Below, one piece after another: positions 1 to 64,000 of a DNA stretch of 64,000 bases (positions within the stretch are counted from its first letter, which is position 1; every line of letters starts with the position of its first letter). The DNA is from Paragemmobacter ruber. GTDB lineage: Bacteria; Pseudomonadota; Alphaproteobacteria; Rhodobacterales; Rhodobacteraceae. The notes under the pieces are model-generated. The model saw nothing but the letters and a program-made list of their open reading frames with translations, was not told the origin of the DNA and made no database searches. Where the stretch lies: positions 744,001-808,000 of the forward strand of contig NZ_JAAATW010000001.1 in NCBI RefSeq assembly GCF_009908315.1, written 5' to 3'. The translations under genes and the position numbers were made by a program.

Positions 1-2
1 AG

Positions 3-1913
3 GTGGTCACCGTTCAGGCACTGGTCGGTTCGGGCAACCGCAGCGGGGTGGACATGGTCTGGGGCACCGCACCCGCCTATGGCCATTTCGGGATTGATCT
101 GACGGGTCCCACCGGCGCAGTGGTGCGCATCGACGACATCACCATCGAAGACGCGACCGACGTCTTCCATCGCAACATGATGACCTGGGTCGATGTGCGC
201 GACTACGGCGCCCGGGGCGATGGCATCACCGACGATACCGCCGCCTTCGAGGCCGCCGATGCCGCCGCAGGACAGCGCTCCGTCCTCGTCTCGGCGGGCA
301 CCTACAGGCTGGCGGGCAACGTGACGTTTGAAAGCGATGTGCGCTTCGAAGGCACCGTCACCATGCCGCCCGAGATCCGCCTCACCTGCACCCGCAATTT
401 CGACCTGAACACCTATGCCGCCGCCTTCGGCGGCGAAGAGGCAGGCTTCCGCAAGGCCGTGCAGGCCCTGTTCTTCTTCACCGATCATGTCGAACTTGAT
501 CTGTCCGGCCGCCGCATCGCGCTCTCTGCGCCGGTGGACATGGCGGCCCTGTCGGGGCTTATGACCTTCAACCAGCGCCGTGTCATCCGCAACGGCCAGC
601 TTGAGGCCGCCGCCGGCCCGGCATGGGACACCACCACCGTCACCTCCGTCGCCACCTATTCCGTGGCACAGCCCGAAACCCTGACGGGGGTTGCCAACAT
701 CGCCAACATCCCTGTTGGCGCACGCATCTCGGGCACCGGCGTGGGGCGCGAGGTCTATGTCCGCGCCGTCAACGTCGCCGCCGGAAGCCTGACCCTGTCG
801 ATGCCCCTTTTCGCTGCTGCCGGAACGCGCACCTTCACCTTCCAGCGCTATCGCTATCTCGTCGATCTGAGCGGTTTCGAAAACCTCAGCCGGCTGGAAT
901 TCCGCGAGATCGAGTTCGGCTGCGCAGGCACCGCCAGCGGCCTGATCCTGCCCCGCGTCGGCATCGCGCTGCGGGTGGATAACTGCGTCTTCAACCGCCC
1001 GCGCGACCGGGGCATCACCTCCATCGGTTCGGGCTGTCAGGGGCTCATGGTCGATCTCTGCCAGTTCCTGTCGAACGAACAGGACGTCCCCGCCCAGAAC
1101 CGCACCACCATCGCGCTGAACGTGAATGCCAATGACGCCAAGCTGCGCGAGAACCGCATCGTGCGCTTTGCCCATTTCGCGGTGCTGGGGGGATCGGGCC
1201 ACCTCGTCGTGGCCAACCACTTCTTTCAGGGCGATGATCAGGTCGCCGGTCTGCGGCGCGCAGGCCTCATCTTCACCTCGACCCATGCCCGCAGCGTGGT
1301 GACCGGCAACTACATCGACAACTGCTTTGTCGAATGGTCCAACGAACACGACCCCGAGCCGGATTTCAGCAACGAGCTGTCCTTCGGCGGCCTCACGATT
1401 TCGGGCAATATCTTCATGGCCATCGACGTGAGCAGCGCCTTCCGCTGGATCGTGGTCACCCCCCGGGGTCCGGGCCATTTCATCAACGGGCTGGTGGTCA
1501 CCGACAACGCCTTTCGCGTGGTCAATGGCAGCGTGGAGCGGGTCGAGATGGTGGATGACACCTTCGCCACGCTCGATTTCGGGCGGATGCGCAACATCAC
1601 CTTCGATGCCAATGCCTTCCACTCCGTGTCGCAGATCACCGTGAGCCCGGTCATCATCGAACATTCCCAGACCACCGCCTCTGACACATGGGTTGTCTCG
1701 CCTGGGCCCTTCCTGCCCTTTGGCGGCAGGGCGCGGGTGGTGTCGGGTCTGGTGCCTGAGGGCCCGGTGCAGAACGCCGCGAATGTCGCGCAATATGTGC
1801 AGCCCCACGTTCTGGTGGAACAGGGCAGCGCGCGCAATCAGGTGCATGTCCGCTGGCCCACGCCCGTGCGCGGGCGCGTCCTTCTCACCGTGCGCGCGGA
1901 CAATCCCACCTGA
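3..1913 (+). CDS. Right-handed beta-helix / pectate-lyase-superfamily protein, 5' partial
   Basis: At least 636 residues are visible. The frame is open to the window edge and the first residues read as the end of a folded domain, so the true start probably lies outside. The segment WVDVRDYGARGDGITDDTAA (about residues 61-80) is the signature that opens the pectate-lyase/GH28-related beta-helix domain, followed by many short strand-turn repeats rich in N, G and V, as expected of a parallel beta-helix. In other proteins this fold acts on polysaccharides or binds them as an envelope or tail component. No catalytic triad can be assigned from sequence alone, so the substrate is unknown. It is convergent with the next gene. 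Confidence 0.75.
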   Translation: MVTVQALVGSGNRSGVDMVWGTAPAYGHFGIDLTGPTGAVVRIDDITIEDATDVFHRNMMTWVDVRDYGARGDGITDDTAAFEAADAAAGQRSVLVSAGTYRLAGNVTFESDVRFEGTVTMPPEIRLTCTRNFDLNTYAAAFGGEEAGFRKAVQALFFFTDHVELDLSGRRIALSAPVDMAALSGLMTFNQRRVIRNGQLEAAAGPAWDTTTVTSVATYSVAQPETLTGVANIANIPVGARISGTGVGREVYVRAVNVAAGSLTLSMPLFAAAGTRTFTFQRYRYLVDLSGFENLSRLEFREIEFGCAGTASGLILPRVGIALRVDNCVFNRPRDRGITSIGSGCQGLMVDLCQFLSNEQDVPAQNRTTIALNVNANDAKLRENRIVRFAHFAVLGGSGHLVVANHFFQGDDQVAGLRRAGLIFTSTHARSVVTGNYIDNCFVEWSNEHDPEPDFSNELSFGGLTISGNIFMAIDVSSAFRWIVVTPRGPGHFINGLVVTDNAFRVVNGSVERVEMVDDTFATLDFGRMRNITFDANAFHSVSQITVSPVIIEHSQTTASDTWVVSPGPFLPFGGRARVVSGLVPEGPVQNAANVAQYVQPHVLVEQGSARNQVHVRWPTPVRGRVLLTVRADNPT

Positions 1914-1933
1914 CCGCCCCCGAAACGGGGCGG
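1914..1933. terminator. Hairpin between convergent genes
   Basis: CCGCCCC and GGGGCGG form a 7-bp perfect stem with a 6-nt loop directly after the stop codon at 1913. No T-run follows, so it may be a terminator or simply a transcript-end structure. It lies between two convergent genes. Confidence 0.4.
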
Positions 1934-1966
1934 CAGATGGGGCCGCCCCGGTTACAGAACGCCCGG

Positions 1967-2452
1967 TTACAGATCGCCCGGCTGCAGTCGAAACGCCCGC
2001 GCAAAGCCGCCATTCAGCAGGGCGGAACGCGGCGTGAAGCAGACAAAGGCGAAATCCGCAAAATCGACATAGAGCTTTGCCTTGGGCTGGATCCGCAGCC
2101 ATTCCTCGCGCAGCGCCGCATGGCGCGCCTCGTCGCGCGAAACGAAATGCGCCACCGCCTTCACCATCAGCCGGGGATGGGTCAAGGGATCGCCCTTCGC
2201 CCCCACCTCGCCCACCATCAGCGCGCAGTCCGGGTTCTGCCGCAGCGCCCCGTAATGCGGCGCCAGCGCCGAGACCAGCGATACCATCTCGCCCGCCTCC
2301 GTCCGGCCAAAGGCGATGCGGCTGATCCCTGGCAGGCCATCCGCCGGATCGGTCACCGCCAGCGCCGCCACCCGTGCCGCCTGCAACAGCCCCCGCGCCA
2401 GCGCGCGCGCTTCGTCATCGGCGGTGGCAACGGGGTCGGGGCGTTCGGGCAT
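1967..2452 (-). CDS. Pyridoxamine 5'-phosphate oxidase-fold (HugZ-like) protein
   Basis: 161 residues. The split-barrel flavin-binding fold is suggested by the N-terminal run 'ARVAALAVTDPADGLPGISRIAF', broken here only for description, then 'ALMVGEVGAKGDPLTHPRLM' and 'FVCFTPRSALLNGGFARAF' at the C-terminus; this arrangement resembles the N-terminal half of HugZ-type heme-utilisation proteins. The C-terminal DUF2470 domain of long HugZ proteins is absent. The ATG at 2450-2452 gives the compact protein; a far longer antisense frame through the transporter gene is spurious. Divergent from the SulP gene. Exact substrate (heme, flavin, F420 or PLP) unknown. Confidence 0.75.
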   Translation of the reverse strand: MPERPDPVATADDEARALARGLLQAARVAALAVTDPADGLPGISRIAFGRTEAGEMVSLVSALAPHYGALRQNPDCALMVGEVGAKGDPLTHPRLMVKAVAHFVSRDEARHAALREEWLRIQPKAKLYVDFADFAFVCFTPRSALLNGGFARAFRLQPGDL

Positions 2453-2533
2453 GGCGGGATGATCCGGTGATTGACAGGGGGCAGCAGCGGGCGTTTCCTT
2501 GCCGCATAGGCCAATCTGGCTAGCACCGGGATC

Positions 2534-4159
2534 ATGCCCAACACAACCCGCTCCGCACCCGAGCCCGAGTTTCTGCCCAAGATCCTGACGGTCCTGGGCG
2601 AAGGCTATCGCGCATCCGACCTGCGCGCCGATGCGCTGGCCGGGCTGACCGTCGCCATCGTGGCGCTGCCCCTGTCCATGGCCATCGCCATCGCCAGCGG
2701 GGTAGAGCCGGAACGGGGCCTCTACACCACCATCATAGGCGGCTTCCTCGTCTCGGCCCTTGGCGGATCGCGGTTCCAGATCGGCGGCCCTGCCGGGGCC
2801 TTCATCGTGCTCGTCTCGGCCTGCGTCATGGCCATCGGGATCGACGGGCTGATCCTTGCCACCTTCCTGTCGGGTTTCCTGCTGATGGCGGCGGGGGCGC
2901 TGCGCCTTGGCACCTATATCCGCTTCATCCCCTATCCCGTCACCGTGGGCTTTACCGCGGGCATCGCCGTCATCATCTTCGCCAGCCAGATCCGTGATCT
3001 TTTCGGCCTCACCCTCGCCACCCCCGAACCGGGCGAGATCGTGGAGAAGGTCCACGTCCTCTGGGCCGCGCGCGACACCGTCACCCCCGCCGCCGTTGCC
3101 GTGGCGCTGGGGGTCATCGCGGTAATCCAAGGGATCAAGCGCTGGCGCCCCGGCGCGCCGGGCATGCTGATCGCCGTCGCCCTCGCCTCTGTCGCTGTGG
3201 CGGCCCTTGCCCTGCCGGTGGAAACCATCGGCACGAAATTCGGCGACCTGCCCCGCACGCCCCCCGCCCCGGCGCTGCCCGTCCCGACGGCCGATGCGCT
3301 GTGGCAGGCGCTCCCTTGGGCGGTCAGCTTCACCCTGCTGGGCGCCATCGAATCCCTCCTCTCCGCCGTGGTCGCCGACGGGATGAGCGGCGCCCGCCAC
3401 CGCAGCAATGCCGAACTGGTGGCGCAAGGGGCCGCCAATGTGGGATCGGCGCTCTTCGGCGGCTTCTGCGTCACCGGCACCATCGCCCGCACCGCCACCA
3501 ATGTCCGCGCCGGATCGCGGGGGCCGGTCTCGGGGATGCTGCACGCCCTCTTCGTGCTGGCCTTCATGCTGATCGCCGCGCCGCTTGCGGCCTATATCCC
3601 GCTGGCCGCGCTGGCCGGGGTGCTGGCCGTGGTGGCATGGAACATGGCCGAGAAAGAGGAATTCTGGCACCTCCTGCGCGCCTCGCGCGCCGATGCGATG
3701 GTCCTTCTCGTCACCTTCCTGCTCGTGGTGTTCCGCGATCTGACCGAAGGCATCATCGTGGGCTTCGCGCTGGGGGGCCTCGTCTTCATCGCCCGCATGT
3801 CCGAGGCGGCCGAGGTGACCGATGCCGCCGACATGGCGATCTCCACCGCCGATGACGACCGGGTGGTGATCCGCCTGCGGGGCCCGTGGTTCTTTGGCGC
3901 GGCGGCGCGGCTGGGATCGGTGCTCGAACGCATCGCCGACCGCCCGCGCGAGTTTGTCATCGACCTGACCGATGTGCCGATGATCGATTCCTCGGGCGCG
4001 CGGTCCTTCCTTTTACTCGCGCGGCGCATGGCGCGGCGGGGGGGTATCCTCACCGTCGTGGGCGCCCGCCCGGCCGTGCGCGACACGCTGGAACATCAGG
4101 GCCTGCTCCAGCAACCCGTCCGCTTCCTGCCCGATCTCGCCGCGCTGGAACAGGCGTGA
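2534..4159 (+). CDS. SulP-family inorganic anion transporter with STAS domain
   Basis: 541 residues, the usual SulP length. The N-terminal two thirds holds about ten to twelve hydrophobic helices beginning with 'DALAGLTVAIVALPLSMAIA', the conserved first SulP helix, and includes the late signature 'GGFCVTGTIARTATNVRAGS'. From about residue 430 a cytosolic STAS domain follows, with the diagnostic 'VIDLTDVPMIDSSGARSF'. SulP proteins in the inner membrane carry sulfate, bicarbonate, molybdate or dicarboxylates; the sequence does not decide which. It stands alone as a transcription unit, divergent from the HugZ-like gene and convergent with truA. Confidence 0.88.
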   Translation: MPNTTRSAPEPEFLPKILTVLGEGYRASDLRADALAGLTVAIVALPLSMAIAIASGVEPERGLYTTIIGGFLVSALGGSRFQIGGPAGAFIVLVSACVMAIGIDGLILATFLSGFLLMAAGALRLGTYIRFIPYPVTVGFTAGIAVIIFASQIRDLFGLTLATPEPGEIVEKVHVLWAARDTVTPAAVAVALGVIAVIQGIKRWRPGAPGMLIAVALASVAVAALALPVETIGTKFGDLPRTPPAPALPVPTADALWQALPWAVSFTLLGAIESLLSAVVADGMSGARHRSNAELVAQGAANVGSALFGGFCVTGTIARTATNVRAGSRGPVSGMLHALFVLAFMLIAAPLAAYIPLAALAGVLAVVAWNMAEKEEFWHLLRASRADAMVLLVTFLLVVFRDLTEGIIVGFALGGLVFIARMSEAAEVTDAADMAISTADDDRVVIRLRGPWFFGAAARLGSVLERIADRPREFVIDLTDVPMIDSSGARSFLLLARRMARRGGILTVVGARPAVRDTLEHQGLLQQPVRFLPDLAALEQA

Positions 4160-4241
4160 TCCAAAGGCGCTCACGCGCATGTCTTTTGCCTCGCCTGCGC
4201 GCCTGCGCGCTCCGGCGCAAGTGTGGGGGCGCTGCCCGTCA

Positions 4242-4265
4242 GCCATCGGCTCTTGAACCGATGGC
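4242..4265. terminator. Perfect 8-bp hairpin at the sulP/truA junction
   Basis: GCCATCGG (4242-4249) and CCGATGGC (4258-4265) are perfectly complementary with an 8-nt loop. It lies between the convergent sulP-type gene and truA, so it could end transcripts from either side, although no T-run follows. Confidence 0.4.
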
Positions 4266-4285
4266 GATCCGATGTCTGACCCCCC

Positions 4286-4308
4286 GGGGTATTTTTGCCA
4301 AGATGAAG
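4286..4308 (+). repeat. Copy of the intergenic GGGTATTT...CCAAGATGAAG element
   Basis: GGGGTATTTTTG followed by CCAAGATGAAG. Nearly identical 22-bp elements occur at 45859 (as an inverted pair) and 56842. All three lie between convergent genes. Confidence 0.7.
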
Positions 4309-4339
4309 CGGCAAGACGATCAGGGATGCCCCACGGTCT

Positions 4340-5113
4340 TTACGGACCAAACGGATCGTCGGGATAGCCCACCCCGGTCAGATACAGCCCCTGCGGCGGG
4401 CAAACCGGCCCGCAGGCCGCGCGATCGCGCGCCGCCAGCGCTGCGGCCACATCCCCGGGTTGCCAGCCGCCCGCCCCCACCCGTTCCAGCGTTCCCACGA
4501 TGGAGCGCACCTGATTGTGCAGGAAACTGCGCGCCCGCAGCGTGAAGCGGTATTCCACCCCGCCCGGCACCGCCTGTTCGGTGATCGTGATCTCGTCCAG
4601 CGTCTTGACCGGGCTTTTCGACTGGCACAGCGTGGATCGGAACGTGGTGAAATCATGCAGGCCGATCAGATGCGCGGCCCCAGCGCGCATCGCCTGCAAA
4701 TCGAGCGGGTTCAGCACCTGCCACACCCGCCCGCGATCATGCGTCACCGGCGCCCGCCGCGCCACCAGCCGGAACAGATAGCGCCGCTTCACCGCGCTGA
4801 AGCGCGCATGGAAATCCTCCGCAACCCGCACCGCCCGCAACACCGCCACCGGATCGGGCTTGAGGTGAAAGTTCAACGCCTCTGACAGGCGGAACGGATC
4901 CCAGTCCCGCGTCAGGTCGCAATGCGCGACCTGCCCCGTGGCGTGAACGCCCGCATCCGTGCGCCCCGCCGCCGCGATCGTATGCGGCCCCGGCTCCAGC
5001 CGGGCCAGCGCGGCCTCTACCGCCGCCTGCACGGACGGCTGGCCCGCCGCCTGCCGCTGCCACCCGTTGAAGGGCGACCCGTCATAGTCGATCAAAAGGG
5101 CATAGCGTGGCAT
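4340..5113 (-). CDS. truA: tRNA pseudouridine(38-40) synthase TruA
   Basis: 257 residues. TruA converts uridines 38, 39 and 40 of the tRNA anticodon arm to pseudouridine. The N-terminus '[19 protein letters not shown]' is the family opening, and '[17 protein letters not shown]' (about residues 48-64) contains the catalytic aspartate in the RTDAGVH motif. The C-terminal '[18 protein letters not shown]' is also conserved. Length is normal for the family. Convergent with sulP and divergent from ycjX. Confidence 0.96.
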
Positions 5114-5234
5114 GCCGCCCGGTTAGCAGCAGCCGGGCGGCCCTGTCCAGCCTTCCCCATCCGGCACGGGGCTGGGCGTGGCTACACATCCGCGCGCCCA
5201 ACCCTTATGTTGGGGGGATAGTCAGGGGAAGAGA

Positions 5235-6650
5235 TTGGTTCTTTCATCCATCACCGACAGCCTCTCCCGCGGGATCGAAGGCGCCACCGCCAGCCTGTCC
5301 GAGGCGCTGTTCGAACCCGTGATCCGCTTGGGCGTCACCGGCCTCAGCCGTGCGGGCAAGACCGTCTTCATCACCGGCCTTGTCGCCAACCTGCTGGATC
5401 GCGGGCGCATGCCACAACTGGCCGCTCAGTCCGCCGGAAGGATCGACTCCGTCTGGCTGCAGCCGCAACCCGATGTGACCCTGCCGCGCTTCGATTACGA
5501 AGGCCACCTCGCCGCCCTCACCGGCGACAGCCCCCGCTGGCCCGACAGCACCCGCGCGGTATCGGAACTGCGCCTGTCCTTCCGCATCCGCCCCGATGGC
5601 TGGCTCTCGGGTCTGACCGGCCCGCGCACCGTGCATCTGGACATCGTCGATTACCCCGGCGAATGGCTGATGGACCTTGGCCTTCTCGACAAATCCTATG
5701 CCGACTGGTCGGATGAGGTGCTCACCCGCCTGTCCAAACGGCCCGAAGCGGCCGAATTCCTCGCCACCGCCCGGGCGGAGGATGGGTCGCTGCCGCATGA
5801 CGAACCCCGCGCGCAGGCGCTGGCCGCGCTGTTCACCGCCTATCTGGCCGGCGCGCGCACGGCGGGCTGGGCCGATTGCACGCCCGGTCGCTTCCTTCTG
5901 CCCGGCGATCTGGCGGGATCGCCCGTCCTCACCTTTGCCCCGCTGCCCCGCCCCGCCAGCACCCCGCGTGGCAGCCTGTGGCACGAAATGGAACGCCGCT
6001 TCGAAGGCTATAAGTCAAAGGTCGTCCGCCCCTTCTTCCGCGATCATTTCGCGCGGGTGGACCGGCAGATCGTGCTGGCCGATGTGCTGGGGGCCATCCA
6101 TCAGGGACCGCAGGCGCTGGAAGACCTGCGCCGCGTCATGGCCGACGTGCTGGCCACCTTCCGCCCCGGGCGGAACAGCTGGCTCACCGCGCTTCTGGGC
6201 GGCAAACGGGTGGAGCGGATCCTGTTTGCCGCCACCAAGGCCGATCACCTGCACCACAGCCAGCACCCCGCGCTGACCGCCATCATGCAGGCCATGCTGC
6301 GCGAGGCGCGCGATCGCGCCGAATTCGCGGGCGCCCTGACGGGTGCCATGTCGCTGGCAGGCTTCCGCGCGACGGTGGAGGAAACCGTGATGCGCGACGG
6401 CACCCCGCTGGATTGCGTGCGCGGCCGCCTGCCCGACGGGCGTGTGGTGGCCCTCTATCCCGGCCGCCTGCCCGACGATCCCGCCCGCCTGCTGTCGCCC
6501 GCCCGCCAGGGGGCCGACCGCTGGCTAGATGCCGAGTTCGGCCTGATGTCCTTTGAACCACCGCTGAAGATGACGCTCAGGCCCGGCGATGGCCCGCCGC
6601 ATATCCGGCTCGACCGCGCGATGGAATTCCTGATCGGAGACAGGCTGTGA
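5235..6650 (+). CDS. ycjX: YcjX-family GTPase-like protein (DUF463)
   Basis: 471 residues from a TTG at 5235, preceded by the purine-rich AGGGGAAGAG Shine-Dalgarno sequence. An upstream ATG at 5178 is in frame but has no ribosome site and would add unconserved residues. The P-loop 'GLSRAGKTVFITGLVANLL' lies near residue 40, and 'IVDYPGEWLMDLGLL' is the family switch-like segment. YcjX proteins are stress-associated predicted nucleotide-binding proteins of unknown target. Its stop overlaps the start of the ycjF-like gene (GTGA), as this pair usually does, implying co-translation. Confidence 0.85.
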   Translation: MVLSSITDSLSRGIEGATASLSEALFEPVIRLGVTGLSRAGKTVFITGLVANLLDRGRMPQLAAQSAGRIDSVWLQPQPDVTLPRFDYEGHLAALTGDSPRWPDSTRAVSELRLSFRIRPDGWLSGLTGPRTVHLDIVDYPGEWLMDLGLLDKSYADWSDEVLTRLSKRPEAAEFLATARAEDGSLPHDEPRAQALAALFTAYLAGARTAGWADCTPGRFLLPGDLAGSPVLTFAPLPRPASTPRGSLWHEMERRFEGYKSKVVRPFFRDHFARVDRQIVLADVLGAIHQGPQALEDLRRVMADVLATFRPGRNSWLTALLGGKRVERILFAATKADHLHHSQHPALTAIMQAMLREARDRAEFAGALTGAMSLAGFRATVEETVMRDGTPLDCVRGRLPDGRVVALYPGRLPDDPARLLSPARQGADRWLDAEFGLMSFEPPLKMTLRPGDGPPHIRLDRAMEFLIGDRL

Positions 6651-7654
6651 CCGCCGACAAACCCTTCCTCGTCGAAGTGACCGAAAGCGCAGACCCCGCG
6701 CTCGCCCCTCCCGTGCCGGACCTTCTGCCGGATGGCCGCGCCATGCAGGCCGCGCTGCGCCTTGGCGCCAGCCGCCCGCGCTCTGCGCTGGGGCGCTTTG
6801 CCATCTGGTCCTTCGGCGCGCTGTTCACCTTCGTCCTGTCCGTGGCGGTGTGGGACTTCGTCACCGGCCTTCTGACCACGAACACCCTTCTGGGTTCCGT
6901 AGCACTCGCCGTTGTGGCGGCGGCCAGCCTTGCCGCCCTCCTCCTCGCCCTGCGCGAAGCCGCCACCTTCGCCCGCCTTGCCAAGCTCGACGGTCTGCGC
7001 CAGCGCGTGACTGGCGCCACCACCCTCGCAGAGGCAAAGAAGGCCACAGCCGAACTCACCGCCCTCTATGCACGGCGCCCAGACATGGCCTGGTCGCTCG
7101 CCCGGTTCAAGGATCGCAGCGGTGACGTTCTGGATGCCGACGCCACCCTGCGCCTGGCCGAGACGGATCTCATGGCCCCCCTCGACACCGCAGCCCGGGC
7201 CGAGGTAGATGCCGCCACCCGACAGGTCGCCACCGTCACCGCGCTGGTGCCGCTGGCGCTGGCCGATGTCGCCATGGCGCTTTTCGCCAATCTCCGCATG
7301 ATCCGCCGCATCGCCGAAATCTACGGCGGGCGGTCTGGCACGCTTGGCTCCATGCGGCTTCTGCGCCGGGTGTTCGGGCATCTGGTCGCCACCGGCGCGG
7401 TCGCCCTGACCGACGATCTGATCGGCTCTGTCGCCGGGGGCGGCGTGCTGTCGCGCCTGTCGCGCCGCTTTGGCGAAGGGGTCGTCAACGGCGCGCTCAC
7501 CGCCCGGGTGGGCATCGCCGCGATGGAGATCTGCCGCCCCATGCCCTTTGCTGCCCTGCCCCGCCCCGGCGTCAGCCAGACCGTCAGCCGCGCGCTTGCG
7601 GGCCTGCTTAATCGGGGCGACGACGGGCGCGGGGAAGACGCGCAGAAGGTTTGA
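6647..7654 (+). CDS. ycjF: YcjF-family (TIGR01620/DUF697) membrane protein
   Basis: 335 residues from a GTG overlapping the ycjX stop. Two adjacent hydrophobic helices (about residues 55-105, 'FAIWSFGALFTFVLSVAVWD' then 'SVALAVVAAASLAALLLALR') anchor it in the inner membrane. The C-terminal part carries a DUF697-like amphipathic segment ending in 'RVGIAAMEICRPMPFAALPR', the end typical of this family. Function is unknown; it always travels with ycjX, so a membrane partner of that predicted GTPase is the natural inference. Confidence 0.85.
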   Translation: MTADKPFLVEVTESADPALAPPVPDLLPDGRAMQAALRLGASRPRSALGRFAIWSFGALFTFVLSVAVWDFVTGLLTTNTLLGSVALAVVAAASLAALLLALREAATFARLAKLDGLRQRVTGATTLAEAKKATAELTALYARRPDMAWSLARFKDRSGDVLDADATLRLAETDLMAPLDTAARAEVDAATRQVATVTALVPLALADVAMALFANLRMIRRIAEIYGGRSGTLGSMRLLRRVFGHLVATGAVALTDDLIGSVAGGGVLSRLSRRFGEGVVNGALTARVGIAAMEICRPMPFAALPRPGVSQTVSRALAGLLNRGDDGRGEDAQKV

Positions 7655-7657
7655 TCC

Positions 7658-8800
7658 CTACAGCCCGTCGGCGATGCGGCGGAACAGGGCGATATTGCCC
7701 GCGGCCACGCCTTCCTCTTCGAACCCCCGATCGGCGGCATTCACCGCGATGACGATGTTCCGCGCCCGGTCGATCCAGATGTATTGCCCATAGATGCCCT
7801 GCGCATTCACCTCGCCCGGAACGGCGCCCTCGGCAATCCACCACTGATAGCCATAGCCCGCCCCGCCCGGGGCCGACGGCGTGACCGATGCCTCGATCCA
7901 GTCGCGCGGAACGATCTGCCGCCCCTGCCAAACCCCGCCTTGCGCGATCATCTGCCCGAACCGCGCATAATCCCGCGTCGTCATGTTCAACCCGCCCAGC
8001 ACGAAGCTGACGCCATAGCCATCGGTCAGGTAATGGGGCGCGGCCTCCAGCCCCAAGGGCGCAAGGATATGCCGCTCCAGCAGTTCCGGAATATCCTCGC
8101 CCGTCGCGCCCCGGATGATCATGCCCAGAACATGCGTATCGATCGACACATAGTGGAACCGTTCGCCCGGCGCGGCGGCGCGCTCGGTCAGGCTCGCGGC
8201 GAAACCGTCCATCGACTGGCCCAGCGCCAGCACCCGACCCATGCGATTGATGTCCGACCAGAAGTCCAGATAATCCTCATCAAAGGCCACGCCCGACGAC
8301 ATCGTAAGGATCTGCCGCAGGCTCACCCCGTCATAAGCCGTCCCCGCCAGCGACGGGGCATATTTTGTAACCGGATCATCGAGGCTGTCGATATGCCCTT
8401 CGGCCAGAACGATGCCGAACAGGGCGGAAAGAAAGCTCTTCGCCACGCTCCACGAAATGCGCAGGTCCCCGGGCCCGGTCCCCTGGTGATAGCTTTCATG
8501 CACCACCTGCCCATCCTTCAGGATGACCAGCGCCGTCACGGTTCGCGCTGCGATCCAGTCTGCCACCTCTGCGGGCAGCGTGGCCTCAGCGCCTGCAGGA
8601 AGGGGGCTGACCGGCCCCTCGCCCCGCGACAGCGGGCGGGAAAGGAACAGACGGTCCATGTTGGAAAAGTTCGTGACGATCCGATCCGCCGCGAACAGGC
8701 TGTTCACCGCCATCAGGCGCGCGATCTCTTCCCGCTTCCACAGCGCCAGCGCACCGATCAGCAGCAACACCACGATGACGATCCGGCCCAGCCTGCGCAT
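7658..8800 (-). CDS. Serine hydrolase of the beta-lactamase class C family
   Basis: 380 residues from the ATG at 8800, which follows a strong GGGAGGGGAC ribosome site; a longer in-frame start adds 17 unconserved residues. One N-terminal hydrophobic helix ('IVIVVLLLIGALAL') suggests an inner-membrane anchor with the enzyme in the periplasm. The catalytic S-x-x-K is visible as 'SWSVAKSFLSALFG', and 'RFHYVSIDTHVLGMI' supplies the tyrosine region. Family members include esterases, D-aminopeptidases and 6-aminohexanoate-dimer hydrolase-like proteins; the overall look is closest to the last group. The substrate is not predictable. Confidence 0.85.
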   Translation of the reverse strand: MRRLGRIVIVVLLLIGALALWKREEIARLMAVNSLFAADRIVTNFSNMDRLFLSRPLSRGEGPVSPLPAGAEATLPAEVADWIAARTVTALVILKDGQVVHESYHQGTGPGDLRISWSVAKSFLSALFGIVLAEGHIDSLDDPVTKYAPSLAGTAYDGVSLRQILTMSSGVAFDEDYLDFWSDINRMGRVLALGQSMDGFAASLTERAAAPGERFHYVSIDTHVLGMIIRGATGEDIPELLERHILAPLGLEAAPHYLTDGYGVSFVLGGLNMTTRDYARFGQMIAQGGVWQGRQIVPRDWIEASVTPSAPGGAGYGYQWWIAEGAVPGEVNAQGIYGQYIWIDRARNIVIAVNAADRGFEEEGVAAGNIALFRRIADGL

Positions 8801-8864
8801 GTCCCCTCCCAGCGTTTCGCCAGCCATGCCATGCGCACCTGCCCCTGCCAAGCGCGTCCTTGCG

Positions 8865-9883
8865 TCAGCCCGTCCCCGCCCAGCGCACCCAGCGCCCGTG
8901 GAAACACACCCGCCCCAAAGCGGCCAGCTCGCCCCCCGGCCACATCCGCAGGGTCAGCGCCGCACCATCGGCCTGCCCATCCGCCTCCAGCGCCAGATGG
9001 GCAAGCGGCGCGGCTTCCGTCGCCCGCGCCCCCGCCGCCTCCAGCGCGGCGGTGCAGCGCGCCTGTGTCGCGGGCGGGAAATACTGCCAGGCGATGGTGT
9101 GAAACACCACATGCACCCGTCCCGGCAGCGGCCCTGCCAGCCGCCGCTGCAGCCAGTCCGCCGCATCTCCCCGCGTCAGCACGGGGCGCAGGTGCGCCAC
9201 CTCGACCAGCGCCGCCTCGGTCCGCTCCGCCCGATCCGGCTGATCGGGCCAGAGATAGGCCAGCAGGCGCAAACGGTCCGCCACCGGGTCCAGCGGGTTC
9301 AGATCCACCCCGGCGCGCCCTGCGATGGCAAAAGGCACAGACGGCGGCAGTGGTCCGTCCCAGTCGGGATGCAGGAGGATCGGCCCCGCTCCGCGCGCCT
9401 CTCCGGGCAAGGTCAGCCGACAGCGATCCCACAACAGGTTCAGCCCCGCCGAACAGCCCAGTTCCGACAATTCCAGCGGCAGCCCGAACCGCGCGGCAAT
9501 TTCATGTCCGGCCGCCACCAAGGCCGCAGACCGCCGCACCTCATTCGTCTGCGGCGGCTGGTCCAGCCAATCCATCAGATACGCGGCGTGGCGGTCCAGC
9601 GCGGCCAAAGCCTCGGCCACCGGCGCGCCGCGCCGATAGGCCGTGGCCAGGGCCGCATCCGCGCCGGTCAGGATCAGCGCATGCAACCCACCCGCCAGAC
9701 GCAGGGGCACCGCATCGCCCGCCGGGCCTGCCTCGCCCTGCCAGCCCAGAACTCGGTCCGCCACGGGCGACCCGGGCCTCAGCCCATCGGCCAGCCCCGC
9801 CAGCAACCGCTCCATCAGTGGCGATCCCAGCCGCCCGCACGCCCGCGCCTGCGACCGGAACGCCGCCCTGACGTGCGCCTCCG

Positions 9884-9887
<4 letters not shown>
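8865..9887 (-). CDS. DUF2332 family protein
   Basis: 340 residues. Recognised from the family-typical pattern: an N-terminal 'AFRSQARACGRLGSPLMERLL', a central 'NEVRRSAALVAAGHEIAARF' and 'LSELGCSAGLNLLWD', then 'VFHTIAWQYFPPATQ' near the C-terminus. The glycine-rich 'ELGCSAGLNL' with a Rossmann-like context suggests a SAM-methyltransferase-like fold, but no activity is established for the family. Its start overlaps the pth stop by 4 bp, so it is probably co-translated with pth. Confidence 0.8.
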
Positions 9888-10648
<761 letters not shown>

Positions 10649-10794
10649 GCCACCACCCCCAAGCTGCCCGTCACCGCCACCTCCCTTTGCCGCAGCGCCA
10701 CCTCCCTTGCAACCCTGACACTGCCAGGCCACCCGGGCAGGGCTTGACGGAACCCCCGCGCTGCACGACCGTCAGCCCCGGCTCCAACAGGGGG

Positions 10795-11796
10795 ATGGGC
10801 GTGCGGTACACGGTGGTCTGTTCGGTCAAGGATGAAGGTCCCTTCCTCGTGGAATGGATCTGCTGGCAAAGGCTTCTGGGCTTTACTGACATCGTGATTG
10901 TCACCAATGCCTGCACGGACCGTTCGCCCCAACTCCTTGATGCGCTGGCCGCTGCAGGCTGGATCACCCATCTGGTGCATGAGGTGCCGGATGGAAAAGG
11001 CATCACAAGTCACAAGCTTGCCGCCGCCAAGGCCCTGCCGCAGGTGAGTGCGGCGGATTGGGTCATGGTCGCGGATGTGGACGAATTCCTGGTCATCCAT
11101 CCCGACGCGGGCCGCCTGCCCGACCTGCTCGCCACGCCGGGCCGCCCGTTCCTCGGCATGTCGATCCCGTGGCGCGTCTTCGGCACGTCGGGGCGCACCC
11201 GGTGGGAGGACGGTCTCACCCACCGCCAATGCCTGCGCGCCGGCGCCATCGGTGCACGCCTGTCCGGCTGGGTCAAATCCATCCACCGCCACCCCGACTG
11301 GTTCGCCCGTCTGGGCGAACACAGCCCCAAACGCCTGCGCCCCCGCCACCTCGCCCGCTGGGGCGCAGAGGGGATGATCTGGGTCAACCCCGCGGGGGAA
11401 GAGGTGACAGGCTGGACCCCCGCCGATGACAGCCTGCGCATCCTGCCCGAAGCCCTGCAGGGCTGGCAGGTCGCCCAGATCAACCACTACATGCTGCGGT
11501 CGACGGAAAGCTTCTCGCTCAAGCGCGGCACGCTCTCGCCCGTTGCAGGCAAGGACCGCTATACCGATGCCTATCACGACCGCGCCGAACAGAACGCGGT
11601 CGAAGATCGCAGCGCCCTGCGCCACGCCGCCGCCTTCGATGCCCTGCACGCCGAAGCCATGGCCCTGCCCGGGGTCCGCCATCTGCACCATCTGTGCTGC
11701 GCCGATTATGTGCGCAGGCTGGCCGCCAAGGCAGGACAGGCGGCCGCGGATGATCCGCGCCTTGCCCACCACCTCGGCCTTGCAGAGGGCAAATGA
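10795..11796 (+). CDS. Family 2 glycosyltransferase (Glyco_tranf_2_4 type)
   Basis: 333 residues from the ATG at 10795; a GTG at 10801 is better spaced from the GGGGG run and is an equal candidate. The GT-A fold is shown by 'YTVVCSVKDEGPFLVEWICW', 'GFTDIVIVTNACTDRSPQLL' and the metal-binding DxD-type 'VMVADVDEFLVIHP'. Members add sugars to unknown acceptors, often surface polysaccharide. No signal peptide or membrane helix is seen. It sits between pth and rplY in the opposite direction to both. Confidence 0.85.
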   Translation: MGVRYTVVCSVKDEGPFLVEWICWQRLLGFTDIVIVTNACTDRSPQLLDALAAAGWITHLVHEVPDGKGITSHKLAAAKALPQVSAADWVMVADVDEFLVIHPDAGRLPDLLATPGRPFLGMSIPWRVFGTSGRTRWEDGLTHRQCLRAGAIGARLSGWVKSIHRHPDWFARLGEHSPKRLRPRHLARWGAEGMIWVNPAGEEVTGWTPADDSLRILPEALQGWQVAQINHYMLRSTESFSLKRGTLSPVAGKDRYTDAYHDRAEQNAVEDRSALRHAAAFDALHAEAMALPGVRHLHHLCCADYVRRLAAKAGQAAADDPRLAHHLGLAEGK

Positions 11797-11799
11797 AAA

Positions 11800-11827
11800 G
11801 GGCGCGTCAGGTTTCCCTGACGCGCCC
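11800..11827 (-). terminator. Rho-independent terminator of rplY
   Basis: GGGCGCGTCAGG and CCTGACGCGCCC form a perfect 12-bp stem with a 4-nt loop between the ends of the glycosyltransferase gene and rplY. Read on the minus strand the stem is followed by TTTTCATTT, so it most likely ends the rplY transcript; it could also serve the opposing gene. Confidence 0.8.
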
Positions 11828-11850
11828 CATCGTGCCGGATTCCGGCGCGA

Positions 11851-12441
11851 TCACTCTTCCGAAGCGACCAGCCCGGTCGGGGCCGCGATATTGGCGATCA
11901 CGAAGTTCCGCGCGATGGTCGGCTTGGCGCCCTTGGGCAGCTTGACATCTTCGATGTGGATCACATCGCCGATCACACGGTCGGTCAGATCCACCGTGAT
12001 CTTTTCGGGGATGTCGCCGGCCGTGACTTCCAGTTCCACTTCCGGACGCACCACCGTCAGCGTGCCGCCACGCTTCAGGCCGGGGCTGGCCTCGTGGTTG
12101 ATGAACTCAACATGGATGAACAGGTTGATGCGCGAATCGTCGCCCACCCGCATGAAATCCACATGCGTCGGCAGGTCCTTGACCACGTCACGCTGCACGC
12201 CACGGCAGATCACATGGACCTCTTCGCCGCCCTCAACCTTCAGGTTGAACAGCGTCTGCAGGAAACGGCCCTGACGCAGGCGCTTCAGCAGATAGTTGTA
12301 GTTCAGATTGATCGGCGTCGGCTCTTTGCCATTGCCGTAAACGATGCCGGGTACGTTGCCCTCACGACGAGCTTGACGAGCGGCCCCCTTGCCTGTCCCC
12401 GTCCGTACCGCGGCCATAAGATCGGGGATCTCACGAGCCAT
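11851..12441 (-). CDS. rplY: 50S ribosomal protein L25/Ctc type
   Basis: 196 residues, the long two-domain (TL5/Ctc) form common in alphaproteobacteria. The N-terminal 5S-rRNA-binding domain starts '[20 protein letters not shown]', with '[19 protein letters not shown]'; the C-terminal domain includes 'HVDFMRV', '[20 protein letters not shown]' and '[12 protein letters not shown]'. The ATG at 12439-12441 matches the usual MAREIP start. It binds 5S rRNA in the large subunit. It ends at a strong terminator. Confidence 0.95.
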
Positions 12442-12639
12442 TGGTTCTCTCCATAGGTTAGTCCGCCGCCCTCCAAGGGTGTGCGACGCGACCGGGGGGC
12501 TATAGCCGCGATTCGCCGTGAAGGGAAGCGGTAATCCCGCCCCTCCCACGGCCCGGTCGCCCCCGGTTTGCCGCCTGTCGCGGGCAGGCTTGCCGCAAAT
12601 GCGGGGGCAAGCTACCTCCGCGGGGCAGGAGATTTCCAG

Positions 12640-13797
12640 ATGTCCATTTCCACCACCTTGTCCGTGGCGCGCGCCCCGATCGCCGCCTTCGCCGCGATGG
12701 GCGTGCTTTGGGGCACCTTCGCCGCCGTCCTGCCGGACCTCAAGACGCAGCTGGACGCCAGCGAATCCGAACTCGGGCTCTTGATCCTGCCCACGCCCCT
12801 TGCTGCCGTCACGGCGATGCTCCTTGCCCCCCTGATCGGCGCCGCGCTGGGCCGCGTGGCCCTGCCCATCGCCACGGCGCTGATGGCCGCAGCCTTTGCG
12901 CTGCCGGGGCAGGCCGCGCAGGTCTGGCTGTTCCCGCTCGCCATGATGGCCTGCGGCGGGGCAACGGGGTTGACCGACGTGCTCATGAACGCCCGCGTCG
13001 CGGCGCTGGAAAACGAGCGGGGCCTGCACCTGATGAACCTCTGCCACGCGGCCTACAGCTTTGGCTATGCGGGCGGCGCCACCGGCACCGGCCTTCTGCG
13101 GGGCGAAGGCTGGCCGCCCGGCTGGGTGATGGGGACGATGGCGCTGCTTGCCGGCATATTCGCCCTGATGACATTTGAACGCGACGGCACGATCCACGGT
13201 CTGCGCAAACCCAAGGACGGCACCGCCGGACACCTTGGCCTCATCCCGGTGATCGGCGGTGGCATCGTGCTGATCGCCTTCCTGACCGAGAACGCCGCCG
13301 AAAACTGGTCTGCCCTGCATATCGAGCAGACCCTCGGCGGCAGCCCGGAAGAAGGCGCGATGGGCCCCGCCGCGCTTGCCCTGACCATGGGCTTCGCCCG
13401 GCTGGCCGGACAGGGCATCGTCGCGCGCGTGAACCCGTTCCGCCTGCTGATGGGCGGGGCTGTCCTGTCGGCCTGCGGCGCGATGGGGGCGGCGCTGGCC
13501 ACCTCGCCGATGATGGCCTATGCCGGGTTCATCGTGATGGGGATCGGCTCTTCTGTCATCGCGCCCACGGCCTTTTCGCTGGTGGGTCGGCTTGCCGAAC
13601 CGCAGGCCCGCGCCCGCGCGGTGGCCCGCGCCACGCTGTTGGGCTATTTCGGCTATTTCTTCGGCCCGCCCACGCTCGGCTTCCTCGCCGGGGCGTTCGG
13701 CCTGCGCTTTGCCTTCGTCTTCGCGGCAGCGATGCTGCTGACCGTCCTGATCCTCGCACCCTTAATGGCCCGCCAGAACCGCGCCCAGATGGCCTGA
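12640..13797 (+). CDS. Major facilitator superfamily permease
   Basis: 385 residues from the ATG at 12640 behind a CAGGAGA ribosome site. Twelve hydrophobic segments can be traced. The first pair is separated by '[20 protein letters not shown]', and a central loop rich in charged residues ('[16 protein letters not shown]') divides the two halves. The overall look is of the FucP/YbjJ-like MFS group rather than a classic sugar symporter. Substrate unknown. Divergent from rplY. Confidence 0.82.
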
Positions 13798-13825
13798 CCC
13801 TGACCTTGCTGCCATGGACGCCTGG

Positions 13826-13855
13826 GCCGGGGGTGCCGGAGACTGCCCCCCCGGC
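13826..13855. terminator. Possible hairpin between convergent mfs and lldD-like genes
   Basis: GCCGGGGG (13826-13833) pairs with CCCCCGGC (13848-13855) across a 14-nt loop. No T-run, so only a weak terminator candidate. Confidence 0.3.
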
Positions 13856-13875
13856 GCGCCCCAGTCTGCGAAAGC

Positions 13876-15039
13876 TCAAACGTAGTCGCCCTCGAAATCC
13901 TTCGGGATCAGCAGGTTATGCCGCCCCAGCGCCGTGACCGACTTCTCCCCGCACAGCGCCATGGTGATGTCCAGCTCCTTGCGGATCACCTCCAGCGCTG
14001 CAGTCACCCCGGCCTCGCCCATGGCGCCCAGACCGTGGATATAGGCCCGCCCGATGAACGTGCCCTTCGCGCCCAGCGCCAGGGCCTTCAGCACGTCCTG
14101 CCCCGAACGGATGCCGCTGTCCATGAACACCTCCGTCCGGTCACCTACCGCCCGCACGATGCGCGGCAGCATCCGGATGGCCGAAAGCGCCCCGTCCAAC
14201 TGCCGCCCGCCATGGTTCGACACGATGATCGCATCCGCCCCGAAATCCGCCGCCCGCCGCGCGTCATCCTCATCAAGGATGCCCTTCAGGATCAGCTTGC
14301 CGCCCCACTGGTCGCGGATGCGCGCGATCTTTGCCCAATCGAGCTGCGGGTCGAACTGTTCGTTCGTCCAACTCATCAGGCTGGACAGATCGCCCACCCC
14401 CTTTGCATGGCCCACGATGTTGCGGAACGTCCGCCGCTTCGTCCCCAGCATTTCCAGCGACCATTGTGGGCGGATCGCCATGTCGAGGATGTTGCGCAGC
14501 GTTAGCCGGGGTGGGGCCGACAACCCGTTCTTGAGGTCCTTGTGCCGCTGACCGAGGATCTGCAAATCCAGCGTCAACACCAGCGCGCTGCACCCGGCCT
14601 TGCGCGCCCGCTCGATGGCGCTGTCGACGAATTCCTCGTCCTTCATCACATAAAGCTGGAACCAGAACGGCGCCTTGGTATGTGCCGCGATATCCTCGAT
14701 CGAACAGATGGACATGGTCGACAGGGTGAAGGGCACCCCCGCCTTTTCCGCCGCGCGCGCGGCCTTGATCTCGCCATCCGCGCGCTGCATCCCCGTCATC
14801 CCGACCGGGGCCAGCGCCACGGGCATCGAAACCTGCGTCCCGATCATCGTGCTGTCGAGCCTGCGACCCAGCATGTCGACCGCAACCTTCTGGCGCAGGC
14901 GCAGCTTGGCGAAATCGGTCGTATTCTCGCGGAAGGTCTGTTCGGTGTAACTGCCGCTTTCGCAATAGTCGAAGAACATCTTCGGCGTCCGGCGCTTGTG
15001 CAACCGTTTCAGGTCATCAATGCAGGTGATCACAGGCAT
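13876..15039 (-). CDS. lldD: FMN-dependent alpha-hydroxy-acid dehydrogenase, L-lactate dehydrogenase (LldD) type
   Basis: 387 residues. The protein starts 'PVITCIDDLKRLHKRRTPKM', then 'FFDYCESGSYTEQTF', as in LldD proteins. 'PVALAPVGMTGM' and 'LTLDLQILGQRHKDLKNGLS' line the FMN site, and 'IIVSNHGGRQLDGALSAI' holds the catalytic histidine and FMN-phosphate loop. Enzymes of this type oxidise L-lactate to pyruvate at the membrane face; glycolate or mandelate oxidation cannot be excluded. It is transcribed divergently from a MarR regulator, with a 25-bp palindrome between them. Confidence 0.88.
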   Translation of the reverse strand: MPVITCIDDLKRLHKRRTPKMFFDYCESGSYTEQTFRENTTDFAKLRLRQKVAVDMLGRRLDSTMIGTQVSMPVALAPVGMTGMQRADGEIKAARAAEKAGVPFTLSTMSICSIEDIAAHTKAPFWFQLYVMKDEEFVDSAIERARKAGCSALVLTLDLQILGQRHKDLKNGLSAPPRLTLRNILDMAIRPQWSLEMLGTKRRTFRNIVGHAKGVGDLSSLMSWTNEQFDPQLDWAKIARIRDQWGGKLILKGILDEDDARRAADFGADAIIVSNHGGRQLDGALSAIRMLPRIVRAVGDRTEVFMDSGIRSGQDVLKALALGAKGTFIGRAYIHGLGAMGEAGVTAALEVIRKELDITMALCGEKSVTALGRHNLLIPKDFEGDYV

Positions 15040-15056
15040 GGCGGAGCGCCCCTCAA

Positions 15057-15081
15057 AATTGGTTACCTTTGCTTACCAATT
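15057..15081. promoter_or_regulatory. Candidate operator between lldD and the MarR gene
   Basis: AATTGGT (15057-15063) and ACCAATT (15075-15081) are perfect 7-bp inverted half-sites, 18 bp centre to centre, starting 18 bp upstream of the lldD start codon. An A/T-rich palindrome in a GC-rich divergent promoter is a good operator candidate for the adjacent MarR protein. The half-sites also resemble those bound by PdhR/LldR-type GntR regulators, though those have a shorter spacer. Confidence 0.55.
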
Positions 15082-15173
15082 CTGCAGGCGCGCAGCAAGC
15101 CGCTGGTTCCCCCCGCAGGAACGGCACGAAACTTGCAGCACCCGCATGTCCCTGTCCAATGGCGCCGTATTGA

Positions 15174-15632
15174 ATGTCCGACCCGCTGCTTCCGACCCTG
15201 TCCCTGCTGGCCGCCGTTTCGGCCGCGCATCATGCCGCCCAGCGCCTGATCGAGGCGCGCCTGCCCGAAGGGTTGAATGCGCCGCAGTTCACGGTCCTCG
15301 AACGCCTTGCCTGGCAGGAAGAGGGCCAGACCTCCACCAGCATCGCCGAAGGCTTCGGCTGGCCGAAAACCACCATGTCCCACACGGTCGCCATGCTGGA
15401 AAAACGCGGGCTCGTACGGCTGGAACCCAATCCGCGCGACAAGCGGGCAAAGTGCCTATGGCTCACGCCCAAGGGCCGCGCGCTCGCCCTCGCCGGGCGC
15501 TGCGCGATCGAGGCGGATCTTGCCCCCATCACCGCATTGGCCCCGAGCGCGGCGCTGAACCGCCTGACCGCGGATATGGAGTCGCTGGCCGCCCGCCTGT
15601 CGGATCAGCGCCGCTTTCCTGACGCCGCCTGA
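15174..15632 (+). CDS. MarR-family transcriptional regulator
   Basis: 152 residues. The winged helix-turn-helix is clear: 'QFTVLERLAWQEEGQTSTSI' leads into the recognition helix 'FGWPKTTMSHTVAMLEKRGL', followed by the wing 'VRLEPNPRDKRAKCLWLTPK'. MarR proteins bind as dimers to short palindromes and are often released by small aromatic or acidic ligands. Its divergent position suggests that it controls the lactate-dehydrogenase-like gene and itself. Confidence 0.88.
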   Translation: MSDPLLPTLSLLAAVSAAHHAAQRLIEARLPEGLNAPQFTVLERLAWQEEGQTSTSIAEGFGWPKTTMSHTVAMLEKRGLVRLEPNPRDKRAKCLWLTPKGRALALAGRCAIEADLAPITALAPSAALNRLTADMESLAARLSDQRRFPDAA

Positions 15633-15670
15633 CGCCGCCCCGCGCACCCTGCCCGGGCGCGCCTACTCAG

Positions 15671-15698
15671 GCGGCCATGATCACGCGGCCATGATCAC
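15671..15698. repeat. Tandem 14-bp duplication covering the trpA stop
   Basis: GCGGCCATGATCAC occurs twice back to back (15671-15684, 15685-15698), followed by a partial GCGG. The trpA stop codon lies in the second copy, so the duplication extends only untranslated sequence. Confidence 0.85.
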
Positions 15699-16486
15699 GC
15701 GGAATGCGCACCCGCCGCCAGCGCGGCCACATTGGCCAGCACCTCGGCCACGGGCTTGCCGGCACCGATATCCTTCACGATGGCCGATCCCACCACACAG
15801 CCATCGGCCACAGCGGCGATCTCGCGCGCAGCCTGCGGTGTGGTGATGCCAAAGCCCACGATGATGGGCAGATCGGTCGCCGCCTTGATCCGCGCCACTT
15901 CGGGCGCAACATCGCGCGCCTGCGCCGCAGCGGCCCCCGTGATCCCGGTGATCGACACATAGTAGACGAACCCCGACGTATTCTGCAGCACCTTGGGCAG
16001 ACGCTTTGCATCGGTGGTCGGCGTCGCCAGCCGGATGAAATTGATGCCCGCCTTCTGCGCCGGGATGCACAATTCGTTATCCTCTTCGGGCGGCAGATCC
16101 ACGACGATCAGCCCGTCGATCCCCGCCTCCTTGGCGTCAGACAGGAACCGCTCTACCCCGCGCGAATAGATCGGGTTGTAATAGCCCATCAGCACGATGG
16201 GCGTGGTGGCATCGCCTTTGCGGAAGGCGCGGACCATGTCCAGCACCGCATCCATCGTCATATGGCCTTCCAGCGCGCGCTGGCCGGCCAGTTGCACGGT
16301 CGGGCCATCGGCCATCGGATCGGTGAAGGGCATGCCCAGTTCGATGATGTCAACGCCAGCGCCGGGCAGGCCCTGCATCACCGCCAGCGACGTGGCGGCA
16401 TCCGGATCGCCGCCCATGATGTAGCTGACAAAGGCCTTTTTCCCTTCGCGCTTCAGCCGCGCGAACGTGTCGTCGATTCTCGTCAT
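15695..16486 (-). CDS. trpA: Tryptophan synthase alpha subunit
   Basis: 263 residues. TrpA cleaves indole-3-glycerol phosphate to indole and glyceraldehyde 3-phosphate and channels indole to TrpB. The catalytic glutamate and aspartate are in '[19 protein letters not shown]'; '[10 protein letters not shown]', '[11 protein letters not shown]' and the phosphate-binding '[11 protein letters not shown]' and 'VVGSAIVK' are all present. The ATG at 16486 gives [11 protein letters not shown], the expected start. trpB is not in the adjacent DNA. Confidence 0.96.
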
Positions 16487-16673
16487 GGCCTTGCCCCGCC
16501 CCTTCTGCTCCGCGCCCCGCGTTTTGCAGGAGCGGATGCCAAAGATCAATGGCCCGGCAGGCCATCGCACAGGGCATAAGGCACGGAATCTGCACGCCCG
16601 ACCCGCCCCATCGCTTGCGAAGCCGCGCCACCCGCCCTAGAAGCCCAGCGACAGTCACGAAAGGGCATGCGTC

Positions 16674-17771
16674 ATGGGGTTCAAGATGGGGATCGTGGGT
16701 CTGCCGAATGTCGGCAAATCCACCCTGTTCAATGCGCTGACGCGGACAGCGGCGGCGCAGGCGGCCAACTTCCCCTTCTGCACCATCGAACCCAATGTGG
16801 GCGAGGTCGCGGTCCCCGACACCCGGCTCGACAAGCTGGCCGCCATCGCGCAATCGCGCCAGATCATCCCCACGCGGATGACCTTTGTCGATATCGCGGG
16901 CCTCGTGCGGGGCGCGTCGAAGGGCGAAGGTCTGGGCAACCAGTTCCTCGCCAATATCCGCGAATGTGACGCCATCGCCCATGTCCTGCGCTGCTTCGAG
17001 GATGGCGACATCACCCATGTGGAAGGCCGGATCGACCCGGTCGCCGATGCCGAGACGATCGAGACGGAACTGATGCTGGCCGATCTCGAATCCATCGAGC
17101 GCCGCCGTGCCAACCTGGGGCGCAAGCTGAAGGGCGGCGACAAGGAGGCCGCTGATCAGGACCGTCTGCTCGCCCTCGCCCAGACCGCGCTCGAGGCCGG
17201 CAAACCCGCCCGCACCGTCAAGGTGGCCGCTGATGACCAACGCGCCTGGCGCCTGCTGCAGCTGCTGACATCCAAGCCGGTGCTGTACGTTTGCAACGTG
17301 GAAGAGGCCTCTGCCGCCAACGGCAACAGCCAATCGGCCCGCGTGGCCGACATGGCCCGCGCGCAAGGCGCGGCGACCGTGGTGATCTCGGCCCGGATCG
17401 AGGAAGAGATCAGCCAGCTTCCGCAGGACGAGGCCGCGATGTTCCTCGAAGAGATGGGCCTGCACGAGGCTGGTCTCGACCGGCTGATCCGCGCGGGATA
17501 TGAACTGCTGGGTTTGCAGACCTACTTCACCGTCGGGCCCAAGGAGGCCCGCGCTTGGACGATCCCCAAGGGCACGCTGGCGCCGCAGGCGGCAGGTGTG
17601 ATCCACGGCGATTTCGAAAAGGGGTTCATCCGGGCCGAGACGATCGCCTATGACGACTACATCGCTGGCAACGGTGAAGCGGGGGCGAAAGAGGCGGGCA
17701 AATTCCGCATCGAAGGCAAGACCTACGAGGTGAAGGACGGCGATGTCCTCCACTTCCTCTTCAACGCCTGA
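16674..17771 (+). CDS. ychF: Redox-responsive ATPase YchF (OLA1 family)
   Basis: 365 residues, normal length. The P-loop '[18 protein letters not shown]' and '[15 protein letters not shown]' are diagnostic, as is the DxxG motif '[19 protein letters not shown]' and the C-terminal TGS domain ending '[15 protein letters not shown]'. YchF is an Obg-related, ribosome-associated protein that prefers ATP, and it affects the oxidative stress response. Positioned immediately upstream of tRNA-Ser. Confidence 0.96.
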
Positions 17772-17828
17772 GGCACCACCACCGCTTTCCCCTTGCCCCC
17801 ACCCGGCACCCCCGCTAAACGGGTCAGC

Positions 17829-17918
17829 GGAGACGTGGCCGAGTGGTCGAAGGCACACCCCTGCTAAGGGTGCAGACGGGAAACTGTCTCGAGGGTTCGA
17901 ATCCCTTCGTCTCCGCCA
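17829..17918 (+). tRNA. tRNA-Ser (anticodon GCU)
   Basis: The acceptor strands GGAGACG and CGTCTCC pair perfectly. The anticodon loop contains CTGCTAA, giving anticodon GCT for AGC/AGU codons; a long class II variable arm precedes the T-loop GGTTCGAATCC. The 3' CCA is encoded. The DNA immediately downstream drops in GC content, as at tRNA-associated islands. Confidence 0.96.
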
Positions 17919-18334
17919 TCAACCCCCAAAAGATAAAAGAAAATGCGCGCGGGTTTTCGTCTACGCGCAACGCAGCCAATTATGGTCAAACGCCTTGGCG
18001 CACGGATATCAGGGATATTCCGCAAAGGTCGTCGCCGCCGAGTCCGACAACTTACCCTCGTTGTGCGGTGACGATGCTAGTTGGCATTCCTTCACGTCGA
18101 AGGTGTGACGTTCCTTGGCACTTTGGGGATGGCTTACCGGCAGCGGACTGAACGGGTCACGCATTTCACGCAGAATGACGGTTTCATCTGACGTTGCCCC
18201 CAACCATCCTCCCGCGCGCGTGACACTCCATGTTTGGGCTATGCTAGTCTGGGCGGGTGGGTCAACGGCGGATGTCGGCCACGCTTGCTTGACCTTGCGC
18301 CGGCTTGCCAACCGACCCCAAGCGGGAGCCACGT
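17919..18334. other. Gene-poor stretch after tRNA-Ser
   Basis: About 415 bp with no convincing gene. Its GC content is visibly lower than that of the flanks. A reading frame on the minus strand (18009-18482) runs into the RocB-type gene but has no recognisable domain and I do not accept it. I looked for a second copy of the tRNA 3' end as an attachment site and found none within this stretch. Confidence 0.5.
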
Positions 18335-20038
18335 TCACATCCGGTTCGAAGCGTTCGCAAGGAGCCGATCCGTGATATCGGCCACGATCCGCGGCAGATC
18401 GTCGAAAGCATACGGCATGTAGACCCGCTCGAGCCGCTGGTGGAATTCTCGCCCCCAAGGGCCGATATTCACCATCGGGCAACGGATCGCATCTGGAGGC
18501 GGCCGGTCGACAAGGCGCTCATGCGGCGTGTTCGCGGCTACAACACTGGATCCGTTACCTGAGGGTTGGCCAAAGAAACTCATATCCGAAATGCCGGTGA
18601 AGTAAGGCCGCCAGGCCAAGCGGCGGGCAGGATCGTCAGCGAGCGTGGCAAGGGTGTCCGAGATCGCCTTGTGCAGCGCCGCATCATCCGGGTGCGCCAG
18701 ATCCAGCTGCGTTGCGGGGTAGTTCAGGCTTGCGAAACCGATGATCACGGCAGGGCCTGACACCCGTGCGACCGCAACAAGCCAGTTCGTCAGTTCCCGA
18801 CTGACCGCGAGAGGATTGTCAACATCGGCAAGCTCCGCCTGCTTTTTCTGCATTTCTGCCGGGAACGCCGCCCCCATCTGACGCGACGCCTCCGCCTTCA
18901 AATCGGCATAGGTCCAGATCTGGGGCGCGGCCGGGCGCGCGCCGGTCGTACTGCCACTTTTGCGTGCATAGTTCTCGGCATGCTGCGCCAGGCGCTCGAC
19001 GGCCGCTGCAGCACCCGCGCGTACCTCATCCGCGAAGCGGGCGAAGAGTTCCTCTGGCGTCCATGAGTGGTAAAGCCAGTTGAATGCGAGCCATGTGCGC
19101 TCGGGCGTTGTCACCTCATAGACATCCCGCAAGTCGCGTGCCTCAAGACAGATCGGAGAGGGCGAGGTTGTTCCCAGACCATCATCTGCAAGTCCCGCAT
19201 TCGCCTCGATCCGCAGCATGATCTCAGATGCGATCAGTTGCGCGCTGACCCCTTCATAAGGGTAACTCGCATGCGTGCTTTTCCCGACAATCAGCGCGAA
19301 GGGCATCAGCTTTCCGATCGTGCCGGTATAGACAGCGCGACCCTCTGACCCGTCTCCCTGATCCGAGGTCACGTCAAGATTGATCGCGGCAATCGGTTCC
19401 AGCCCGAGTTCGACCATCAGCTTTGGCAACGCATCCCGAAGCGCCCGCATGCCGCGACTGTCGCGTTCCTCGTCGGGCGACACGCACAGAACGAGATTGC
19501 CGTGCCGTCCCTCGATGCGTGAAAATCTATCAAGCACCGCGACGGCAGCAGCGATCCCGCTCTTCATATCCAGCATCCCGCGACCGGGAAGGAAATCCCC
19601 GGTGCGAAGGTCGGCAAGGGCGCGCACCTCCTGTTCTGTCAGCGACCTCTGGCAGAGATCGGCAAGAAGGGCCTGTTTCAACGCATCCGGCTGGCAGGAC
19701 AGATGCCTCAGGTCATGATAGTTCTCGATTGAGACGGTGTCATAGTGGCCGGCCACCAAGACGGCCTTTCGACCGCCACCCCGCAGGATGGCCACCACGT
19801 TCATGGTCATAGGGTCGCCGTGGCTTGGAATCAGGCGCACATCCTCAGGATGGTCACGAAAATAGGGAAGCTCCTGCAGAATAGCGGCAAGGTGCTCTGC
19901 GAAAGCAGCCTCGTCAGACGTGCCCGTTACGCTGGGTATTTGCACGAAGCGACGGGCGAGATCCCCGACAAGCGGCGCCGGATCCCATTCAGCGTCGAAC
20001 GGAGGATGTTTCAGACCCTTTTCCTGCACTTGGTTCAT
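18335..20038 (-). CDS. rocB: M20-family metallohydrolase, RocB (arginine utilisation) type
   Basis: 567 residues, the unusual length of RocB rather than of standard M20 enzymes (about 400). Zinc-site motifs are in order: 'VAGHYDTVS' (H98, D100), 'RGMLDMKSGIAAAV' (bridging D157) and 'CVSPDEERDSRGM' (catalytic E190/E191 pair). RocB lies in arginine-catabolic regions of Bacillus, but its exact reaction is not settled; the fold indicates hydrolysis of an amide in the cytoplasm. Divergent from an Lrp/AsnC regulator, suggesting amino-acid-responsive control. Base composition is less GC-rich than the neighbours, consistent with acquisition. Confidence 0.82.
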   Translation of the reverse strand: MNQVQEKGLKHPPFDAEWDPAPLVGDLARRFVQIPSVTGTSDEAAFAEHLAAILQELPYFRDHPEDVRLIPSHGDPMTMNVVAILRGGGRKAVLVAGHYDTVSIENYHDLRHLSCQPDALKQALLADLCQRSLTEQEVRALADLRTGDFLPGRGMLDMKSGIAAAVAVLDRFSRIEGRHGNLVLCVSPDEERDSRGMRALRDALPKLMVELGLEPIAAINLDVTSDQGDGSEGRAVYTGTIGKLMPFALIVGKSTHASYPYEGVSAQLIASEIMLRIEANAGLADDGLGTTSPSPICLEARDLRDVYEVTTPERTWLAFNWLYHSWTPEELFARFADEVRAGAAAAVERLAQHAENYARKSGSTTGARPAAPQIWTYADLKAEASRQMGAAFPAEMQKKQAELADVDNPLAVSRELTNWLVAVARVSGPAVIIGFASLNYPATQLDLAHPDDAALHKAISDTLATLADDPARRLAWRPYFTGISDMSFFGQPSGNGSSVVAANTPHERLVDRPPPDAIRCPMVNIGPWGREFHQRLERVYMPYAFDDLPRIVADITDRLLANASNRM

Positions 20039-20128
20039 GCAAATCCCCGTCGCGTCCAGATGCCACAGCCCGCATCGACAAAAAGGTTGGTCGAAGACTG
20101 GGGCAAGAACCAGTTCAGATACTGTAAA

Positions 20129-20152
20129 AATTCTCTGGATAATGTCAGAATT
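20129..20152. promoter_or_regulatory. Possible Lrp-type operator in the rocB/lrp divergent promoter
   Basis: AATTCT (20129-20134) and AGAATT (20147-20152) form an inverted repeat inside an A/T-rich stretch, 42 bp before the regulator's start codon. Lrp/AsnC proteins bind such loosely symmetric A/T-centred sites. Short arms make this a weak call. Confidence 0.35.
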
Positions 20153-20193
20153 AGCTGCTCGACTGCCAAAATCGTCAATCGGAGCGATAAAGC

Positions 20194-20607
20194 ATGGATG
20201 ATCTGGACCGCAGGCTGATCTCCGAACTCAGGATCAACAGCCGTGCTTCACTCCCTCGGTTGGCAGAGTTGCTCGGTGTGGCAAGAGGCACCGTGAAGGC
20301 ACGCCTCGACAAGCTTGTATCGTCCGGGACCATCCGCAGTTTCACGATCCGGGTCGGGGATGACTCTCCTGATATGCTTCGGGCCATCATGGTCATTGAA
20401 CTGATGGGAAAGAACATTCGTGCCACAGTATCGACGATCAAGCGCATCCCCGGCATCGTGACTGTGTCGAATACCAACGGCGTTTGGGATCTGGTGGCCG
20501 AAATCGAGACCGCCAACCTGACCGAGATGAACGGGATCATAAGCGAAGTCCGCAGCCTGAACGGAGTATCGAAATCCGAAACATTCATCTTGCTGGGTGC
20601 TGCTTGA
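20194..20607 (+). CDS. Lrp/AsnC-family transcriptional regulator
   Basis: 137 residues, slightly shorter than typical Lrp (about 150-165). The N-terminal winged helix is 'LDRRLISELRINSRASLPRL' followed by 'AELLGVARGTVKARLDKLVS'; the C-terminal RAM ligand-binding domain contains 'IKRIPGIVTVSNTNGVWDLV'. These proteins usually sense amino acids. Divergent orientation implies that it controls the RocB-type gene. A clear terminator follows. Confidence 0.9.
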   Translation: MDDLDRRLISELRINSRASLPRLAELLGVARGTVKARLDKLVSSGTIRSFTIRVGDDSPDMLRAIMVIELMGKNIRATVSTIKRIPGIVTVSNTNGVWDLVAEIETANLTEMNGIISEVRSLNGVSKSETFILLGAA

Positions 20608-20618
20608 CGGTTGGCCCG

Positions 20619-20643
20619 GGGTGGGCGCCAGACCCACCCTTTC
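20619..20643 (+). terminator. Rho-independent terminator of the Lrp-type gene
   Basis: GGGTGGG, a 7-nt loop, CCCACCC, then TTTCT, starting 12 bp after the stop codon. Confidence 0.75.
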
Positions 20644-20784
20644 TGCCACCTCATCGCCCCCGAAATTTAACCGTCTTCGTCCGCGCACCGCGAAGCAGAA
20701 AGGTTTGCGCAACCCGAACTCCGACATGTTCCCGGTACAGGGGGGCATAACCTTCGGCAATTCGGGCAAGGCCACGACGCCGCA

Positions 20785-21696
20785 TCAGGCATTTTCCGGG
20801 GCTCGCGCGGGCAAAAGCCACACGATCATCCCAAGGACCGATGTCAGGAGCAAGACGATGCCGAAGGTGGCACTTGCTGCAAAGCCTTCGGCCCCGGTCG
20901 CACCGGCGAGCGGGAAAAGCACCACCGCTGCCCCTTCGCGCAGTCCCCATCCACCGATCGTCAAGGGGATGAGCATGGTAAACAGAACAAGCGGCAGGAT
21001 CACCAGCATCGCCCCGGGCGAAAGGATCACCCCGACCGCAGCCGCGCAGGCCGCAAAGGCCAGCAGGTTGGCCGCGACCGTACCAAGGCTCAGCATCGCC
21101 TGCGCCCCCCGGACATCGCGCGCGAACAGCGCCTGCCAAGCAGCCCGCCGCCAGGCTTGAACGCGCGGCCAGCGCGGCCCCACACGCAACATCGCCCAGC
21201 CCGCGGCAACCAGCCCCACTGCCACCAGCCCAAGCATGGCCTGCATGGCCACCGGCAGATCAATCCCGCCCGGCCACAGACCCACGACCAGCGCGCCCAC
21301 CAGCGTGACCGCCACCAGCGCGGCCTGACCGGCCATCCGTTCGAACAAGACCGCCTGTCCAGCCCGTTCCAGCCCGACGGCGCCGCGCGCGCGCACCGCC
21401 CGCCCGGCATCCCCCACAACGCCCCCGGGCAGCGCGAGGTTCACCATCTGCGCCAGAAAATACTCACGCACCGCGTGCAGGAAGCCCATCTCCTGCCCCA
21501 GCCGTGCCGCCGTCAGCCGCCAGCGGATGGCCGACAGCAGGGTCTGCCCGATCAGCAGCGCCACCGCCACGGCAACCCAACCGGGGCGCACCCCTTGCAG
21601 CCGCGCGACCACATCCGCCCCATCGACAAGCCGCCAGACCAGCACGATCAAGACCGCTGCCAGCCCGATCCGCAGCGCGCGCGCCCAAGATGCCAT
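20785..21696 (-). CDS. UPF0104/LPG-synthase transmembrane-domain flippase-like protein
   Basis: 303 residues from the ATG at 21696 (a GTG immediately before it is also possible). About eight hydrophobic helices; the conserved cores are 'SAIRWRLTAARLGQEM', 'YFLAQMVNLALPGGVVGDAG' and 'LTIGGWGLREGAAVVLF'. This is the membrane module shared with MprF lysyl-phosphatidylglycerol flippases and archaeal/bacterial UPF0104 proteins, which are thought to move lipids across the inner membrane. It overlaps the stop of the upstream sulfatase-fold gene, so it is translationally coupled to it. Confidence 0.85.
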   Translation of the reverse strand: MASWARALRIGLAAVLIVLVWRLVDGADVVARLQGVRPGWVAVAVALLIGQTLLSAIRWRLTAARLGQEMGFLHAVREYFLAQMVNLALPGGVVGDAGRAVRARGAVGLERAGQAVLFERMAGQAALVAVTLVGALVVGLWPGGIDLPVAMQAMLGLVAVGLVAAGWAMLRVGPRWPRVQAWRRAAWQALFARDVRGAQAMLSLGTVAANLLAFAACAAAVGVILSPGAMLVILPLVLFTMLIPLTIGGWGLREGAAVVLFPLAGATGAEGFAASATFGIVLLLTSVLGMIVWLLPARAPENA

Positions 21697-23345
21697 CACG
21701 GTGCCACCCCGGTCGAAAAGCTGCGCACGAAAAGATCACGCATCGCTTCCATGGGCAGCGGCACCTGCGACGCGGGCGGGATCAGGCCGGGTGCGAAACC
21801 CCACTCCGCCGCACGTTCAACCAATGGCGCCGGACCGATCAGATGGATCGGCACATCGAACCGATCCTCCTGCGCGACAAAACCCGCCGCCTGATGATCG
21901 CCCACGATGACGATCAGCGGCATCTCTTCCGCCGTTCGCAAGGCATGACCGAAGACCGCTTCAAGCGAATAGCCAATCGCTTGCCTGTACTGATCGCGCA
22001 CCCGGTCACGATCGCGCCAGACCACATCCGGCGGATCACCCTGAACCGCCATGGTGTTGAACACGGTCCCATCACCGACAGCGTCCCAGTCAATCATCTG
22101 CGGCACCGGCACCCATGGCGCATGGGACGAGATCAGCACCACCTGCGCAAACAATCGCCCCGCCTGCCGCCCGGCGGACTTGCGCAGCAGCCGGTCAAAG
22201 GCCGCAAGCGTGTACTGATCCGGCATCGTCACCCAGTTGAACGGCAGCCCACGATAGCCAAGGTCCGCAGCCGCAAAGATCTGGTCAAAGCCCTTCTGCG
22301 CGCCTTCCGGCCAGTCCATCGTGATTGCCGGCATCACGGTCGCTGTCTCGAATCCCGACCGCTGCGCGATGTGGAACAGCCCTTCCCGACCGCTCAACAG
22401 CAGCGCCCGATAGCGCACCTGATCGTTGATGCGCAACCCGCTGGCAAAGGTCGCATGGGCAAGCCAGCTCTGCCCGCCGCGCGTCGATGAGGTCAGGTAA
22501 CCTGACCGCATGGCAAAGCCTTCTGCGGCAAGGGCGCGCGCAGCCGGTTCCAGCACATCCCTTGTGGTCGCAGCATAAAGCGGCCCCTCGATGCTGGCCC
22601 GGCCATAGCTTTCGATGAAGACAACGATCACGTCCCGGTCGATTTGGTCCAGCAGGCCGTCCACCCCGCGGAACGGGTCCGCCGCTGCGGCCACGCGGAA
22701 CCGTCGCATATCTTCGAGCGTGCGCAGAACCAACCGTACGCGCTCTGCCGCGACACGCGCCGTGAAGGCCGCCCCCGGAGGATCGACCGGCATCTGCCAA
22801 CGGTTCATGATCGCTGCCGCTTCATAGGTCGCTGCCGCCGCAACCGCGAGGGCCACCCCCGCCGCCATGCGCCGCACCCCGGGGCCGGCCTGAGACAGCG
22901 GCAGTCGCGCCCATACCCCCAACGCCCACCACAACGCGGCGGCCAGCGCCACCAGCGCCGCAGCCGCCGCCACGTAAACCAGAACCGCGCCAACCCGTCC
23001 CACAGACCCCGAGAGCAGGTTGTATCCCGCACCTGCCAGATTGATGTCGCCCACCGGGTTGAAGCCCCGGCCAAAGGCCGTGAACATCGCAAGGTCCGCG
23101 CCTTTCAGCAGCACGATCAAGACAAGCACCGCCACCAGAACGCCGCGCAGCCATCGCCCCAGCCGTCCGTCACCGATCAGGGGCAACCCCAGCAGCAGGA
23201 CCGGCAGTTCCAGCGGAAACAGCCCGAGCGCCCCCCATGTCATCGCGCCGGGATGGTTGGGCTGGATCAGGACAAGATACAGCAGGATCGCCGCCAGAAT
23301 GACGGTCATGACGGGCCGCATCGGCAGGCCTGCCCGGCGCATCAT
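21696..23345 (-). CDS. Membrane-anchored sulfatase-fold transferase (LtaS/EptA-like)
   Basis: 549 residues from the ATG overlapping the preceding stop (ATGA). About five membrane helices occupy the first 190 residues, then an extracytoplasmic alkaline-phosphatase/sulfatase domain. Metal-site elements are 'DVIVVFIESYGRASIEG', the nucleophile segment 'TSSTRGGQSWLAHATFASG' and 'IVIVGDHQAAGF'. There is no CxPxR formylglycine motif, so it is not a sulfate-ester hydrolase. The layout matches phosphoethanolamine or phosphoglycerol transferases, which move a phospholipid headgroup onto an acceptor. The acceptor is unknown. Middle gene of a three-gene lipid group. Confidence 0.8.
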   Translation of the reverse strand: MMRRAGLPMRPVMTVILAAILLYLVLIQPNHPGAMTWGALGLFPLELPVLLLGLPLIGDGRLGRWLRGVLVAVLVLIVLLKGADLAMFTAFGRGFNPVGDINLAGAGYNLLSGSVGRVGAVLVYVAAAAALVALAAALWWALGVWARLPLSQAGPGVRRMAAGVALAVAAAATYEAAAIMNRWQMPVDPPGAAFTARVAAERVRLVLRTLEDMRRFRVAAAADPFRGVDGLLDQIDRDVIVVFIESYGRASIEGPLYAATTRDVLEPAARALAAEGFAMRSGYLTSSTRGGQSWLAHATFASGLRINDQVRYRALLLSGREGLFHIAQRSGFETATVMPAITMDWPEGAQKGFDQIFAAADLGYRGLPFNWVTMPDQYTLAAFDRLLRKSAGRQAGRLFAQVVLISSHAPWVPVPQMIDWDAVGDGTVFNTMAVQGDPPDVVWRDRDRVRDQYRQAIGYSLEAVFGHALRTAEEMPLIVIVGDHQAAGFVAQEDRFDVPIHLIGPAPLVERAAEWGFAPGLIPPASQVPLPMEAMRDLFVRSFSTGVAP

Positions 23346-24061
23346 GCCCGATGCCTCCATAGCCAAAGCACGTCCCGCCCGAAAGACCAGACCAGCGCCC
23401 CCACCGCGCCCCAGGCCACCGCCCGCGCTGCCATGGGCGGTAGTTCGGGCACCTGCAGCACGATCAGGGCGCCGATCTGCACCACGCAAACAACCTTGCG
23501 GCCAAAGCGAACGGGCAAGGGCGCGGCCAGCCACGGGCAGGGCCAGAAGGCCGCGACAAAGGCATAGCGCATCGCCCCGAGCAAAAGCACTTCGGGGCCA
23601 GTCATGCCGCCCAGCCAGACATGGCCCGCCAGAACCAAGGCCAACGCCGCATCCGTTTCCATGTCGAACCGCGCCCCGAAATCCGAGGCAAGCCCGCTGC
23701 GCCGCGCAAACCAGCCATCCACCCCATCCAGCGACAGCGCCACAGCCGCAACGGCCAGCACGTCCCATCCCTGCGGGCCAGACCAGATCATCCCGAACAG
23801 CCCGGCCGTCATCGCCGCGCGCGCCTGCGTCACCGCATTGCACAGGCCAAAGCGCGGATGCGGGTAGTGCTGCGGCAACATCCGTAGGACGAAGGCCAGC
23901 ATCGCCAGCGTCCCTGCAAAAGACACCGCAACCGCCATCCAGCCGCCGTCGGGGCGCAGGATCATCGGCAGAAAGGCCAAGGCCACCGCCAGCGCGGCCG
24001 CCGGGCCCACACCTGCGGGCAAGCCATCCCTTGATCTGTCCTGATGCGCCTCTACTGTCAT
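23342..24061 (-). CDS. CDP-alcohol phosphatidyltransferase family membrane protein
   Basis: 239 residues. The complete family motif is present: D112-G-V-D115-G116-W-F-A119-R120, then G129-x3-D133-x3-D137. These residues bind CDP-diacylglycerol, CDP-ethanolamine or a similar donor and two metal ions. Six or so membrane helices surround it. The enzyme should join an alcohol to a phosphatidyl or CDP-linked headgroup in the inner membrane; which alcohol is unknown. It overlaps the sulfatase-fold gene by 4 bp and diverges from cytochrome b561. Confidence 0.88.
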   Translation of the reverse strand: MTVEAHQDRSRDGLPAGVGPAAALAVALAFLPMILRPDGGWMAVAVSFAGTLAMLAFVLRMLPQHYPHPRFGLCNAVTQARAAMTAGLFGMIWSGPQGWDVLAVAAVALSLDGVDGWFARRSGLASDFGARFDMETDAALALVLAGHVWLGGMTGPEVLLLGAMRYAFVAAFWPCPWLAAPLPVRFGRKVVCVVQIGALIVLQVPELPPMAARAVAWGAVGALVWSFGRDVLWLWRHRA

Positions 24062-24084
24062 GGCATCACAGGGAGATGCGTCAG

Positions 24085-24636
24085 ATGCGGGATTCGGCTT
24101 CCGGCTACAGCAACGGCCAACGCAGCCTGCACTGGATCATGGCGATCCTCATTTTTCCTATGCTCGTCGTCGGGTTCGTGATGGTGCAGCAGGGCCTCCC
24201 GCGTGCGGTGCAGAACAGCATGTTCGTCCTGCACAAGAATATCGGGGTGGTGGTGCTCATCCTTGCGGCCCTGCGCATCGCCCTGCGCCTGCGCCGCAGC
24301 CCGCCCCCCCTGTCGGCCAGCCTGCCCGCGTGGCAGCGGCGTGCCGTCCATGCCAGCCACGGGCTGCTCTATGTGCTGATCCTTGTCATGCCCCTGTCGG
24401 GTTACATCCGGGTGCGGGCGGGTGGCTTTCCGATCGAGGCGCTGGATCGCCTCGGCCTGCCGACGCTGGTGCCGCGATCCGATGCACTGGCCAATGCGGC
24501 GAAGTTGATCCACGAAGTCGGGGCTTATGCCATCGCCGCGCTTCTCGTGCTGCATATCGCGGCCGCCCTGCAGCACGCGCTCATCCTGCGGGATGGCACA
24601 TGGGCGCGGATCTGGCCGCCGGTGACGCGCCGCTGA
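24085..24636 (+). CDS. Cytochrome b561 family protein
   Basis: 183 residues from the ATG at 24085, which has GGGAG at the right distance; an ATG at 24076 directly abuts that site and is less likely. Four membrane helices carry the expected haem histidines: 'QRSLHWIMAI' (H16), 'FVLHKNIGVVVL', 'AVHASHGLLYVLILVMPLSG' and 'VLHIAAALQH'. Bacterial b561 proteins pass electrons between ubiquinol and periplasmic acceptors or superoxide. Divergent from the phosphatidyltransferase gene and convergent with the RibD-type gene, separating two minus-strand groups. Confidence 0.9.
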   Translation: MRDSASGYSNGQRSLHWIMAILIFPMLVVGFVMVQQGLPRAVQNSMFVLHKNIGVVVLILAALRIALRLRRSPPPLSASLPAWQRRAVHASHGLLYVLILVMPLSGYIRVRAGGFPIEALDRLGLPTLVPRSDALANAAKLIHEVGAYAIAALLVLHIAAALQHALILRDGTWARIWPPVTRR

Positions 24637-24649
24637 CATATCGCGCGCC

Positions 24650-25495
24650 TCAGCGCAGCCGAACGGCGCGCGCCGCTTCGGCCACCCGCGGCGCCGAATG
24701 GATCGGCTGCCACGCCTCCGCCGCCCGCGCCGTAAGGGCGCAATCAAACACGACCTCGCGCCCGATGCCATAGGCGCGGGTTTCCGGGCGGATTGCATCG
24801 GCCAGCCGCGCCACTGGGCTTTGCAACGTCAGGCCCTGCGGTCCGCCGCCAATCAGCAGGGGCGACACCGCCACCTGCAACCGGTTCAAGAGCCCCGCCT
24901 CCAGAAAGCGTGCGATGGTGATCCCGCCCCCCTCGATCATCACGTTCCGCAGGCCAAGGTCATGCAGAGCGGTCACGATATCGCGCGGGTCCAGCCAGCC
25001 GTCACGCAGGGGCAGATTGACCACCTCCACGCCCTCAGGGCGGGGGCGCGCGACGCCCTGCACCACGATCCGCCGGGCCCCATCGGCGCGAAACAGGGCC
25101 ACATCTTCGGTCAGCCGTCCACGCGGATCCACCACGATGCGCGCCGGGTTCGGCCCGCTGCACATCCGCACCGTCAGTTGCGGGCGATCATGAATGGCCG
25201 TCCGCACCCCGATCAGCACGCCATCGACAAGCGCCCGCATCCGGTGCAGATGCGCCAATCCTTCCGGCCCCGATACATCGCGCGCATCGCCCGTCACCGT
25301 GGCCACCCGCCCGTCCAGCGACTGGCCGATCTGCGCCACCGTCACCGGCCCCAGATCCCGCCGGGCCAGCGGGGCATAAAGATCCAGCGCCGCGCGTTCG
25401 CCCGGGGTCCAGCGTCCACAGCAGGCGCAGCCATTCCCTGCCCGGATCGACAGGATCCGTTCCCAGACCCTCGGCGTGACTTCCACGTTCTGCAT
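24650..25495 (-). CDS. RibD C-terminal-type (dihydrofolate-reductase-fold) reductase
   Basis: 281 residues from the ATG at 25495. Residues from about 50 form the NADPH-dependent reductase fold of RibD: 'PVTVAQIGQSLDGRVATVTG', 'LVDGVLIGVRTAIHDRPQL', 'PARIVVDPRGRLTEDVALF' and 'NVMIEGGGITIARFLEAGL'. The deaminase half of RibD is absent; instead about 45 residues with a CACC motif precede it. Known relatives reduce the ribosyl chain of 2,5-diamino-6-ribosylamino-pyrimidinone phosphate. Last gene of a five-gene operon with GTP cyclohydrolase II and a PTPS-like protein; 2 bp separate it from the methyltransferase. Confidence 0.85.
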   Translation of the reverse strand: MQNVEVTPRVWERILSIRAGNGCACCGRWTPGERAALDLYAPLARRDLGPVTVAQIGQSLDGRVATVTGDARDVSGPEGLAHLHRMRALVDGVLIGVRTAIHDRPQLTVRMCSGPNPARIVVDPRGRLTEDVALFRADGARRIVVQGVARPRPEGVEVVNLPLRDGWLDPRDIVTALHDLGLRNVMIEGGGITIARFLEAGLLNRLQVAVSPLLIGGGPQGLTLQSPVARLADAIRPETRAYGIGREVVFDCALTARAAEAWQPIHSAPRVAEAARAVRLR

Positions 25496-25497
25496 CG

Positions 25498-26265
25498 TCA
25501 GCCCCTCCGTTCCGAAACCGTCTGTGGCACCGCCAGCAGGTCGCGATGCCCGATCCGGCACAGCCCCTGCCCCACCCACGCCTGCCGTGCCGCACGCCAG
25601 GCCGACGCATCCCCCGCAAAGCCCGCCTCTTGGGCGGCCTGCGCGATGCCTGCCAGCAATTCGTCCTGCAACGCGGCCCGATCGGGGCCGAGCTGCCACG
25701 GGCTGTCGCCCTCGCGCACGGCATAGCCCGCGGCCTGCAAGCGTTCCGCCAGATACTGCGTTGCCCCCGGCCCCAAAGCCGGGCCAAAGCCTTTGTCACC
25801 CACCTGATGGCGGTTGAAGGCTGCGGTGATCTGCCCATCCTCGGGCAGTTCGGGCGTCCAGTCCATGCGGCCGTCATAATTCAGCGCGGCATAGAGGGGC
25901 AGGTTCAGCCGCGTCAGCCGGTCCACCAGCCGGTCCACCCAAGGGGCCGATGCCAGATCAAACAGGGCCGAAGCCGTCACCAGCGTTGCCCCGTCCAACG
26001 GCAGCGCGTCCACATCGTTGAGATCGAGGCGATGCGCCTCTCCGCCCGCAAGGCGCAGCAGCGCGGCATCGCCGTCCACCATGCGCCAGACCGCACCGCC
26101 CAGCCGCGCACCAAAGGCGCGGCGCGTGGACCCCGTGCCGCAGCCCAGATCGACCACCACCGGGCGCGCCCCTGCGACCCGCGCCGCCGCCTCCAGCAGC
26201 GCGTCATCCCGCGCCGCGTGGTCGGCGGGTTCACGCAGGGCAAGCCAGTCGGCGGAAAAGCCCAT
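25498..26265 (-). CDS. Class I SAM-dependent methyltransferase
   Basis: 255 residues. Motif I is 'PVVVDLGCGTGSTRRAFGAR' and an acidic post-I segment 'WRMVDGDAALLRLAGGEA' follows; 'TLVTASALFDLASAPWVDRL' occupies the motif IV region. The C-terminal half is alpha-helical and unlike well-known families, so the methyl acceptor cannot be named. Its place between the PTPS-like and RibD-like genes (gaps of 3 and 2 bp) suggests that it methylates a pterin or pyrimidine intermediate. Confidence 0.82.
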   Translation of the reverse strand: MGFSADWLALREPADHAARDDALLEAAARVAGARPVVVDLGCGTGSTRRAFGARLGGAVWRMVDGDAALLRLAGGEAHRLDLNDVDALPLDGATLVTASALFDLASAPWVDRLVDRLTRLNLPLYAALNYDGRMDWTPELPEDGQITAAFNRHQVGDKGFGPALGPGATQYLAERLQAAGYAVREGDSPWQLGPDRAALQDELLAGIAQAAQEAGFAGDASAWRAARQAWVGQGLCRIGHRDLLAVPQTVSERRG

Positions 26266-26268
26266 GGC

Positions 26269-26664
26269 TCAGATGTCCCCTTCGCACCAGGCGCGGGCCA
26301 TGTGGCTTTCGTGCAGGGTGATGCGCAGCCGCTTTACCCGACCCCCATCCTTCAACGCCCCGGCGCGCAGCCGTTCGGCCATGCCCTTGTGGATCACACC
26401 GCAGAGGAACTCGGTCGTGGTGAACTTGCCTTTGAATTCCGGCACTTCATCCAAATTGCGATAGCGCAGCGGTTCCAGCACCGCCGCCAAAGCCTCCACC
26501 GCCAGCCCGATATCCACGACCAGACCGTGGTCATCTATGGTCTCTGCGAAGAACGCCGCGTCAACGGTGAAGGTCGCGCCGTGCATCCCCTGCGCCGGGC
26601 CGAACACCGGCGAGGGCAGCGAATGGGCGATCATGATGTGGTCACGGACTTCTACAGCGAACAT
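26269..26664 (-). CDS. Divergent 6-pyruvoyl-tetrahydropterin synthase / QueD family protein
   Basis: 131 residues from the ATG at 26664, behind AAGGAAAG. The T-fold is recognisable: 'MFAVEVRDHIMIAHSLP', 'GMHGATFTVDAAFF', 'GLVVDIGLAVEALAAVLEPL', 'TTTEFLCGVIHKGMAERL' and 'LRITLHESHMARAWC'. Two of three expected zinc histidines are present (H14, H28), but the third, in the usual HGH, is alanine (A30). The catalytic cysteine four residues before HGH is also alanine (A24). It therefore cannot use the standard PTPS or QueD mechanism unchanged. In the operon between a dehydrogenase and a methyltransferase. Confidence 0.85.
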   Translation of the reverse strand: MFAVEVRDHIMIAHSLPSPVFGPAQGMHGATFTVDAAFFAETIDDHGLVVDIGLAVEALAAVLEPLRYRNLDEVPEFKGKFTTTEFLCGVIHKGMAERLRAGALKDGGRVKRLRITLHESHMARAWCEGDI

Positions 26665-26678
26665 CTGGCTTTCCTTGT

Positions 26679-27623
26679 TCAATAACGGATGCGGTGGCAC
26701 AGCGTGCCCGGCGCGGTAAGCACCGCGCCATAAGTGTGGGGCAGGTCGTCAAAGGCGCTTTCCCCGGAAATCAGCGCGTCCACTGCCGGATCCCGCAGCA
26801 GGTTCAGCGCCTTTTCCAGCCGCCGCCGATAGGTCCAGCGCGGCGCACGAGCCGGCGGGACCTGCCCCACCTGCGAACTGATCAGGCGCAGCCGCCGGCT
26901 GTGGAATGCCCCGCCCAGTGGCACCGGCGTCTCCCCGCTGCCATGCCAGCTTGCCTCGACCACCGTCGCCTCCGGCCCCGCGCAGCCCAGAGCCGTGGCC
27001 AGACCCGCCGCGCTTGCGCTGGCATGGATCACCACGTCACAATCCTTGGGCGCGTCCTCCGGTGCGGCAAAGCTGCACCCAAGCGCCCCCGCCAGCGTGC
27101 CACGCCCGGCCACAGGATCGACCAGCACCACCTCGGCCCCCGGAAGCCTTGCGCAAAGATAGGCCACAAGCGCCCCCACCACCCCGGCACCGATCACGGC
27201 GATACGGTCCCCGGCACCGGCGCGGCTGTCCCACAGGATGTTCAGCGCGGTCTCCATATTGGCTGCAAGCACCGCCCTCGGCCCCGGAACATCGTCCGGC
27301 ACGGGGATCAGCGCCGCCTCTGGCAGACGAAAGGCGGTCTGATGCGGAAACAGCGCAAAGACGGTTCGCCCCGCAAGCGCGCCCTCTGCTGCCTCGCCCA
27401 CCATTGCATATCCGTATTTCACCGGGAACGGGAACGCCCCATCCTGAAACGGCGCGCGCATCCGCGCCCATTCGGCCTCGGGCACCCGCCCCTCGGACAC
27501 CAAGCGCTCTGTCCCGCGGCTGATGCCAGACCAGCGCGCCTGCACCAGGACGCCCTCGCCCAGTGCAGTATCGCGGATCTCGGCCCGGCCCGGGGCAGTG
27601 CACCAGAGCGCCCGGGCAATCAT
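26679..27623 (-). CDS. Zinc-ligand-free MDR dehydrogenase, BchC-like
   Basis: 314 residues. The Rossmann motif is 'IAVIGAGVVGALVAYLCARL', with 'VVLVDPVAGR' closing the NAD(P) site. The N-terminal 'RWSGISRGTERLVSEGRVP' replaces the zinc-binding CGICHTD of classical alcohol dehydrogenases; the same GIS-x-GTE pattern is typical of the 3-hydroxyethyl-bacteriochlorophyllide dehydrogenase (BchC) subfamily. No photosynthesis genes are nearby, so it is unlikely to be BchC itself. Probably oxidises or reduces a side-chain hydroxyl of the operon's product. It overlaps the ribA stop by 4 bp. Confidence 0.83.
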   Translation of the reverse strand: MIARALWCTAPGRAEIRDTALGEGVLVQARWSGISRGTERLVSEGRVPEAEWARMRAPFQDGAFPFPVKYGYAMVGEAAEGALAGRTVFALFPHQTAFRLPEAALIPVPDDVPGPRAVLAANMETALNILWDSRAGAGDRIAVIGAGVVGALVAYLCARLPGAEVVLVDPVAGRGTLAGALGCSFAAPEDAPKDCDVVIHASASAAGLATALGCAGPEATVVEASWHGSGETPVPLGGAFHSRRLRLISSQVGQVPPARAPRWTYRRRLEKALNLLRDPAVDALISGESAFDDLPHTYGAVLTAPGTLCHRIRY

Positions 27624-28762
27624 GGCAGAAGATGCCCGGATTTCCGCGCCTTGGTCGCCAGATACCCGGCATTCTGCGCTGTCCGACCCACGACCAACGG
27701 CACCCGCTCCACCACATGAAGCCCATGCGCATCCAGCATGGCAACCTTGGCCGGGTTGTTGGTCATCAGCCGCACCTTGCCGATCCCCAGCCGCGACAGT
27801 AGCGCTGCGCCAATGCGGAAATCCCGCTCGTCATCCTCAAAGCCGAGGTGATGGTTGGCTTCCACCGTATCAAGACCGCGCTCCTGCAGGGCATAGGCGC
27901 GCATCTTGTTGGCCAAGCCGATCCCCCGCCCCTCCTGATTGAGGTAGAGCAGGACGCCACCGCCCGCTTCGGCCATCGCAGCCATGGCCGCCTGCAACTG
28001 CGGGCCGCAATCGCATTTCAGACTGCCCAGAACATCGCCGGTGAAACAGGCCGAATGAAGCCGGACAAGCACCGGCGCATCGCGCCGGACCGTCCCCACC
28101 TCGATGGCGTAATGCTCCTGCCCGCCATCCTCAGGGCGGAAGACATGCACCCTGCCCGCGGCGGATACCGCCATGGGCAGAGCGGCCGCACTGACCGGCA
28201 GATGCGGCGACAGAAGCGCGGTTTCGGCCTGCACCTCTTCCACGGTCAACACCGTAAGCCCCTGATCCAGCGCAACCGTCTTGGCATCCGCCATCGGCAC
28301 GCAGAAAAGCGCGGGCAACAGTTGCGCCGCCTTCACCAGGGCGATGCCCGCAGCCTGTACGGCGCCACCTTCCTTCATTGCCAGCGCCCGGGGTGCCGCC
28401 ATGCCCGCCTCACGCAGCGGATCGGCCAGTTGCAGCACCTGTGCATGGGACAGCCCGCGCGCCGACAGCCGTACCGTGGCGGCCCCGCCGGCCTCCAGCC
28501 CCAGTGCCGTCGCCCGCGCCCCGGTCAGCACAAGTTCGGCGCCGCCCGTCTGCAAGGCGGCGCGGTGGCGCGCTTCGGACAGACCTTCCACCGCCAGAAC
28601 CAGAACCCCAGGCGCCGTCGATCCCTGACCCGGGCCCTGCAGAACCACGGGCAGGCCAAGGCGCAGATCACAGCGCGCTCGCATCAGCCTTTCGCTGCGA
28701 GAGGGGGCGAAAACCTGGGAAACAAAGGTTTCTACGTCTAGCACACGGCTCGTTACAGTCAT
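27620..28762 (-). CDS. ribA: GTP cyclohydrolase II with degenerate N-terminal domain
   Basis: 380 residues from the ATG at 28762. The C-terminal half is an intact GTP cyclohydrolase II: zinc cysteines C239, C250 and C252 in 'LHSACFTGDVLGSLKCDCG', the 'LNQEGRGIGLANKMRAYALQ' loop, 'DERDF' and 'LMTNNPAKV'. It opens GTP to 2,5-diamino-6-ribosylamino-pyrimidinone phosphate and formate. The N-terminal about 180 residues sit where RibB lies in RibBA fusions but lack its acidic catalytic motif; a similar degenerate domain is common in Rhodobacteraceae RibA. It heads the five-gene operon. It could be the cell's riboflavin enzyme or a second copy for the operon's product. Confidence 0.9.
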   Translation of the reverse strand: MTVTSRVLDVETFVSQVFAPSRSERLMRARCDLRLGLPVVLQGPGQGSTAPGVLVLAVEGLSEARHRAALQTGGAELVLTGARATALGLEAGGAATVRLSARGLSHAQVLQLADPLREAGMAAPRALAMKEGGAVQAAGIALVKAAQLLPALFCVPMADAKTVALDQGLTVLTVEEVQAETALLSPHLPVSAAALPMAVSAAGRVHVFRPEDGGQEHYAIEVGTVRRDAPVLVRLHSACFTGDVLGSLKCDCGPQLQAAMAAMAEAGGGVLLYLNQEGRGIGLANKMRAYALQERGLDTVEANHHLGFEDDERDFRIGAALLSRLGIGKVRLMTNNPAKVAMLDAHGLHVVERVPLVVGRTAQNAGYLATKARKSGHLLP

Positions 28763-28958
28763 GGCGATCCCGGTCAATATGGCCCACGTTACTTAGTGTT
28801 GCGACTCACGGGGCAAGAGGGATGACACAATTTCGATGCCCAGATCACGTTTCCGTTGGGCTGCGCATCACCTTGAAACTCCGGCTCGACAGAACCGTAA
28901 GTCAGCGCATTTGCAGCGCTGGCGTACTGGGTTTGGGACAGGAAAAGGGCGGTTAGAG

Positions 28959-29699
28959 ATGGGCATGCGCAACTGGCTGGGTCTCGCGCGATCGCTGGCG
29001 ATCTATAACAATCCGCTGCGCACCCTGCCTCTGCGGCGGTTCTATCGCAGCCTGCTGTCACCCGGCGATCTGGCCTTCGACATCGGCGCCCATGTCGGCA
29101 CGCGCGCCCGCGCGATGCGCGGTGCCGGGGCGCGGGTGGTCGCACTGGAACCGCAGGAACCCTTCGCCAGCTTCCTGCGCCGCACCCTGCCCCGCGACAT
29201 CCACCTGATCGAGGCTGCCGCCGGCCCGCAGGAAACCGTGGCCGAGATGGCGGTCTCCTCGCTCCATCCCACCGTCTCCTCGCTGCAGCCGGATTTCGCC
29301 GCCACCGCCGGGGCCACGCCCGGCTTTGCCCATGTGAAATGGGACCGTCGCCAGCAGGTTCGCGTCACCACACTCGACCGTCTGATCGCCGAACATGGGA
29401 TGCCCGCCTACGTGAAGATTGATGTCGAGGGGTTTGAACTCGACGTGCTTGCCGGCGTGTCGCGGCCGCTCCCGCTGGTATCGGTGGAATATCTGCCTGA
29501 TCTGCCCGATCAGACCGTCCGCGTGATCGAAAGGCTGCAAAGCCTTGGCGCTTACCGCTTCAACCCGGTGCAGGGCGAGGCGGGGCGCTTCCTGTGGTCC
29601 GACTGGCGCAAGGCGACCGACACGGTCGCCTGGCTGCGCGCCCTGCCGCCGGGCAGCCGATCCGGCGATCTCTATGCCCGGCTGCAATCGGCGAAATAA
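28959..29699 (+). CDS. FkbM-family SAM-dependent methyltransferase
   Basis: 246 residues from the ATG at 28959. 'LAFDIGAHVGTRARAMRGAG' is motif I and 'VVALEPQEPFASFLRR' follows; the family hallmark 'YVKIDVEGFELDVLAGVS' is present near residue 155. FkbM enzymes O-methylate sugars or small metabolites. Divergent from the ribA operon across a 196-bp gap. Its last 28 bp overlap the end of the convergent AarF-type gene. Confidence 0.88.
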   Translation: MGMRNWLGLARSLAIYNNPLRTLPLRRFYRSLLSPGDLAFDIGAHVGTRARAMRGAGARVVALEPQEPFASFLRRTLPRDIHLIEAAAGPQETVAEMAVSSLHPTVSSLQPDFAATAGATPGFAHVKWDRRQQVRVTTLDRLIAEHGMPAYVKIDVEGFELDVLAGVSRPLPLVSVEYLPDLPDQTVRVIERLQSLGAYRFNPVQGEAGRFLWSDWRKATDTVAWLRALPPGSRSGDLYARLQSAK

Positions 29700-31000
29700 G
29701 GGCCCATCACCGCGTCCAGATCGACCCGCGCTCGCAACCGTGAAGCCAGCAGATAGAGCCCGCCGAATTTGCGATGCAGGAACAGCACCTCGGGCGGTGG
29801 CACGTGCCACAGATCGGGGTCCATGCCCAAGGCCATCGCCCGATCACGCAACTCCATGACCAGATCGCGCTGCCCGAAATCAAAGATGCCGCCCTTCCGC
29901 AACGGCCCAAAGGCCAGCTCGGCAAGCTCCAGCACCGCCCGTCTGTGGCCATCGGTCAGGCCATCTGGCAGATAGCCCATCTCCACCATGGCGCGCAGCA
30001 TCGCCTCCGGCTCGCCCGCGATCCCGGTCTGCACCACCGCGCGCAGGCGCGGCGCCAGCCCCGGCGAAAAGCTGCGCGCTGCGCCAAAATCCAGAAGCAC
30101 GATCCGGCCCGTTTCTGCCTGCCAGCGAAAATTGGCAAAGTTCGGGTCGGTCTGCATCAGGTTGAAAACGAACACCTCTTCCAGAACCAGCCCGATAAGC
30201 CGCGCCGCCACCCGATCGCGCAGGGACTGTTCGGCGTTCTCGAGGCTCTCAATCGGCTGGCTGTCTAGGTAATCCATCGCCAGCACGTCGTCGCCCGACA
30301 GATCGTTCTGCGGCACCGGCACCACGAACCCCGGACGTCCGTCCAACAGCGCCCCGAATCGCCGCATCTGCGCCGCCTCGCGCCGGTAATCCGCCTCTTC
30401 GTGCAGCTGCCGCTTCGCCTCGGCCAGAAGCGGCCCCACGTCCAGCCGCCCCGGTACCAAGCCCGACAGCCGCAGCAGCGCCGCCACATTATCCACGTCA
30501 CTGTCGATGCTGGCCCTTACGCCCGGATATTGCACCTTGATCGCCAGATCGCGCCCGTCCTTCGTCTGCGCCCGATGCACCTGCCCGATCGACGCCGAGG
30601 CGACGGGCCGCACGTCAAATCGTCGAAACCGCGACAGCCAGCCCACGCCCCAGGCCCGATCGAGGACCCGCCGCAACTGCACCGGTGGCATCGGCTCGGC
30701 ATCCGCGCGCAACCGGGCAAGGATGGCCGACAGTTCGGACGGCAGCATCTCGCCCGCATCCATTGACAGAAGCTGCCCCACCTTCATCGCGGCCCCGCGC
30801 AGCTGCGCCAGCTGATCCGTCACCCGCCGCGCATTTGCAGGCGTCAGGATCAGGTCACCCAGCCGTGGCCGTTCCCCTTGGGCCAGCCGCAGCGCGCCTT
30901 CGGCAAGTACCCGGCCACCGATCCCCGTGGCCAACCCGCCCAGCGCCATCATCCGCCGCACCCGCCCGGCAGGCACCGCCTTGCCCTCGCGCTCATCCAT
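29672..31000 (-). CDS. ABC1/AarF/UbiB-family atypical kinase
   Basis: 442 residues from the ATG at 31000. The family-specific 'QLRGAAMKVGQLLSMDAGE' (KxGQ) is near residue 75, the A-rich nucleotide loop is 'ASASIGQVHRA', the kinase lysine is in 'LAIKVQYPGV', and 'TDPNFANFRWQ' with 'IVLLDFGAAR' are the catalytic and metal loops. These ATPases support ubiquinone synthesis (UbiB) or lipid and isoprenoid extraction. Because ubiB usually lies with ubiE, this is more likely a second family member. It overlaps the IMPase gene by 8 bp. Confidence 0.9.
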   Translation of the reverse strand: MDEREGKAVPAGRVRRMMALGGLATGIGGRVLAEGALRLAQGERPRLGDLILTPANARRVTDQLAQLRGAAMKVGQLLSMDAGEMLPSELSAILARLRADAEPMPPVQLRRVLDRAWGVGWLSRFRRFDVRPVASASIGQVHRAQTKDGRDLAIKVQYPGVRASIDSDVDNVAALLRLSGLVPGRLDVGPLLAEAKRQLHEEADYRREAAQMRRFGALLDGRPGFVVPVPQNDLSGDDVLAMDYLDSQPIESLENAEQSLRDRVAARLIGLVLEEVFVFNLMQTDPNFANFRWQAETGRIVLLDFGAARSFSPGLAPRLRAVVQTGIAGEPEAMLRAMVEMGYLPDGLTDGHRRAVLELAELAFGPLRKGGIFDFGQRDLVMELRDRAMALGMDPDLWHVPPPEVLFLHRKFGGLYLLASRLRARVDLDAVMGPYFADCSRA

Positions 31001-31775
31001 CGCGCAGCACTCCGGCAAAGGTATCGAACAGCGCAGGCACTGCCGCCACCACGGTTCCCGTCGCCCAAGGATCCTCGTCCGGCGTCCAGCCTTCGACCTG
31101 TACCCCTGCGGCCGCCATCAGCGCCAGCCCGGCCCCGATATCCCAAAGCTGCAACCGCCGTTCCCAGAACCCGTCCAGCCGCCCCGCCGCGACATAGGCA
31201 AGGTCCAGCGCAGCCGCCCCCATCCGCCGCACGCCTGCGCAATGCGGCATAAGTCGCGCGATGTCTGCGGCATGGGCGGCGATATGGGCCATACCGCCGA
31301 AGGGGATGCCGGTGCCGAACAGCGCCTCGCGCATCGCATCCGTCCCGGCGGGTCCGACCGTGCGACCGTTCAATGTGATCCCCCCGCCGGGGGCGGTGGC
31401 AAAGGTCTCGCCCCTCAGCGGATCGTGGACAACGCCCAGAACTGGCCGCCCCGCCACCTCCAGCCCGATGGACACGCACCAATGCGGCAGCCCGCGCAGA
31501 AAATTCGTCGTCCCGTCCAGCGGATCGACGACCCATCGTCGGCCGCCCGCCGCTGCCCCCGTCTCTTCGCCCAGCCAGCCATCCCCGGGCCACCCGCCCA
31601 GCAGCCGGGCGCGCAGATGCGCCTCGGCGGCAACATCGGCTTCGGACACGAAATCCCCGGCCCGTTTTGAGGTCACCGTCAACCGCTCACGCGCCCTGTA
31701 GTGCGCCAGGAGGATCTCGCCCGCCTCTTCCGCCGCGGCCACCGCTGCCGCAAGTTCCTGCTGAAGATTGGTCAT
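30993..31775 (-). CDS. Inositol monophosphatase-family phosphatase
   Basis: 260 residues. The Mg2+ and Li+ site is complete: the glutamate in 'GDGWLGEETG', 'WVVDPLDGTTNFLRGLPHW' and 'LQLWDIGAGLALMAAAGVQ'. The family hydrolyses inositol phosphates, fructose 1,6-bisphosphate or 3'-phosphoadenosine phosphates in the cytoplasm; the sequence does not separate these. Overlapped on both sides by the GT4 and AarF-type genes, so one transcript is likely. Confidence 0.9.
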   Translation of the reverse strand: MTNLQQELAAAVAAAEEAGEILLAHYRARERLTVTSKRAGDFVSEADVAAEAHLRARLLGGWPGDGWLGEETGAAAGGRRWVVDPLDGTTNFLRGLPHWCVSIGLEVAGRPVLGVVHDPLRGETFATAPGGGITLNGRTVGPAGTDAMREALFGTGIPFGGMAHIAAHAADIARLMPHCAGVRRMGAAALDLAYVAAGRLDGFWERRLQLWDIGAGLALMAAAGVQVEGWTPDEDPWATGTVVAAVPALFDTFAGVLRDG

Positions 31776-32833
31776 GCCGCCATCTCAGGCTTTCGCAGAA
31801 CTGCCACCGCGCGTCGCGCAACATCGTCCCAGCCGGGCAGCGCCTCCCCGGCGCGCCGCGCCGCCGCCGCCATCGTGGCGCGACGGGCTTCGTCCGACAG
31901 CAAGGACCGCAGCGCCCCGGCAAAAGCGCCCGCATCATCCGCCGCGACCAGCAGACCTGCCCCGCGCGGCACGGTATCGGGCACCGCGCCCGTCCGGCAG
32001 CTGACGATGGGCAGGCCCTGCGCCAAGGCTTCGGCGAAGACGATCCCATATCCTTCATATCGGGTGGCCAGCGCGAAGACCGACGCCCTCGCATAAAGCT
32101 GATCCCGCTCCGCCATACCGATCCCTTGGGCCAAGCGCACCCTTTCGGTCAGGCCCCACTCGGCGATCTGCCGCTCCAGTTGCGCGACATAGCCTGCATC
32201 CCATGGCGTCCCCGCGATCACGGCCTGCCAATTCAGGTCAGGAAGACGCGCCAGCGCGTCGATCAGCACGTCATGCCCCTTGCGCGGATGCAGCAAGCCG
32301 ACGGACAGGATCAGAGGAGGGGTCGCCTTCTCCTGCACCGCGACAGTCACCCGGTCGAGCCCCGGCACAAGGACGGTGATCTTTTCCTCCGGCACGCGAT
32401 ACTCGGCCACCAGCACCGCCTTGGTATGCGGGCTTGGCACGATCACATGCCGGGCCAGCGCAAGGTTGTCCGCCTCTCTGCGCCGCAGGGCCGTCGCAAC
32501 ACTGGCCTCCAGTGCTGTCTCCAGCGCAAGGGGATGGTGCACCAGCGCAACGATCGGTGCCGCGATCCGCGCCACCGCGTCCGTAGGCAGCGCCCCGAAT
32601 GCGAGGCCGTCTATGATGACAGGCGTATCGGCAGGCAGGTCCTGCAATTGTGCCACGGCAGTTTGCATGGCCCCTTCATCCGGCTGCGGAAAGCCTTCGG
32701 GCAACGTCACCACGGTGATGCCATGCCCCAGCGCCATCAGGCTTTCCACCAGCCTGCGATCATAGAACGATCCGCCCGTCTGCGTGGTCAACGCGCCGGG
32801 GACGGCGAAGGCGGCGAAAGGTTTCGAAGGCAT
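31772..32833 (-). CDS. Family 4 (GT-B) glycosyltransferase
   Basis: 353 residues. The C-terminal domain shows the GT4 donor-site features 'ILSVGLLHPRKGHDVLIDAL' and 'TRYEGYGIVFAEALAQGLPI' (the E-x7-E motif), with 'HHPLALETALEASVATALRR' before them in the acceptor half. It transfers a sugar from a nucleotide donor to an unidentified lipid or small-molecule acceptor. First gene of a three-gene unit with the IMPase and AarF-type kinase, all overlapping. Confidence 0.9.
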   Translation of the reverse strand: MPSKPFAAFAVPGALTTQTGGSFYDRRLVESLMALGHGITVVTLPEGFPQPDEGAMQTAVAQLQDLPADTPVIIDGLAFGALPTDAVARIAAPIVALVHHPLALETALEASVATALRRREADNLALARHVIVPSPHTKAVLVAEYRVPEEKITVLVPGLDRVTVAVQEKATPPLILSVGLLHPRKGHDVLIDALARLPDLNWQAVIAGTPWDAGYVAQLERQIAEWGLTERVRLAQGIGMAERDQLYARASVFALATRYEGYGIVFAEALAQGLPIVSCRTGAVPDTVPRGAGLLVAADDAGAFAGALRSLLSDEARRATMAAAARRAGEALPGWDDVARRAVAVLRKPEMAA

Positions 32834-32982
32834 CGGGCATCCGCTCCGTCCGGGCGCAGCCAGAACGCGGCCTGCGCGCGTCAGATAGGGGCGCCGGGCC
32901 CGACATCAACTGTCACAAACCTGCCGATCCACACGGCGCGCGTGCCATCCTCTGCGACGGGCGGGCAGATCAAACCCGCCTT

Positions 32983-33046
32983 GCCGGAGATGGGCGCATC
33001 CGGGCGGCACCCCCATGCCATAGCCCCGAATGCGCCCATCTCCGGC
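32983..33046. repeat. Perfect 17-bp inverted repeat
   Basis: GCCGGAGATGGGCGCAT (32983-32999) and ATGCGCCCATCTCCGGC (33030-33046) are exact complements separated by 30 bp, downstream of the small minus-strand gene and upstream of the GT4 gene. No T-run follows. It may be a terminator stem or the trace of a small mobile repeat. Confidence 0.85.
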
Positions 33047-33112
33047 GGCGGCCTGCAGCCGACCCCCACGGCGCTGCAGACCCGTCCGACCGGTTAGGCC
33101 GCTGCCAAGCCC

Positions 33113-33403
33113 CTATTCGGCCGCGGTCATCCCGGCCGCACAGCGGCGACCCGGAACCTCCTCCACCCGCAGGCTGACAAGGGTGGCATCCGCCCCGCTG
33201 CGCGCCAGAAGGTCGCCGATCCGCGGCGTCTCCATGAATCGATGCAGCGCGACGCCCTGATCGGCTGTCGCGATCTCGACCACCCAGACCTTCCTGGTAC
33301 CGATCAGTTCCTGCCGCCTGCGGCGCGCGCGATCCAACAGACGCTCGCCCGACCGTTCGGCCTGTCGGAAGGCGCCGATGTAGCTTACCTGCGCCCCGGT
33401 CAT
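33113..33403 (-). CDS. Small protein of unknown function
   Basis: 96 residues, no recognised domain. Support for a real gene is the strong GGAGGA ribosome site 7 bp before the ATG at 33403 and a balanced amino-acid composition. A very basic helix 'LLDRARRRRQELIGTRK' is followed by 'VWVVEIATADQGVALHRFME' and a short hydrophobic-acidic C-terminal half. No signal peptide or membrane segment. The basic stretch could bind nucleic acid, but this is only a guess. Isolated between the GT4 operon and cspA. Confidence 0.6.
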   Translation of the reverse strand: MTGAQVSYIGAFRQAERSGERLLDRARRRRQELIGTRKVWVVEIATADQGVALHRFMETPRIGDLLARSGADATLVSLRVEEVPGRRCAAGMTAAE

Positions 33404-34099
33404 GCCCGGTCCTCCAGCCCCGTCTCCGGCGCACATCCCGGCCCGACCTTCCACAAGGCGACCTCCGCCCCTAGCTTTAACGACATCATCTACCCTTTCC
33501 GACCCGTCCGTCGGCGCTGCTGGCGCTTGCCGGAATGTGGCAAAATTCGGGCAATTTCGTGACATAAGAAGGTCTTGCGATCTGCTGGCCAAAGGTCCCG
33601 GACCATGCGCGAAAGCGGCCCCGATCTAAGGACGCCCCTTCGCAGCACAGCCAGACAAAGGCAGGTCCGCGCCATATCCCCGCGCGGCAGCGCCGCTGGG
33701 GGGCGCCGGCAACCGGTAAGGGCCGTGGGTGCGCCTGTCGCCGGATGTCCCCCTTCCTTGATCGGTCACATCGCGGGATGCGCAGGATCCGTCGGTGGAT
33801 TTTCCATGGCCCGCAGGTAGACAGCAGATAGACAGGGGTCGAACGTCGCCCCCTCTGCAGACGCAAGCGGAGCCCCGACCTGCTGACGCAATGGCAACCA
33901 TAACGGCGACCAGACAGGACATAGGGATGGAATTAACCCCAATTTTCTTGATTTTCAGGCAATCTGCGCTCATATCCGTCGGGCGACGTTAACTCTACTC
34001 GACTTCTGTCTTCGGATTTTCCGGCCACAGCATCGACCAAGCTGACGGGGCCAGGCCGCCGCACAGTGCGGGCGGCAGACTTTGACAGGAGACTTCACG
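33404..34099. other. Long intergenic region upstream of cspA
   Basis: About 700 bp without an acceptable gene. The part near 33530-33570 is A/T-rich and could be the promoter of the small minus-strand gene. The part from about 33925 to 34020 is also A/T-rich (for example AATTTTCTTGATTTTCAGGC) and probably carries the cspA promoter and the start of a long leader, which is usual for cold-shock genes. Open frames in the middle have no domain and atypical composition. Confidence 0.5.
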
Positions 34100-34306
34100 A
34101 TGGCCAAGGGCACCGTGAAATGGTTCAATGAAACCAAAGGCTACGGCTTCATCGCCCCGGAAGGCGGCAAGAAGGACGTGTTCGTTCACATCACCGCGCT
34201 GGAGCGTGCTGGCCTGCGCGGCCTGAAGGACGGCCAAGCCGTGACCTTCGACATCGAAGCCGGCCGTGACGGCCGCGAATCGGCCACGAACCTCGCGCTG
34301 GCCTGA
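34100..34306 (+). CDS. cspA: Cold-shock protein (CspA family)
   Basis: 68 residues from the ATG at 34100, preceded by CAGGAGA. The OB fold shows both RNA-binding motifs: RNP1 'KGYGFIAPE' and RNP2 'DVFVHITAL', after the family start '[13 protein letters not shown]'. It binds single-stranded RNA and melts secondary structure. The long leader upstream fits post-transcriptional control. A terminator hairpin follows within 30 bp. Confidence 0.96.
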
Positions 34307-34331
34307 TCTTCGGGTTCCGCTCATCACCGTT

Positions 34332-34358
34332 CGGGCGCAACTGTCACGGTTGCGCCCG
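34332..34358 (+). terminator. Terminator of cspA
   Basis: CGGGCGCAAC and GTTGCGCCCG form a 10-bp perfect stem with a 7-nt loop, followed by the T-rich TTCGTGTTTCTG. Confidence 0.75.
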
Positions 34359-34459
34359 TTCGTGTTTCTGACAGCCCGTCCAAGCGCAACGTCTATCCGC
34401 GACATGGCGATCGGCCTTATCTGCTAGCCACCGCCCGGTGCGTGCTGCAAGTTCGGGTC

Positions 34460-35404
34460 ATGACGACGCCTGATTACACCCGCCTCATCGACGCATCCAC
34501 CTGGGACTTCATCCACAGGTCCGAGGCCGCCTATCCCCCCGACACCGCCAGCCTGACCATCGCCGACCAACGCGCCATCTACGATGCGATGTGCCGCGGG
34601 TTCCACCGGGGCTACCCGCCCGGGATCACGTCCAAGGATCGGCTCTTTGGCGGGGTGCCCTGCCGTCATTACCCCGGGACAGACGGCACAATTGTCTATT
34701 TCCACGGTGGCGGCTTCGTCGTGGGTGGCCTGCACAGCCATGATGATGTCTGCGCCGATCTCTGCGCGGCCACGGGTCTGCATGTCGTCTCTGTCGACTA
34801 CCGGCTCTGCCCCGAACACCCCCACCCCGCCGCGTTTGACGATGCCTGCGCCGCAACCCTGGCCGTTGCCGCGGAACTTCCCGCACCGCTCCTCCTTGCA
34901 GGCGACAGCGCGGGCGGGAACCTTGCCGCCGCCACCGCCCATGCGCTTGGCCGGCATGGCCAGCACGGGATCGCCGGGCAGGTGCTGATCTATCCCGGTC
35001 TGGGCGGAGACACCGATCACGGCTCCTACCTCACCCACGCCCATGCGCCCATGCTGACCCGTGATGACGTGCTGTTCTACGGCGGCATCCGCCACGGCAA
35101 CGCCCCCCCGCCCCCGGCTGATCCAAGTTTCGCCCCCCTCTCCGACCACGATTTTACCGGCCTTCCCCCGACCCTCGCCATCGCCGCCGAATGCGATCCG
35201 CTGGCCGACGATGCCGGCGCCTATGCCGCCCGTCTTGCCGCCGCCGGAACCCCCGCCCGCGCCGTCATCGAAACCGGCCTCGTCCATGGCTACTTGCGCG
35301 CCCGCACCACCGTGCCCCGCGCTGCGGCCAGCTTTGCCCGCATCACCCGCACCCTGTCCGCCATGGCCCGCGGCACATGGCCCGAAACGGAGGACCACGC
35401 ATGA
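34460..35404 (+). CDS. Alpha/beta hydrolase, hormone-sensitive-lipase-type esterase
   Basis: 314 residues from the ATG at 34460; a GTG at 34442 is an alternative. The oxyanion motif 'IVYFHGGGFVVGGLHSH', the nucleophile elbow 'LLLAGDSAGGNLAAA', the acid in 'AAECDPLADDAGAY' and the histidine in 'GLVHGYLRA' form a complete triad. The family cleaves short-chain esters in the cytoplasm; N-formylkynurenine-type amides are another known use. Its stop overlaps the class II aldolase start (ATGA), so the two work in one operon. Confidence 0.88.
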   Translation: MTTPDYTRLIDASTWDFIHRSEAAYPPDTASLTIADQRAIYDAMCRGFHRGYPPGITSKDRLFGGVPCRHYPGTDGTIVYFHGGGFVVGGLHSHDDVCADLCAATGLHVVSVDYRLCPEHPHPAAFDDACAATLAVAAELPAPLLLAGDSAGGNLAAATAHALGRHGQHGIAGQVLIYPGLGGDTDHGSYLTHAHAPMLTRDDVLFYGGIRHGNAPPPPADPSFAPLSDHDFTGLPPTLAIAAECDPLADDAGAYAARLAAAGTPARAVIETGLVHGYLRARTTVPRAAASFARITRTLSAMARGTWPETEDHA

Positions 35405-36150
35405 ACGCCCCGATCCCGAACCTTACCCACTGGCAGGAACGCTGCGACATGGCCGCCGCCTTCCGCTGGACGGCCCGCCTGAACATGCATGAGGCAGTGG
35501 CCAACCATTTCTCGCTCGCCGTGAACGCAGAGGGGACGCGCTTCCTGATCAATCCGAACGGTCGCCACTTCAGCCGGATCACCGCCTCCAGCCTGATCGA
35601 GATCGACGCCAACGATCCCGCCACCATGGCCCGCCCCGATGCCCCGGACCCCACGGCGTGGGGCCTGCACGGCTCCATCCACCGCGCGCTGCCCCATGCC
35701 CGCTGCGTGATGCACGTCCATTCCATCCACGCCACGGTTCTGGCCAGCCTCGCCGACTCTCGCCTTCCCGCGATCGACCAGAACAGCGCCATGTTCCACA
35801 ACCGCCTTGTCGTCGATGACCAGTACGGCGGCATGGCGTTCGAGGAAGAGGGCGCACGCTGCGCCGCCCTGCTGGCCGATCCCAAGACAACGGTGATGGT
35901 GATGGGCAATCACGGCGTGCTGGTCATCGGGCAAACCGTGGCCGAGGCGTTCAACCGTCTCTACTATTTCGAACGCGCGGCCGAGACCTATATCCGCGCC
36001 CTGCAGACGGGTCGCCCCCTGCGCGTGCTGCCGGACGCCATCGCCGAAAAGACCGCGCAGGAATGGGAGGCCTACCCCGGCTTTGCCGATGTCCACCTGC
36101 GCGAGTTGCGTACGATCCTTGATGAAGAAGCCGACAGCTACGCCCGCTAA
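35401..36150 (+). CDS. Class II aldolase/adducin family protein
   Basis: 249 residues. The zinc-binding histidines typical of L-fuculose-phosphate aldolase-type proteins are seen in 'CVMHVHSIHATVLASLAD' and 'MVMGNHGVLVIGQTVAEAF'; the N-terminal 'ANHFSLAVNAEGTRFLINP' replaces the usual NLS-x-R phosphate loop. Members catalyse retro-aldol cleavage, epimerisation or decarboxylation. The missing phosphate loop suggests a non-phosphorylated substrate. Coupled to the esterase gene, and convergent with the phosphodiesterase gene with a 4-bp overlap. Confidence 0.87.
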   Translation: MNAPIPNLTHWQERCDMAAAFRWTARLNMHEAVANHFSLAVNAEGTRFLINPNGRHFSRITASSLIEIDANDPATMARPDAPDPTAWGLHGSIHRALPHARCVMHVHSIHATVLASLADSRLPAIDQNSAMFHNRLVVDDQYGGMAFEEEGARCAALLADPKTTVMVMGNHGVLVIGQTVAEAFNRLYYFERAAETYIRALQTGRPLRVLPDAIAEKTAQEWEAYPGFADVHLRELRTILDEEADSYAR

Positions 36151-36983
36151 GGCACAAGGAAAGGCGCGGCCTTCATCGTGGGTGGCACGGGCACGCCCAT
36201 CCGCGTGAGGATCGACGGGGCGAGGGCGAGTTGGTCCAGAAGCGTGTCCTTGGGCGGCATCGCGCTGTCGCCGAAGTAATAGAAGGCAAAGTCCTGCTGC
36301 AACTCGCCCGCGCCGCCATGGTGGCCGCGCTCATCCTGCCCGTGATCGGCCGTCACGATCACCTCATACCCAGCGCGTCTCCAGCGATGGATGAACGGGG
36401 CCAGCTGTTCATCCAGAAGATAGCAGGCATGATCCATCGCGTCACAGTCATGGTGAAAGCGGTGGCCCATGCTATCCAGCGTGCAGGAATGATAGAGCCC
36501 GTAGTCGATCCCCTTCGCCTCGCACAGCCGCGTCAGCGTGGCGAAGAGGTCGTGATCCGACGGCGTCATCTGGTTGTCATGGCCATAACCCGCCATGGTG
36601 TGGAACCGCCCGTGATGGATCGGTCCTGCCTCTTCGTCATATTCGATATCGCGCACCGCATCGAAGGGGGCGCGCTGAAAGAATTCCGACCAGAAGGAAT
36701 GTGTCACCGCCCCGGTCCGCCGCCCCGCCCGGGCCAATTCGGAAAACACGTCCGGCAGGTCGATCTTGCGCACCGCGTAATTGCCCCAGATGCCATGCAC
36801 CTGCGGCGGCACGCCCGTGTGGATCGACGCGTAGCACGACGCCGAGGTGGAGGGCAGCACCGCCCGCATCCGCCACACCCGCGCCTCGCCCGATTGCACC
36901 CAGCCTTCCAGATTGCCGAACAGCCGCCGCCAGTTGCGATAGGGCACCCCGTCGATGAGGATCAGCAAAAGCTTACGCGCCAT
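36147..36983 (-). CDS. Alkaline phosphatase-superfamily (nucleotide pyrophosphatase/phosphodiesterase-like) protein
   Basis: 278 residues. Metal and nucleophile elements in order: 'LLLILIDGVPYRNWRRLF', 'MRAVLPSTSASCYASIHTG' (Thr/Ser nucleophile region), 'DSMGHRFHHDCDAMD' and 'VIVTADHGQDERGHHGG'. It is shorter than most NPP enzymes and has no signal peptide, so it probably acts in the cytoplasm on a phosphoester or phosphonate. The start overlaps the stop of the ABC ATPase gene (TGATG), tying it to the importer: the imported compound may be its substrate. Confidence 0.85.
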   Translation of the reverse strand: MARKLLLILIDGVPYRNWRRLFGNLEGWVQSGEARVWRMRAVLPSTSASCYASIHTGVPPQVHGIWGNYAVRKIDLPDVFSELARAGRRTGAVTHSFWSEFFQRAPFDAVRDIEYDEEAGPIHHGRFHTMAGYGHDNQMTPSDHDLFATLTRLCEAKGIDYGLYHSCTLDSMGHRFHHDCDAMDHACYLLDEQLAPFIHRWRRAGYEVIVTADHGQDERGHHGGAGELQQDFAFYYFGDSAMPPKDTLLDQLALAPSILTRMGVPVPPTMKAAPFLVP

Positions 36984-38614
36984 CAGTTCCCTGCGCTTTC
37001 CATCTTGCGATGGGCCAGCATCTCTTCCAGCCAGCCCAGCCGCATCTCCGGGACAGAGGAGAGAAGCAGATCGGTGTAATCGTCAAAGGGTGGGGTCAGC
37101 ACATCGGTCTTTGACCCGTAGCGTACGACCTGCCCGCGATACATGACCGCGATCTTGTCGGCGATGGCCTTCACCGTGGCCAGATCATGGGTGATGAACA
37201 GATAGGCCACATGCTCCTGCGCCTGAAGGTTCAGAAGCAGCTTCAGGATGCCGTCTGCCACCAGCGGATCCAGCGCGCTTGTGACTTCGTCGCAGATGAT
37301 CAGCTTGGGCTTTGCGGCCAGCGCCCGCGCGATGCAGACACGCTGCTTCTGCCCGCCCGACAATTCAGCCGGATACCGGTCAATGTAGCCCTTGCCCATC
37401 TCGATCTGGTCAAGCAGTTCCTGCACCCGCCTGCGTTTCGCCTCTCCGCCCATGCCAAAGTAGAACTCCAGCGGGCGCCCGATGATCGTACCCACGGTCT
37501 GACGCGGGTTCATGGCCGTATCGGCCATCTGATAGATCATCTGCAATTCCCGCAGATCGTCCTTGCTGCGCTCCTGCAGCGCCCCGCTCAGCGCCCGCCC
37601 GGCAAAGGTGATCCGCCCCTGCGAGGGCGGCAGCAACCCGGTAATAGCCCGGGCGAGGGTGGATTTCCCCGAACCGCTCTCCCCCACCACGGCCAGCGTC
37701 TGCCCGGCGGGCAGATCGACCGTCACGTTCTTCAGCACATCGAAATTCGTGCCCTTGTAACGCGCCGTCACGTTCTGCACCGACAGCACGGCCGGGGCCG
37801 CAGCCTTCTCTTCATGGTCGATGGATCGGACGGACACCAGCGCACGGGTATAGTCCTCATGCGGGTCGGTGATGATCTGCCGCACGGGGCCGTATTCCAC
37901 CTTCTTGCCCTGCCGCAGCACCAGAATGTCATCCGCCACCTGTGCCACCACGGCCAGATCATGGGTGATGTACAGCGCGGCCACCCCCGTGTCGTGGATT
38001 GCCTCCTTGATCGCGGCCAGCACGTCGATCTGTGTCGTCACGTCCAGCGCGGTGGTGGGTTCGTCAAAGATCACAAGATCGGGCTTCGGACACAGCGCCA
38101 TGGCCGTCATAGCCCGCTGCAACTGCCCGCCTGACACCTGATGCGGATACCGGTTTCCGAATGTCTCGGGATTGGGCAGCCCCAGCTTGCCGAACAGCAT
38201 CACCGCCCGCGCCTCGGCCTCGGCGCGCGCCATAAGCCCGTGCGACAGCGTGGTTTCGATCACCTGCTCCATCAACCGCTTGGCCGGGTTGAACGCCGCC
38301 GCGGCCGATTGCGCCACATAGGTCACCTCGCGCCCGCGCAGCGCGCGCAGCCCTGCCGGCCCCATCCCCCGGATGTCGCGCCCGTTCAGGATGATCTGCC
38401 CCCCGGTCAGGCGCACGCCGCCCCGACCATAGGCCATGGCCGACAGCCCGATGGTGGATTTGCCTGCCCCGGATTCCCCGATCAGACCCAGCACCTTGCC
38501 CTTGGCCACGCTGACCGACACATTATCCACCAGCACGACATCGCGCGGCGGCTCGCCCGGGGGATAGGAGGTCGCCTCGATCCGCAGGTTCCGTATCTCA
38601 AGCAGGTCAGCCAC
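36983..38614 (-). CDS. Dpp/Opp-type ABC transporter, fused tandem ATP-binding subunit
   Basis: 543 residues with two full ABC ATPase domains, equivalent to DppD plus DppF. The first Walker A is 'GLIGESGAGKSTIGLSAMAY', with the signature 'HQVSGGQLQRAMTAMAL' and Walker B 'DLVIFDEPTTALD'. The second Walker A is 'AVVGESGSGKSTLARAITGL', with 'ELSGGQKQRVCIARAL' and 'LIICDEVTSALD'. Powers uptake through the two permeases encoded upstream in the same operon. Overlaps the DppC-like gene by 8 bp. Confidence 0.93.
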   Translation of the reverse strand: MADLLEIRNLRIEATSYPPGEPPRDVVLVDNVSVSVAKGKVLGLIGESGAGKSTIGLSAMAYGRGGVRLTGGQIILNGRDIRGMGPAGLRALRGREVTYVAQSAAAAFNPAKRLMEQVIETTLSHGLMARAEAEARAVMLFGKLGLPNPETFGNRYPHQVSGGQLQRAMTAMALCPKPDLVIFDEPTTALDVTTQIDVLAAIKEAIHDTGVAALYITHDLAVVAQVADDILVLRQGKKVEYGPVRQIITDPHEDYTRALVSVRSIDHEEKAAAPAVLSVQNVTARYKGTNFDVLKNVTVDLPAGQTLAVVGESGSGKSTLARAITGLLPPSQGRITFAGRALSGALQERSKDDLRELQMIYQMADTAMNPRQTVGTIIGRPLEFYFGMGGEAKRRRVQELLDQIEMGKGYIDRYPAELSGGQKQRVCIARALAAKPKLIICDEVTSALDPLVADGILKLLLNLQAQEHVAYLFITHDLATVKAIADKIAVMYRGQVVRYGSKTDVLTPPFDDYTDLLLSSVPEMRLGWLEEMLAHRKMESAGN

Positions 38615-39422
38615 CGCGCCCCCCTTTCAGGCTTGTCGTGCGCGACAGGATCCAGTCCGCCACAAGGTTCACCGATATCGCCAGCAGCGCGATGGCGAGC
38701 GCGGGCATCAGCGCGGCGGACTTGCCATAGATCAGCCCGTCCTTGTTCTCCTTCACCATCCCGCCCCAATCCGCCAGCGGCGGCTGGATGCCAAGGCCAA
38801 GGAAGGACAGGGTTGAGATGAACAGCACCGCAAAGATGAAGCGCAGCCCGAATTCGGCCACCAGAGGCGACAGCGCATTGGGCAGGATCTCGCGGAAGAT
38901 GATCCACGACTGCCCCTCGCCGCGCAGTTTCGCCGCCTCGACATAGTCCATCACCGTGATGTCCATGGCCACGGCACGCGACAAGCGGAACACCCGCGTC
39001 GCATCCAAAAGGCCCATCACCATGATCAGCACGGTCAGGTTGATGGGCAGCACCGACAGCACGACCAGCGCCACGATCAGCGACGGGATCGCCATCATCA
39101 GATCGACAAGGCGGCTTACCCCCTGATCAATCCAGCCGCCCTTCACCGCCGCCAGAAATCCAAGAAAGGACCCAAGGCCAAAGGACAGCAGCGAAGATGC
39201 CAGTGCCACGAAGATCGTGATCTGGCCGCCATAGATCATCCGGCTCAGGATATCGCGGCCGATCGTATCGGTGCCCAGCCAATGCCGTTCGGACGGCGCC
39301 TCCCACACCCCGCCGATGACAGCATCCAGCGGATAGGGCGCGATCCATTGCGCAAAGATGGCGCAGAACAGGAACAGACCGGTCAGGATAAGGCCGATGA
39401 GGGCAGAGAGAGGCATCTTCAT
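38607..39422 (-). CDS. Dpp/Opp-type ABC transporter permease (DppC-like)
   Basis: 271 residues. About six membrane helices. The N-terminal 'WIAPYPLDAVIGGVWEAPS' and 'HWLGTDTIGRDILSRMIYGG' are standard for DppC/OppC. The ATPase-contact EAA loop is 'VEAAKLRGEGQSWIIFREIL', followed by 'PNALSPLVAEF'. Forms the channel with the DppB-like protein; overlaps both neighbours. Confidence 0.93.
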   Translation of the reverse strand: MKMPLSALIGLILTGLFLFCAIFAQWIAPYPLDAVIGGVWEAPSERHWLGTDTIGRDILSRMIYGGQITIFVALASSLLSFGLGSFLGFLAAVKGGWIDQGVSRLVDLMMAIPSLIVALVVLSVLPINLTVLIMVMGLLDATRVFRLSRAVAMDITVMDYVEAAKLRGEGQSWIIFREILPNALSPLVAEFGLRFIFAVLFISTLSFLGLGIQPPLADWGGMVKENKDGLIYGKSAALMPALAIALLAISVNLVADWILSRTTSLKGGRGG

Positions 39423-40375
39423 TTCGGGTGCCTCAAGCGTGGGTTGGAAACGATGCCGATCACGTCGGCCAGAATGTTCAGCCCGATATAGACCGCCGCA
39501 AAGATCAGCCCGACGGCCTGCACCACAGGCAGGTCACGTTTGGCCACATGGTCCACCAGATATTGGCCCAGCGCGTTATAGCCGAACACCACCTCGACCA
39601 CGACCACGCCCACCACCAGATAGGCAAGGTTCAGGACCACGACCGAAACGATGGGCGCGATGGCGTTGGGAAAGGCGTGCTGCCAGATCACCCGCATCGG
39701 CGACAGGCCCTTGAGTTCCGCCGTCTCGATATAGGCCGATTGCATCACGTTCAGGATCGCCGCCCGCGTCATCCGCATCATATGCGCCAGCACCACAAGG
39801 ACCAGCACGATCACCGGCAGGGCCACCGCCTGAAGCCTTTCCCAAAAGCCCATGCCGGGAAAGACCATGGCGACGGGCTGAAAGATCGGAAAGACCTGCG
39901 TCAGCAGGAAGATCACGAAATAGGCCGCCACGAATTCGGGCAGCGAGATCGTCGAAAGCGTGACCCCGGAAATCACCTTGTCCGGCCAGCGCCCGTTGTA
40001 GCGCGCCGCGATCAGCCCCAGAAGAATGGCCAGGGGGACAGAGATCACCGCCGCGCAGGCCGCAAGGAACAGGGTATTGCCCAGACGTTGCCCGATGGCC
40101 TGACCGATATCCTGCCCATTCGTCAGCGCCACGCCGAAATCGCCGGTCAGGATGCCGCCCAGCCAGTCGAAATACCGCACATAGGCCGGCCGGTTCAGCC
40201 CCAGCGATTCACGCAGGTTCGCCAGCGCCTCAGGCGTGGCCGACTGGCCCAGGATCGCCTGCGCCACATCGCCGGGCAGCGCCTCGGTGCCGAGAAAGAT
40301 CAGCAGCGAAACGGCCAGCAGCAGAAGCAGGCCCAGCGCGATACGCTGGGCCACGAGTTTAAGGATCGGGTGCAC
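39419..40375 (-). CDS. Dpp/Opp-type ABC transporter permease (DppB-like)
   Basis: 318 residues, six membrane helices. The start 'LVAQRIALGLLLLLAVSLLI' and 'FLGTEALPGDVAQAILGQSA' is typical of DppB/OppB; the EAA loop is 'IETAELKGLSPMRVIWQHAF', followed by 'PNAIAPIVSVV'. Its stop overlaps the DppC-like start by 4 bp. Confidence 0.93.
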   Translation of the reverse strand: MHPILKLVAQRIALGLLLLLAVSLLIFLGTEALPGDVAQAILGQSATPEALANLRESLGLNRPAYVRYFDWLGGILTGDFGVALTNGQDIGQAIGQRLGNTLFLAACAAVISVPLAILLGLIAARYNGRWPDKVISGVTLSTISLPEFVAAYFVIFLLTQVFPIFQPVAMVFPGMGFWERLQAVALPVIVLVLVVLAHMMRMTRAAILNVMQSAYIETAELKGLSPMRVIWQHAFPNAIAPIVSVVVLNLAYLVVGVVVVEVVFGYNALGQYLVDHVAKRDLPVVQAVGLIFAAVYIGLNILADVIGIVSNPRLRHPK

Positions 40376-40390
40376 CTTGCAATGGCCCGA

Positions 40391-41980
40391 TCAGGCGGTC
40401 AGCCAGCACTTGGCCAGCGCGCGCCCGTTCATCAGCTCGCCATTCGGATCGGGCAGCCAGCCGCCCACCTCTTCCCGCTTGGCTTCGACGAAATCGTTGA
40501 ACATCGGGCAGATCAGGCCGCCCTCATCGCGCAGGATGTTGGCCATTTCCGAATACATCGCCTTGCGCTTGGTCGCGTCAAGCTCGGCCCGCGCGGTCAC
40601 CAGCAATTCGTCGAACCGGGCGTTCTTGAACTTAGTATCGTTCCAGTCGGCGGAGGACAGATAGGCGGTGGAATACATCTGGTCCTGCACAGGACGGCCA
40701 CCCCAGTACGAGGCGCAGAACGGCTCCACATTCCAGACGTTCGACCAGTAGCCATCATCGGGCTCCACCTTCACCTCCAGCGGGATGCCCGCCGCCGCGG
40801 CCGACTGCTGGAACAGTTGCGCCGCTTCCACCGCGCCGGGGAAGGCACCGGGGGCCGTGCGCAGGATGATCGGGCTGCCGTCGTGACCCGAAGCCTTGTA
40901 AAGCTCTGCCGCCGCCGCCGCATCGTATTCGCGCTGCGGGATGGTCTCATCAAACAGCGGATAGGCCGCGTTGATCGGGAAGTCGTTGCCTTTGCTGCCA
41001 TAGCCGCCAAGGATCTTGTCCACCATCTCTTGACGGTTGATCGCAAGCTTCAGCGCGTTGCGCAGGTCCTTGTTGTCGAAGGGCGCCTTGTCGCAATGCA
41101 TGATGAACACATAATGCCCACGGCCCGCGACATGTTCGATCGTGATGCCCGGCACCCCTTTGAGCAGTTCGATGATCTTCGGGTCCACCCGGTTGATCAT
41201 ATGCACCTGCCCCGCCTGCAACGCCGCCGTCCGGGCGGTGTTGTCGTTGATGACCAGGATTTCAACCTGGTCGGCATGGGCCATGGTGCTGTCAAAATAG
41301 TTGGCATGCCGCTCGAACACGTGGCGCACGCCCGGCTCGAACGCCGTCACCTTGTAGGGCCCGGCGCCGATGCCCGCTGCCGGATTGTCCACCCCGCCGC
41401 CCGGCTGGATCACAAGGTGATAATCGGCCATAAGGAAGGGCAGGTCGGCATTGCCGGATGCCAGCGTCAGCGTGACCATGTCGCCTTCGGCCTTCATGTC
41501 GGAGATGCCCTGCACGATGCCCAGCGCGCCCGATTGCGATTTCTCGTCCGTGTGGCGGCGCAGCGTGGCCACCACATCCTCGGCCGTCACCGTCTTACCG
41601 TCATGGAACTCCACCCCCGCGCGGATCTTGAACTTCCACTCCGTGGCATCGGCATTGGCGCTGATCTCTTCGGCGATGCGATAGTCGATCTCGCCCTTGG
41701 CGTTCACGTCCACCAGCATCTCGCCCCAGGTCATGTTGACCATGAACGGCACTTCCGACGCCGCCAGCGCCGGGTCGAGCGAGTTGGTCGACTCCCCGCC
41801 CGCCATCCCGGCGCGCAGCACGCCCCCCTTCACCGGCCCCTCGGCCCGCGCGGCAGATGCCAGCAGCGTATTGGCCATCGCCGCCGAAATCCCCAGCGCC
41901 GAAGCGCGGCCAACAAACTCACGGCGGCTCATCATGCCACGCGCCGCACGCTTGAGCAGGTAGTCAAACTCGCTGTTCAT
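40391..41980 (-). CDS. ABC transporter periplasmic substrate-binding protein (DppA/OppA family)
   Basis: 529 residues. A twin-arginine export signal is visible: 'SRREFVGRASALGISAAMAN' then 'TLLASAARA', with cleavage likely after ARA near residue 46, so it is exported folded. The SBP_bac_5 core includes 'WKFKIRAGVEFHDGKTVTAE' and 'DLRNALKLAINRQEMVDKIL'. It delivers a peptide, opine-like or other amino compound to the permeases downstream. First gene of the importer operon. Confidence 0.92.
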   Translation of the reverse strand: MNSEFDYLLKRAARGMMSRREFVGRASALGISAAMANTLLASAARAEGPVKGGVLRAGMAGGESTNSLDPALAASEVPFMVNMTWGEMLVDVNAKGEIDYRIAEEISANADATEWKFKIRAGVEFHDGKTVTAEDVVATLRRHTDEKSQSGALGIVQGISDMKAEGDMVTLTLASGNADLPFLMADYHLVIQPGGGVDNPAAGIGAGPYKVTAFEPGVRHVFERHANYFDSTMAHADQVEILVINDNTARTAALQAGQVHMINRVDPKIIELLKGVPGITIEHVAGRGHYVFIMHCDKAPFDNKDLRNALKLAINRQEMVDKILGGYGSKGNDFPINAAYPLFDETIPQREYDAAAAAELYKASGHDGSPIILRTAPGAFPGAVEAAQLFQQSAAAAGIPLEVKVEPDDGYWSNVWNVEPFCASYWGGRPVQDQMYSTAYLSSADWNDTKFKNARFDELLVTARAELDATKRKAMYSEMANILRDEGGLICPMFNDFVEAKREEVGGWLPDPNGELMNGRALAKCWLTA

Positions 41981-42102
41981 TCCATGGTCTCCCTCTTGGC
42001 GACCCAGCCTCTCTGTGCCGGGCGTTTTTGTTGATTACTCAATCAGTAACCCGCGAATCCCTCTGCGGGCAAAGCTTTTTTCCCATCCCGGTGTCACGTT
42101 TT

Positions 42103-44124
42103 TCAGACATGGCGCCGGTCCACCCTGTCATCCCAGTGCCGTTCGAAGACCAGCGCCTCCCCCTCCCAGGCGCGCAGGACCGCCGTCATCCGCAGCGTGT
42201 CTGCCGTTCCCGTCATCTCGGCTTCCGCCCGCGTCCGTACAGACCAATCCCCCCGCGACAGCCGCTGCTCCCAGACATGCACCGCCCGCGCCGACAAGGG
42301 ATCGTCGGGCCGGATTTCCCACCGCTCGCTCATCGTCTCGCCGCTGCACAGCCCATGCGTCAGGTTCTCGGCATCGCCCAGATCATCCTCCACCACCAGC
42401 GCGACCGTCCCGGTGATCAAATCCTCTTCGATGCAGCGCCGGGTCTTTCCAGCCCGGATCACGCGATGCTTCCACGGCGCAGCATGTTCGGCGGGCGGCG
42501 GCGTCCATTCGTCACCGCTGCCCTGATGCACCGGCAGGGTCAGGCTCCCCCCCGTGAGGGTCAACCGCCCCGCCGCAGGCGAAGGCCAGACAAAGGGCCA
42601 ATAGCTGTTCGACAGTGCCAGCCGCAGCCTGTGCCCCGGCGCCAGCCGATAGGCCATCTGGTCCAGCCGGAACGCCACCTCCACCGTCTGCCCCGGCACC
42701 ATCGGCGCAGGCCTCTCCATGCTGCCCCGATGGCACAGGTTCAGCATCCCATGCGCGATCCGCACCGATGCCCCTTCGGGGGCCACATCGCAAAGCCGCG
42801 CCACCACAAAACCAAGCGGTCTGTCCGATGACAGTCGCAGCCGCACCTCCGCCGCCCCCAAGAGGTCCAGCCCCGCCTCCAGCACGTCTGCGTCAAAACA
42901 GACCGACAGCGCATCATCCTCGCGCTGGTCCCCGGGCATCTCGGCATTCAGACCCATGGGGAAGAACTCCCCCGCCCTCAGCCCCAGATGCTGCGGCGTT
43001 GCAATGGTCACCTGCAGATTTCCCGTTTCACCTAGGCCCAAATACCCCTGCGACGTCCCCGCCCCGCGCGACGCCCCAAGGGTCAGCACTTGCCGAGACA
43101 CGCGCGGCGACGGCCATTCCGCCTCGGCCACCCAATGCCCGGGCCGTGCCTTTGCGCTGGCGTCTGGCGGCGCGCTGTCCATCATCCAGACGCGGTAGGC
43201 GGGGTCATCCTCGGCCCCGTTCGGAATACCTTTCAGCCATCGGTCCCACCAGCGCAGCGCCTCTTGCAGGAACCCCACCTGCGGCCCCGGCACCGCCGTA
43301 TGCGGGTACTGGTGCACCCAAGGCCCCACAATCCCTTTGCAGGGCGCGGGCACGTTCTCCACCAGATGCGCCACGGTGTTCATGTAATTGTCGGCCCAGC
43401 CGCCCCAGATCAGCACAGGCGTCTGCATCCGGGCGTAATCCTCGCCCACCGATCCGTGCTTCCAGAACGCCCCCCGTTCCTGCAAAGCGGCCCAGCGCGG
43501 GGCAAGCCAGGGCTCGGACTCCAGCCGCTCCATCCACATCCTCCGCCAATCGGGGCGCAGCACGGGGTCCGGCGGGCGGCTGGAAAAGGACAGCATTACC
43601 GCCCCCCAGCCGAAATTCTCGCCCAGCAGACAGCCGCCCTTGTAATGGATGTCATCGGCGAAGCGGTCGGTGGTGGAGCACACCGAAATCACCGCCTTCA
43701 GCGCGGGCGGCTGGTTGAACGCCGCCTGCAGGCAGTTGAACCCGCCCCAGGACTTTCCCATCATCCCCACCGCGCCGCTGCACCAGGCTTGCTGCGACAG
43801 CCAGTCGATCACGGCCACCGCGTCATCCATTTCCTGTTGCGTATACTCGTCGGTCATCAACCCTTCGGAATCGCCATTCCCCCGCATGTCCACCCGCACG
43901 CAGGCGTAACCGTGCCCTGCCATATAGGGGTGCATCATCTCGTCCCGCGGCAGGGTTCCGTCGCGCTTGCGATAGGGGATGTATTCCAGCACCGCCGGCA
44001 CCGGCCGCGCTTCGGCATCCTCGGGCATCCAGACCCGCGCCGACAGGCGGCAGCCATCCGGCAGGACAATCCCCATATCCTCATGCTCCACGATAGGATG
44101 GGGAAATTCCGTGCGGATGGTCAT
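42103..44124 (-). CDS. CocE/NonD-family hydrolase
   Basis: 673 residues from the ATG at 44124 with GGAGAG upstream; an ATG at 44151 lacks a ribosome site. The alpha/beta domain carries the nucleophile 'VGMMGKSWGGFNCLQAAF', then 'LIWGGWADNYMNTVAHLVEN', which supplies the acid, and 'IVGPWVHQYPHTAVPG', which supplies the histidine. From about residue 330 an X-Pro-peptidase-type jelly-roll domain follows. The family includes cocaine esterase, acyl-peptide hydrolases and beta-lactam acylases. No signal peptide, so cytosolic. Near the peptide-type importer, it probably cleaves an imported ester or amide. Confidence 0.88.
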   Translation of the reverse strand: MTIRTEFPHPIVEHEDMGIVLPDGCRLSARVWMPEDAEARPVPAVLEYIPYRKRDGTLPRDEMMHPYMAGHGYACVRVDMRGNGDSEGLMTDEYTQQEMDDAVAVIDWLSQQAWCSGAVGMMGKSWGGFNCLQAAFNQPPALKAVISVCSTTDRFADDIHYKGGCLLGENFGWGAVMLSFSSRPPDPVLRPDWRRMWMERLESEPWLAPRWAALQERGAFWKHGSVGEDYARMQTPVLIWGGWADNYMNTVAHLVENVPAPCKGIVGPWVHQYPHTAVPGPQVGFLQEALRWWDRWLKGIPNGAEDDPAYRVWMMDSAPPDASAKARPGHWVAEAEWPSPRVSRQVLTLGASRGAGTSQGYLGLGETGNLQVTIATPQHLGLRAGEFFPMGLNAEMPGDQREDDALSVCFDADVLEAGLDLLGAAEVRLRLSSDRPLGFVVARLCDVAPEGASVRIAHGMLNLCHRGSMERPAPMVPGQTVEVAFRLDQMAYRLAPGHRLRLALSNSYWPFVWPSPAAGRLTLTGGSLTLPVHQGSGDEWTPPPAEHAAPWKHRVIRAGKTRRCIEEDLITGTVALVVEDDLGDAENLTHGLCSGETMSERWEIRPDDPLSARAVHVWEQRLSRGDWSVRTRAEAEMTGTADTLRMTAVLRAWEGEALVFERHWDDRVDRRHV

Positions 44125-44316
44125 GGGCGCGCTCTCCGGGGCTCGGGTCATCTGACGCCACGTCCGCCGCGACTCATGCCTCTCGGGCGGCAATCCATCC
44201 GCCATTCGCGACATTGCCTGCGGATGTCGTCCGCAGGGCGGCAAGGGACGCTCTCGCCCTATCCGGCGCTGGGTCGCTCTCCTACTCTGCGGCCATCACC
44301 GCAGACGGAGGCCCCG

Positions 44317-45825
44317 ATGACCACCCGCCCCAACATCCTCATCCTCATGGTGGATCAGCTCACCGGCACGCTCTTCCCTGACGGCCCCGCCCCTTTCCTG
44401 CACGCCCCCAACCTGCGCAAACTGGCCCAACGCTCCGTCCGGTTTGCCAACAGCTACACTCCCTCGCCCCTCTGCGCGCCCGCCCGCGCGGCCTTCATGT
44501 CGGGCGCGCTGCCCAGACGCACCCGCGTCTATGACAATGCTGCCGAATTCGCCTCTGACATCCCCACCTATGCCCATCACCTGCGCCGCGCGGGCTATCA
44601 GACCGCGCTGTCGGGAAAGATGCATTTCGTCGGCCCCGATCAGCTTCACGGGTTCGAAGAGCGGCTGACCACCGACATCTACCCCGCCGATTTCGGCTGG
44701 ACGCCCGACTATCGCAAGCCCGGCGAAAGGATCGACTGGTGGTATCACAACCTCGGGTCTGTCACCGGGGCGGGCGTGGCCGAAATCACCAACCAGCTGG
44801 AATATGATGACGACGTGGCCTTTCAGGCCGTCCAGAAACTCTATGACCTCTCACGCGGCCACGACCGGCGCCCGTGGTGCCTGACCGTCAGCTTCACCCA
44901 TCCACACGACCCCTTCGTTGCGCGGCGGAAATTCTGGGACCTCTACGATGGCGCGCCCGAACTGGAACCGCCACCCGCCATCGCCTACGCAGAACAGGAT
45001 CCCCATTCACAGCGCCTTATGGATGCCTGCGACTGGCGCGCCTTCGACATCACGGATGCGCATATCCGCCGCGCCCGTCAGGGCTATTTCGCCAACATCT
45101 CCTACGTCGATGCCAAGATCGGCGAAATCCTCGACACGCTGGCCGCCACGCGGCAAGAGGCGATCATCCTCTTCCTGTCGGACCATGGCGAGATGCTGGG
45201 CGAGCGGGGGCTGTGGTTCAAGATGAACTTCTTCGAAGGCTCCGCCCGCGTGCCGCTGATGATCGCCGCCCCCGGCTTCACCCCGCAGCGCATCGACACG
45301 CCCGTCTCCACCATCGACGTGACCCCCACGCTGGCCGCGCTGGCCGGCATCGACATGGCCGAAATCCTGCCCTGGACCGATGGCGAAAACCTCGTCCCCC
45401 TCGCCACCGGCACCCCGCGCAACACCGCCGTCGCCATGGAGTACGCCGCCGAGGGCACGATCACCCCGATGGTCTGCCTGCGCGAGGGCGACTGGAAATA
45501 CATCCAGTGCCCCGCCGACCCCGACATGCTGTTCAACCTTGCCACCGACCCGGCCGAGCGTCGGAACCTCGCCCCGGATCCCGCCCATGCCACGACCCTC
45601 GCCGCCTTCCGCGCCAAGGTGCAGGCGCGCTGGAACCTTGCCGCCTATGATGCCGCCGTGCGCGAAAGCCAGGCCCGCCGTTGGGTGGTGTATGAGGCGC
45701 TGCGCAACGGTGCCTATTTCCCTTGGGATCACCAGCCCCTGCGCGCCGCATCCGAACGCTACATGCGCAACCACATGGATCTGAACGTGCTGGAGGAAAG
45801 CAAACGCTTCCCGCGCGGCGAATGA
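44317..45825 (+). CDS. betC: Choline-sulfatase
   Basis: 502 residues from the ATG at 44317. The start 'TTRPNILILMVDQLTGTLFP' is characteristic of BetC. The formylglycine motif C53-A-P55-A-R57 lies in 'SPLCAPARAAFMSG', and metal residues are in 'FLSDHGEMLGERGLWFKMNF'. The C-terminal choline-sulfatase extension ('ERYMRNHMDLNVLEESKRFP') is present. Hydrolyses choline-O-sulfate to choline and sulfate in the cytoplasm, providing choline for glycine betaine. A sulfatase-maturing enzyme must be encoded elsewhere. Divergent from the CocE-like gene. Confidence 0.92.
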   Translation: MTTRPNILILMVDQLTGTLFPDGPAPFLHAPNLRKLAQRSVRFANSYTPSPLCAPARAAFMSGALPRRTRVYDNAAEFASDIPTYAHHLRRAGYQTALSGKMHFVGPDQLHGFEERLTTDIYPADFGWTPDYRKPGERIDWWYHNLGSVTGAGVAEITNQLEYDDDVAFQAVQKLYDLSRGHDRRPWCLTVSFTHPHDPFVARRKFWDLYDGAPELEPPPAIAYAEQDPHSQRLMDACDWRAFDITDAHIRRARQGYFANISYVDAKIGEILDTLAATRQEAIILFLSDHGEMLGERGLWFKMNFFEGSARVPLMIAAPGFTPQRIDTPVSTIDVTPTLAALAGIDMAEILPWTDGENLVPLATGTPRNTAVAMEYAAEGTITPMVCLREGDWKYIQCPADPDMLFNLATDPAERRNLAPDPAHATTLAAFRAKVQARWNLAAYDAAVRESQARRWVVYEALRNGAYFPWDHQPLRAASERYMRNHMDLNVLEESKRFPRGE

Positions 45826-45858
45826 CCGGCGTTTCCGCAGGTCCTGCCGTTGTAGGAT

Positions 45859-45914
45859 GGGTATTTGAGCCAAGATGAAGACCACGGGCTTGCTTCATCT
45901 TGGCCCAAATACCC
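45859..45914. repeat. Palindromic pair of the 22-bp intergenic element
   Basis: Left arm 45859-45880 (GGGTATTTGAG, CCAAGATGAAG) and right arm 45893-45914 are inverted copies with one mismatch over 22 bp and a 12-bp loop. It lies between the convergent betC and GMC genes, so it would form a long hairpin at both transcript ends. Related single copies are at 4286 and 56842. Confidence 0.85.
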
Positions 45915-46029
45915 CACTGCAACGCGGCCCCTCGCACCCCGCCACCCCTCGGGTGACCGGTCGCCACCTTCCGTGGCAACGCCGGTGCAGGGGGGTCGAT
46001 GCCCCCTGCGACGGCACCCCCGCCTGGGA

Positions 46030-47649
46030 TCAACGCGCGTCGGCCAGCACCAGTTCCGCGCCCTTCCAGCCCAGCATCATCGCAGGCGCGTTGGTGTTGC
46101 CCGCGATCAGGTTGGGAAAGCTGGAGGCGTCGATCACCCGCAACCCCGCCACGCCGTGCACGCGTAGGCGCGAATCCACCACGCTGGTCGCTGGATCCGG
46201 CCCCATCCGGCAGGTGCAGGACGGGTGATAGACGGTGCCCGACCGTTTGCGGAAATCCTCGATCAGCGCCGCGTCCGTCACCACCTCCGGCCCCGGACGC
46301 AGTTCTTCGGCGATCAGGCGGGCCAAGGGCGGCTGCGCCGCCAGATGGCGCAGATACTTCACCGCCAGCAACATCTCCTGCACGTCATGGTCGGTTGAAA
46401 AGGCATTGGCCGTGATCACCGGGTGGCGGAACGGGTCGGGCGATCCGATGCGGATATGGCCCCGGCTGGTGGGACGGCAGTTCGACAGGCCAAGCGACAT
46501 GCCGGGAAAGGGATCGGGCGTCAGGATCGGCCGCTCCCCTTCCCGCGGGATGAGGGTGGAGAAGGCCTGCATGTAAAGCTGCATGTTGGGGCGCGCGAGG
46601 TCGGGCGAGGTGCGGAAGAAGCCCCCCGCATGGTTGATCGACTTGGCAAGCGGCCCCGCCCCGGCCAGCACGTATTTCATCCCGGCGATCAGCTTGCCCC
46701 ACCAGGGGCGAAGCTCGTCGTTATAGGTGGGGACGCGCATCTTCCAGGTGTAGTTGATGCCCTGATGATCGCTCAGATGATCGCCCACATTGGGGTTGTC
46801 GCGCTGCACGGGGATGCCCATGCCTTGCAGCAACGCCCCCGGCCCGATTCCTGAGAGTTGCAGTAGTTGCGGCGAGTTGATGGCGCCCCCGGACAGGATC
46901 ACCTCGGCCTTGGCGCGCAGGGTATGGGTCTGCCCGTTCTGCACATAGTCCACGCCCACGGCGCGGCCCTCTTCGATCAGCACCCGCGTCACCATTGCCC
47001 CGGTGATCACCCGGCAGTTCGGTCGCTTCATCGCAGGCCGCAGGAAGGCGCGGGCGGCAGAATTGCGCCGCGCCTTGTGGATGGTCATCTGATAGATGCC
47101 CGCCCCTTCCTGAACCGCCCCGTTGAAATCCGGGTTATGCGGCAGGCCTGCGCTTTCGCAGGCGGCGACGTAATCCTTCACCAAGGGATGCAGCCCCTTG
47201 CGATTGGCCGACACGAACAAAGGCCCGCCCTTGCCGCGCCAGTCATCGCCGCCCGCCTCGGTATCCTCCATGGCCTTGTAGGCGGAGAGCACATCCTCCC
47301 AGCCCCAGCCGGGATTGCCCGCCGCCTCCCATTCCTCGTAATCCGCGCGGTGACCGCGGATATAGACCATGGCATTGATGCTGGACGACCCGCCCAGAAC
47401 CTTGCCGCGCGGCCAGTGGTCGCGCTGCCCGGCAAGCCCGGGGTCGGGTTCGGTCTTGTAAAGCCAGTTCACGGCGGGGTCGTAGAACAGCTTGCCATAG
47501 CCCAAGGGGAGCATCACGAAAAAGCGCCGGTCGGTCCCGCCTGCCTCCAGCACCGTCACCCGATGCTTGCCGCTGGCCGTCAGCCGGTCTGCCAGCACGC
47601 AGCCCGCCGACCCTGCCCCCACGATGATGTAATCCGTTTCGTCGCCCAT
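46030..47649 (-). CDS. GMC-family FAD oxidoreductase, choline-dehydrogenase-like
   Basis: 539 residues. The FAD site is '[18 protein letters not shown]', with '[19 protein letters not shown]' and '[20 protein letters not shown]' as the two PROSITE GMC signatures. The catalytic histidine is in '[16 protein letters not shown]', and '[15 protein letters not shown]' closes the active site. Close in form to BetA choline dehydrogenase, but many paralogues oxidise other alcohols. Its position between betC and the carnitine genes makes choline or another quaternary-amine alcohol the best guess. No betB (betaine aldehyde dehydrogenase) is adjacent. Confidence 0.85.
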
Positions 47650-47735
47650 GCTGGCCCACCTCTGCTTGCGGCGGAGCCTAGCGCCACATCATGGGGCGGC
47701 GTGACAGACAGCGACAGGAAACTGTCGTTTCCGTG

Positions 47736-48539
47736 TTACTTGCCCTTCCAGACGGGATCGCGCTTCTCGGCAAAGGCGCGGGCGCCTTCGAGCTGATCCT
47801 CGCTGGAATAGAGCCTGTCCACCGTCGCCAACTGCCGCTTGGTGATGCGGTTGAGCGCATCCTGAAAACGCAGCGCCTCGGCCTCGCGCACGACTTCCTT
47901 GATCGCGGCATAGACCAGCGGCGGGCCGCTTTCCAACAGGCGCGCCAGTTCCCAAGCCTTGGGCAGCAGGTCTTCGGAGGTGGTGATCTCCTTCAGGATG
48001 CCCCAGCGCAGCGCCTCTTCGGCATCGAACCAGCGCCCGGTCAGCAGCAGGTCCATGGCGACGTGATAGGGGATGCGCTTGGGCAGCTTGATCGAGGCCG
48101 CATCCGCCACGGTGCCCGACCGGATTTCCGGCAAGGCAAAGGTCGCGTTGGCAGAGGCAAGGATCAGGTCGCAGGACAGCGCCAGTTCCAGCCCGCCACC
48201 GCAGCAGATGCCGTTGATGGCGCAGATCACCGGCTTGTTCAGGTTGGGCAGTTCCTGCAAGCCGCCAAAGCCCCCCACGCCGTAATCGCCATCCACCGCA
48301 TCGCCGGCGGCGGCGGCCTTCAAGTCCCAGCCGGGGCAAAAGAACTTGTCCCCTTCGGCCCGCAGGATCGCGACGCGCAAGCTGTCATCATCGCGGAAGT
48401 CGCGGAAGGTCAGGCCCATGATCCGGCTGGTGGCAAGGTCGATCGCATTGGCCTTGGGCCGGTCCAGCGTCACCTCCAGCACCGCGCCCTCGCGCCGGGT
48501 CCGGATCGGGCCTTCGGTCCGCATATGCATGCCGCTCAT
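47736..48539 (-). CDS. Enoyl-CoA hydratase/isomerase family protein (possible crotonobetainyl-CoA hydratase)
   Basis: 267 residues from the ATG at 48539, which overlaps the ligase stop (ATGA). The crotonase oxyanion region is 'INGICCGGGLELALSCDLIL', and the acidic residues are in 'FALPEIRSGTVADAASIKLP'. The first segment 'VLEVTLDRPKANAIDLATSR' is standard. Resembles CaiD-type crotonobetainyl-CoA hydratases in its neighbourhood, but the substrate is inferred only from context. Co-translated with the CoA ligase. Confidence 0.85.
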   Translation of the reverse strand: MSGMHMRTEGPIRTRREGAVLEVTLDRPKANAIDLATSRIMGLTFRDFRDDDSLRVAILRAEGDKFFCPGWDLKAAAAGDAVDGDYGVGGFGGLQELPNLNKPVICAINGICCGGGLELALSCDLILASANATFALPEIRSGTVADAASIKLPKRIPYHVAMDLLLTGRWFDAEEALRWGILKEITTSEDLLPKAWELARLLESGPPLVYAAIKEVVREAEALRFQDALNRITKRQLATVDRLYSSEDQLEGARAFAEKRDPVWKGK

Positions 48540-50533
48540 TCCGCTTCCTCCCAGATGACCGCATCCACCGCCACGGCACCCGTGGCCGTCAGCATCAGCG
48601 GGTTGATCTCGATTTCCTCCAGCGCCGGGCTGGCCTGCATCAGGGCCTGCAAGGCCATGACGGCCTGCACGGCGGCGGCCGTGTCGGCCTTGGCCCGTCC
48701 ACGGTAGCCATCCAACAGCGGCCAAAGCCGCAGCCGACGCAGGGCCTGCGCCACCTCTTCCTCCGTCACCGGCAGGACGAGGGTCACCGTATCAGCCAGA
48801 ACTTCCGCCGTGACACCGCCAAAGCCAAGCGTCACCGTCGCGCCATAGACCGGGTCACGGCGCAGGCCGACGAGAAGTTCCGCCACCACGCCCGTGACCA
48901 TCTCTTCCGCCAGATAGCCCTGCGCCCCGGCCATCTCGGCCTGCCCGTCCAGCGAGGTCAGGCCAAGGCGCACGGCGCCAGCTTCCGTCTTGTGCGCAAA
49001 GCCCAGCCCCTTCAACGCAAGGGGCGCGGTCAGCCCCGCCGCCTTCACCGCCAGTTCCGGAAGTGTCGGCGCAGTGACCGCGCGCGGCGCGGCCACGCCT
49101 GTGCTCGCGATCAGCGCCTTGGACGACGCCTCGTCTCGCATCCGCAGCTTGCGCGCGCCCATGACGGGCCAGGGTCGCCAGCCGCCCCGGTTCGGCCCCG
49201 TCTGCGCCGCCTTGATCGCGCCCAGCGCGGTTTCCAGCCCCATCATCGGCACCACATTCGGTGCGGCCATTTTCACCGCCAGCGCCTCGTCGAAATTCTC
49301 GGGCAGCGAGGCGACGGCGAAGGCAGGTTTGCCTGTGTTCTGCGCCGCCGCCACAATGGCCTCCAGCGCGGGCATAAAGCTGGAGGGATCGCAGCGATCC
49401 GGGCGCGGCGGATCAATGATGAAGATGCCCGCGTCATAGCCCGCCAGCATCGTGGTGAAGACATCCGTCGTGCGCGGCCCGTCACCCCAGATGAAGGTGT
49501 GGTAATCCAAGGGGTTAGAGATGAAGACGATGGGGCCGAGGATATCGCCCAGCCTTTCCCGCTGTGCCTGCGACGGGGGCGGGAAATCCACGCCGAAGGG
49601 CGCGGCAAGATCGGCGACCAGCCCCGCCTCGCCCCCCGAACAGGACAGGGAACAGAGGCGCGGGCCGATCTGCGGGCCGCAGTGGTGGAAGATCTTCAGC
49701 GTCTCGATCAACTCGGCAGGCGTCGCCACCTCGGCCACGCCGCAGGCGCGCAGGAAGGCCGAAGAGGCGGCCCCCCCACCGGCGAGCGAGGCGGTGTGCG
49801 AAGCGGCCGCCGTGCGCGACAGTTCCGTCTTGCCCGATTTGATGCAGACGATCCCCTTGCCCGCCGACCGCGCGCGTTCGGCGAGGTCGGCAAAGGCCGC
49901 GGCATCGTCGATGCCTTCCACATACATGCCCAGCGCCGTCACCCGCTCATCCGCAAGCAGCGCCCCGGCCAGTTCCGCGAGCCCCACCTGCGCGGCATTG
50001 CCCAGACAGGCGACATAGGCCACGGGCAGGCCACGGGCCTGCATCGTCAGGTTGATCACAATGTTGGAGGATTGCGACAGAAGCGCCACCCCCCGCTCCA
50101 CCCGCACCCCGCCATGCTGATCGGGCCAAAGGAGCGCGCCGTCGAGATAGTTGATCACACCATAGCAATTGGGGCCAAGGATCGGCATATCCCCCGCCGC
50201 CTGCACCAGACGGGCCTGAAGATCAGCCTCGCCCGCCTCTTCCCAGCCGGAGGCAAAGCAGGTCGCCCCGCCCGCCCCCATGGCAGCCAGTTCTGTCACC
50301 ACATCCAGGGTTGCATGCCGATTGACGCCGATGAAGGTGGCATCCGGCGGTGCTGGCAGATCGGCCAAGCTGCGGAAACAGGGCGCCCCGGCGATCTGGT
50401 CGCGCGTGGGATGGACCGGCCAGACCGGCCCCTCAAACCCCATCTTGCGACATTGCTCGATCACATTCGCCGCCCAGCCAGAGCCGAGCACGGCGATGGA
50501 GCGCGGGCGCAGCAGGCGGTTCAGATCCCTCAT
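48536..50533 (-). CDS. NDP-forming acyl-CoA synthetase (acetate-CoA ligase family)
   Basis: 665 residues from the ATG at 50533. Order: CoA-binding Rossmann domain ('RPRSIAVLGSGWAANVIEQC'), succinyl-CoA-ligase-like domains ('MPILGPNCYGVINYLDGALL' and the phosphohistidine region 'SGKTELSRTAAASHTASLAG'), then an ATP-grasp domain from about residue 450 ('MRDEASSKALIASTGVAAPR' to 'EEIEINPLMLTATGAVAVDA'). Forms a CoA thioester with ATP to ADP plus phosphate. In this setting it may activate carnitine, crotonobetaine or a similar acid, replacing the AMP-forming CaiC. Upstream gap carries an inverted repeat. Confidence 0.87.
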   Translation of the reverse strand: MRDLNRLLRPRSIAVLGSGWAANVIEQCRKMGFEGPVWPVHPTRDQIAGAPCFRSLADLPAPPDATFIGVNRHATLDVVTELAAMGAGGATCFASGWEEAGEADLQARLVQAAGDMPILGPNCYGVINYLDGALLWPDQHGGVRVERGVALLSQSSNIVINLTMQARGLPVAYVACLGNAAQVGLAELAGALLADERVTALGMYVEGIDDAAAFADLAERARSAGKGIVCIKSGKTELSRTAAASHTASLAGGGAASSAFLRACGVAEVATPAELIETLKIFHHCGPQIGPRLCSLSCSGGEAGLVADLAAPFGVDFPPPSQAQRERLGDILGPIVFISNPLDYHTFIWGDGPRTTDVFTTMLAGYDAGIFIIDPPRPDRCDPSSFMPALEAIVAAAQNTGKPAFAVASLPENFDEALAVKMAAPNVVPMMGLETALGAIKAAQTGPNRGGWRPWPVMGARKLRMRDEASSKALIASTGVAAPRAVTAPTLPELAVKAAGLTAPLALKGLGFAHKTEAGAVRLGLTSLDGQAEMAGAQGYLAEEMVTGVVAELLVGLRRDPVYGATVTLGFGGVTAEVLADTVTLVLPVTEEEVAQALRRLRLWPLLDGYRGRAKADTAAAVQAVMALQALMQASPALEEIEINPLMLTATGAVAVDAVIWEEAE

Positions 50534-50590
50534 GCCCGATGCCCTGCGCAAACTGCCAGCCCCGGGGGCGCTTCGCCCCCCAGACCCCCA

Positions 50591-50760
50591 GAGGATATTT
50601 GACAACGGAAAATGGAAACACCCCGCCAGCACTTGGCCAGCGAGGTACCATTTCCCGTTGCGGTCATCGGCGTCCCCGCCTGTACCGCAAGGTCACCTTG
50701 CCAAGAATGCGTTAGCAAAAGATGAAGGCCGCCTGTCATTTTCCGTTCCCAAATATCCTC
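50591..50760. repeat. 24-bp inverted repeats flanking a 122-bp spacer
   Basis: GAGGATATTTGACAACGGAA then AATG (50591-50614) is matched in reverse complement at 50737-50760 with two mismatches. The outer end (GGATATTTG) resembles the 22-bp element's GGGTATTTG. The spacer also contains a 'GCAAAAGATGAAGG' stretch like the element's inner end. Between the acyl-CoA dehydrogenase end and the ligase start. Confidence 0.8.
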
Positions 50761-50823
50761 AGAGGGTGAGGAGCGTCAGCGACGAGGGGGCAGAATGCCC
50801 CCTGATTCTTCGTAGAAAAATCG

Positions 50824-51987
50824 TCATGCACCATGGGCGCGCAGCATCTGTCGGCTGATGATATGGCGCTGGATCTCGGACGTGCCTTCCCAGATGCGCT
50901 CCACCCGCGCGTCGCGCCAGATGCGTTCCAGGGGCAGATCGTCCATCAGGCCCATCCCGCCATGGATCTGGATCGCCTCGTCGGCGATGAAGGCCAGAAC
51001 CTCGGTCGCCTTGAGCTTGGCCATGCTCATGTCCGCCTCGGTCACCGTGCCCTGATCGAATTTCCACGCGGCTTCCCAGGTCAGCAGTTCCGCCGCCTTC
51101 AACTCCATCGCCATGTCGGCCAGCTTGAAGCTGATCCCCTGGAACTTGCCGATGGACTGGCCGAATTGCTGGCGTTCCGCCGCATACTGCACGGCATGGG
51201 CCAGCGCGCGTTCGGCGCGGCCAAGGCAGGTGGCGGCGACTTGCAGGCGGGTGGCGCCAAGCCAGGTATTGGCTACCTCGAACCCCTTGTGGACCTCGCC
51301 CAGGATCTGGCTTTTCGGGATGCGGCAATTGTCGAACTCGAGGATGGCGTTGGTATAGCCACGGTGGCTGACGTTGCGATAACCGTCGCGGACGGTGAAA
51401 CCGGGGGTGCCCTTGTCCACGAAGAAGGCGGTGATCAGCTTCTTCTTGCCGCGCGGGGTCTCTTCCTCGCCGCTCGCCATGAAGCAGATGGCAAAATCGG
51501 CAAGGTCCGCATGGCTGATAAAATGCTTGGTGCCGTTCAGCACCCAGTCATCGCCGTCGGGTCGGGCGCTGGCCTTCATCCCGCGCAGGTCGGACCCGGC
51601 ACCCGGCTCCGTCATCGCAAGGCAATCCCATTTTTCGCCCCGGATACAGGGGTAGAGGTATTTCTGCCGCTGCTCCTCCGTCCCGGCCAGAAGGATGTTC
51701 GACGGCCGCGCGACGCAGGTCCAGTGGAGCGCGTAGTTCGCCTTGCCCAACTCTTTCTCATACAGCAGCCAGGACAGGGTATCGAGACCCGCGCCCCCCA
51801 CCTCGGCCGGCATATTGGCGGCGTAGAGGCCTGCCTGCATGGCCTTGGCCTGAATCTGCTTGATCAGGTCCATGCGCAGGTGGCCTGTGCGTTCCACCTC
51901 CATCTCATGCGGGTAAAGCTCGTTCTCGACGAAGCTGCGCGTCGTCTCCACGATCATCTGCTGTTCTTCGGTCAGGCCGAAATGCAT
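50824..51987 (-). CDS. Acyl-CoA dehydrogenase (possible crotonobetainyl-CoA reductase)
   Basis: 387 residues. 'LAMTEPGAGSDLRGMKASAR' and 'WVLNGTKHFISHADLADFAI' form the FAD and substrate loops; 'AIQIHGGMGLMDDLPLERIW' and 'RVERIWEGTSEIQRHIISRQ' close the C-terminal helical domain with the FAD-contacting EGTSEIQ. No glutamate is clearly at the usual catalytic position, so substrate class is open. It shares the carnitine locus; CaiA-type function is a reasonable inference. 11 bp downstream of the SDR gene, same strand. Confidence 0.87.
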   Translation of the reverse strand: MHFGLTEEQQMIVETTRSFVENELYPHEMEVERTGHLRMDLIKQIQAKAMQAGLYAANMPAEVGGAGLDTLSWLLYEKELGKANYALHWTCVARPSNILLAGTEEQRQKYLYPCIRGEKWDCLAMTEPGAGSDLRGMKASARPDGDDWVLNGTKHFISHADLADFAICFMASGEEETPRGKKKLITAFFVDKGTPGFTVRDGYRNVSHRGYTNAILEFDNCRIPKSQILGEVHKGFEVANTWLGATRLQVAATCLGRAERALAHAVQYAAERQQFGQSIGKFQGISFKLADMAMELKAAELLTWEAAWKFDQGTVTEADMSMAKLKATEVLAFIADEAIQIHGGMGLMDDLPLERIWRDARVERIWEGTSEIQRHIISRQMLRAHGA

Positions 51988-51998
51988 GGCGGTTTTCC

Positions 51999-52754
51999 TT
52001 ACGGATCAACGTTATAAGTCATGCCGTCAACGGCAAGCGCCTGCCCTGACACCATCCTTGCCCCGTCCGAGGAGAGGAACAGCGCCATGGCGGCGACATC
52101 TTCGGGATCGGACAGCCGCTTCATCGCGGTGCCGCTGGCATAGCCCTGCCGCACGGCGTCGGGGGTCATGCCCTTGGCCTGCGCCTCGGCCTCGATCACC
52201 CGGTCGATGCGGGGGCCGTTCACCGATCCGGGGCAGATTGCATTCGCGCGGATGCCGTGGGGGCCGAGTTCCATGGCCACCGTCTTCATCAGGCCGATCA
52301 CGGCCCATTTCGCCGCCACATAGGGCGCGCGGTAGGGCGTGCCGTAAAGGCCGGAGGTGGAGGAGGTGAAGATCATCACCCCCGCCCCTGCCGGTTTCAT
52401 CATACGCGCCGCATGTTTTGCGGCGATCATCGCACCGTCGAGATTGACGGCAAGGCAGGCATGCCATTCCGCAAGGTCCATGTCCTCGATCGCGGCGGTC
52501 GGACCCTTGATCCCCGCATTGGCGCAAAGCACGTCCAGCCCGCCCCAATCGGCCGTGATGGTGGCGAAAAGGGCGATCATCTCGGCTTCATCCGAGGCAT
52601 CGCAGCGGGTGGCGCGGATGCCCGCAGGCACGGCCGCCACGGCGGCGGCATCTACATCCGTCACCCAGACCTGATCCCCCGCATCGGCAAAGGCCCGGGC
52701 CATTTCCAGCCCGATCCCGTTCGCCCCTGCCGTGATCAGGACGCGGCGCGTCAC
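51999..52754 (-). CDS. SDR-family oxidoreductase
   Basis: 251 residues. The NAD(P) motif is 'VLITAGANGIGLEMARAF', 'LCANAGIKGPTA' contains NAG, and the catalytic S...YxxxK is 'MIFTSSTSGLYGTPYRAPYV' with Y-V-A-A-K. D34-type acidic residues ('VWVTDVDAAAV') indicate NAD preference. Its 4-bp overlap with the carnitine dehydrogenase fusion ties it to that pathway, but the substrate is unknown. Confidence 0.88.
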   Translation of the reverse strand: MTRRVLITAGANGIGLEMARAFADAGDQVWVTDVDAAAVAAVPAGIRATRCDASDEAEMIALFATITADWGGLDVLCANAGIKGPTAAIEDMDLAEWHACLAVNLDGAMIAAKHAARMMKPAGAGVMIFTSSTSGLYGTPYRAPYVAAKWAVIGLMKTVAMELGPHGIRANAICPGSVNGPRIDRVIEAEAQAKGMTPDAVRQGYASGTAMKRLSDPEDVAAMALFLSSDGARMVSGQALAVDGMTYNVDP

Positions 52755-54208
52755 TTCTTCTGCCCCACATGTCGGCCTGCGGCTTCGGGTTTCGGCAGGG
52801 CGGCATGGGCCTTGGCGATGGGCAGCAGGCGATCAAGGATCGCGGGCGGCGCCGCGCAGGTCTTGCCCGCCTTCATGTCCACATGCAGCAGCATCTGTTC
52901 CAGCGTCGCCACCGCCTCATCGCCCTTCAGGATGCGGATGAAGATATGCAGCCGTTTCTCATCGGCATGGATCACCTGCACCGTCCCCGACAGCGCATCG
53001 CCCAGCTTAGCCTCGCCCAGATGCATGATGTGCGTCTCGGCAGTGTAATAGCTGAAGCCCGTGCCGACATAGGCGATATCCGCCCCGATATGGCGCAGGA
53101 AGGCATCCGAGGTTTCCGAGGCCGCAAAGAGATAGCGGCTTTCGGTCATGTGGCCGTTATAGTCGATCCAGCCCGGCAGGACATGCATCCGCGCCATTTC
53201 CATCGGCTGGGCATGGTCGGGCGACGGGGCGGGCATCGCCTGACGGCGGCGGGCATCGTGGTCCAGCAGCACCTTGCCCGCGCCCCAGTTCCGTTCCTTC
53301 AGCACCCGCAGAAAGCCGATCAGGTTCTGGTCGCGGATGCGTTCCAATTCGCGGATCGAATGATGCCCCGATTGCGCGTCGGACTGCCCGGCGATGAGGT
53401 CCACCAGTTCGTCATTGAATTCCGGCACATCCATCAGCTTGGTCCAGGGCCAGGTCAGGCAGGGGCCGAACTGGGCCATGAAATGCTTCATCCCCGCCTC
53501 GCCGCCCGCGATGCGATAGGTCTCGAACAGGCCCATCTGGCCCCAGCGCAGGCCGAAACCCATGCGGATGGCTTCGTCGATTTCCTCGGTCGTGGCGATG
53601 CCGTCCTTCACGAGCCACAGCGCCTCGCGCCAGACCGCTTCCAAGAAACGGTCGGCGATATGGGCGTCGATCTCCTTGCGGATGTGGAGCGGGAACATCC
53701 CGATCTCGCGCAGGGTTTCCTTGGCGGAGTCGATCAGGGCCGGGTCGGATTTGGCCGAAGGCACAATCTCGGCCAGCGGCAGCAGGTAGACGGGGTTGAA
53801 GGGGTGCGCGACGAAGATCGTGGCCGGGTTGGCGGCGTTCTGCTGCAACTCCGACGGTTTGAAGCCCGAGGTGGAAGAACCGATGGGCGTGCCGGGCGCA
53901 ACCTGTTGAATTTGCGCGAAGACGCGGTGTTTCAGGTCGAGCCGCTCGGACACGGATTCCTGAATGTAGTCGGCCCCTTCCACCGCCTCGGTGATGGTGC
54001 TGGCGAAACTCAGCTTGCCCTCAGGTGGCATGGGTCCGTCCGACAGCGCAGGCAGCGCGCGGCGGGCATTGGCGATGACCTCGCCCACCTTGCGCGGGGC
54101 CTCGGGATCCGGGTCGAACACCGCCACATCCCAACCGTTGAGCAGGAAACGCGCGGCCCAGCCGCCGCCGATGACCCCGCCCCCGATGATGCCCGCCTTG
54201 CGCGCCAT
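52751..54208 (-). CDS. cdhA: L-carnitine dehydrogenase fused to betainyl-CoA thioesterase
   Basis: 485 residues, two domains. Residues 1 to about 320 are a 3-hydroxyacyl-CoA-dehydrogenase-like NAD enzyme ('AGIIGGGVIGGGWAARFLLN', 'IGSSTSGFKPSELQQNAANP', 'VAHPFNPVYLLPLAEIVPS') of the carnitine 3-dehydrogenase subfamily. Residues about 341-485 form a hotdog thioesterase ('MHVLPGWIDYNGHMTESRYL'). Known pathway: carnitine to 3-dehydrocarnitine, BKACE cleavage with acetyl-CoA to betainyl-CoA plus acetoacetate, then hydrolysis to glycine betaine. In Pseudomonas the two activities are separate proteins (CdhA, CdhB). Confidence 0.9.
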   Translation of the reverse strand: MARKAGIIGGGVIGGGWAARFLLNGWDVAVFDPDPEAPRKVGEVIANARRALPALSDGPMPPEGKLSFASTITEAVEGADYIQESVSERLDLKHRVFAQIQQVAPGTPIGSSTSGFKPSELQQNAANPATIFVAHPFNPVYLLPLAEIVPSAKSDPALIDSAKETLREIGMFPLHIRKEIDAHIADRFLEAVWREALWLVKDGIATTEEIDEAIRMGFGLRWGQMGLFETYRIAGGEAGMKHFMAQFGPCLTWPWTKLMDVPEFNDELVDLIAGQSDAQSGHHSIRELERIRDQNLIGFLRVLKERNWGAGKVLLDHDARRRQAMPAPSPDHAQPMEMARMHVLPGWIDYNGHMTESRYLFAASETSDAFLRHIGADIAYVGTGFSYYTAETHIMHLGEAKLGDALSGTVQVIHADEKRLHIFIRILKGDEAVATLEQMLLHVDMKAGKTCAAPPAILDRLLPIAKAHAALPKPEAAGRHVGQKK

Positions 54209-54221
54209 GTCCGTCTCTCCC

Positions 54222-54653
54222 TCAAATGGCCCAGATCAGGGCCAACAGCAGAAGGGCGATCACCACCGCCCCGATCTTCGTGGCACCGGGCAGGGTTGGC
54301 CCTGCCCCCGTGCCCTGATGTTGCGGGGCCACGCCTTGGCTTCCCGTCGACCGTGCACGGTCCTTGCCGGCAATACGCAGCGCCTCGTCCGAGAAGGCCA
54401 CGGTGATGGCCGCACCCGGAAGGGCCTGCGGCGGCGCTGCGCCCGCGCGCGCCGCCATTTCCTCGGCCGTCACATCACCTTGGCGCAGGGATTGCGCCTC
54501 CTCAGGCGTCACCTGCACCTGCACCGCTTGCGCAAGGCTTTTCAGCAGAAAGCCCGTCTCCAGCGGTTCCAGCACCCATCCCTGACCCAGAGGGATCACC
54601 TTGCCCGCCGCCAGAACGGCAATGGGCGGGGGGATGGGGCTGATCCGTTCCAC
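54222..54653 (-). CDS. Small tail-anchored protein of unknown function in the carnitine operon
   Basis: 143 residues from a GTG at 54653, one base after the BKACE stop codon. Residues 1 to about 75 form a small mixed domain ('VIPLGQGWVLEPLETGFLLK', 'VTPEEAQSLRQGDVTAEEM'), then a proline/glycine-rich linker, then one C-terminal hydrophobic helix 'KIGAVVIALLLLALIWAI' ending at the terminus. This looks like a tail-anchored membrane protein with its domain in the cytoplasm. No known family recognised. Operon position between cdhC and cdhA-type genes implies a role in this pathway or coupled translation only. Confidence 0.7.
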   Translation of the reverse strand: MERISPIPPPIAVLAAGKVIPLGQGWVLEPLETGFLLKSLAQAVQVQVTPEEAQSLRQGDVTAEEMAARAGAAPPQALPGAAITVAFSDEALRIAGKDRARSTGSQGVAPQHQGTGAGPTLPGATKIGAVVIALLLLALIWAI

Positions 54654-54654
54654 T

Positions 54655-55569
54655 TTACTTCGGCAGCGGCGCGCGCTTTTCCAAGCGCAGCCGGGCGCGC
54701 ACCTCGGCGGGGGTAATGACGCGGGCGCCCATGTTTTCGATGATGGTTGCCGCGCGTTCCACAAGCTGGGCGTTGGTGGCAAGCACCCCTTTGTCGAGCC
54801 AGAGATTGTCTTCCAGCCCCACCCGCACGTTGCCGCCCGCCAGCACCGCCGCCGCGACATAGGCCATTTGGTTGCGGCCCAGGCTGAAGGCCGAATAATG
54901 CCAGCCTTGGGGGACGTTGTTCACCATCGCCATGAAGGTGTTCAGATCATCCGGTGCGCCCCACGGCACGCCCATACAGAGCTGCACCAGCACGGGTTCG
55001 GGGATCACGCCTTCCTTCACCAGTTCCTTGGCCAGCCAGAGGTGGCCTGTATCAAACGCCTCAATCTCGATCCGCACGCCTGCCGCCGTCATGCGGCGGG
55101 CCATGTCGCGCAACATGCCCGGCGTGTTGACCATGACGTAATCGGCTTCGTTGAAATTCATCGTCCCGCAGTCGAGCGTGCAGATTTCCGGCCGGCATTC
55201 CACCACATGGGCCACCCGTTCGGTGGCCCCCGCCATGTCGGAGCGCGGGCCGAGGCGACCCATATCCTCGGTCCCTTCGAAATAGATGTCGCCGCCCATG
55301 CCGGCGGTCAGGTTCAGCACCACATCGGTGGCGGAATCCCTAATCCTTTCCGTGACTTCGCGGTACAGCGCGGGATCGCGGGCGGGTTTGCCGGTTTCGG
55401 GATCGCGCACATGGCAATGGACCACCGCCGCGCCCGCCTTGGCCGCCGCGATGGCGCTTTCGGCGATCTGGGCCGGGCTGCGCGGGACATGCGGGCTGCG
55501 GTCCTGCGTGCCGCCCGATCCGGTGACGGCACAGGTGATGAATACCTCGCGATTCATGGCGAGCGGCAT
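54655..55569 (-). CDS. cdhC: BKACE-family 3-dehydrocarnitine cleavage enzyme
   Basis: 304 residues from the ATG at 55569 behind GGGAGGA. Zinc site H51 and H53 in 'AAVVHCHVRDPETGKPARD', with 'LNLTAGMGGDIYFEGTEDMG', 'CTLDCGTMNFNEADYVMVN' and 'HLWLAKELVKEGVIPEPVLV' typical of beta-keto acid cleavage enzymes. Given the neighbouring carnitine dehydrogenase-thioesterase, it should convert 3-dehydrocarnitine and acetyl-CoA to betainyl-CoA and acetoacetate, as CdhC does. Divergent from the GlxA-type regulator. Confidence 0.9.
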   Translation of the reverse strand: MPLAMNREVFITCAVTGSGGTQDRSPHVPRSPAQIAESAIAAAKAGAAVVHCHVRDPETGKPARDPALYREVTERIRDSATDVVLNLTAGMGGDIYFEGTEDMGRLGPRSDMAGATERVAHVVECRPEICTLDCGTMNFNEADYVMVNTPGMLRDMARRMTAAGVRIEIEAFDTGHLWLAKELVKEGVIPEPVLVQLCMGVPWGAPDDLNTFMAMVNNVPQGWHYSAFSLGRNQMAYVAAAVLAGGNVRVGLEDNLWLDKGVLATNAQLVERAATIIENMGARVITPAEVRARLRLEKRAPLPK

Positions 55570-55621
55570 GGCGGTCCTCCCTTGGCTGGATGCCAGACTA
55601 GCCTGCTTGCGCCGTGATGCT

Positions 55622-55636
55622 TTGCGGTTTACGCAA
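55622..55636. promoter_or_regulatory. Possible autoregulatory palindrome before the CdhR-type gene
   Basis: TTGCGGTTTACGCAA: 5-bp arms around a 5-bp spacer, ending 5 bp before the regulator's start codon in the 72-bp divergent gap. No Shine-Dalgarno is visible for that gene. Plausible operator for the AraC-type regulator; short arms, so tentative. Confidence 0.35.
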
Positions 55637-55641
55637 TTCAT

Positions 55642-56616
55642 ATGGCTGAAAGCGTCAACATTTTCCTTCCTTCCCGTGCGGCGCTGACATTTGCGGTGCT
55701 GGTCTTGCCGCATGCGTCGATCCTTGAGGTGGCGTCGGTGCTGGATCCGATGCGGGCGGCGAACCGGCATCTGGGGGAAGAGGCCTATCGCTGGCGGGTG
55801 GTGTCGCCCGACGGGCGGCCGGTGCCGCTGACCTGCGGGATCGAACTGCCGTCAGCCGGGCCGCTGGCTTCGGCGGAGGGGGCGGATGTGCTGATGGTGA
55901 TCGTGGGCTATCGGCAGGCGGAGGTGGCGACGCGGCCCTTCCTGCAGGCGCTGCGGCGGATGGCGGGGCGGTTTCGGGTGATCGCGGGGGTGGATGCGGG
56001 CGCATGGGTGATGGCGCGGGCGGGGTTGCTGGAGGGGTATCGCGCCACGGTGCATTGGGAGGATCTGGAGGATTTCGCCGCCGCCCATCCGGAAACGGAG
56101 TGCCGGCCTGATCGCTATGTCATTGATCGCAATCGGATAACGGCGGGGGGCGCGGCGCCGGCGCAGGATCTGATGCTGCATCTGATCGCCAGCCGCCACG
56201 GGGCGCCGCTGGCGCGGCAGGTGGCGGCATCGTTCCTGACGACCGAGCGGCCGGGGCATGAGCCGCAGGTGGCGCCGCCGCAACGGGATGCGCGGCTGGA
56301 CGGGCGGGTGGCAGAGGCGATCGCGCGGATGGAGGCGCGGCTGGACGATCCGCCCGCGATGGCGGCGCTGGCGCGGGAGGTGGGGCTGTCGCCCCGGCGG
56401 ATGGAAAGCCTTTTCCGCCAATACCTTGGCGAAAGCCCCGCCGCCTATGGCATGGGCCTGCGGTTGCAGGCGGCGCGGCGGATGGTGACGGATACGCGCC
56501 ATTCCATGGCCGAGATCGCGCTGCGGACGGGGTTTTCGTCGCCCTCGACCCTGAGCCGGGCGTTCAGCAGGCGGTTCGGCATCGCGCCCAGCCATTTGCG
56601 GCGGGCGGGGGGCTAA
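55642..56616 (+). CDS. cdhR: GlxA/CdhR-type AraC-family transcriptional regulator
   Basis: 324 residues. N-terminal DJ-1/PfpI-like domain (about 15-190; 'TFAVLVLPHASILEVASVLD', 'VIAGVDAGAWVMARAGLL'), then two AraC helix-turn-helix units ('MAALAREVGLSPRRMESLFR' and 'MAEIALRTGFSSPSTLSRAF'). This architecture is that of CdhR and GbdR, which activate carnitine and glycine betaine catabolism on ligand binding. Divergence from the BKACE gene makes it the likely activator of the locus. Codon use is more G-ending than upstream genes. No clear ribosome site: possibly leaderless. Confidence 0.88.
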   Translation: MAESVNIFLPSRAALTFAVLVLPHASILEVASVLDPMRAANRHLGEEAYRWRVVSPDGRPVPLTCGIELPSAGPLASAEGADVLMVIVGYRQAEVATRPFLQALRRMAGRFRVIAGVDAGAWVMARAGLLEGYRATVHWEDLEDFAAAHPETECRPDRYVIDRNRITAGGAAPAQDLMLHLIASRHGAPLARQVAASFLTTERPGHEPQVAPPQRDARLDGRVAEAIARMEARLDDPPAMAALAREVGLSPRRMESLFRQYLGESPAAYGMGLRLQAARRMVTDTRHSMAEIALRTGFSSPSTLSRAFSRRFGIAPSHLRRAGG

Positions 56617-56663
56617 GTCCCTGCGGGCGCTGTGTTTATCCGGGCGTTTCGGCGTTTTGGGCT

Positions 56664-56711
56664 GTGCAGGAGCGGGTGCAGGAGCGGGTGCAGACGGGCG
56701 TGCATACGTGC
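56664..56711 (+). repeat. Four 12-bp GTGCA-periodic repeats, intergenic
   Basis: GTGCAGGAGCGG twice, then GTGCAGACGGGC and GTGCATACGTGC. Same unit and period as the array in the pth tail (9947-10006), here between convergent genes and not in a gene. The rest of the 277-bp gap (56617-56893) holds an A/T-richer stretch and the 22-bp element at 56842. Confidence 0.85.
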
Positions 56712-56841
56712 GGTGGCAAAAGCGCGCGTTAACCATCTTCGGCGGGGGGCGATTTCTGGTGCAGAAATCGCGGCGGAATTTGACGCAAATTCCGATCGCG
56801 CGTGGTGCGGGGCGTGGCGCGGTGCTGGCCCCGTGTCGATT

Positions 56842-56863
56842 GGGTATTTGGGCCAAGATGAAG
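56842..56863 (+). repeat. Copy of the 22-bp intergenic element
   Basis: GGGTATTTGGG followed by CCAAGATGAAG, identical to the reverse complement of the right arm at 45893-45914. Between convergent genes. Confidence 0.8.
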
Positions 56864-56893
56864 CCCGCCCGGGTTCCCAGTTAGGGCGCGCTT

Positions 56894-57976
56894 TCAGGGG
56901 TCAGCTGCGGCCCGGATCGCGGCGCGGCGCAGGGCGGCGTAAAGGCGGGTTTGCAGGGCATTGGCGATGAGGACCCCTGCCGACAGGATCAGGCCCATTA
57001 GGCCGCCGATGAGCGCAAAAGCCGTGTCAGTGAGGCGGACGGTGGCGCGCAGGAGGCGGGACTTGCCCAGCACCTCGGCCCGGGCGGTGATGCGGGGACC
57101 CAGCGCCTCGGCCGCGCGGGCAAGGCGGGTGGCATCGGTCGCGTCATCGACGAGCGGCAGGAGGTGCAGGGCGGTGGTGGTGTCGGTGGCGGCGCGGACG
57201 CGTTCGAGATCGGCGGCGATGCTGACGACGGGGGCGAAGGCATCGGCCCGCAGGCTGGCGGCGATATCGTCCATGCTGCCTGCGCGGCGCAGCGCCATCC
57301 AATCCACCCCATCGGTCGCGGCGCGGGCAAGCGTGGCGTTGAGGCGCGGCGAGAGGCGACCCATGTTGCGGGCGAGTTTCAGGCCCGACGCCCCGGCCTT
57401 GGCCACGAGCGAGGTGCCGCCCGAGGCGACCACGGTGACGGTCGCTCCCAGCCCCACGATGGCGAGGGTGACGTCGATCCGGTCCACCGCTTCGCCGGCC
57501 ATATAGGCGATGGCGCCGCGCGTGATGGCGGCCATGTCGCCGATGGGGGTGAGGGCGATGGGGGCGTGGCAGAGAAAGACGTTGGACAGCGCGCAGGCCG
57601 CCGGATCATAGGCGCAGGCGGCGCAGTTGGCGGCATTGGCGAAGAAGCCTGCATCTTCCGCGCGGGCGGCATCAAAGGCGGCGCGCAGATCGGGGGGAAG
57701 GGTCTGGCCACGCTCTTGCGCCAGCGCGTCGAGCGCGTCGAGCGCGATCCAGTTGCGGGGGTCTTCGGCCAGCCGGGCGGCGATGCGGTCGGGGATCGCG
57801 GTGGGTGCGAGATCGGCGAGGTGGCGGTCGAGGGTGGCTTCGATTTCCCGCGCGGCGGCGTCGCGATAGGGCGAGAGGGCGGGATCGGCCCAAATGCGCG
57901 CCCCGGCATAGAGGGTGAGCGCGAGCGAGACGACGAGCGCCAGCGTTAGGCCCCGCCTGAGCCAGCGCCCGATCAT
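56894..57976 (-). CDS. Membrane protein of unknown function
   Basis: 360 residues; no known family recognised. An N-terminal hydrophobic segment ('LTLALVVSLALTLYAGARIW', about 10-28) looks like a signal anchor. A cysteine-rich patch 'NAANCAACAYDPAACALSNV' then 'FLCHAP' (about 110-135) could be disulfide-bonded or metal-binding. A hydrophobic 'VTLAIVGLGATVTVVASGGT' and a C-terminal helix 'TAFALIGGLMGLILSAGVLI' suggest two more membrane spans. The middle is helical and alanine-rich. Lies between the carnitine regulator and trpS; no operon partner is evident. Confidence 0.75.
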   Translation of the reverse strand: MIGRWLRRGLTLALVVSLALTLYAGARIWADPALSPYRDAAAREIEATLDRHLADLAPTAIPDRIAARLAEDPRNWIALDALDALAQERGQTLPPDLRAAFDAARAEDAGFFANAANCAACAYDPAACALSNVFLCHAPIALTPIGDMAAITRGAIAYMAGEAVDRIDVTLAIVGLGATVTVVASGGTSLVAKAGASGLKLARNMGRLSPRLNATLARAATDGVDWMALRRAGSMDDIAASLRADAFAPVVSIAADLERVRAATDTTTALHLLPLVDDATDATRLARAAEALGPRITARAEVLGKSRLLRATVRLTDTAFALIGGLMGLILSAGVLIANALQTRLYAALRRAAIRAAADP

Positions 57977-58014
57977 CCGCCCGTCAACCGCCCGCCATCC
58001 GCCCGCCCCGGCTG

Positions 58015-59061
58015 TCAGGTGCGGGGCGCGCGGATCATGCCCACGATATCGTAGACCTGATCGACGATGGGCCGCGCGATGGCCTCGGCCCGGGCGGCGC
58101 CTTGGCCGAGGATGCGGTCGATCTCGGCCGGATCCTGCATCAGCCGGTTCATCTCCAGCGTGATCGGTTCCAGCTTGGCCACGGCCAGATCGGCCAGCGC
58201 CGGCTTGAATGTGCCGAATTGCGCCCCCGCATAATCGCGGATCACCTGTTCGGCTGTGTGGCCCGCAAGCGCGGCGTAGATATTCACCAGATTGCGCGCC
58301 TCGGGCCGGTCCTTCAACCCGTCGAGGCTGTCGGGCAGCGGCTCCGGGTCGGTCTTGGCCTTGCGGATCTTCTTGGCGATGGTGTCGGCATCATCGGTCA
58401 GGTTGATGCGCGACTGGTCCGAGGGATCGGATTTCGACATCTTCTTCGTGCCATCGCGCAGGGACATGACGCGGGTGGCGGCGCCTTCGATGACGGGTTC
58501 CACCACGGGGAAGAAGTTTACCCCGTAGTCGTTGTTGAACTTGATCGCGATGTCGCGGGTCAGTTCGAGATGCTGTTTCTGATCCTCGCCCACCGGGACA
58601 TGGGTGGCCTTGTAGGCGAGGATGTCGGCGGCCATTAGGGACGGATAGGCAAAAAGGCCCAGCGAGACGTTTTCGGAATTCTTACCGGCCTTGTCCTTGA
58701 ACTGGGTCATCCGGCTCATCCAGCCCATGCGGGCGATGCAGTTGAAGATCCAGCCCAGTTCGGCATGGGCCGAAACCTGAGATTGGTTGAAGAGGATGGA
58801 CCGCGCGGGGTCGATCCCCGCCGCGAGGAAGGCGGCGGCGCCTTCGCGGGTTTGCTGGCGCAGTTTGGCGGGGTCCTGCCAGACGGTGATCGCGTGCATG
58901 TCCACCATGCAGTAGATCGTCTCGATCCCTTCGTCCTGCTTTTCGACAAAGCGTTTGAGCGCGCCCAGATAGTTGCCCAGGGTGAGGCCACCCGAGGGCT
59001 GGATCCCGGAGAAGATGCGGGGGGCGAAGGAAGCCTGAGGCGTTTGGACCGGCTCGGCCAT
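58015..59061 (-). CDS. trpS: Tryptophanyl-tRNA synthetase
   Basis: 348 residues. Class I signatures: '[20 protein letters not shown]' (the TxGNxxG equivalent of HIGH) and '[16 protein letters not shown]' (KMSKS). '[20 protein letters not shown]' and '[14 protein letters not shown]' form the tryptophan pocket. Charges tRNA-Trp. Single gene, divergent from the rhomboid-like gene. Confidence 0.96.
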
Positions 59062-59174
59062 GATATGCTCCGTCTGGATAAGGTCGGGGTTTCGGCTTAA
59101 ACCTGCGGCGACGGGGCGTCAATCGACGCCCGCCCCAAGACGTGACGCCACCCCCAGCCGCGAGACGTGACCCG

Positions 59175-59858
59175 ATGCAGGACCGCAATGCGCCGCCCTT
59201 GAACCCCCTGCCCATGATCGTCTGGGTGCTGGCGCTGCCGATCATCGCGATGGAGGTGGTGCTGAGCCTTGGCGCGGCGGGGATCGCGGGCGGTCTGGAG
59301 GGGGCGGGCTGGCGGCTGGAGGCGCTGGAGCGGTTCGTCTTCTCGCCCCCCCTGATGCGGCAGATGATCGAGGCGGAGGTCTATCCGGCCGAGCATGTGA
59401 TGCGGCTGGTGAGCTATGTCTTTGTCCATGGCGGGACGACGCATGCGCTGTTCGTGGTGGTGATTCTGCTGGCCCTTGGAAAGATGGTGGGCGAGGTGTT
59501 CCGCTGGTGGGCGGTGCTGGTGGTGTTCTTCGGGGCGGCGGTGGCGGGGGCCTTGGCCTTTATGGCGGTGCCGGGGAATGAGGCGCCGTTGTATGGCGGC
59601 TATCCGGCGGTCTACGGGTTGATCGGGGGGTTCACCTTCCTGCTCTGGGTCAATCTGGCAGCGGTGGGGGCGAACAAGTACCGGGCGTTTTCGCTGATCG
59701 GGTTTCTGCTGGGGATACAGCTTCTGTTCGGGGTGATCTTTGGCGGCGGCCTGGAATGGGTGGCCGATCTGGCGGGGTTTGCGGCGGGGTTCCTGTTGTC
59801 ATTCGTGGTCAGCCCCGGGGGATGGGGGCGGGTGCTGGCCAAGATCCGGGCGCGGTAG
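59175..59858 (+). CDS. Rhomboid-fold membrane protein lacking catalytic residues
   Basis: 227 residues from the ATG at 59175 (a GTG at 59142 is an alternative). About six membrane helices in rhomboid order, with 'YVFVHGGTTHALFVVVILLA' as the L1 loop and helix 2. The usual GASG becomes G141-G142-Y143-P144, so no nucleophilic serine; the partner histidine of HxxGxxxG is D198 in 'WVADLAGFAAGFLL'; the oxyanion asparagine position is V94. Protease activity is therefore not expected. Such pseudoproteases may bind or traffic other membrane proteins. Convergent with murJ, 3 bp between stops. Confidence 0.82.
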   Translation: MQDRNAPPLNPLPMIVWVLALPIIAMEVVLSLGAAGIAGGLEGAGWRLEALERFVFSPPLMRQMIEAEVYPAEHVMRLVSYVFVHGGTTHALFVVVILLALGKMVGEVFRWWAVLVVFFGAAVAGALAFMAVPGNEAPLYGGYPAVYGLIGGFTFLLWVNLAAVGANKYRAFSLIGFLLGIQLLFGVIFGGGLEWVADLAGFAAGFLLSFVVSPGGWGRVLAKIRAR

Positions 59859-59861
59859 CGA

Positions 59862-61406
59862 TCAGGCTTTGCGGCGCAGGGCGGCGGAGAGGTCGGAGAG
59901 GCGGGCCGCGCCGATGGCGAAGGCAGCGGCGGCATAGGTGGCCATGCCCAGCGCGATGAGGGCGGCGAGGGCGGCGTAGCGCCATGTGGGCAGGCCCAGC
60001 GCGGGGCCGAGAAGGACCATGCCGCCCCAGAGCGCCGCGCCCATGATCAGGCTTGCGATCAGGATGCGGGGCAGGCGTTTGCGGAAGCGGTCGTCGAAGC
60101 GCGCCTCGGGGCCCATGCGGCGGGTGCCGTGCCAGAGCTGGAAGACCATGGTCCAGCCGGCGACGGTGGTGGCAAGGGCCGCGGCGGCGAAGCCGATGAC
60201 GGGCAGGAGGCCCACGGCGACGGCGACGTTCACCACCATGGACCAGACGGCGAAGCGGAAGGGCGAGCGGGTGTCTTCGCGGGCGTAGTAGAGCGGCTGG
60301 AACACCTTGTGCAGCACGAAGGCGGGCAGGCCCGCGCCGTAGATGGCGAGCGCCAGCGCCGTGGCGGCGGTGTCATCGGCCCCGAAGGCCCCGCGTTCGT
60401 AGAGGACGGAGCACAGGGGGAGTGCGATCACCACCAGCGCGACGGCGGCGGGGATGGTGAGGAACAGCGCGAACTCGGTGCCACGGTTGAACGAGGCGCG
60501 GCCGCCTTCCGCATCGCCCGCGCGCAGGCGGCGGGAGAGATCGGGCAGAAGAACTGTGCCCACGGCGATGGCCACGACGCCGAGGGGAAGCTGATAGAGC
60601 CGGTCGGCATAGGAGAGCCAGGCCACCGCCCCTTCGGTGAAGGAGGCGACCTGACGGCCCACCAGCAGGTTCACCTGCACCACGCCGCCCGCCAGCACGG
60701 CAGGCGCGGCGATCACGGCGAGGCGTTTGAGTTCTGGCGTGAGTTTGGGCCAGCCCGGCGTGAAGCGGAAGCCCGCGCGATGGGCGGAGACCCAGGTGAA
60801 GGCCAGTTGCGCGATGCCGGTGACGGGGACGGTCCAGGCCAGTGTCAGGCCCATGTCCCATTGCAGATGATCGGCCAGCAGCATGGCGGCGATGAACATC
60901 AGGTTCATCAGGACAGGGACGAAACTCGCCTCAGTGAAGCGGCCGAAGGCGTTCAGCACGCCCGACAGCAGCGCCACGAGCGAGATGAAGAGGATGTAGA
61001 CAAAGGAGATGCGCCCGAAAAGGACGGCGAGGTCGAACCGCGCGTCGCCCGCAAAGCCCGAAGCCATGGCCCAGACGAGCCATGGCATGGCCAGCGTGCC
61101 GATGACGGAAAACACGATCAGCACGGCAGCAAGGCCGTTGAAGGCATCGCGGGCGAAGCCTTGGGCATCTTCGCCCGCCTCAAGCTTTTTGGCGAACATC
61201 GGCACGAAGGCCATGTTGAACGCCCCTTCCGCAAAGAAGCGGCGGAACATGTTGGGCAGCGAGAAGGCCACCAGAAACGCCTCGGCCACCGGGCCTGCGC
61301 CCAGATAGGCGGCCATCATCACATCGCGGGCGAAGCCTGCGCCGCGCGACAGGAGCGTCCAGCCCCCGACGGTGAGGATCGACCGGATCAGACGGATCGG
61401 TTGCAT
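59862..61406 (-). CDS. murJ: Lipid II flippase MurJ
   Basis: 514 residues with about fourteen membrane helices. The N-terminus 'GGWTLLSRGAGFARDVMMAA' and 'FLVAFSLPNMFRRFFAEGAF' followed by NMAFVP are diagnostic of MurJ/MviN, including the essential arginines of helix 1 and 2. Moves undecaprenyl-linked lipid II across the inner membrane for peptidoglycan synthesis. 5 bp downstream of glnD, so probably in the same operon. Confidence 0.95.
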   Translation of the reverse strand: MQPIRLIRSILTVGGWTLLSRGAGFARDVMMAAYLGAGPVAEAFLVAFSLPNMFRRFFAEGAFNMAFVPMFAKKLEAGEDAQGFARDAFNGLAAVLIVFSVIGTLAMPWLVWAMASGFAGDARFDLAVLFGRISFVYILFISLVALLSGVLNAFGRFTEASFVPVLMNLMFIAAMLLADHLQWDMGLTLAWTVPVTGIAQLAFTWVSAHRAGFRFTPGWPKLTPELKRLAVIAAPAVLAGGVVQVNLLVGRQVASFTEGAVAWLSYADRLYQLPLGVVAIAVGTVLLPDLSRRLRAGDAEGGRASFNRGTEFALFLTIPAAVALVVIALPLCSVLYERGAFGADDTAATALALAIYGAGLPAFVLHKVFQPLYYAREDTRSPFRFAVWSMVVNVAVAVGLLPVIGFAAAALATTVAGWTMVFQLWHGTRRMGPEARFDDRFRKRLPRILIASLIMGAALWGGMVLLGPALGLPTWRYAALAALIALGMATYAAAAFAIGAARLSDLSAALRRKA

Positions 61407-61411
61407 CTGCC

Positions 61412-64000
61412 CTAGCCCTGCGCCCGTTCGGCGCCCTCGGTGATCGCCTGCCGCAGCTTTTTCTCGAGCGCTTCCTGCCGGGATTTGGCGTGCAGCTTCA
61501 GGCCGAACATGTCTTTCACATAGAAGCTGTCCACCACCTGCGCGCCGAAGGTCGCGATCACGGCGCTGGCGATGTAGATGTTGTTGCCCGCCAGCGTGCG
61601 CGTGAGGTCATAAAGCAGGCCGGGACGGTCGCGGGTATCGACCTCGATGATGGTGTAGATGTCGGAGCCTTCGTTGTCGAAAGTGATATGGGTGGGAAAG
61701 CGGAATTCCTTTTCGCGCTTTTTCACCTTGTCGCGGTCTTTCAGCGCGTCGCGCGGGACGACCTGCCCCCGCAGCGTCTTTTCGATCATGGATTGCAGGC
61801 GCGGCAGGCGCGACACCTCATAGGGCCGCCCATCGGCATCCTGCACCCAGAACACCGCCGTGGCGTAGCCGTCCTTCGACGTGTAGGTGCGCGCGTCCAC
61901 GACGTTGGCCCCGACCAGCGCCAAGGCGCCCGCAAGGCGCGAGAAGATGCCGGGGTGATCGGCCAGCGCAAAGCAGGCACGGGTGGCATCGCGATCGGGA
62001 TCGGGATGCAGGTCGATGCGGATATCCGTATCGGGCAGGTCTTTCAGCAGGCGCGCGAAAACTAGATGCGTGTCGGTGGGCAGGCCCTGCCAGTAGGGGG
62101 CGTAGTGGCGGCCGGTCTCATGCCGCAGTTCGGCGGCGGGCCAATCGGCGAGGCGTTCGCGCAGGGCGCGCTTTGCCTCATCCTCGCGGTTTTCGCGGTT
62201 GAGGGATTCGAGCCCTGCTTCCAGCGCCTCGACTGTCAGGCCATAGAGGCGGCGCAGGAGCATGGCCTTCCAGTTGTTCCATGTCCCCGGCCCGACGCCC
62301 CGGATATCGCAGACCGTGAGGACGGTCAGAAGATCCAGCCTTTTGCGTGATTTCACCGCCTTGGCGAAATCGCGCACCGTGCGGGGATCGCCGATATCGC
62401 GTTTCTGCGCGGTGTCGGACATCAGCAGGTGGTTGCGCACCAGCCATTCGACGGTTTCGGTTTCCTCGGCCGTCAGGCCAAGGCGCGGGCAGACGCGGCG
62501 GGCGATCTGCGCGCCAAGGATCGAATGATCCTCGGGCCGGCCTTTGCCGATGTCGTGCAGGAAGAGCGCGACATAGATCACCTTGCGGTTCACCCCGCTT
62601 TCGAGGATGCGCGAGGCGACGGGAAGCTCTTCCTCCAGTTCGCGGCGTTCGATCTGGGCGAGGATCGAGATGCACTGGATGATGTGTTCGTCCACCGTGT
62701 AATGGTGGTAGAAGTTGAACTGCATCATCGCGACGACGGGTTCAAATTCCGGGATGAAGGCGGCGAGCACGCCCAGTTCGTTCATCCGGCGCAGGGCGCG
62801 TTCGGGATTGCCGTGTTTCAGCAGAAGGTCGAGGAAGATCTGCACCGCCTCGGGGTCGGACTGCATGTCTTCGTCGATCAGGTCGAGCCGGGTGGTGATC
62901 TGGCGCATCACATCGGGATGCAGCAGATAGCCGGTGCGCAGCGCCTCTTCGAACACGCGCAGGATGTTGAGCTTGTCGCGGAAGAAGCTGGCGGGATCGG
63001 TCAGGTCGAGCCGCCCCTGCACCAGCTTGTAGCCGGGTTTCACCCGTTTGGTGCGGCGGAAGATGCCCAGAAGGCTGGCCTCGGGCTTGGCGTGGCGGGC
63101 CTCAAGCTGGGTGAGGAAGACGCGGGTCAACTCGCCCACGCGGGTGGCGTGGCGGAAGTAGTCCTGCATGAAATGTTCGACGCCGCGCCTGCCGCCCCGG
63201 TCGGTATAGCCCATGCGGGCGGCCACCTCGACCTGCAGGTCGAAGGTCAGCTGGTCCATGGCGCGGCCGGTGATGTGGTGCAGGTGGCAGCGGGCGGCCC
63301 AGAGGAAATCTTCGGCGCGGGTGAAGATGTCGTATTCTTCGCGCGTCAACAGACCGGCGGCGACCAGACCTTCGGCATCGGCCACGCGGTTGAGGTATTT
63401 GCCGATCCAGTAGAGCGTCTGCAGATCGCGCAGGCCGCCCTTGCCCTCTTTCACGTTGGGTTCGAGGACATAGCGCTGGCCACCCTGCCGTTTGTGCCGG
63501 TCGGCGCGTTCGCGGAGCTTGGCGTCGATGAATTCGGGGCCGGTGTTGCGGAAGAGATCGCCCCAGAGCCTGTCACCCAGTTCGGTGGCCAGCGGTTCGT
63601 ATCCGGCGATAAAGCGGTGCTCCAGCAGGGCGGTGCGGATGGTGATATCCTCGCGCCCCATGCGGAGGCAGTCCTTCACCGTGCGCGAGGCGTGGCCCAC
63701 CTTCAGCTTCAGGTCCCACAGCATGTAGAGCAGGGATTCGATGACCGATTCCGCCCAAGGCGTGACCTTCCACGGGGTGAGGAAGAGGAGATCCACATCG
63801 GAATGGGGCGCCATCTCGGCCCGGCCATAGCCGCCCACGGCGAGGACGGCCATGCGTTCGGCCTCGGTCGGGTTGGACAGCGGGTGGAGGATGTGGCGGG
63901 CGATGTCGAAGGCGGTGGCGACAAGGCCATCGGTCAGGTGGGCCTGCGCGCGCACAAGGGCGCGGGCGTCATGCGGGCGGGCGGTGAAGGCGGTGGCAAG
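61412..64000 (-). CDS. glnD: Protein-PII uridylyltransferase/uridylyl-removing enzyme GlnD, 5' partial
   Basis: At least 862 residues are visible; the frame is open at the window edge, and the GTG at 63955 is internal. Order: nucleotidyltransferase ('VGGYGRAEMAPHSDVDLLFL'), helical linker, HD hydrolase ('ALFLHDIGKGRPEDHSILGA') and two C-terminal ACT domains (from about 'HPDPDRDATRACFALADHPG' and 'IYTIIEVDTRDRPGLLYDLT'). GlnD adds or removes UMP on PII proteins in response to glutamine, setting nitrogen metabolism. Roughly the first 60-80 residues are missing by comparison with family length (about 930). Confidence 0.95.
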   Translation of the reverse strand, partial: LATAFTARPHDARALVRAQAHLTDGLVATAFDIARHILHPLSNPTEAERMAVLAVGGYGRAEMAPHSDVDLLFLTPWKVTPWAESVIESLLYMLWDLKLKVGHASRTVKDCLRMGREDITIRTALLEHRFIAGYEPLATELGDRLWGDLFRNTGPEFIDAKLRERADRHKRQGGQRYVLEPNVKEGKGGLRDLQTLYWIGKYLNRVADAEGLVAAGLLTREEYDIFTRAEDFLWAARCHLHHITGRAMDQLTFDLQVEVAARMGYTDRGGRRGVEHFMQDYFRHATRVGELTRVFLTQLEARHAKPEASLLGIFRRTKRVKPGYKLVQGRLDLTDPASFFRDKLNILRVFEEALRTGYLLHPDVMRQITTRLDLIDEDMQSDPEAVQIFLDLLLKHGNPERALRRMNELGVLAAFIPEFEPVVAMMQFNFYHHYTVDEHIIQCISILAQIERRELEEELPVASRILESGVNRKVIYVALFLHDIGKGRPEDHSILGAQIARRVCPRLGLTAEETETVEWLVRNHLLMSDTAQKRDIGDPRTVRDFAKAVKSRKRLDLLTVLTVCDIRGVGPGTWNNWKAMLLRRLYGLTVEALEAGLESLNRENREDEAKRALRERLADWPAAELRHETGRHYAPYWQGLPTDTHLVFARLLKDLPDTDIRIDLHPDPDRDATRACFALADHPGIFSRLAGALALVGANVVDARTYTSKDGYATAVFWVQDADGRPYEVSRLPRLQSMIEKTLRGQVVPRDALKDRDKVKKREKEFRFPTHITFDNEGSDIYTIIEVDTRDRPGLLYDLTRTLAGNNIYIASAVIATFGAQVVDSFYVKDMFGLKLHAKSRQEALEKKLRQAITEGAERAQG

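Follow-up and report, generated by a model that had tools for sequence, protein, structure and literature searches.

What might a bacterium make from GTP with a compact gene run that joins a GTP cyclohydrolase II (GCH II) to a dehydrogenase, a PTPS-fold protein, a methyltransferase and a RibD-type reductase? Such a run lies in the 64-kb window of Paragemmobacter ruber analysed here (the whole stretch of DNA under study), and the initial annotation read it as a tight five-gene operon leading to an undescribed methylated pterin- or pyrimidine-type product. All five ORFs were checked, and Pfam profiles were searched at per-family cut-offs. The frames are uninterrupted and all lie on the (-) strand, in the 5'-to-3' order GCH II (27620..28762), dehydrogenase (26679..27623), PTPS (26269..26664), class I SAM methyltransferase (25498..26265) and RibD-type reductase (24650..25492), with a 4 bp overlap followed by gaps of 14, 3 and 5 bp, which confirms the single-strand run. 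The GCH II, PTPS and RibD assignments are borne out by PF00925 (207.5 bits), PF01242 (74.3 bits) and PF01872 (120.2 bits), each above its cut-off. The other two fall short of their thresholds: PF13649 gives the methyltransferase 22.6 bits where 27 are required, and PF00107 gives the dehydrogenase 21.8 where 31.8 are required. Their families are backed by conservation across 103 and 102 aligned homologues, respectively, and for the methyltransferase also by an AlphaFold2 model (pLDDT 97.8) whose PDB matches are SAM methyltransferases. The dehydrogenase is a zinc-less, BchC-like medium-chain enzyme; identity with BchC was rejected (TIGR01202, 37.2 bits against an equivalog cut-off of 291.25).

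The five genes are real, but the unit is larger than initially annotated. Its core includes a GT4 glycosyltransferase (31772..32833, (-) strand; PF00534, 110.4 bits) beyond the five-gene run, a constant partner whose nearest solved relatives are 7qsg, named as a D-inositol 3-phosphate glycosyltransferase, and, tied with it, 6kih (Tll1590). The window also holds an inositol-monophosphatase (IMP)-family phosphatase (30993..31775, (-); PF00459, 182.8 bits), an FkbM-family methyltransferase of uncertain start (28836..29699, (+); PF05050, 56.5 bits, query from 28878) and a prokaryotic cytochrome b561 (24076..24636, (+); PF01292, 102.8 bits, query from 24070), whose gene and that of the RibD type are convergent.

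Recurrence was counted in 87 loci, the window included, in which a PTPS homologue is flanked by 8 kb or more on either side; the other 27 of 114 loci had shorter flanks and were left out. Partners were sought within about 9 kb. At least 581 stretches of one species-level genome collection encode a relative of the PTPS protein; the loci from named genomes are the best 80 of these at least 581 matches, and close relatives of the query are over-represented in the sample. Near PTPS we found the dehydrogenase in 83/87 loci, the methyltransferase in 79/87, GT4 in 75/87, the RibD type in 61/87 and GCH II in 35/87; dehydrogenase, PTPS, methyltransferase and GT4 are all present in 70/87. In 78/87 loci the dehydrogenase gene immediately precedes PTPS on the same strand, and the immediate downstream neighbour of PTPS is GT4 in 64/87 and the methyltransferase in 20/87. 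As a control, the same HMMs were run on twenty 20-kb loci that surround housekeeping GCH II/RibBA genes in genomes bearing the cluster; these loci contained GCH in 18 cases, GT4 in one and the remaining 14 families in none. Given these counts and the negative controls, the co-occurrence goes beyond chance. The five families of the initial annotation are jointly present in 30/87 loci, and the exact order GCH–dehydrogenase–PTPS–methyltransferase–RibD is found in 5/87, P. ruber among them. Among the more variable neighbours, the IMP-family phosphatase occurs in 12/87 loci (13/13 copies on the PTPS strand), FkbM in 31/87 and cytochrome b561 in 34/87; the order GT4–IMP–FkbM–GCH is shared with a Palleronia locus (L017). 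Three Streptomyces plasmid loci (L023, L025 and L155) carry the PTPS gene alone, with none of the labelled partners.

The PTPS protein is an orthologue of SCO6650, whose structure is solved (3d7j). Its residues 21–25 read FGPAQ, with F, G and Q conserved in 74/74 and P and A in 73/74 homologues, and this motif is the signature of PTPS-IV, a subfamily of COG0720 that forms AGeNNT cluster-node 62 with 561 sequences (PMC5445326, available excerpt). The PF00925 and PF01872 neighbours reported there are also present in the window, and across our loci in 35/87 and 61/87, respectively. That excerpt takes PF00925 as GTP cyclohydrolase I/FolE2, whereas the gene here encodes GCH II; it assigns no function and mentions neither dehydrogenase, GT4 and methyltransferase nor lipid genes. 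Our literature search found no metabolite or enzyme activity for the cluster. The initial label of undescribed is nonetheless too strong, as the PF00925 and PF01872 neighbourhood of PTPS-IV is in print and the SCO6650 structure exists. H14, H28 and E119 are invariant (74/74), the zinc-His position 30 is Ala in 74/74, and A24 and Y68 occur in 73/74 and 68/74. Assignments to other subfamilies were rejected: CxxxHGH of QueD/PTPS-I is missing (position 24 Ala in 73 and Gly in one, position 30 Ala in 74/74), as are CxxxxxHGH of PTPS-II (biopterin; position 22 Gly and 30 Ala in 74/74) and ExxHGH of PTPS-III (folate; position 25 Gln and 30 Ala in 74/74). The catalytic Asp/His pair of PTPS-II was likewise not found (His68 in 0/74, Asp67 in 2/74).

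GCH II of the window retains the zinc Cys motif and the Tyr of the RAY motif and scores 227.3 against TIGR00505 (cut-off 205.85). It is not the only ribA/ribBA of its genome: a second complete, housekeeping GCH II (L002), also with the zinc Cys motif, is 72.4% identical over the aligned C-terminal part (~200 columns), and a cluster GCH model does not separate the paralogues (414 for the window protein, 422 for L002). The genome further encodes another RibD_C protein, whose uninterrupted frame of 377 aa is as long as that of RibD (judged by its RibD_C half and length). These second copies, together with the missing PTPS-I, -II and -III motifs, uphold the proposed separation from riboflavin, folate and queuosine synthesis. 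The initial reading is incomplete in that GCH II is optional: the gene is missing in 52/87 loci, and the clusters of L027, L028 and a same-genus genome (G104) lack it. With the RibD type also missing in 26/87, the GTP-opening steps are not always cluster-encoded. In a tree of 45 rows the cluster GCHs form several host-linked groups. Their hosts include named Alphaproteobacteria as well as a Burkholderiaceae MAG, a single Xanthomonas strain and plasmids of Streptomyces, and this pattern speaks for repeated recruitment for the function.

The RibD-type protein appears to be a reductase only. A motif search of open frames found the deaminase signature in 0/78 RibD-type proteins, and bifunctional RibD was rejected (no N-terminal deaminase; TIGR00326, 85.2 against a cut-off of 156.35 bits). 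The top PDB matches, 6p8c and 2azn, are named diaminopyrimidinone or aminouracil reductases, with no DHFR among the matches listed, and the ArfC/Rib7 model TIGR01508 gave 92.5 bits, below its cut-off of 186.45. Archaeal ArfC and fungal Rib7 reduce a ribosyl to a ribityl chain. As the deaminase signature is missing, the 2-amino group is probably retained on the pyrimidine.

A putative membrane module adjoins these genes. The CDP-alcohol phosphatidyltransferase (23342..24061, (-); PF01066, 45.7 bits) has an intact D-G-x2-A-R...G..D...D motif, conserved in 43 homologues, and its gene occurs in 39/87 loci. A flippase-like LPG_synthase_TM protein (20785..21699, (-); PF03706, 116.3 bits) is found in 30/87, all 30 also with the CDP-alcohol transferase. 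Its gene overlaps by 4 bp that of a sulfatase-fold membrane protein (21696..23345, (-), from a presumed ATG start at 23345; PF00884, 27.7 bits, cut-off 25, query to 23390), which occurs in 28/87 loci, has no NCBIfam match and is presumably LTA-synthase/MdoB-like. The CDP-alcohol transferase or MdoH is present in 66/87 loci and both in 4, a split that follows lineages (Fisher p 6.1e-6, uncorrected for relatedness); any of the four membrane genes is present in 67/87.

The cluster probably starts from GTP and yields a pterin-like compound that carries sugar and methyl groups and may be bound to the membrane. With moderate confidence we regard the locus as the form, in a bacterium that its nearest relatives place as Tabrizicola-like within the Rhodobacteraceae, of a widespread PTPS-IV (SCO6650-type) cluster that would make a membrane-linked, glycosylated and methylated 2-amino-4-oxo-pyrimidine or pterin-like compound. 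From families, conserved residues and gene association we infer each reaction, the order and the product as follows. GCH II would open GTP to 2,5-diamino-6-ribosylamino-4(3H)-pyrimidinone 5'-phosphate, on top of the housekeeping RibA pool, and the deaminase-free RibD-type enzyme would reduce ribosyl to ribityl as in ArfC/Rib7, leaving the 2-amino group in place. The IMP-family phosphatase would then remove the phosphate; a phosphatase annotated as IMP non-specifically dephosphorylates the related ribitylaminopyrimidinedione phosphate (PMC12051542, available excerpt). PTPS-IV may grip the 2-amino-4-oxo edge via the invariant Glu119 for a zinc-independent ring closure, isomerisation or hand-over, and the zinc-less dehydrogenase may oxidise a side-chain alcohol. 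GT4 would then glycosylate the compound, for which the glycosylated pterin of Chlorobium sets a precedent (PMC5683033), and the methyltransferase would methylate it, after which the membrane module (here CDP-alcohol transferase, flippase-like and sulfatase-fold proteins, elsewhere MdoH) could anchor or export the product, to which cytochrome b561 may hand electrons. The PTPS-IV, dehydrogenase and membrane steps are the least certain. A bolder and rather unlikely extension is that many bacteria contain a redox or light-absorbing pterin lipid, with a glycosylated, methylated pterin or diaminopyrimidine head group built by PTPS-IV, joined to lipid by the CDP-alcohol transferase (or, where MdoH takes its place, to a glycan made by MdoH), turned to the outer face and held in redox contact with the quinone pool through cytochrome b561.

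Alternatively, a true pterin from GTP cyclohydrolase I (FolE2 dihydroneopterin) could become a glycosylated methyl-tetrahydropterin, with GCH II and the RibD-type protein (DHFR-fold, as a dihydropterin reductase) as accessories. The pterin-anchoring Glu of the PTPS fold, FolE2 in the P. ruber genome and the many loci without GCH II fit this idea, as do the pteridine glycosides of Chlorobium (CtPGT) and cyanobacteria (cyanopterin), sugar-bearing pterins that likewise come with a glycosyltransferase gene; CtPGT, however, acts on tetrahydrobiopterin, and the available excerpt of that work does not mention a GCH II/RibD/PTPS-IV cluster (PMC5683033). We consider this route unlikely, because no GTP cyclohydrolase I is annotated in ten plasmid loci, several lineages recruited GCH II instead and the RibD-type matches are riboflavin-pathway reductases. 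Such families make up two of the five genes, and an extra RibA and RibD type could supply riboflavin itself or a flavin that bears a sugar or a lipid. The likeness to the archaeal and fungal riboflavin branch (ArfB, ArfC/Rib7) lies in a reductase without deaminase, and in Streptomyces loci also in a creatininase-family gene, but the product would be diverted, as the annotations of the ten plasmid loci list neither lumazine synthase nor riboflavin synthase. Together with the lack of a deaminase signature in all 78 RibD-type proteins and the lower constancy of GCH and RibD compared with dehydrogenase, PTPS, methyltransferase and GT4, this makes an auxiliary flavin system quite improbable. That the locus is a cell-envelope lipid or glycan cluster with riboflavin-type passengers would suit the frequent membrane genes; since each of these is less constant than dehydrogenase, PTPS and methyltransferase, and the control loci were negative, we deem this very unlikely.

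The Burkholderia toxoflavin operon, named as a parallel in the initial annotation, joins GCH II to a RibD-like protein and to a methyltransferase, and would suggest a secreted toxoflavin- or azapteridine-like metabolite. The ToxE analogy is weak given the absent deaminase signature, and the cluster differs, as far as tox proteins compared by description only can tell, in its PTPS and membrane module and in the dominance of dehydrogenase, PTPS and glycosyltransferase genes; we judge this highly improbable. Still less credible is a queuosine or other 7-deazapurine pathway: 9/10 plasmid records name the protein 6-carboxytetrahydropterin synthase, but the QueD model TIGR03367 gives 30.4 bits (cut-off 89.25), no homologue has Cys at 24 or His at 30, and no queC, queE or queF is annotated near PTPS in the ten plasmid loci. 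F420 (deazaflavin) precursors share a ribitylaminopyrimidine, a point in favour of F420 synthesis. Such a role is named as unpublished for PTPS-IV (PMC5041015, available excerpt), yet CofD (TIGR01819) was found in 1/36 PTPS-IV genomes, in a copy with an in-frame TAG, and neither in P. ruber nor in any of 14 comparison genomes, so that this explanation has the slightest chance of all and is largely refuted for the genomes examined.

If the preferred PTPS-IV pathway is true, phototrophic Rhodobacter relatives, rhizobia, a Xanthomonas strain and Streptomyces would share an unrecognised branch of GTP/pterin metabolism, whose key gene is mostly named as a queuosine enzyme. With so few core genes, the question lends itself to direct tests in laboratory bacteria. 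As judged from the orthologue and the loci examined here, the window resembles the Streptomyces SCO6650–SCO6655 type in that its SCO6650 orthologue has GT4, a methyltransferase and GCH II as partners. In that type a creatininase gene is nearby, whereas the window has none but carries the IMP-family phosphatase, FkbM and cytochrome b561. The Tyr of GCH II reportedly decides, from work on SCO6655 (the GCH II of that type), between a deformylated and a formylated product. It is retained in 44/46 cluster GCH rows, including the window; the Streptomyces rows L021 and L153 have Met, which we take to mean a formylated product, and both loci carry a creatininase-family gene. A Sinorhizobium enzyme first annotated as creatininase deformylates exactly the formylated GCH II product (PMC9478397, available excerpt). 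The Tyr/Met rule leaves some creatininase genes unexplained, because three proteobacterial loci (L058, L134 and L138) combine one with a Tyr-type GCH II. The creatininase of L021 scores higher with the mycofactocin protein MftE than with ArfB, reaching the cut-off of neither.

The initial annotation's proposal that a five-gene operon leads from GTP to a methylated pterin- or pyrimidine-type product is likely right in outline, although its extent was drawn too narrowly and a precedent exists. An ORF check placed five closely spaced ORFs on the minus strand (24650-28762). The family assignments match the initial ones, although the methyltransferase and the dehydrogenase fall under their Pfam cut-offs. 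The identity of the methyltransferase is backed by an AlphaFold2 model and its PDB matches; the fold search returned generic SAM methyltransferases and gave no indication of the substrate. In the annotated plasmid loci the cluster extends beyond these five genes. It is real, recurring and widely distributed but patchy; an account of the whole cluster was not found among open-licence papers.

Homologues of the PTPS-IV protein (PTPS) were found in 20 records of a plasmid collection, in 13 of 149 genomes of the family and, at E ≤ 1e-20, in 27 of 398 genomes of the phylum, the P. ruber genome being counted in both genome sets. In a GTDB contig collection at least 581 stretches were confirmed among 594 candidates, and the best 80 were kept. 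HMMs from the cluster families were used to label 114 loci, 27 of which were dropped for short flanks, leaving 87 (the window itself, 55 contigs from named genomes, 18 further genomes and 13 plasmids). HMM training drew on part of the same loci and thus favours cluster members in the resulting counts, which are highest for the BchC-like dehydrogenase (ADH, 83), the methyltransferase (MT, 79), a GT4 glycosyltransferase (75) and the reductase-only RibD_C protein (RIBD, 61). These are followed by a CDP-alcohol phosphatidyltransferase (CDP, 39), GTP cyclohydrolase II (GCH, 35), cytochrome b561 (34), an FkbM-family methyltransferase and MdoH (31 each), and by rarer families: flippase-like (30), sulfatase-fold (28), an inositol-monophosphatase-family phosphatase (IMP, 12), PfkB (9), creatininase (8) and ABC1 (2). 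At 20 control loci around housekeeping GCH II/RibBA genes, taken from 20 cluster-bearing genomes, GCH was labelled in 18, GT4 in one and every other family in none.

In 78 of the 87 loci the gene immediately upstream of PTPS, on its strand, is ADH; the gene directly downstream is GT4 in 64 and MT in 20. Cluster partners in the window span 20785-32833, and the HMMs detected no cluster families elsewhere in its 64 kb. The order GT4, IMP, FkbM, GCH, ADH, PTPS, MT, RIBD is shared with a Palleronia plasmid locus (L017), which, unlike the window, lacks an ABC1 kinase gene between IMP and FkbM; this gene (29672-31018), present in 2/87 loci, was excluded from the cluster. Clustering of unlabelled neighbours from 91 loci revealed no further constant family among the 22 largest clusters, the largest of which (35 loci) resembles ABC-transporter ATPases and the next of which comprise at most 10 loci each. 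Just beyond the cluster, a small plus-strand ORF (20194-20607) looks by eye like an Lrp/AsnC regulator, and an Lrp/AsnC-type gene also lies near the Palleronia cluster.

A pathway apart from riboflavin synthesis, as initially proposed, is borne out by the P. ruber genome, which holds a second complete GCH II (L002, 368 aa, outside the window) and a RibD_C protein in a 377-aa open frame. The latter would fit a normal RibD, judging by length and the RibD_C domain; the other RibD_C proteins are the window gene and a short one. The genome has three PF00925 genes, the third (L003, C1:292644-293057) encoding a RibBA-like protein of 452 aa in which the zinc Cys motif of the GCH II domain is no longer present, so that the motif occurs only in L002 and the window gene. 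FolE2 is present, FolE1 gave no match in this genome, and the window PTPS is its only PF01242 match. An ordinary extra riboflavin operon was rejected because of the glycosyl- and methyltransferase core and because the deaminase signature was found in none of 78 RibD-type homologues when the open frame was searched. The best PDB matches of the RibD-type protein are reductases named for 2,5-diamino-6-ribosylamino-4(3H)-pyrimidinone 5'-phosphate (6p8c) and for 5-amino-6-(5-phosphoribosylamino)uracil (2azn), and a curated archaeal reductase model scores 92.5 bits, under its cut-off of 186.45. We read this step as one in which the 2-amino group is probably retained, which would agree with the Glu kept in the PTPS pocket. 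Roles in queuosine, biopterin or folate synthesis were rejected because the PTPS signature motifs are missing; PTPS-IV is nevertheless named 6-carboxytetrahydropterin synthase in nine of ten plasmid records (L017-L026) despite the absent QueD motif, and seven of these carry a queuosine GO term. F420 synthesis was rejected with CofD in 1/36 PTPS-IV genomes, and BchC identity with a score far under the cut-off.

The cluster GCH II is optional and was recruited locally. Across their aligned C-terminal parts, the window protein and the housekeeping L002 share 72.4% identity, and in a 45-row tree both fall in one 11-row clade of Rhodobacter relatives (support 100/99), outside which lie the rhizobial, Xanthomonas and Streptomyces cluster enzymes. 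A cluster GCH model does not discriminate between them (414 for the window, 422 for L002). Since the cluster is kept without a GCH gene in a same-genus genome (G104) and in the close relatives L027 and L028, its GCH II fits a role in adding flux to a pool that the housekeeping RibA can also supply. In SCO6655 a Met residue reportedly halts the reaction at the formylated product. The corresponding position is Tyr in 44 of 46 cluster rows and Met in two Streptomyces loci (L021 and L153), each with a creatininase-family gene. PMC9478397 describes a formamidase of Sinorhizobium and Brucella, first annotated as a creatininase, that acts on the formylated product. A strict pairing of creatininase with Met-type GCH II is seen at both Streptomyces loci and is not general, because three proteobacterial loci (L058, L134, L138) combine creatininase with a Tyr-type enzyme.

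On the membrane side, genes for the CDP-alcohol transferase, the flippase-like protein and the sulfatase-fold protein occur together, CDP being present in 30/30 flippase loci. CDP and MdoH co-occur in 4 of the 87 loci; 35 have CDP alone, 27 MdoH alone and 21 neither (Fisher p 6.1e-6, with loci treated as independent of lineage). For the CDP protein of plasmid locus L026, PgsA and inositol-phosphate lipid synthases give weak scores, all under cut-off, and neither CDP nor sulfatase-fold proteins had a PDB sequence match at E 0.01. Among solved proteins, Tll1590 and a protein named D-inositol 3-phosphate glycosyltransferase are tied as the nearest to GT4. These weak CDP and GT4 leads and the gene co-occurrence are the basis of a tentative pterin-lipid reading.

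Within the family, PufL/M genes occur in 9/13 genomes that bear the cluster and in 52/136 that lack it (Fisher p 0.039, relatedness ignored). Phototrophy was rejected as a linked trait; many cluster-bearing rhizobia are not known to be phototrophs. In genome G083 (contig C42, ~103-116 kb) a PTPS-IV gene lies ~11 kb from the pufL/M reaction-centre genes. An actinobacterial MAG named Aquiluna sp. (L040) carries a PTPS with 69% identity to that of the window, in a gene order resembling that of Rhodobacter relatives, reflecting either a binning error or a recent transfer. On three Streptomyces plasmids (L023, L025, L155) PTPS-IV stands alone without the cluster, in a partly recurring setting of cupin, MBL-fold, sigma-70 and BTAD regulator genes, joined in two of the three by YbaB and discoidin-domain genes.
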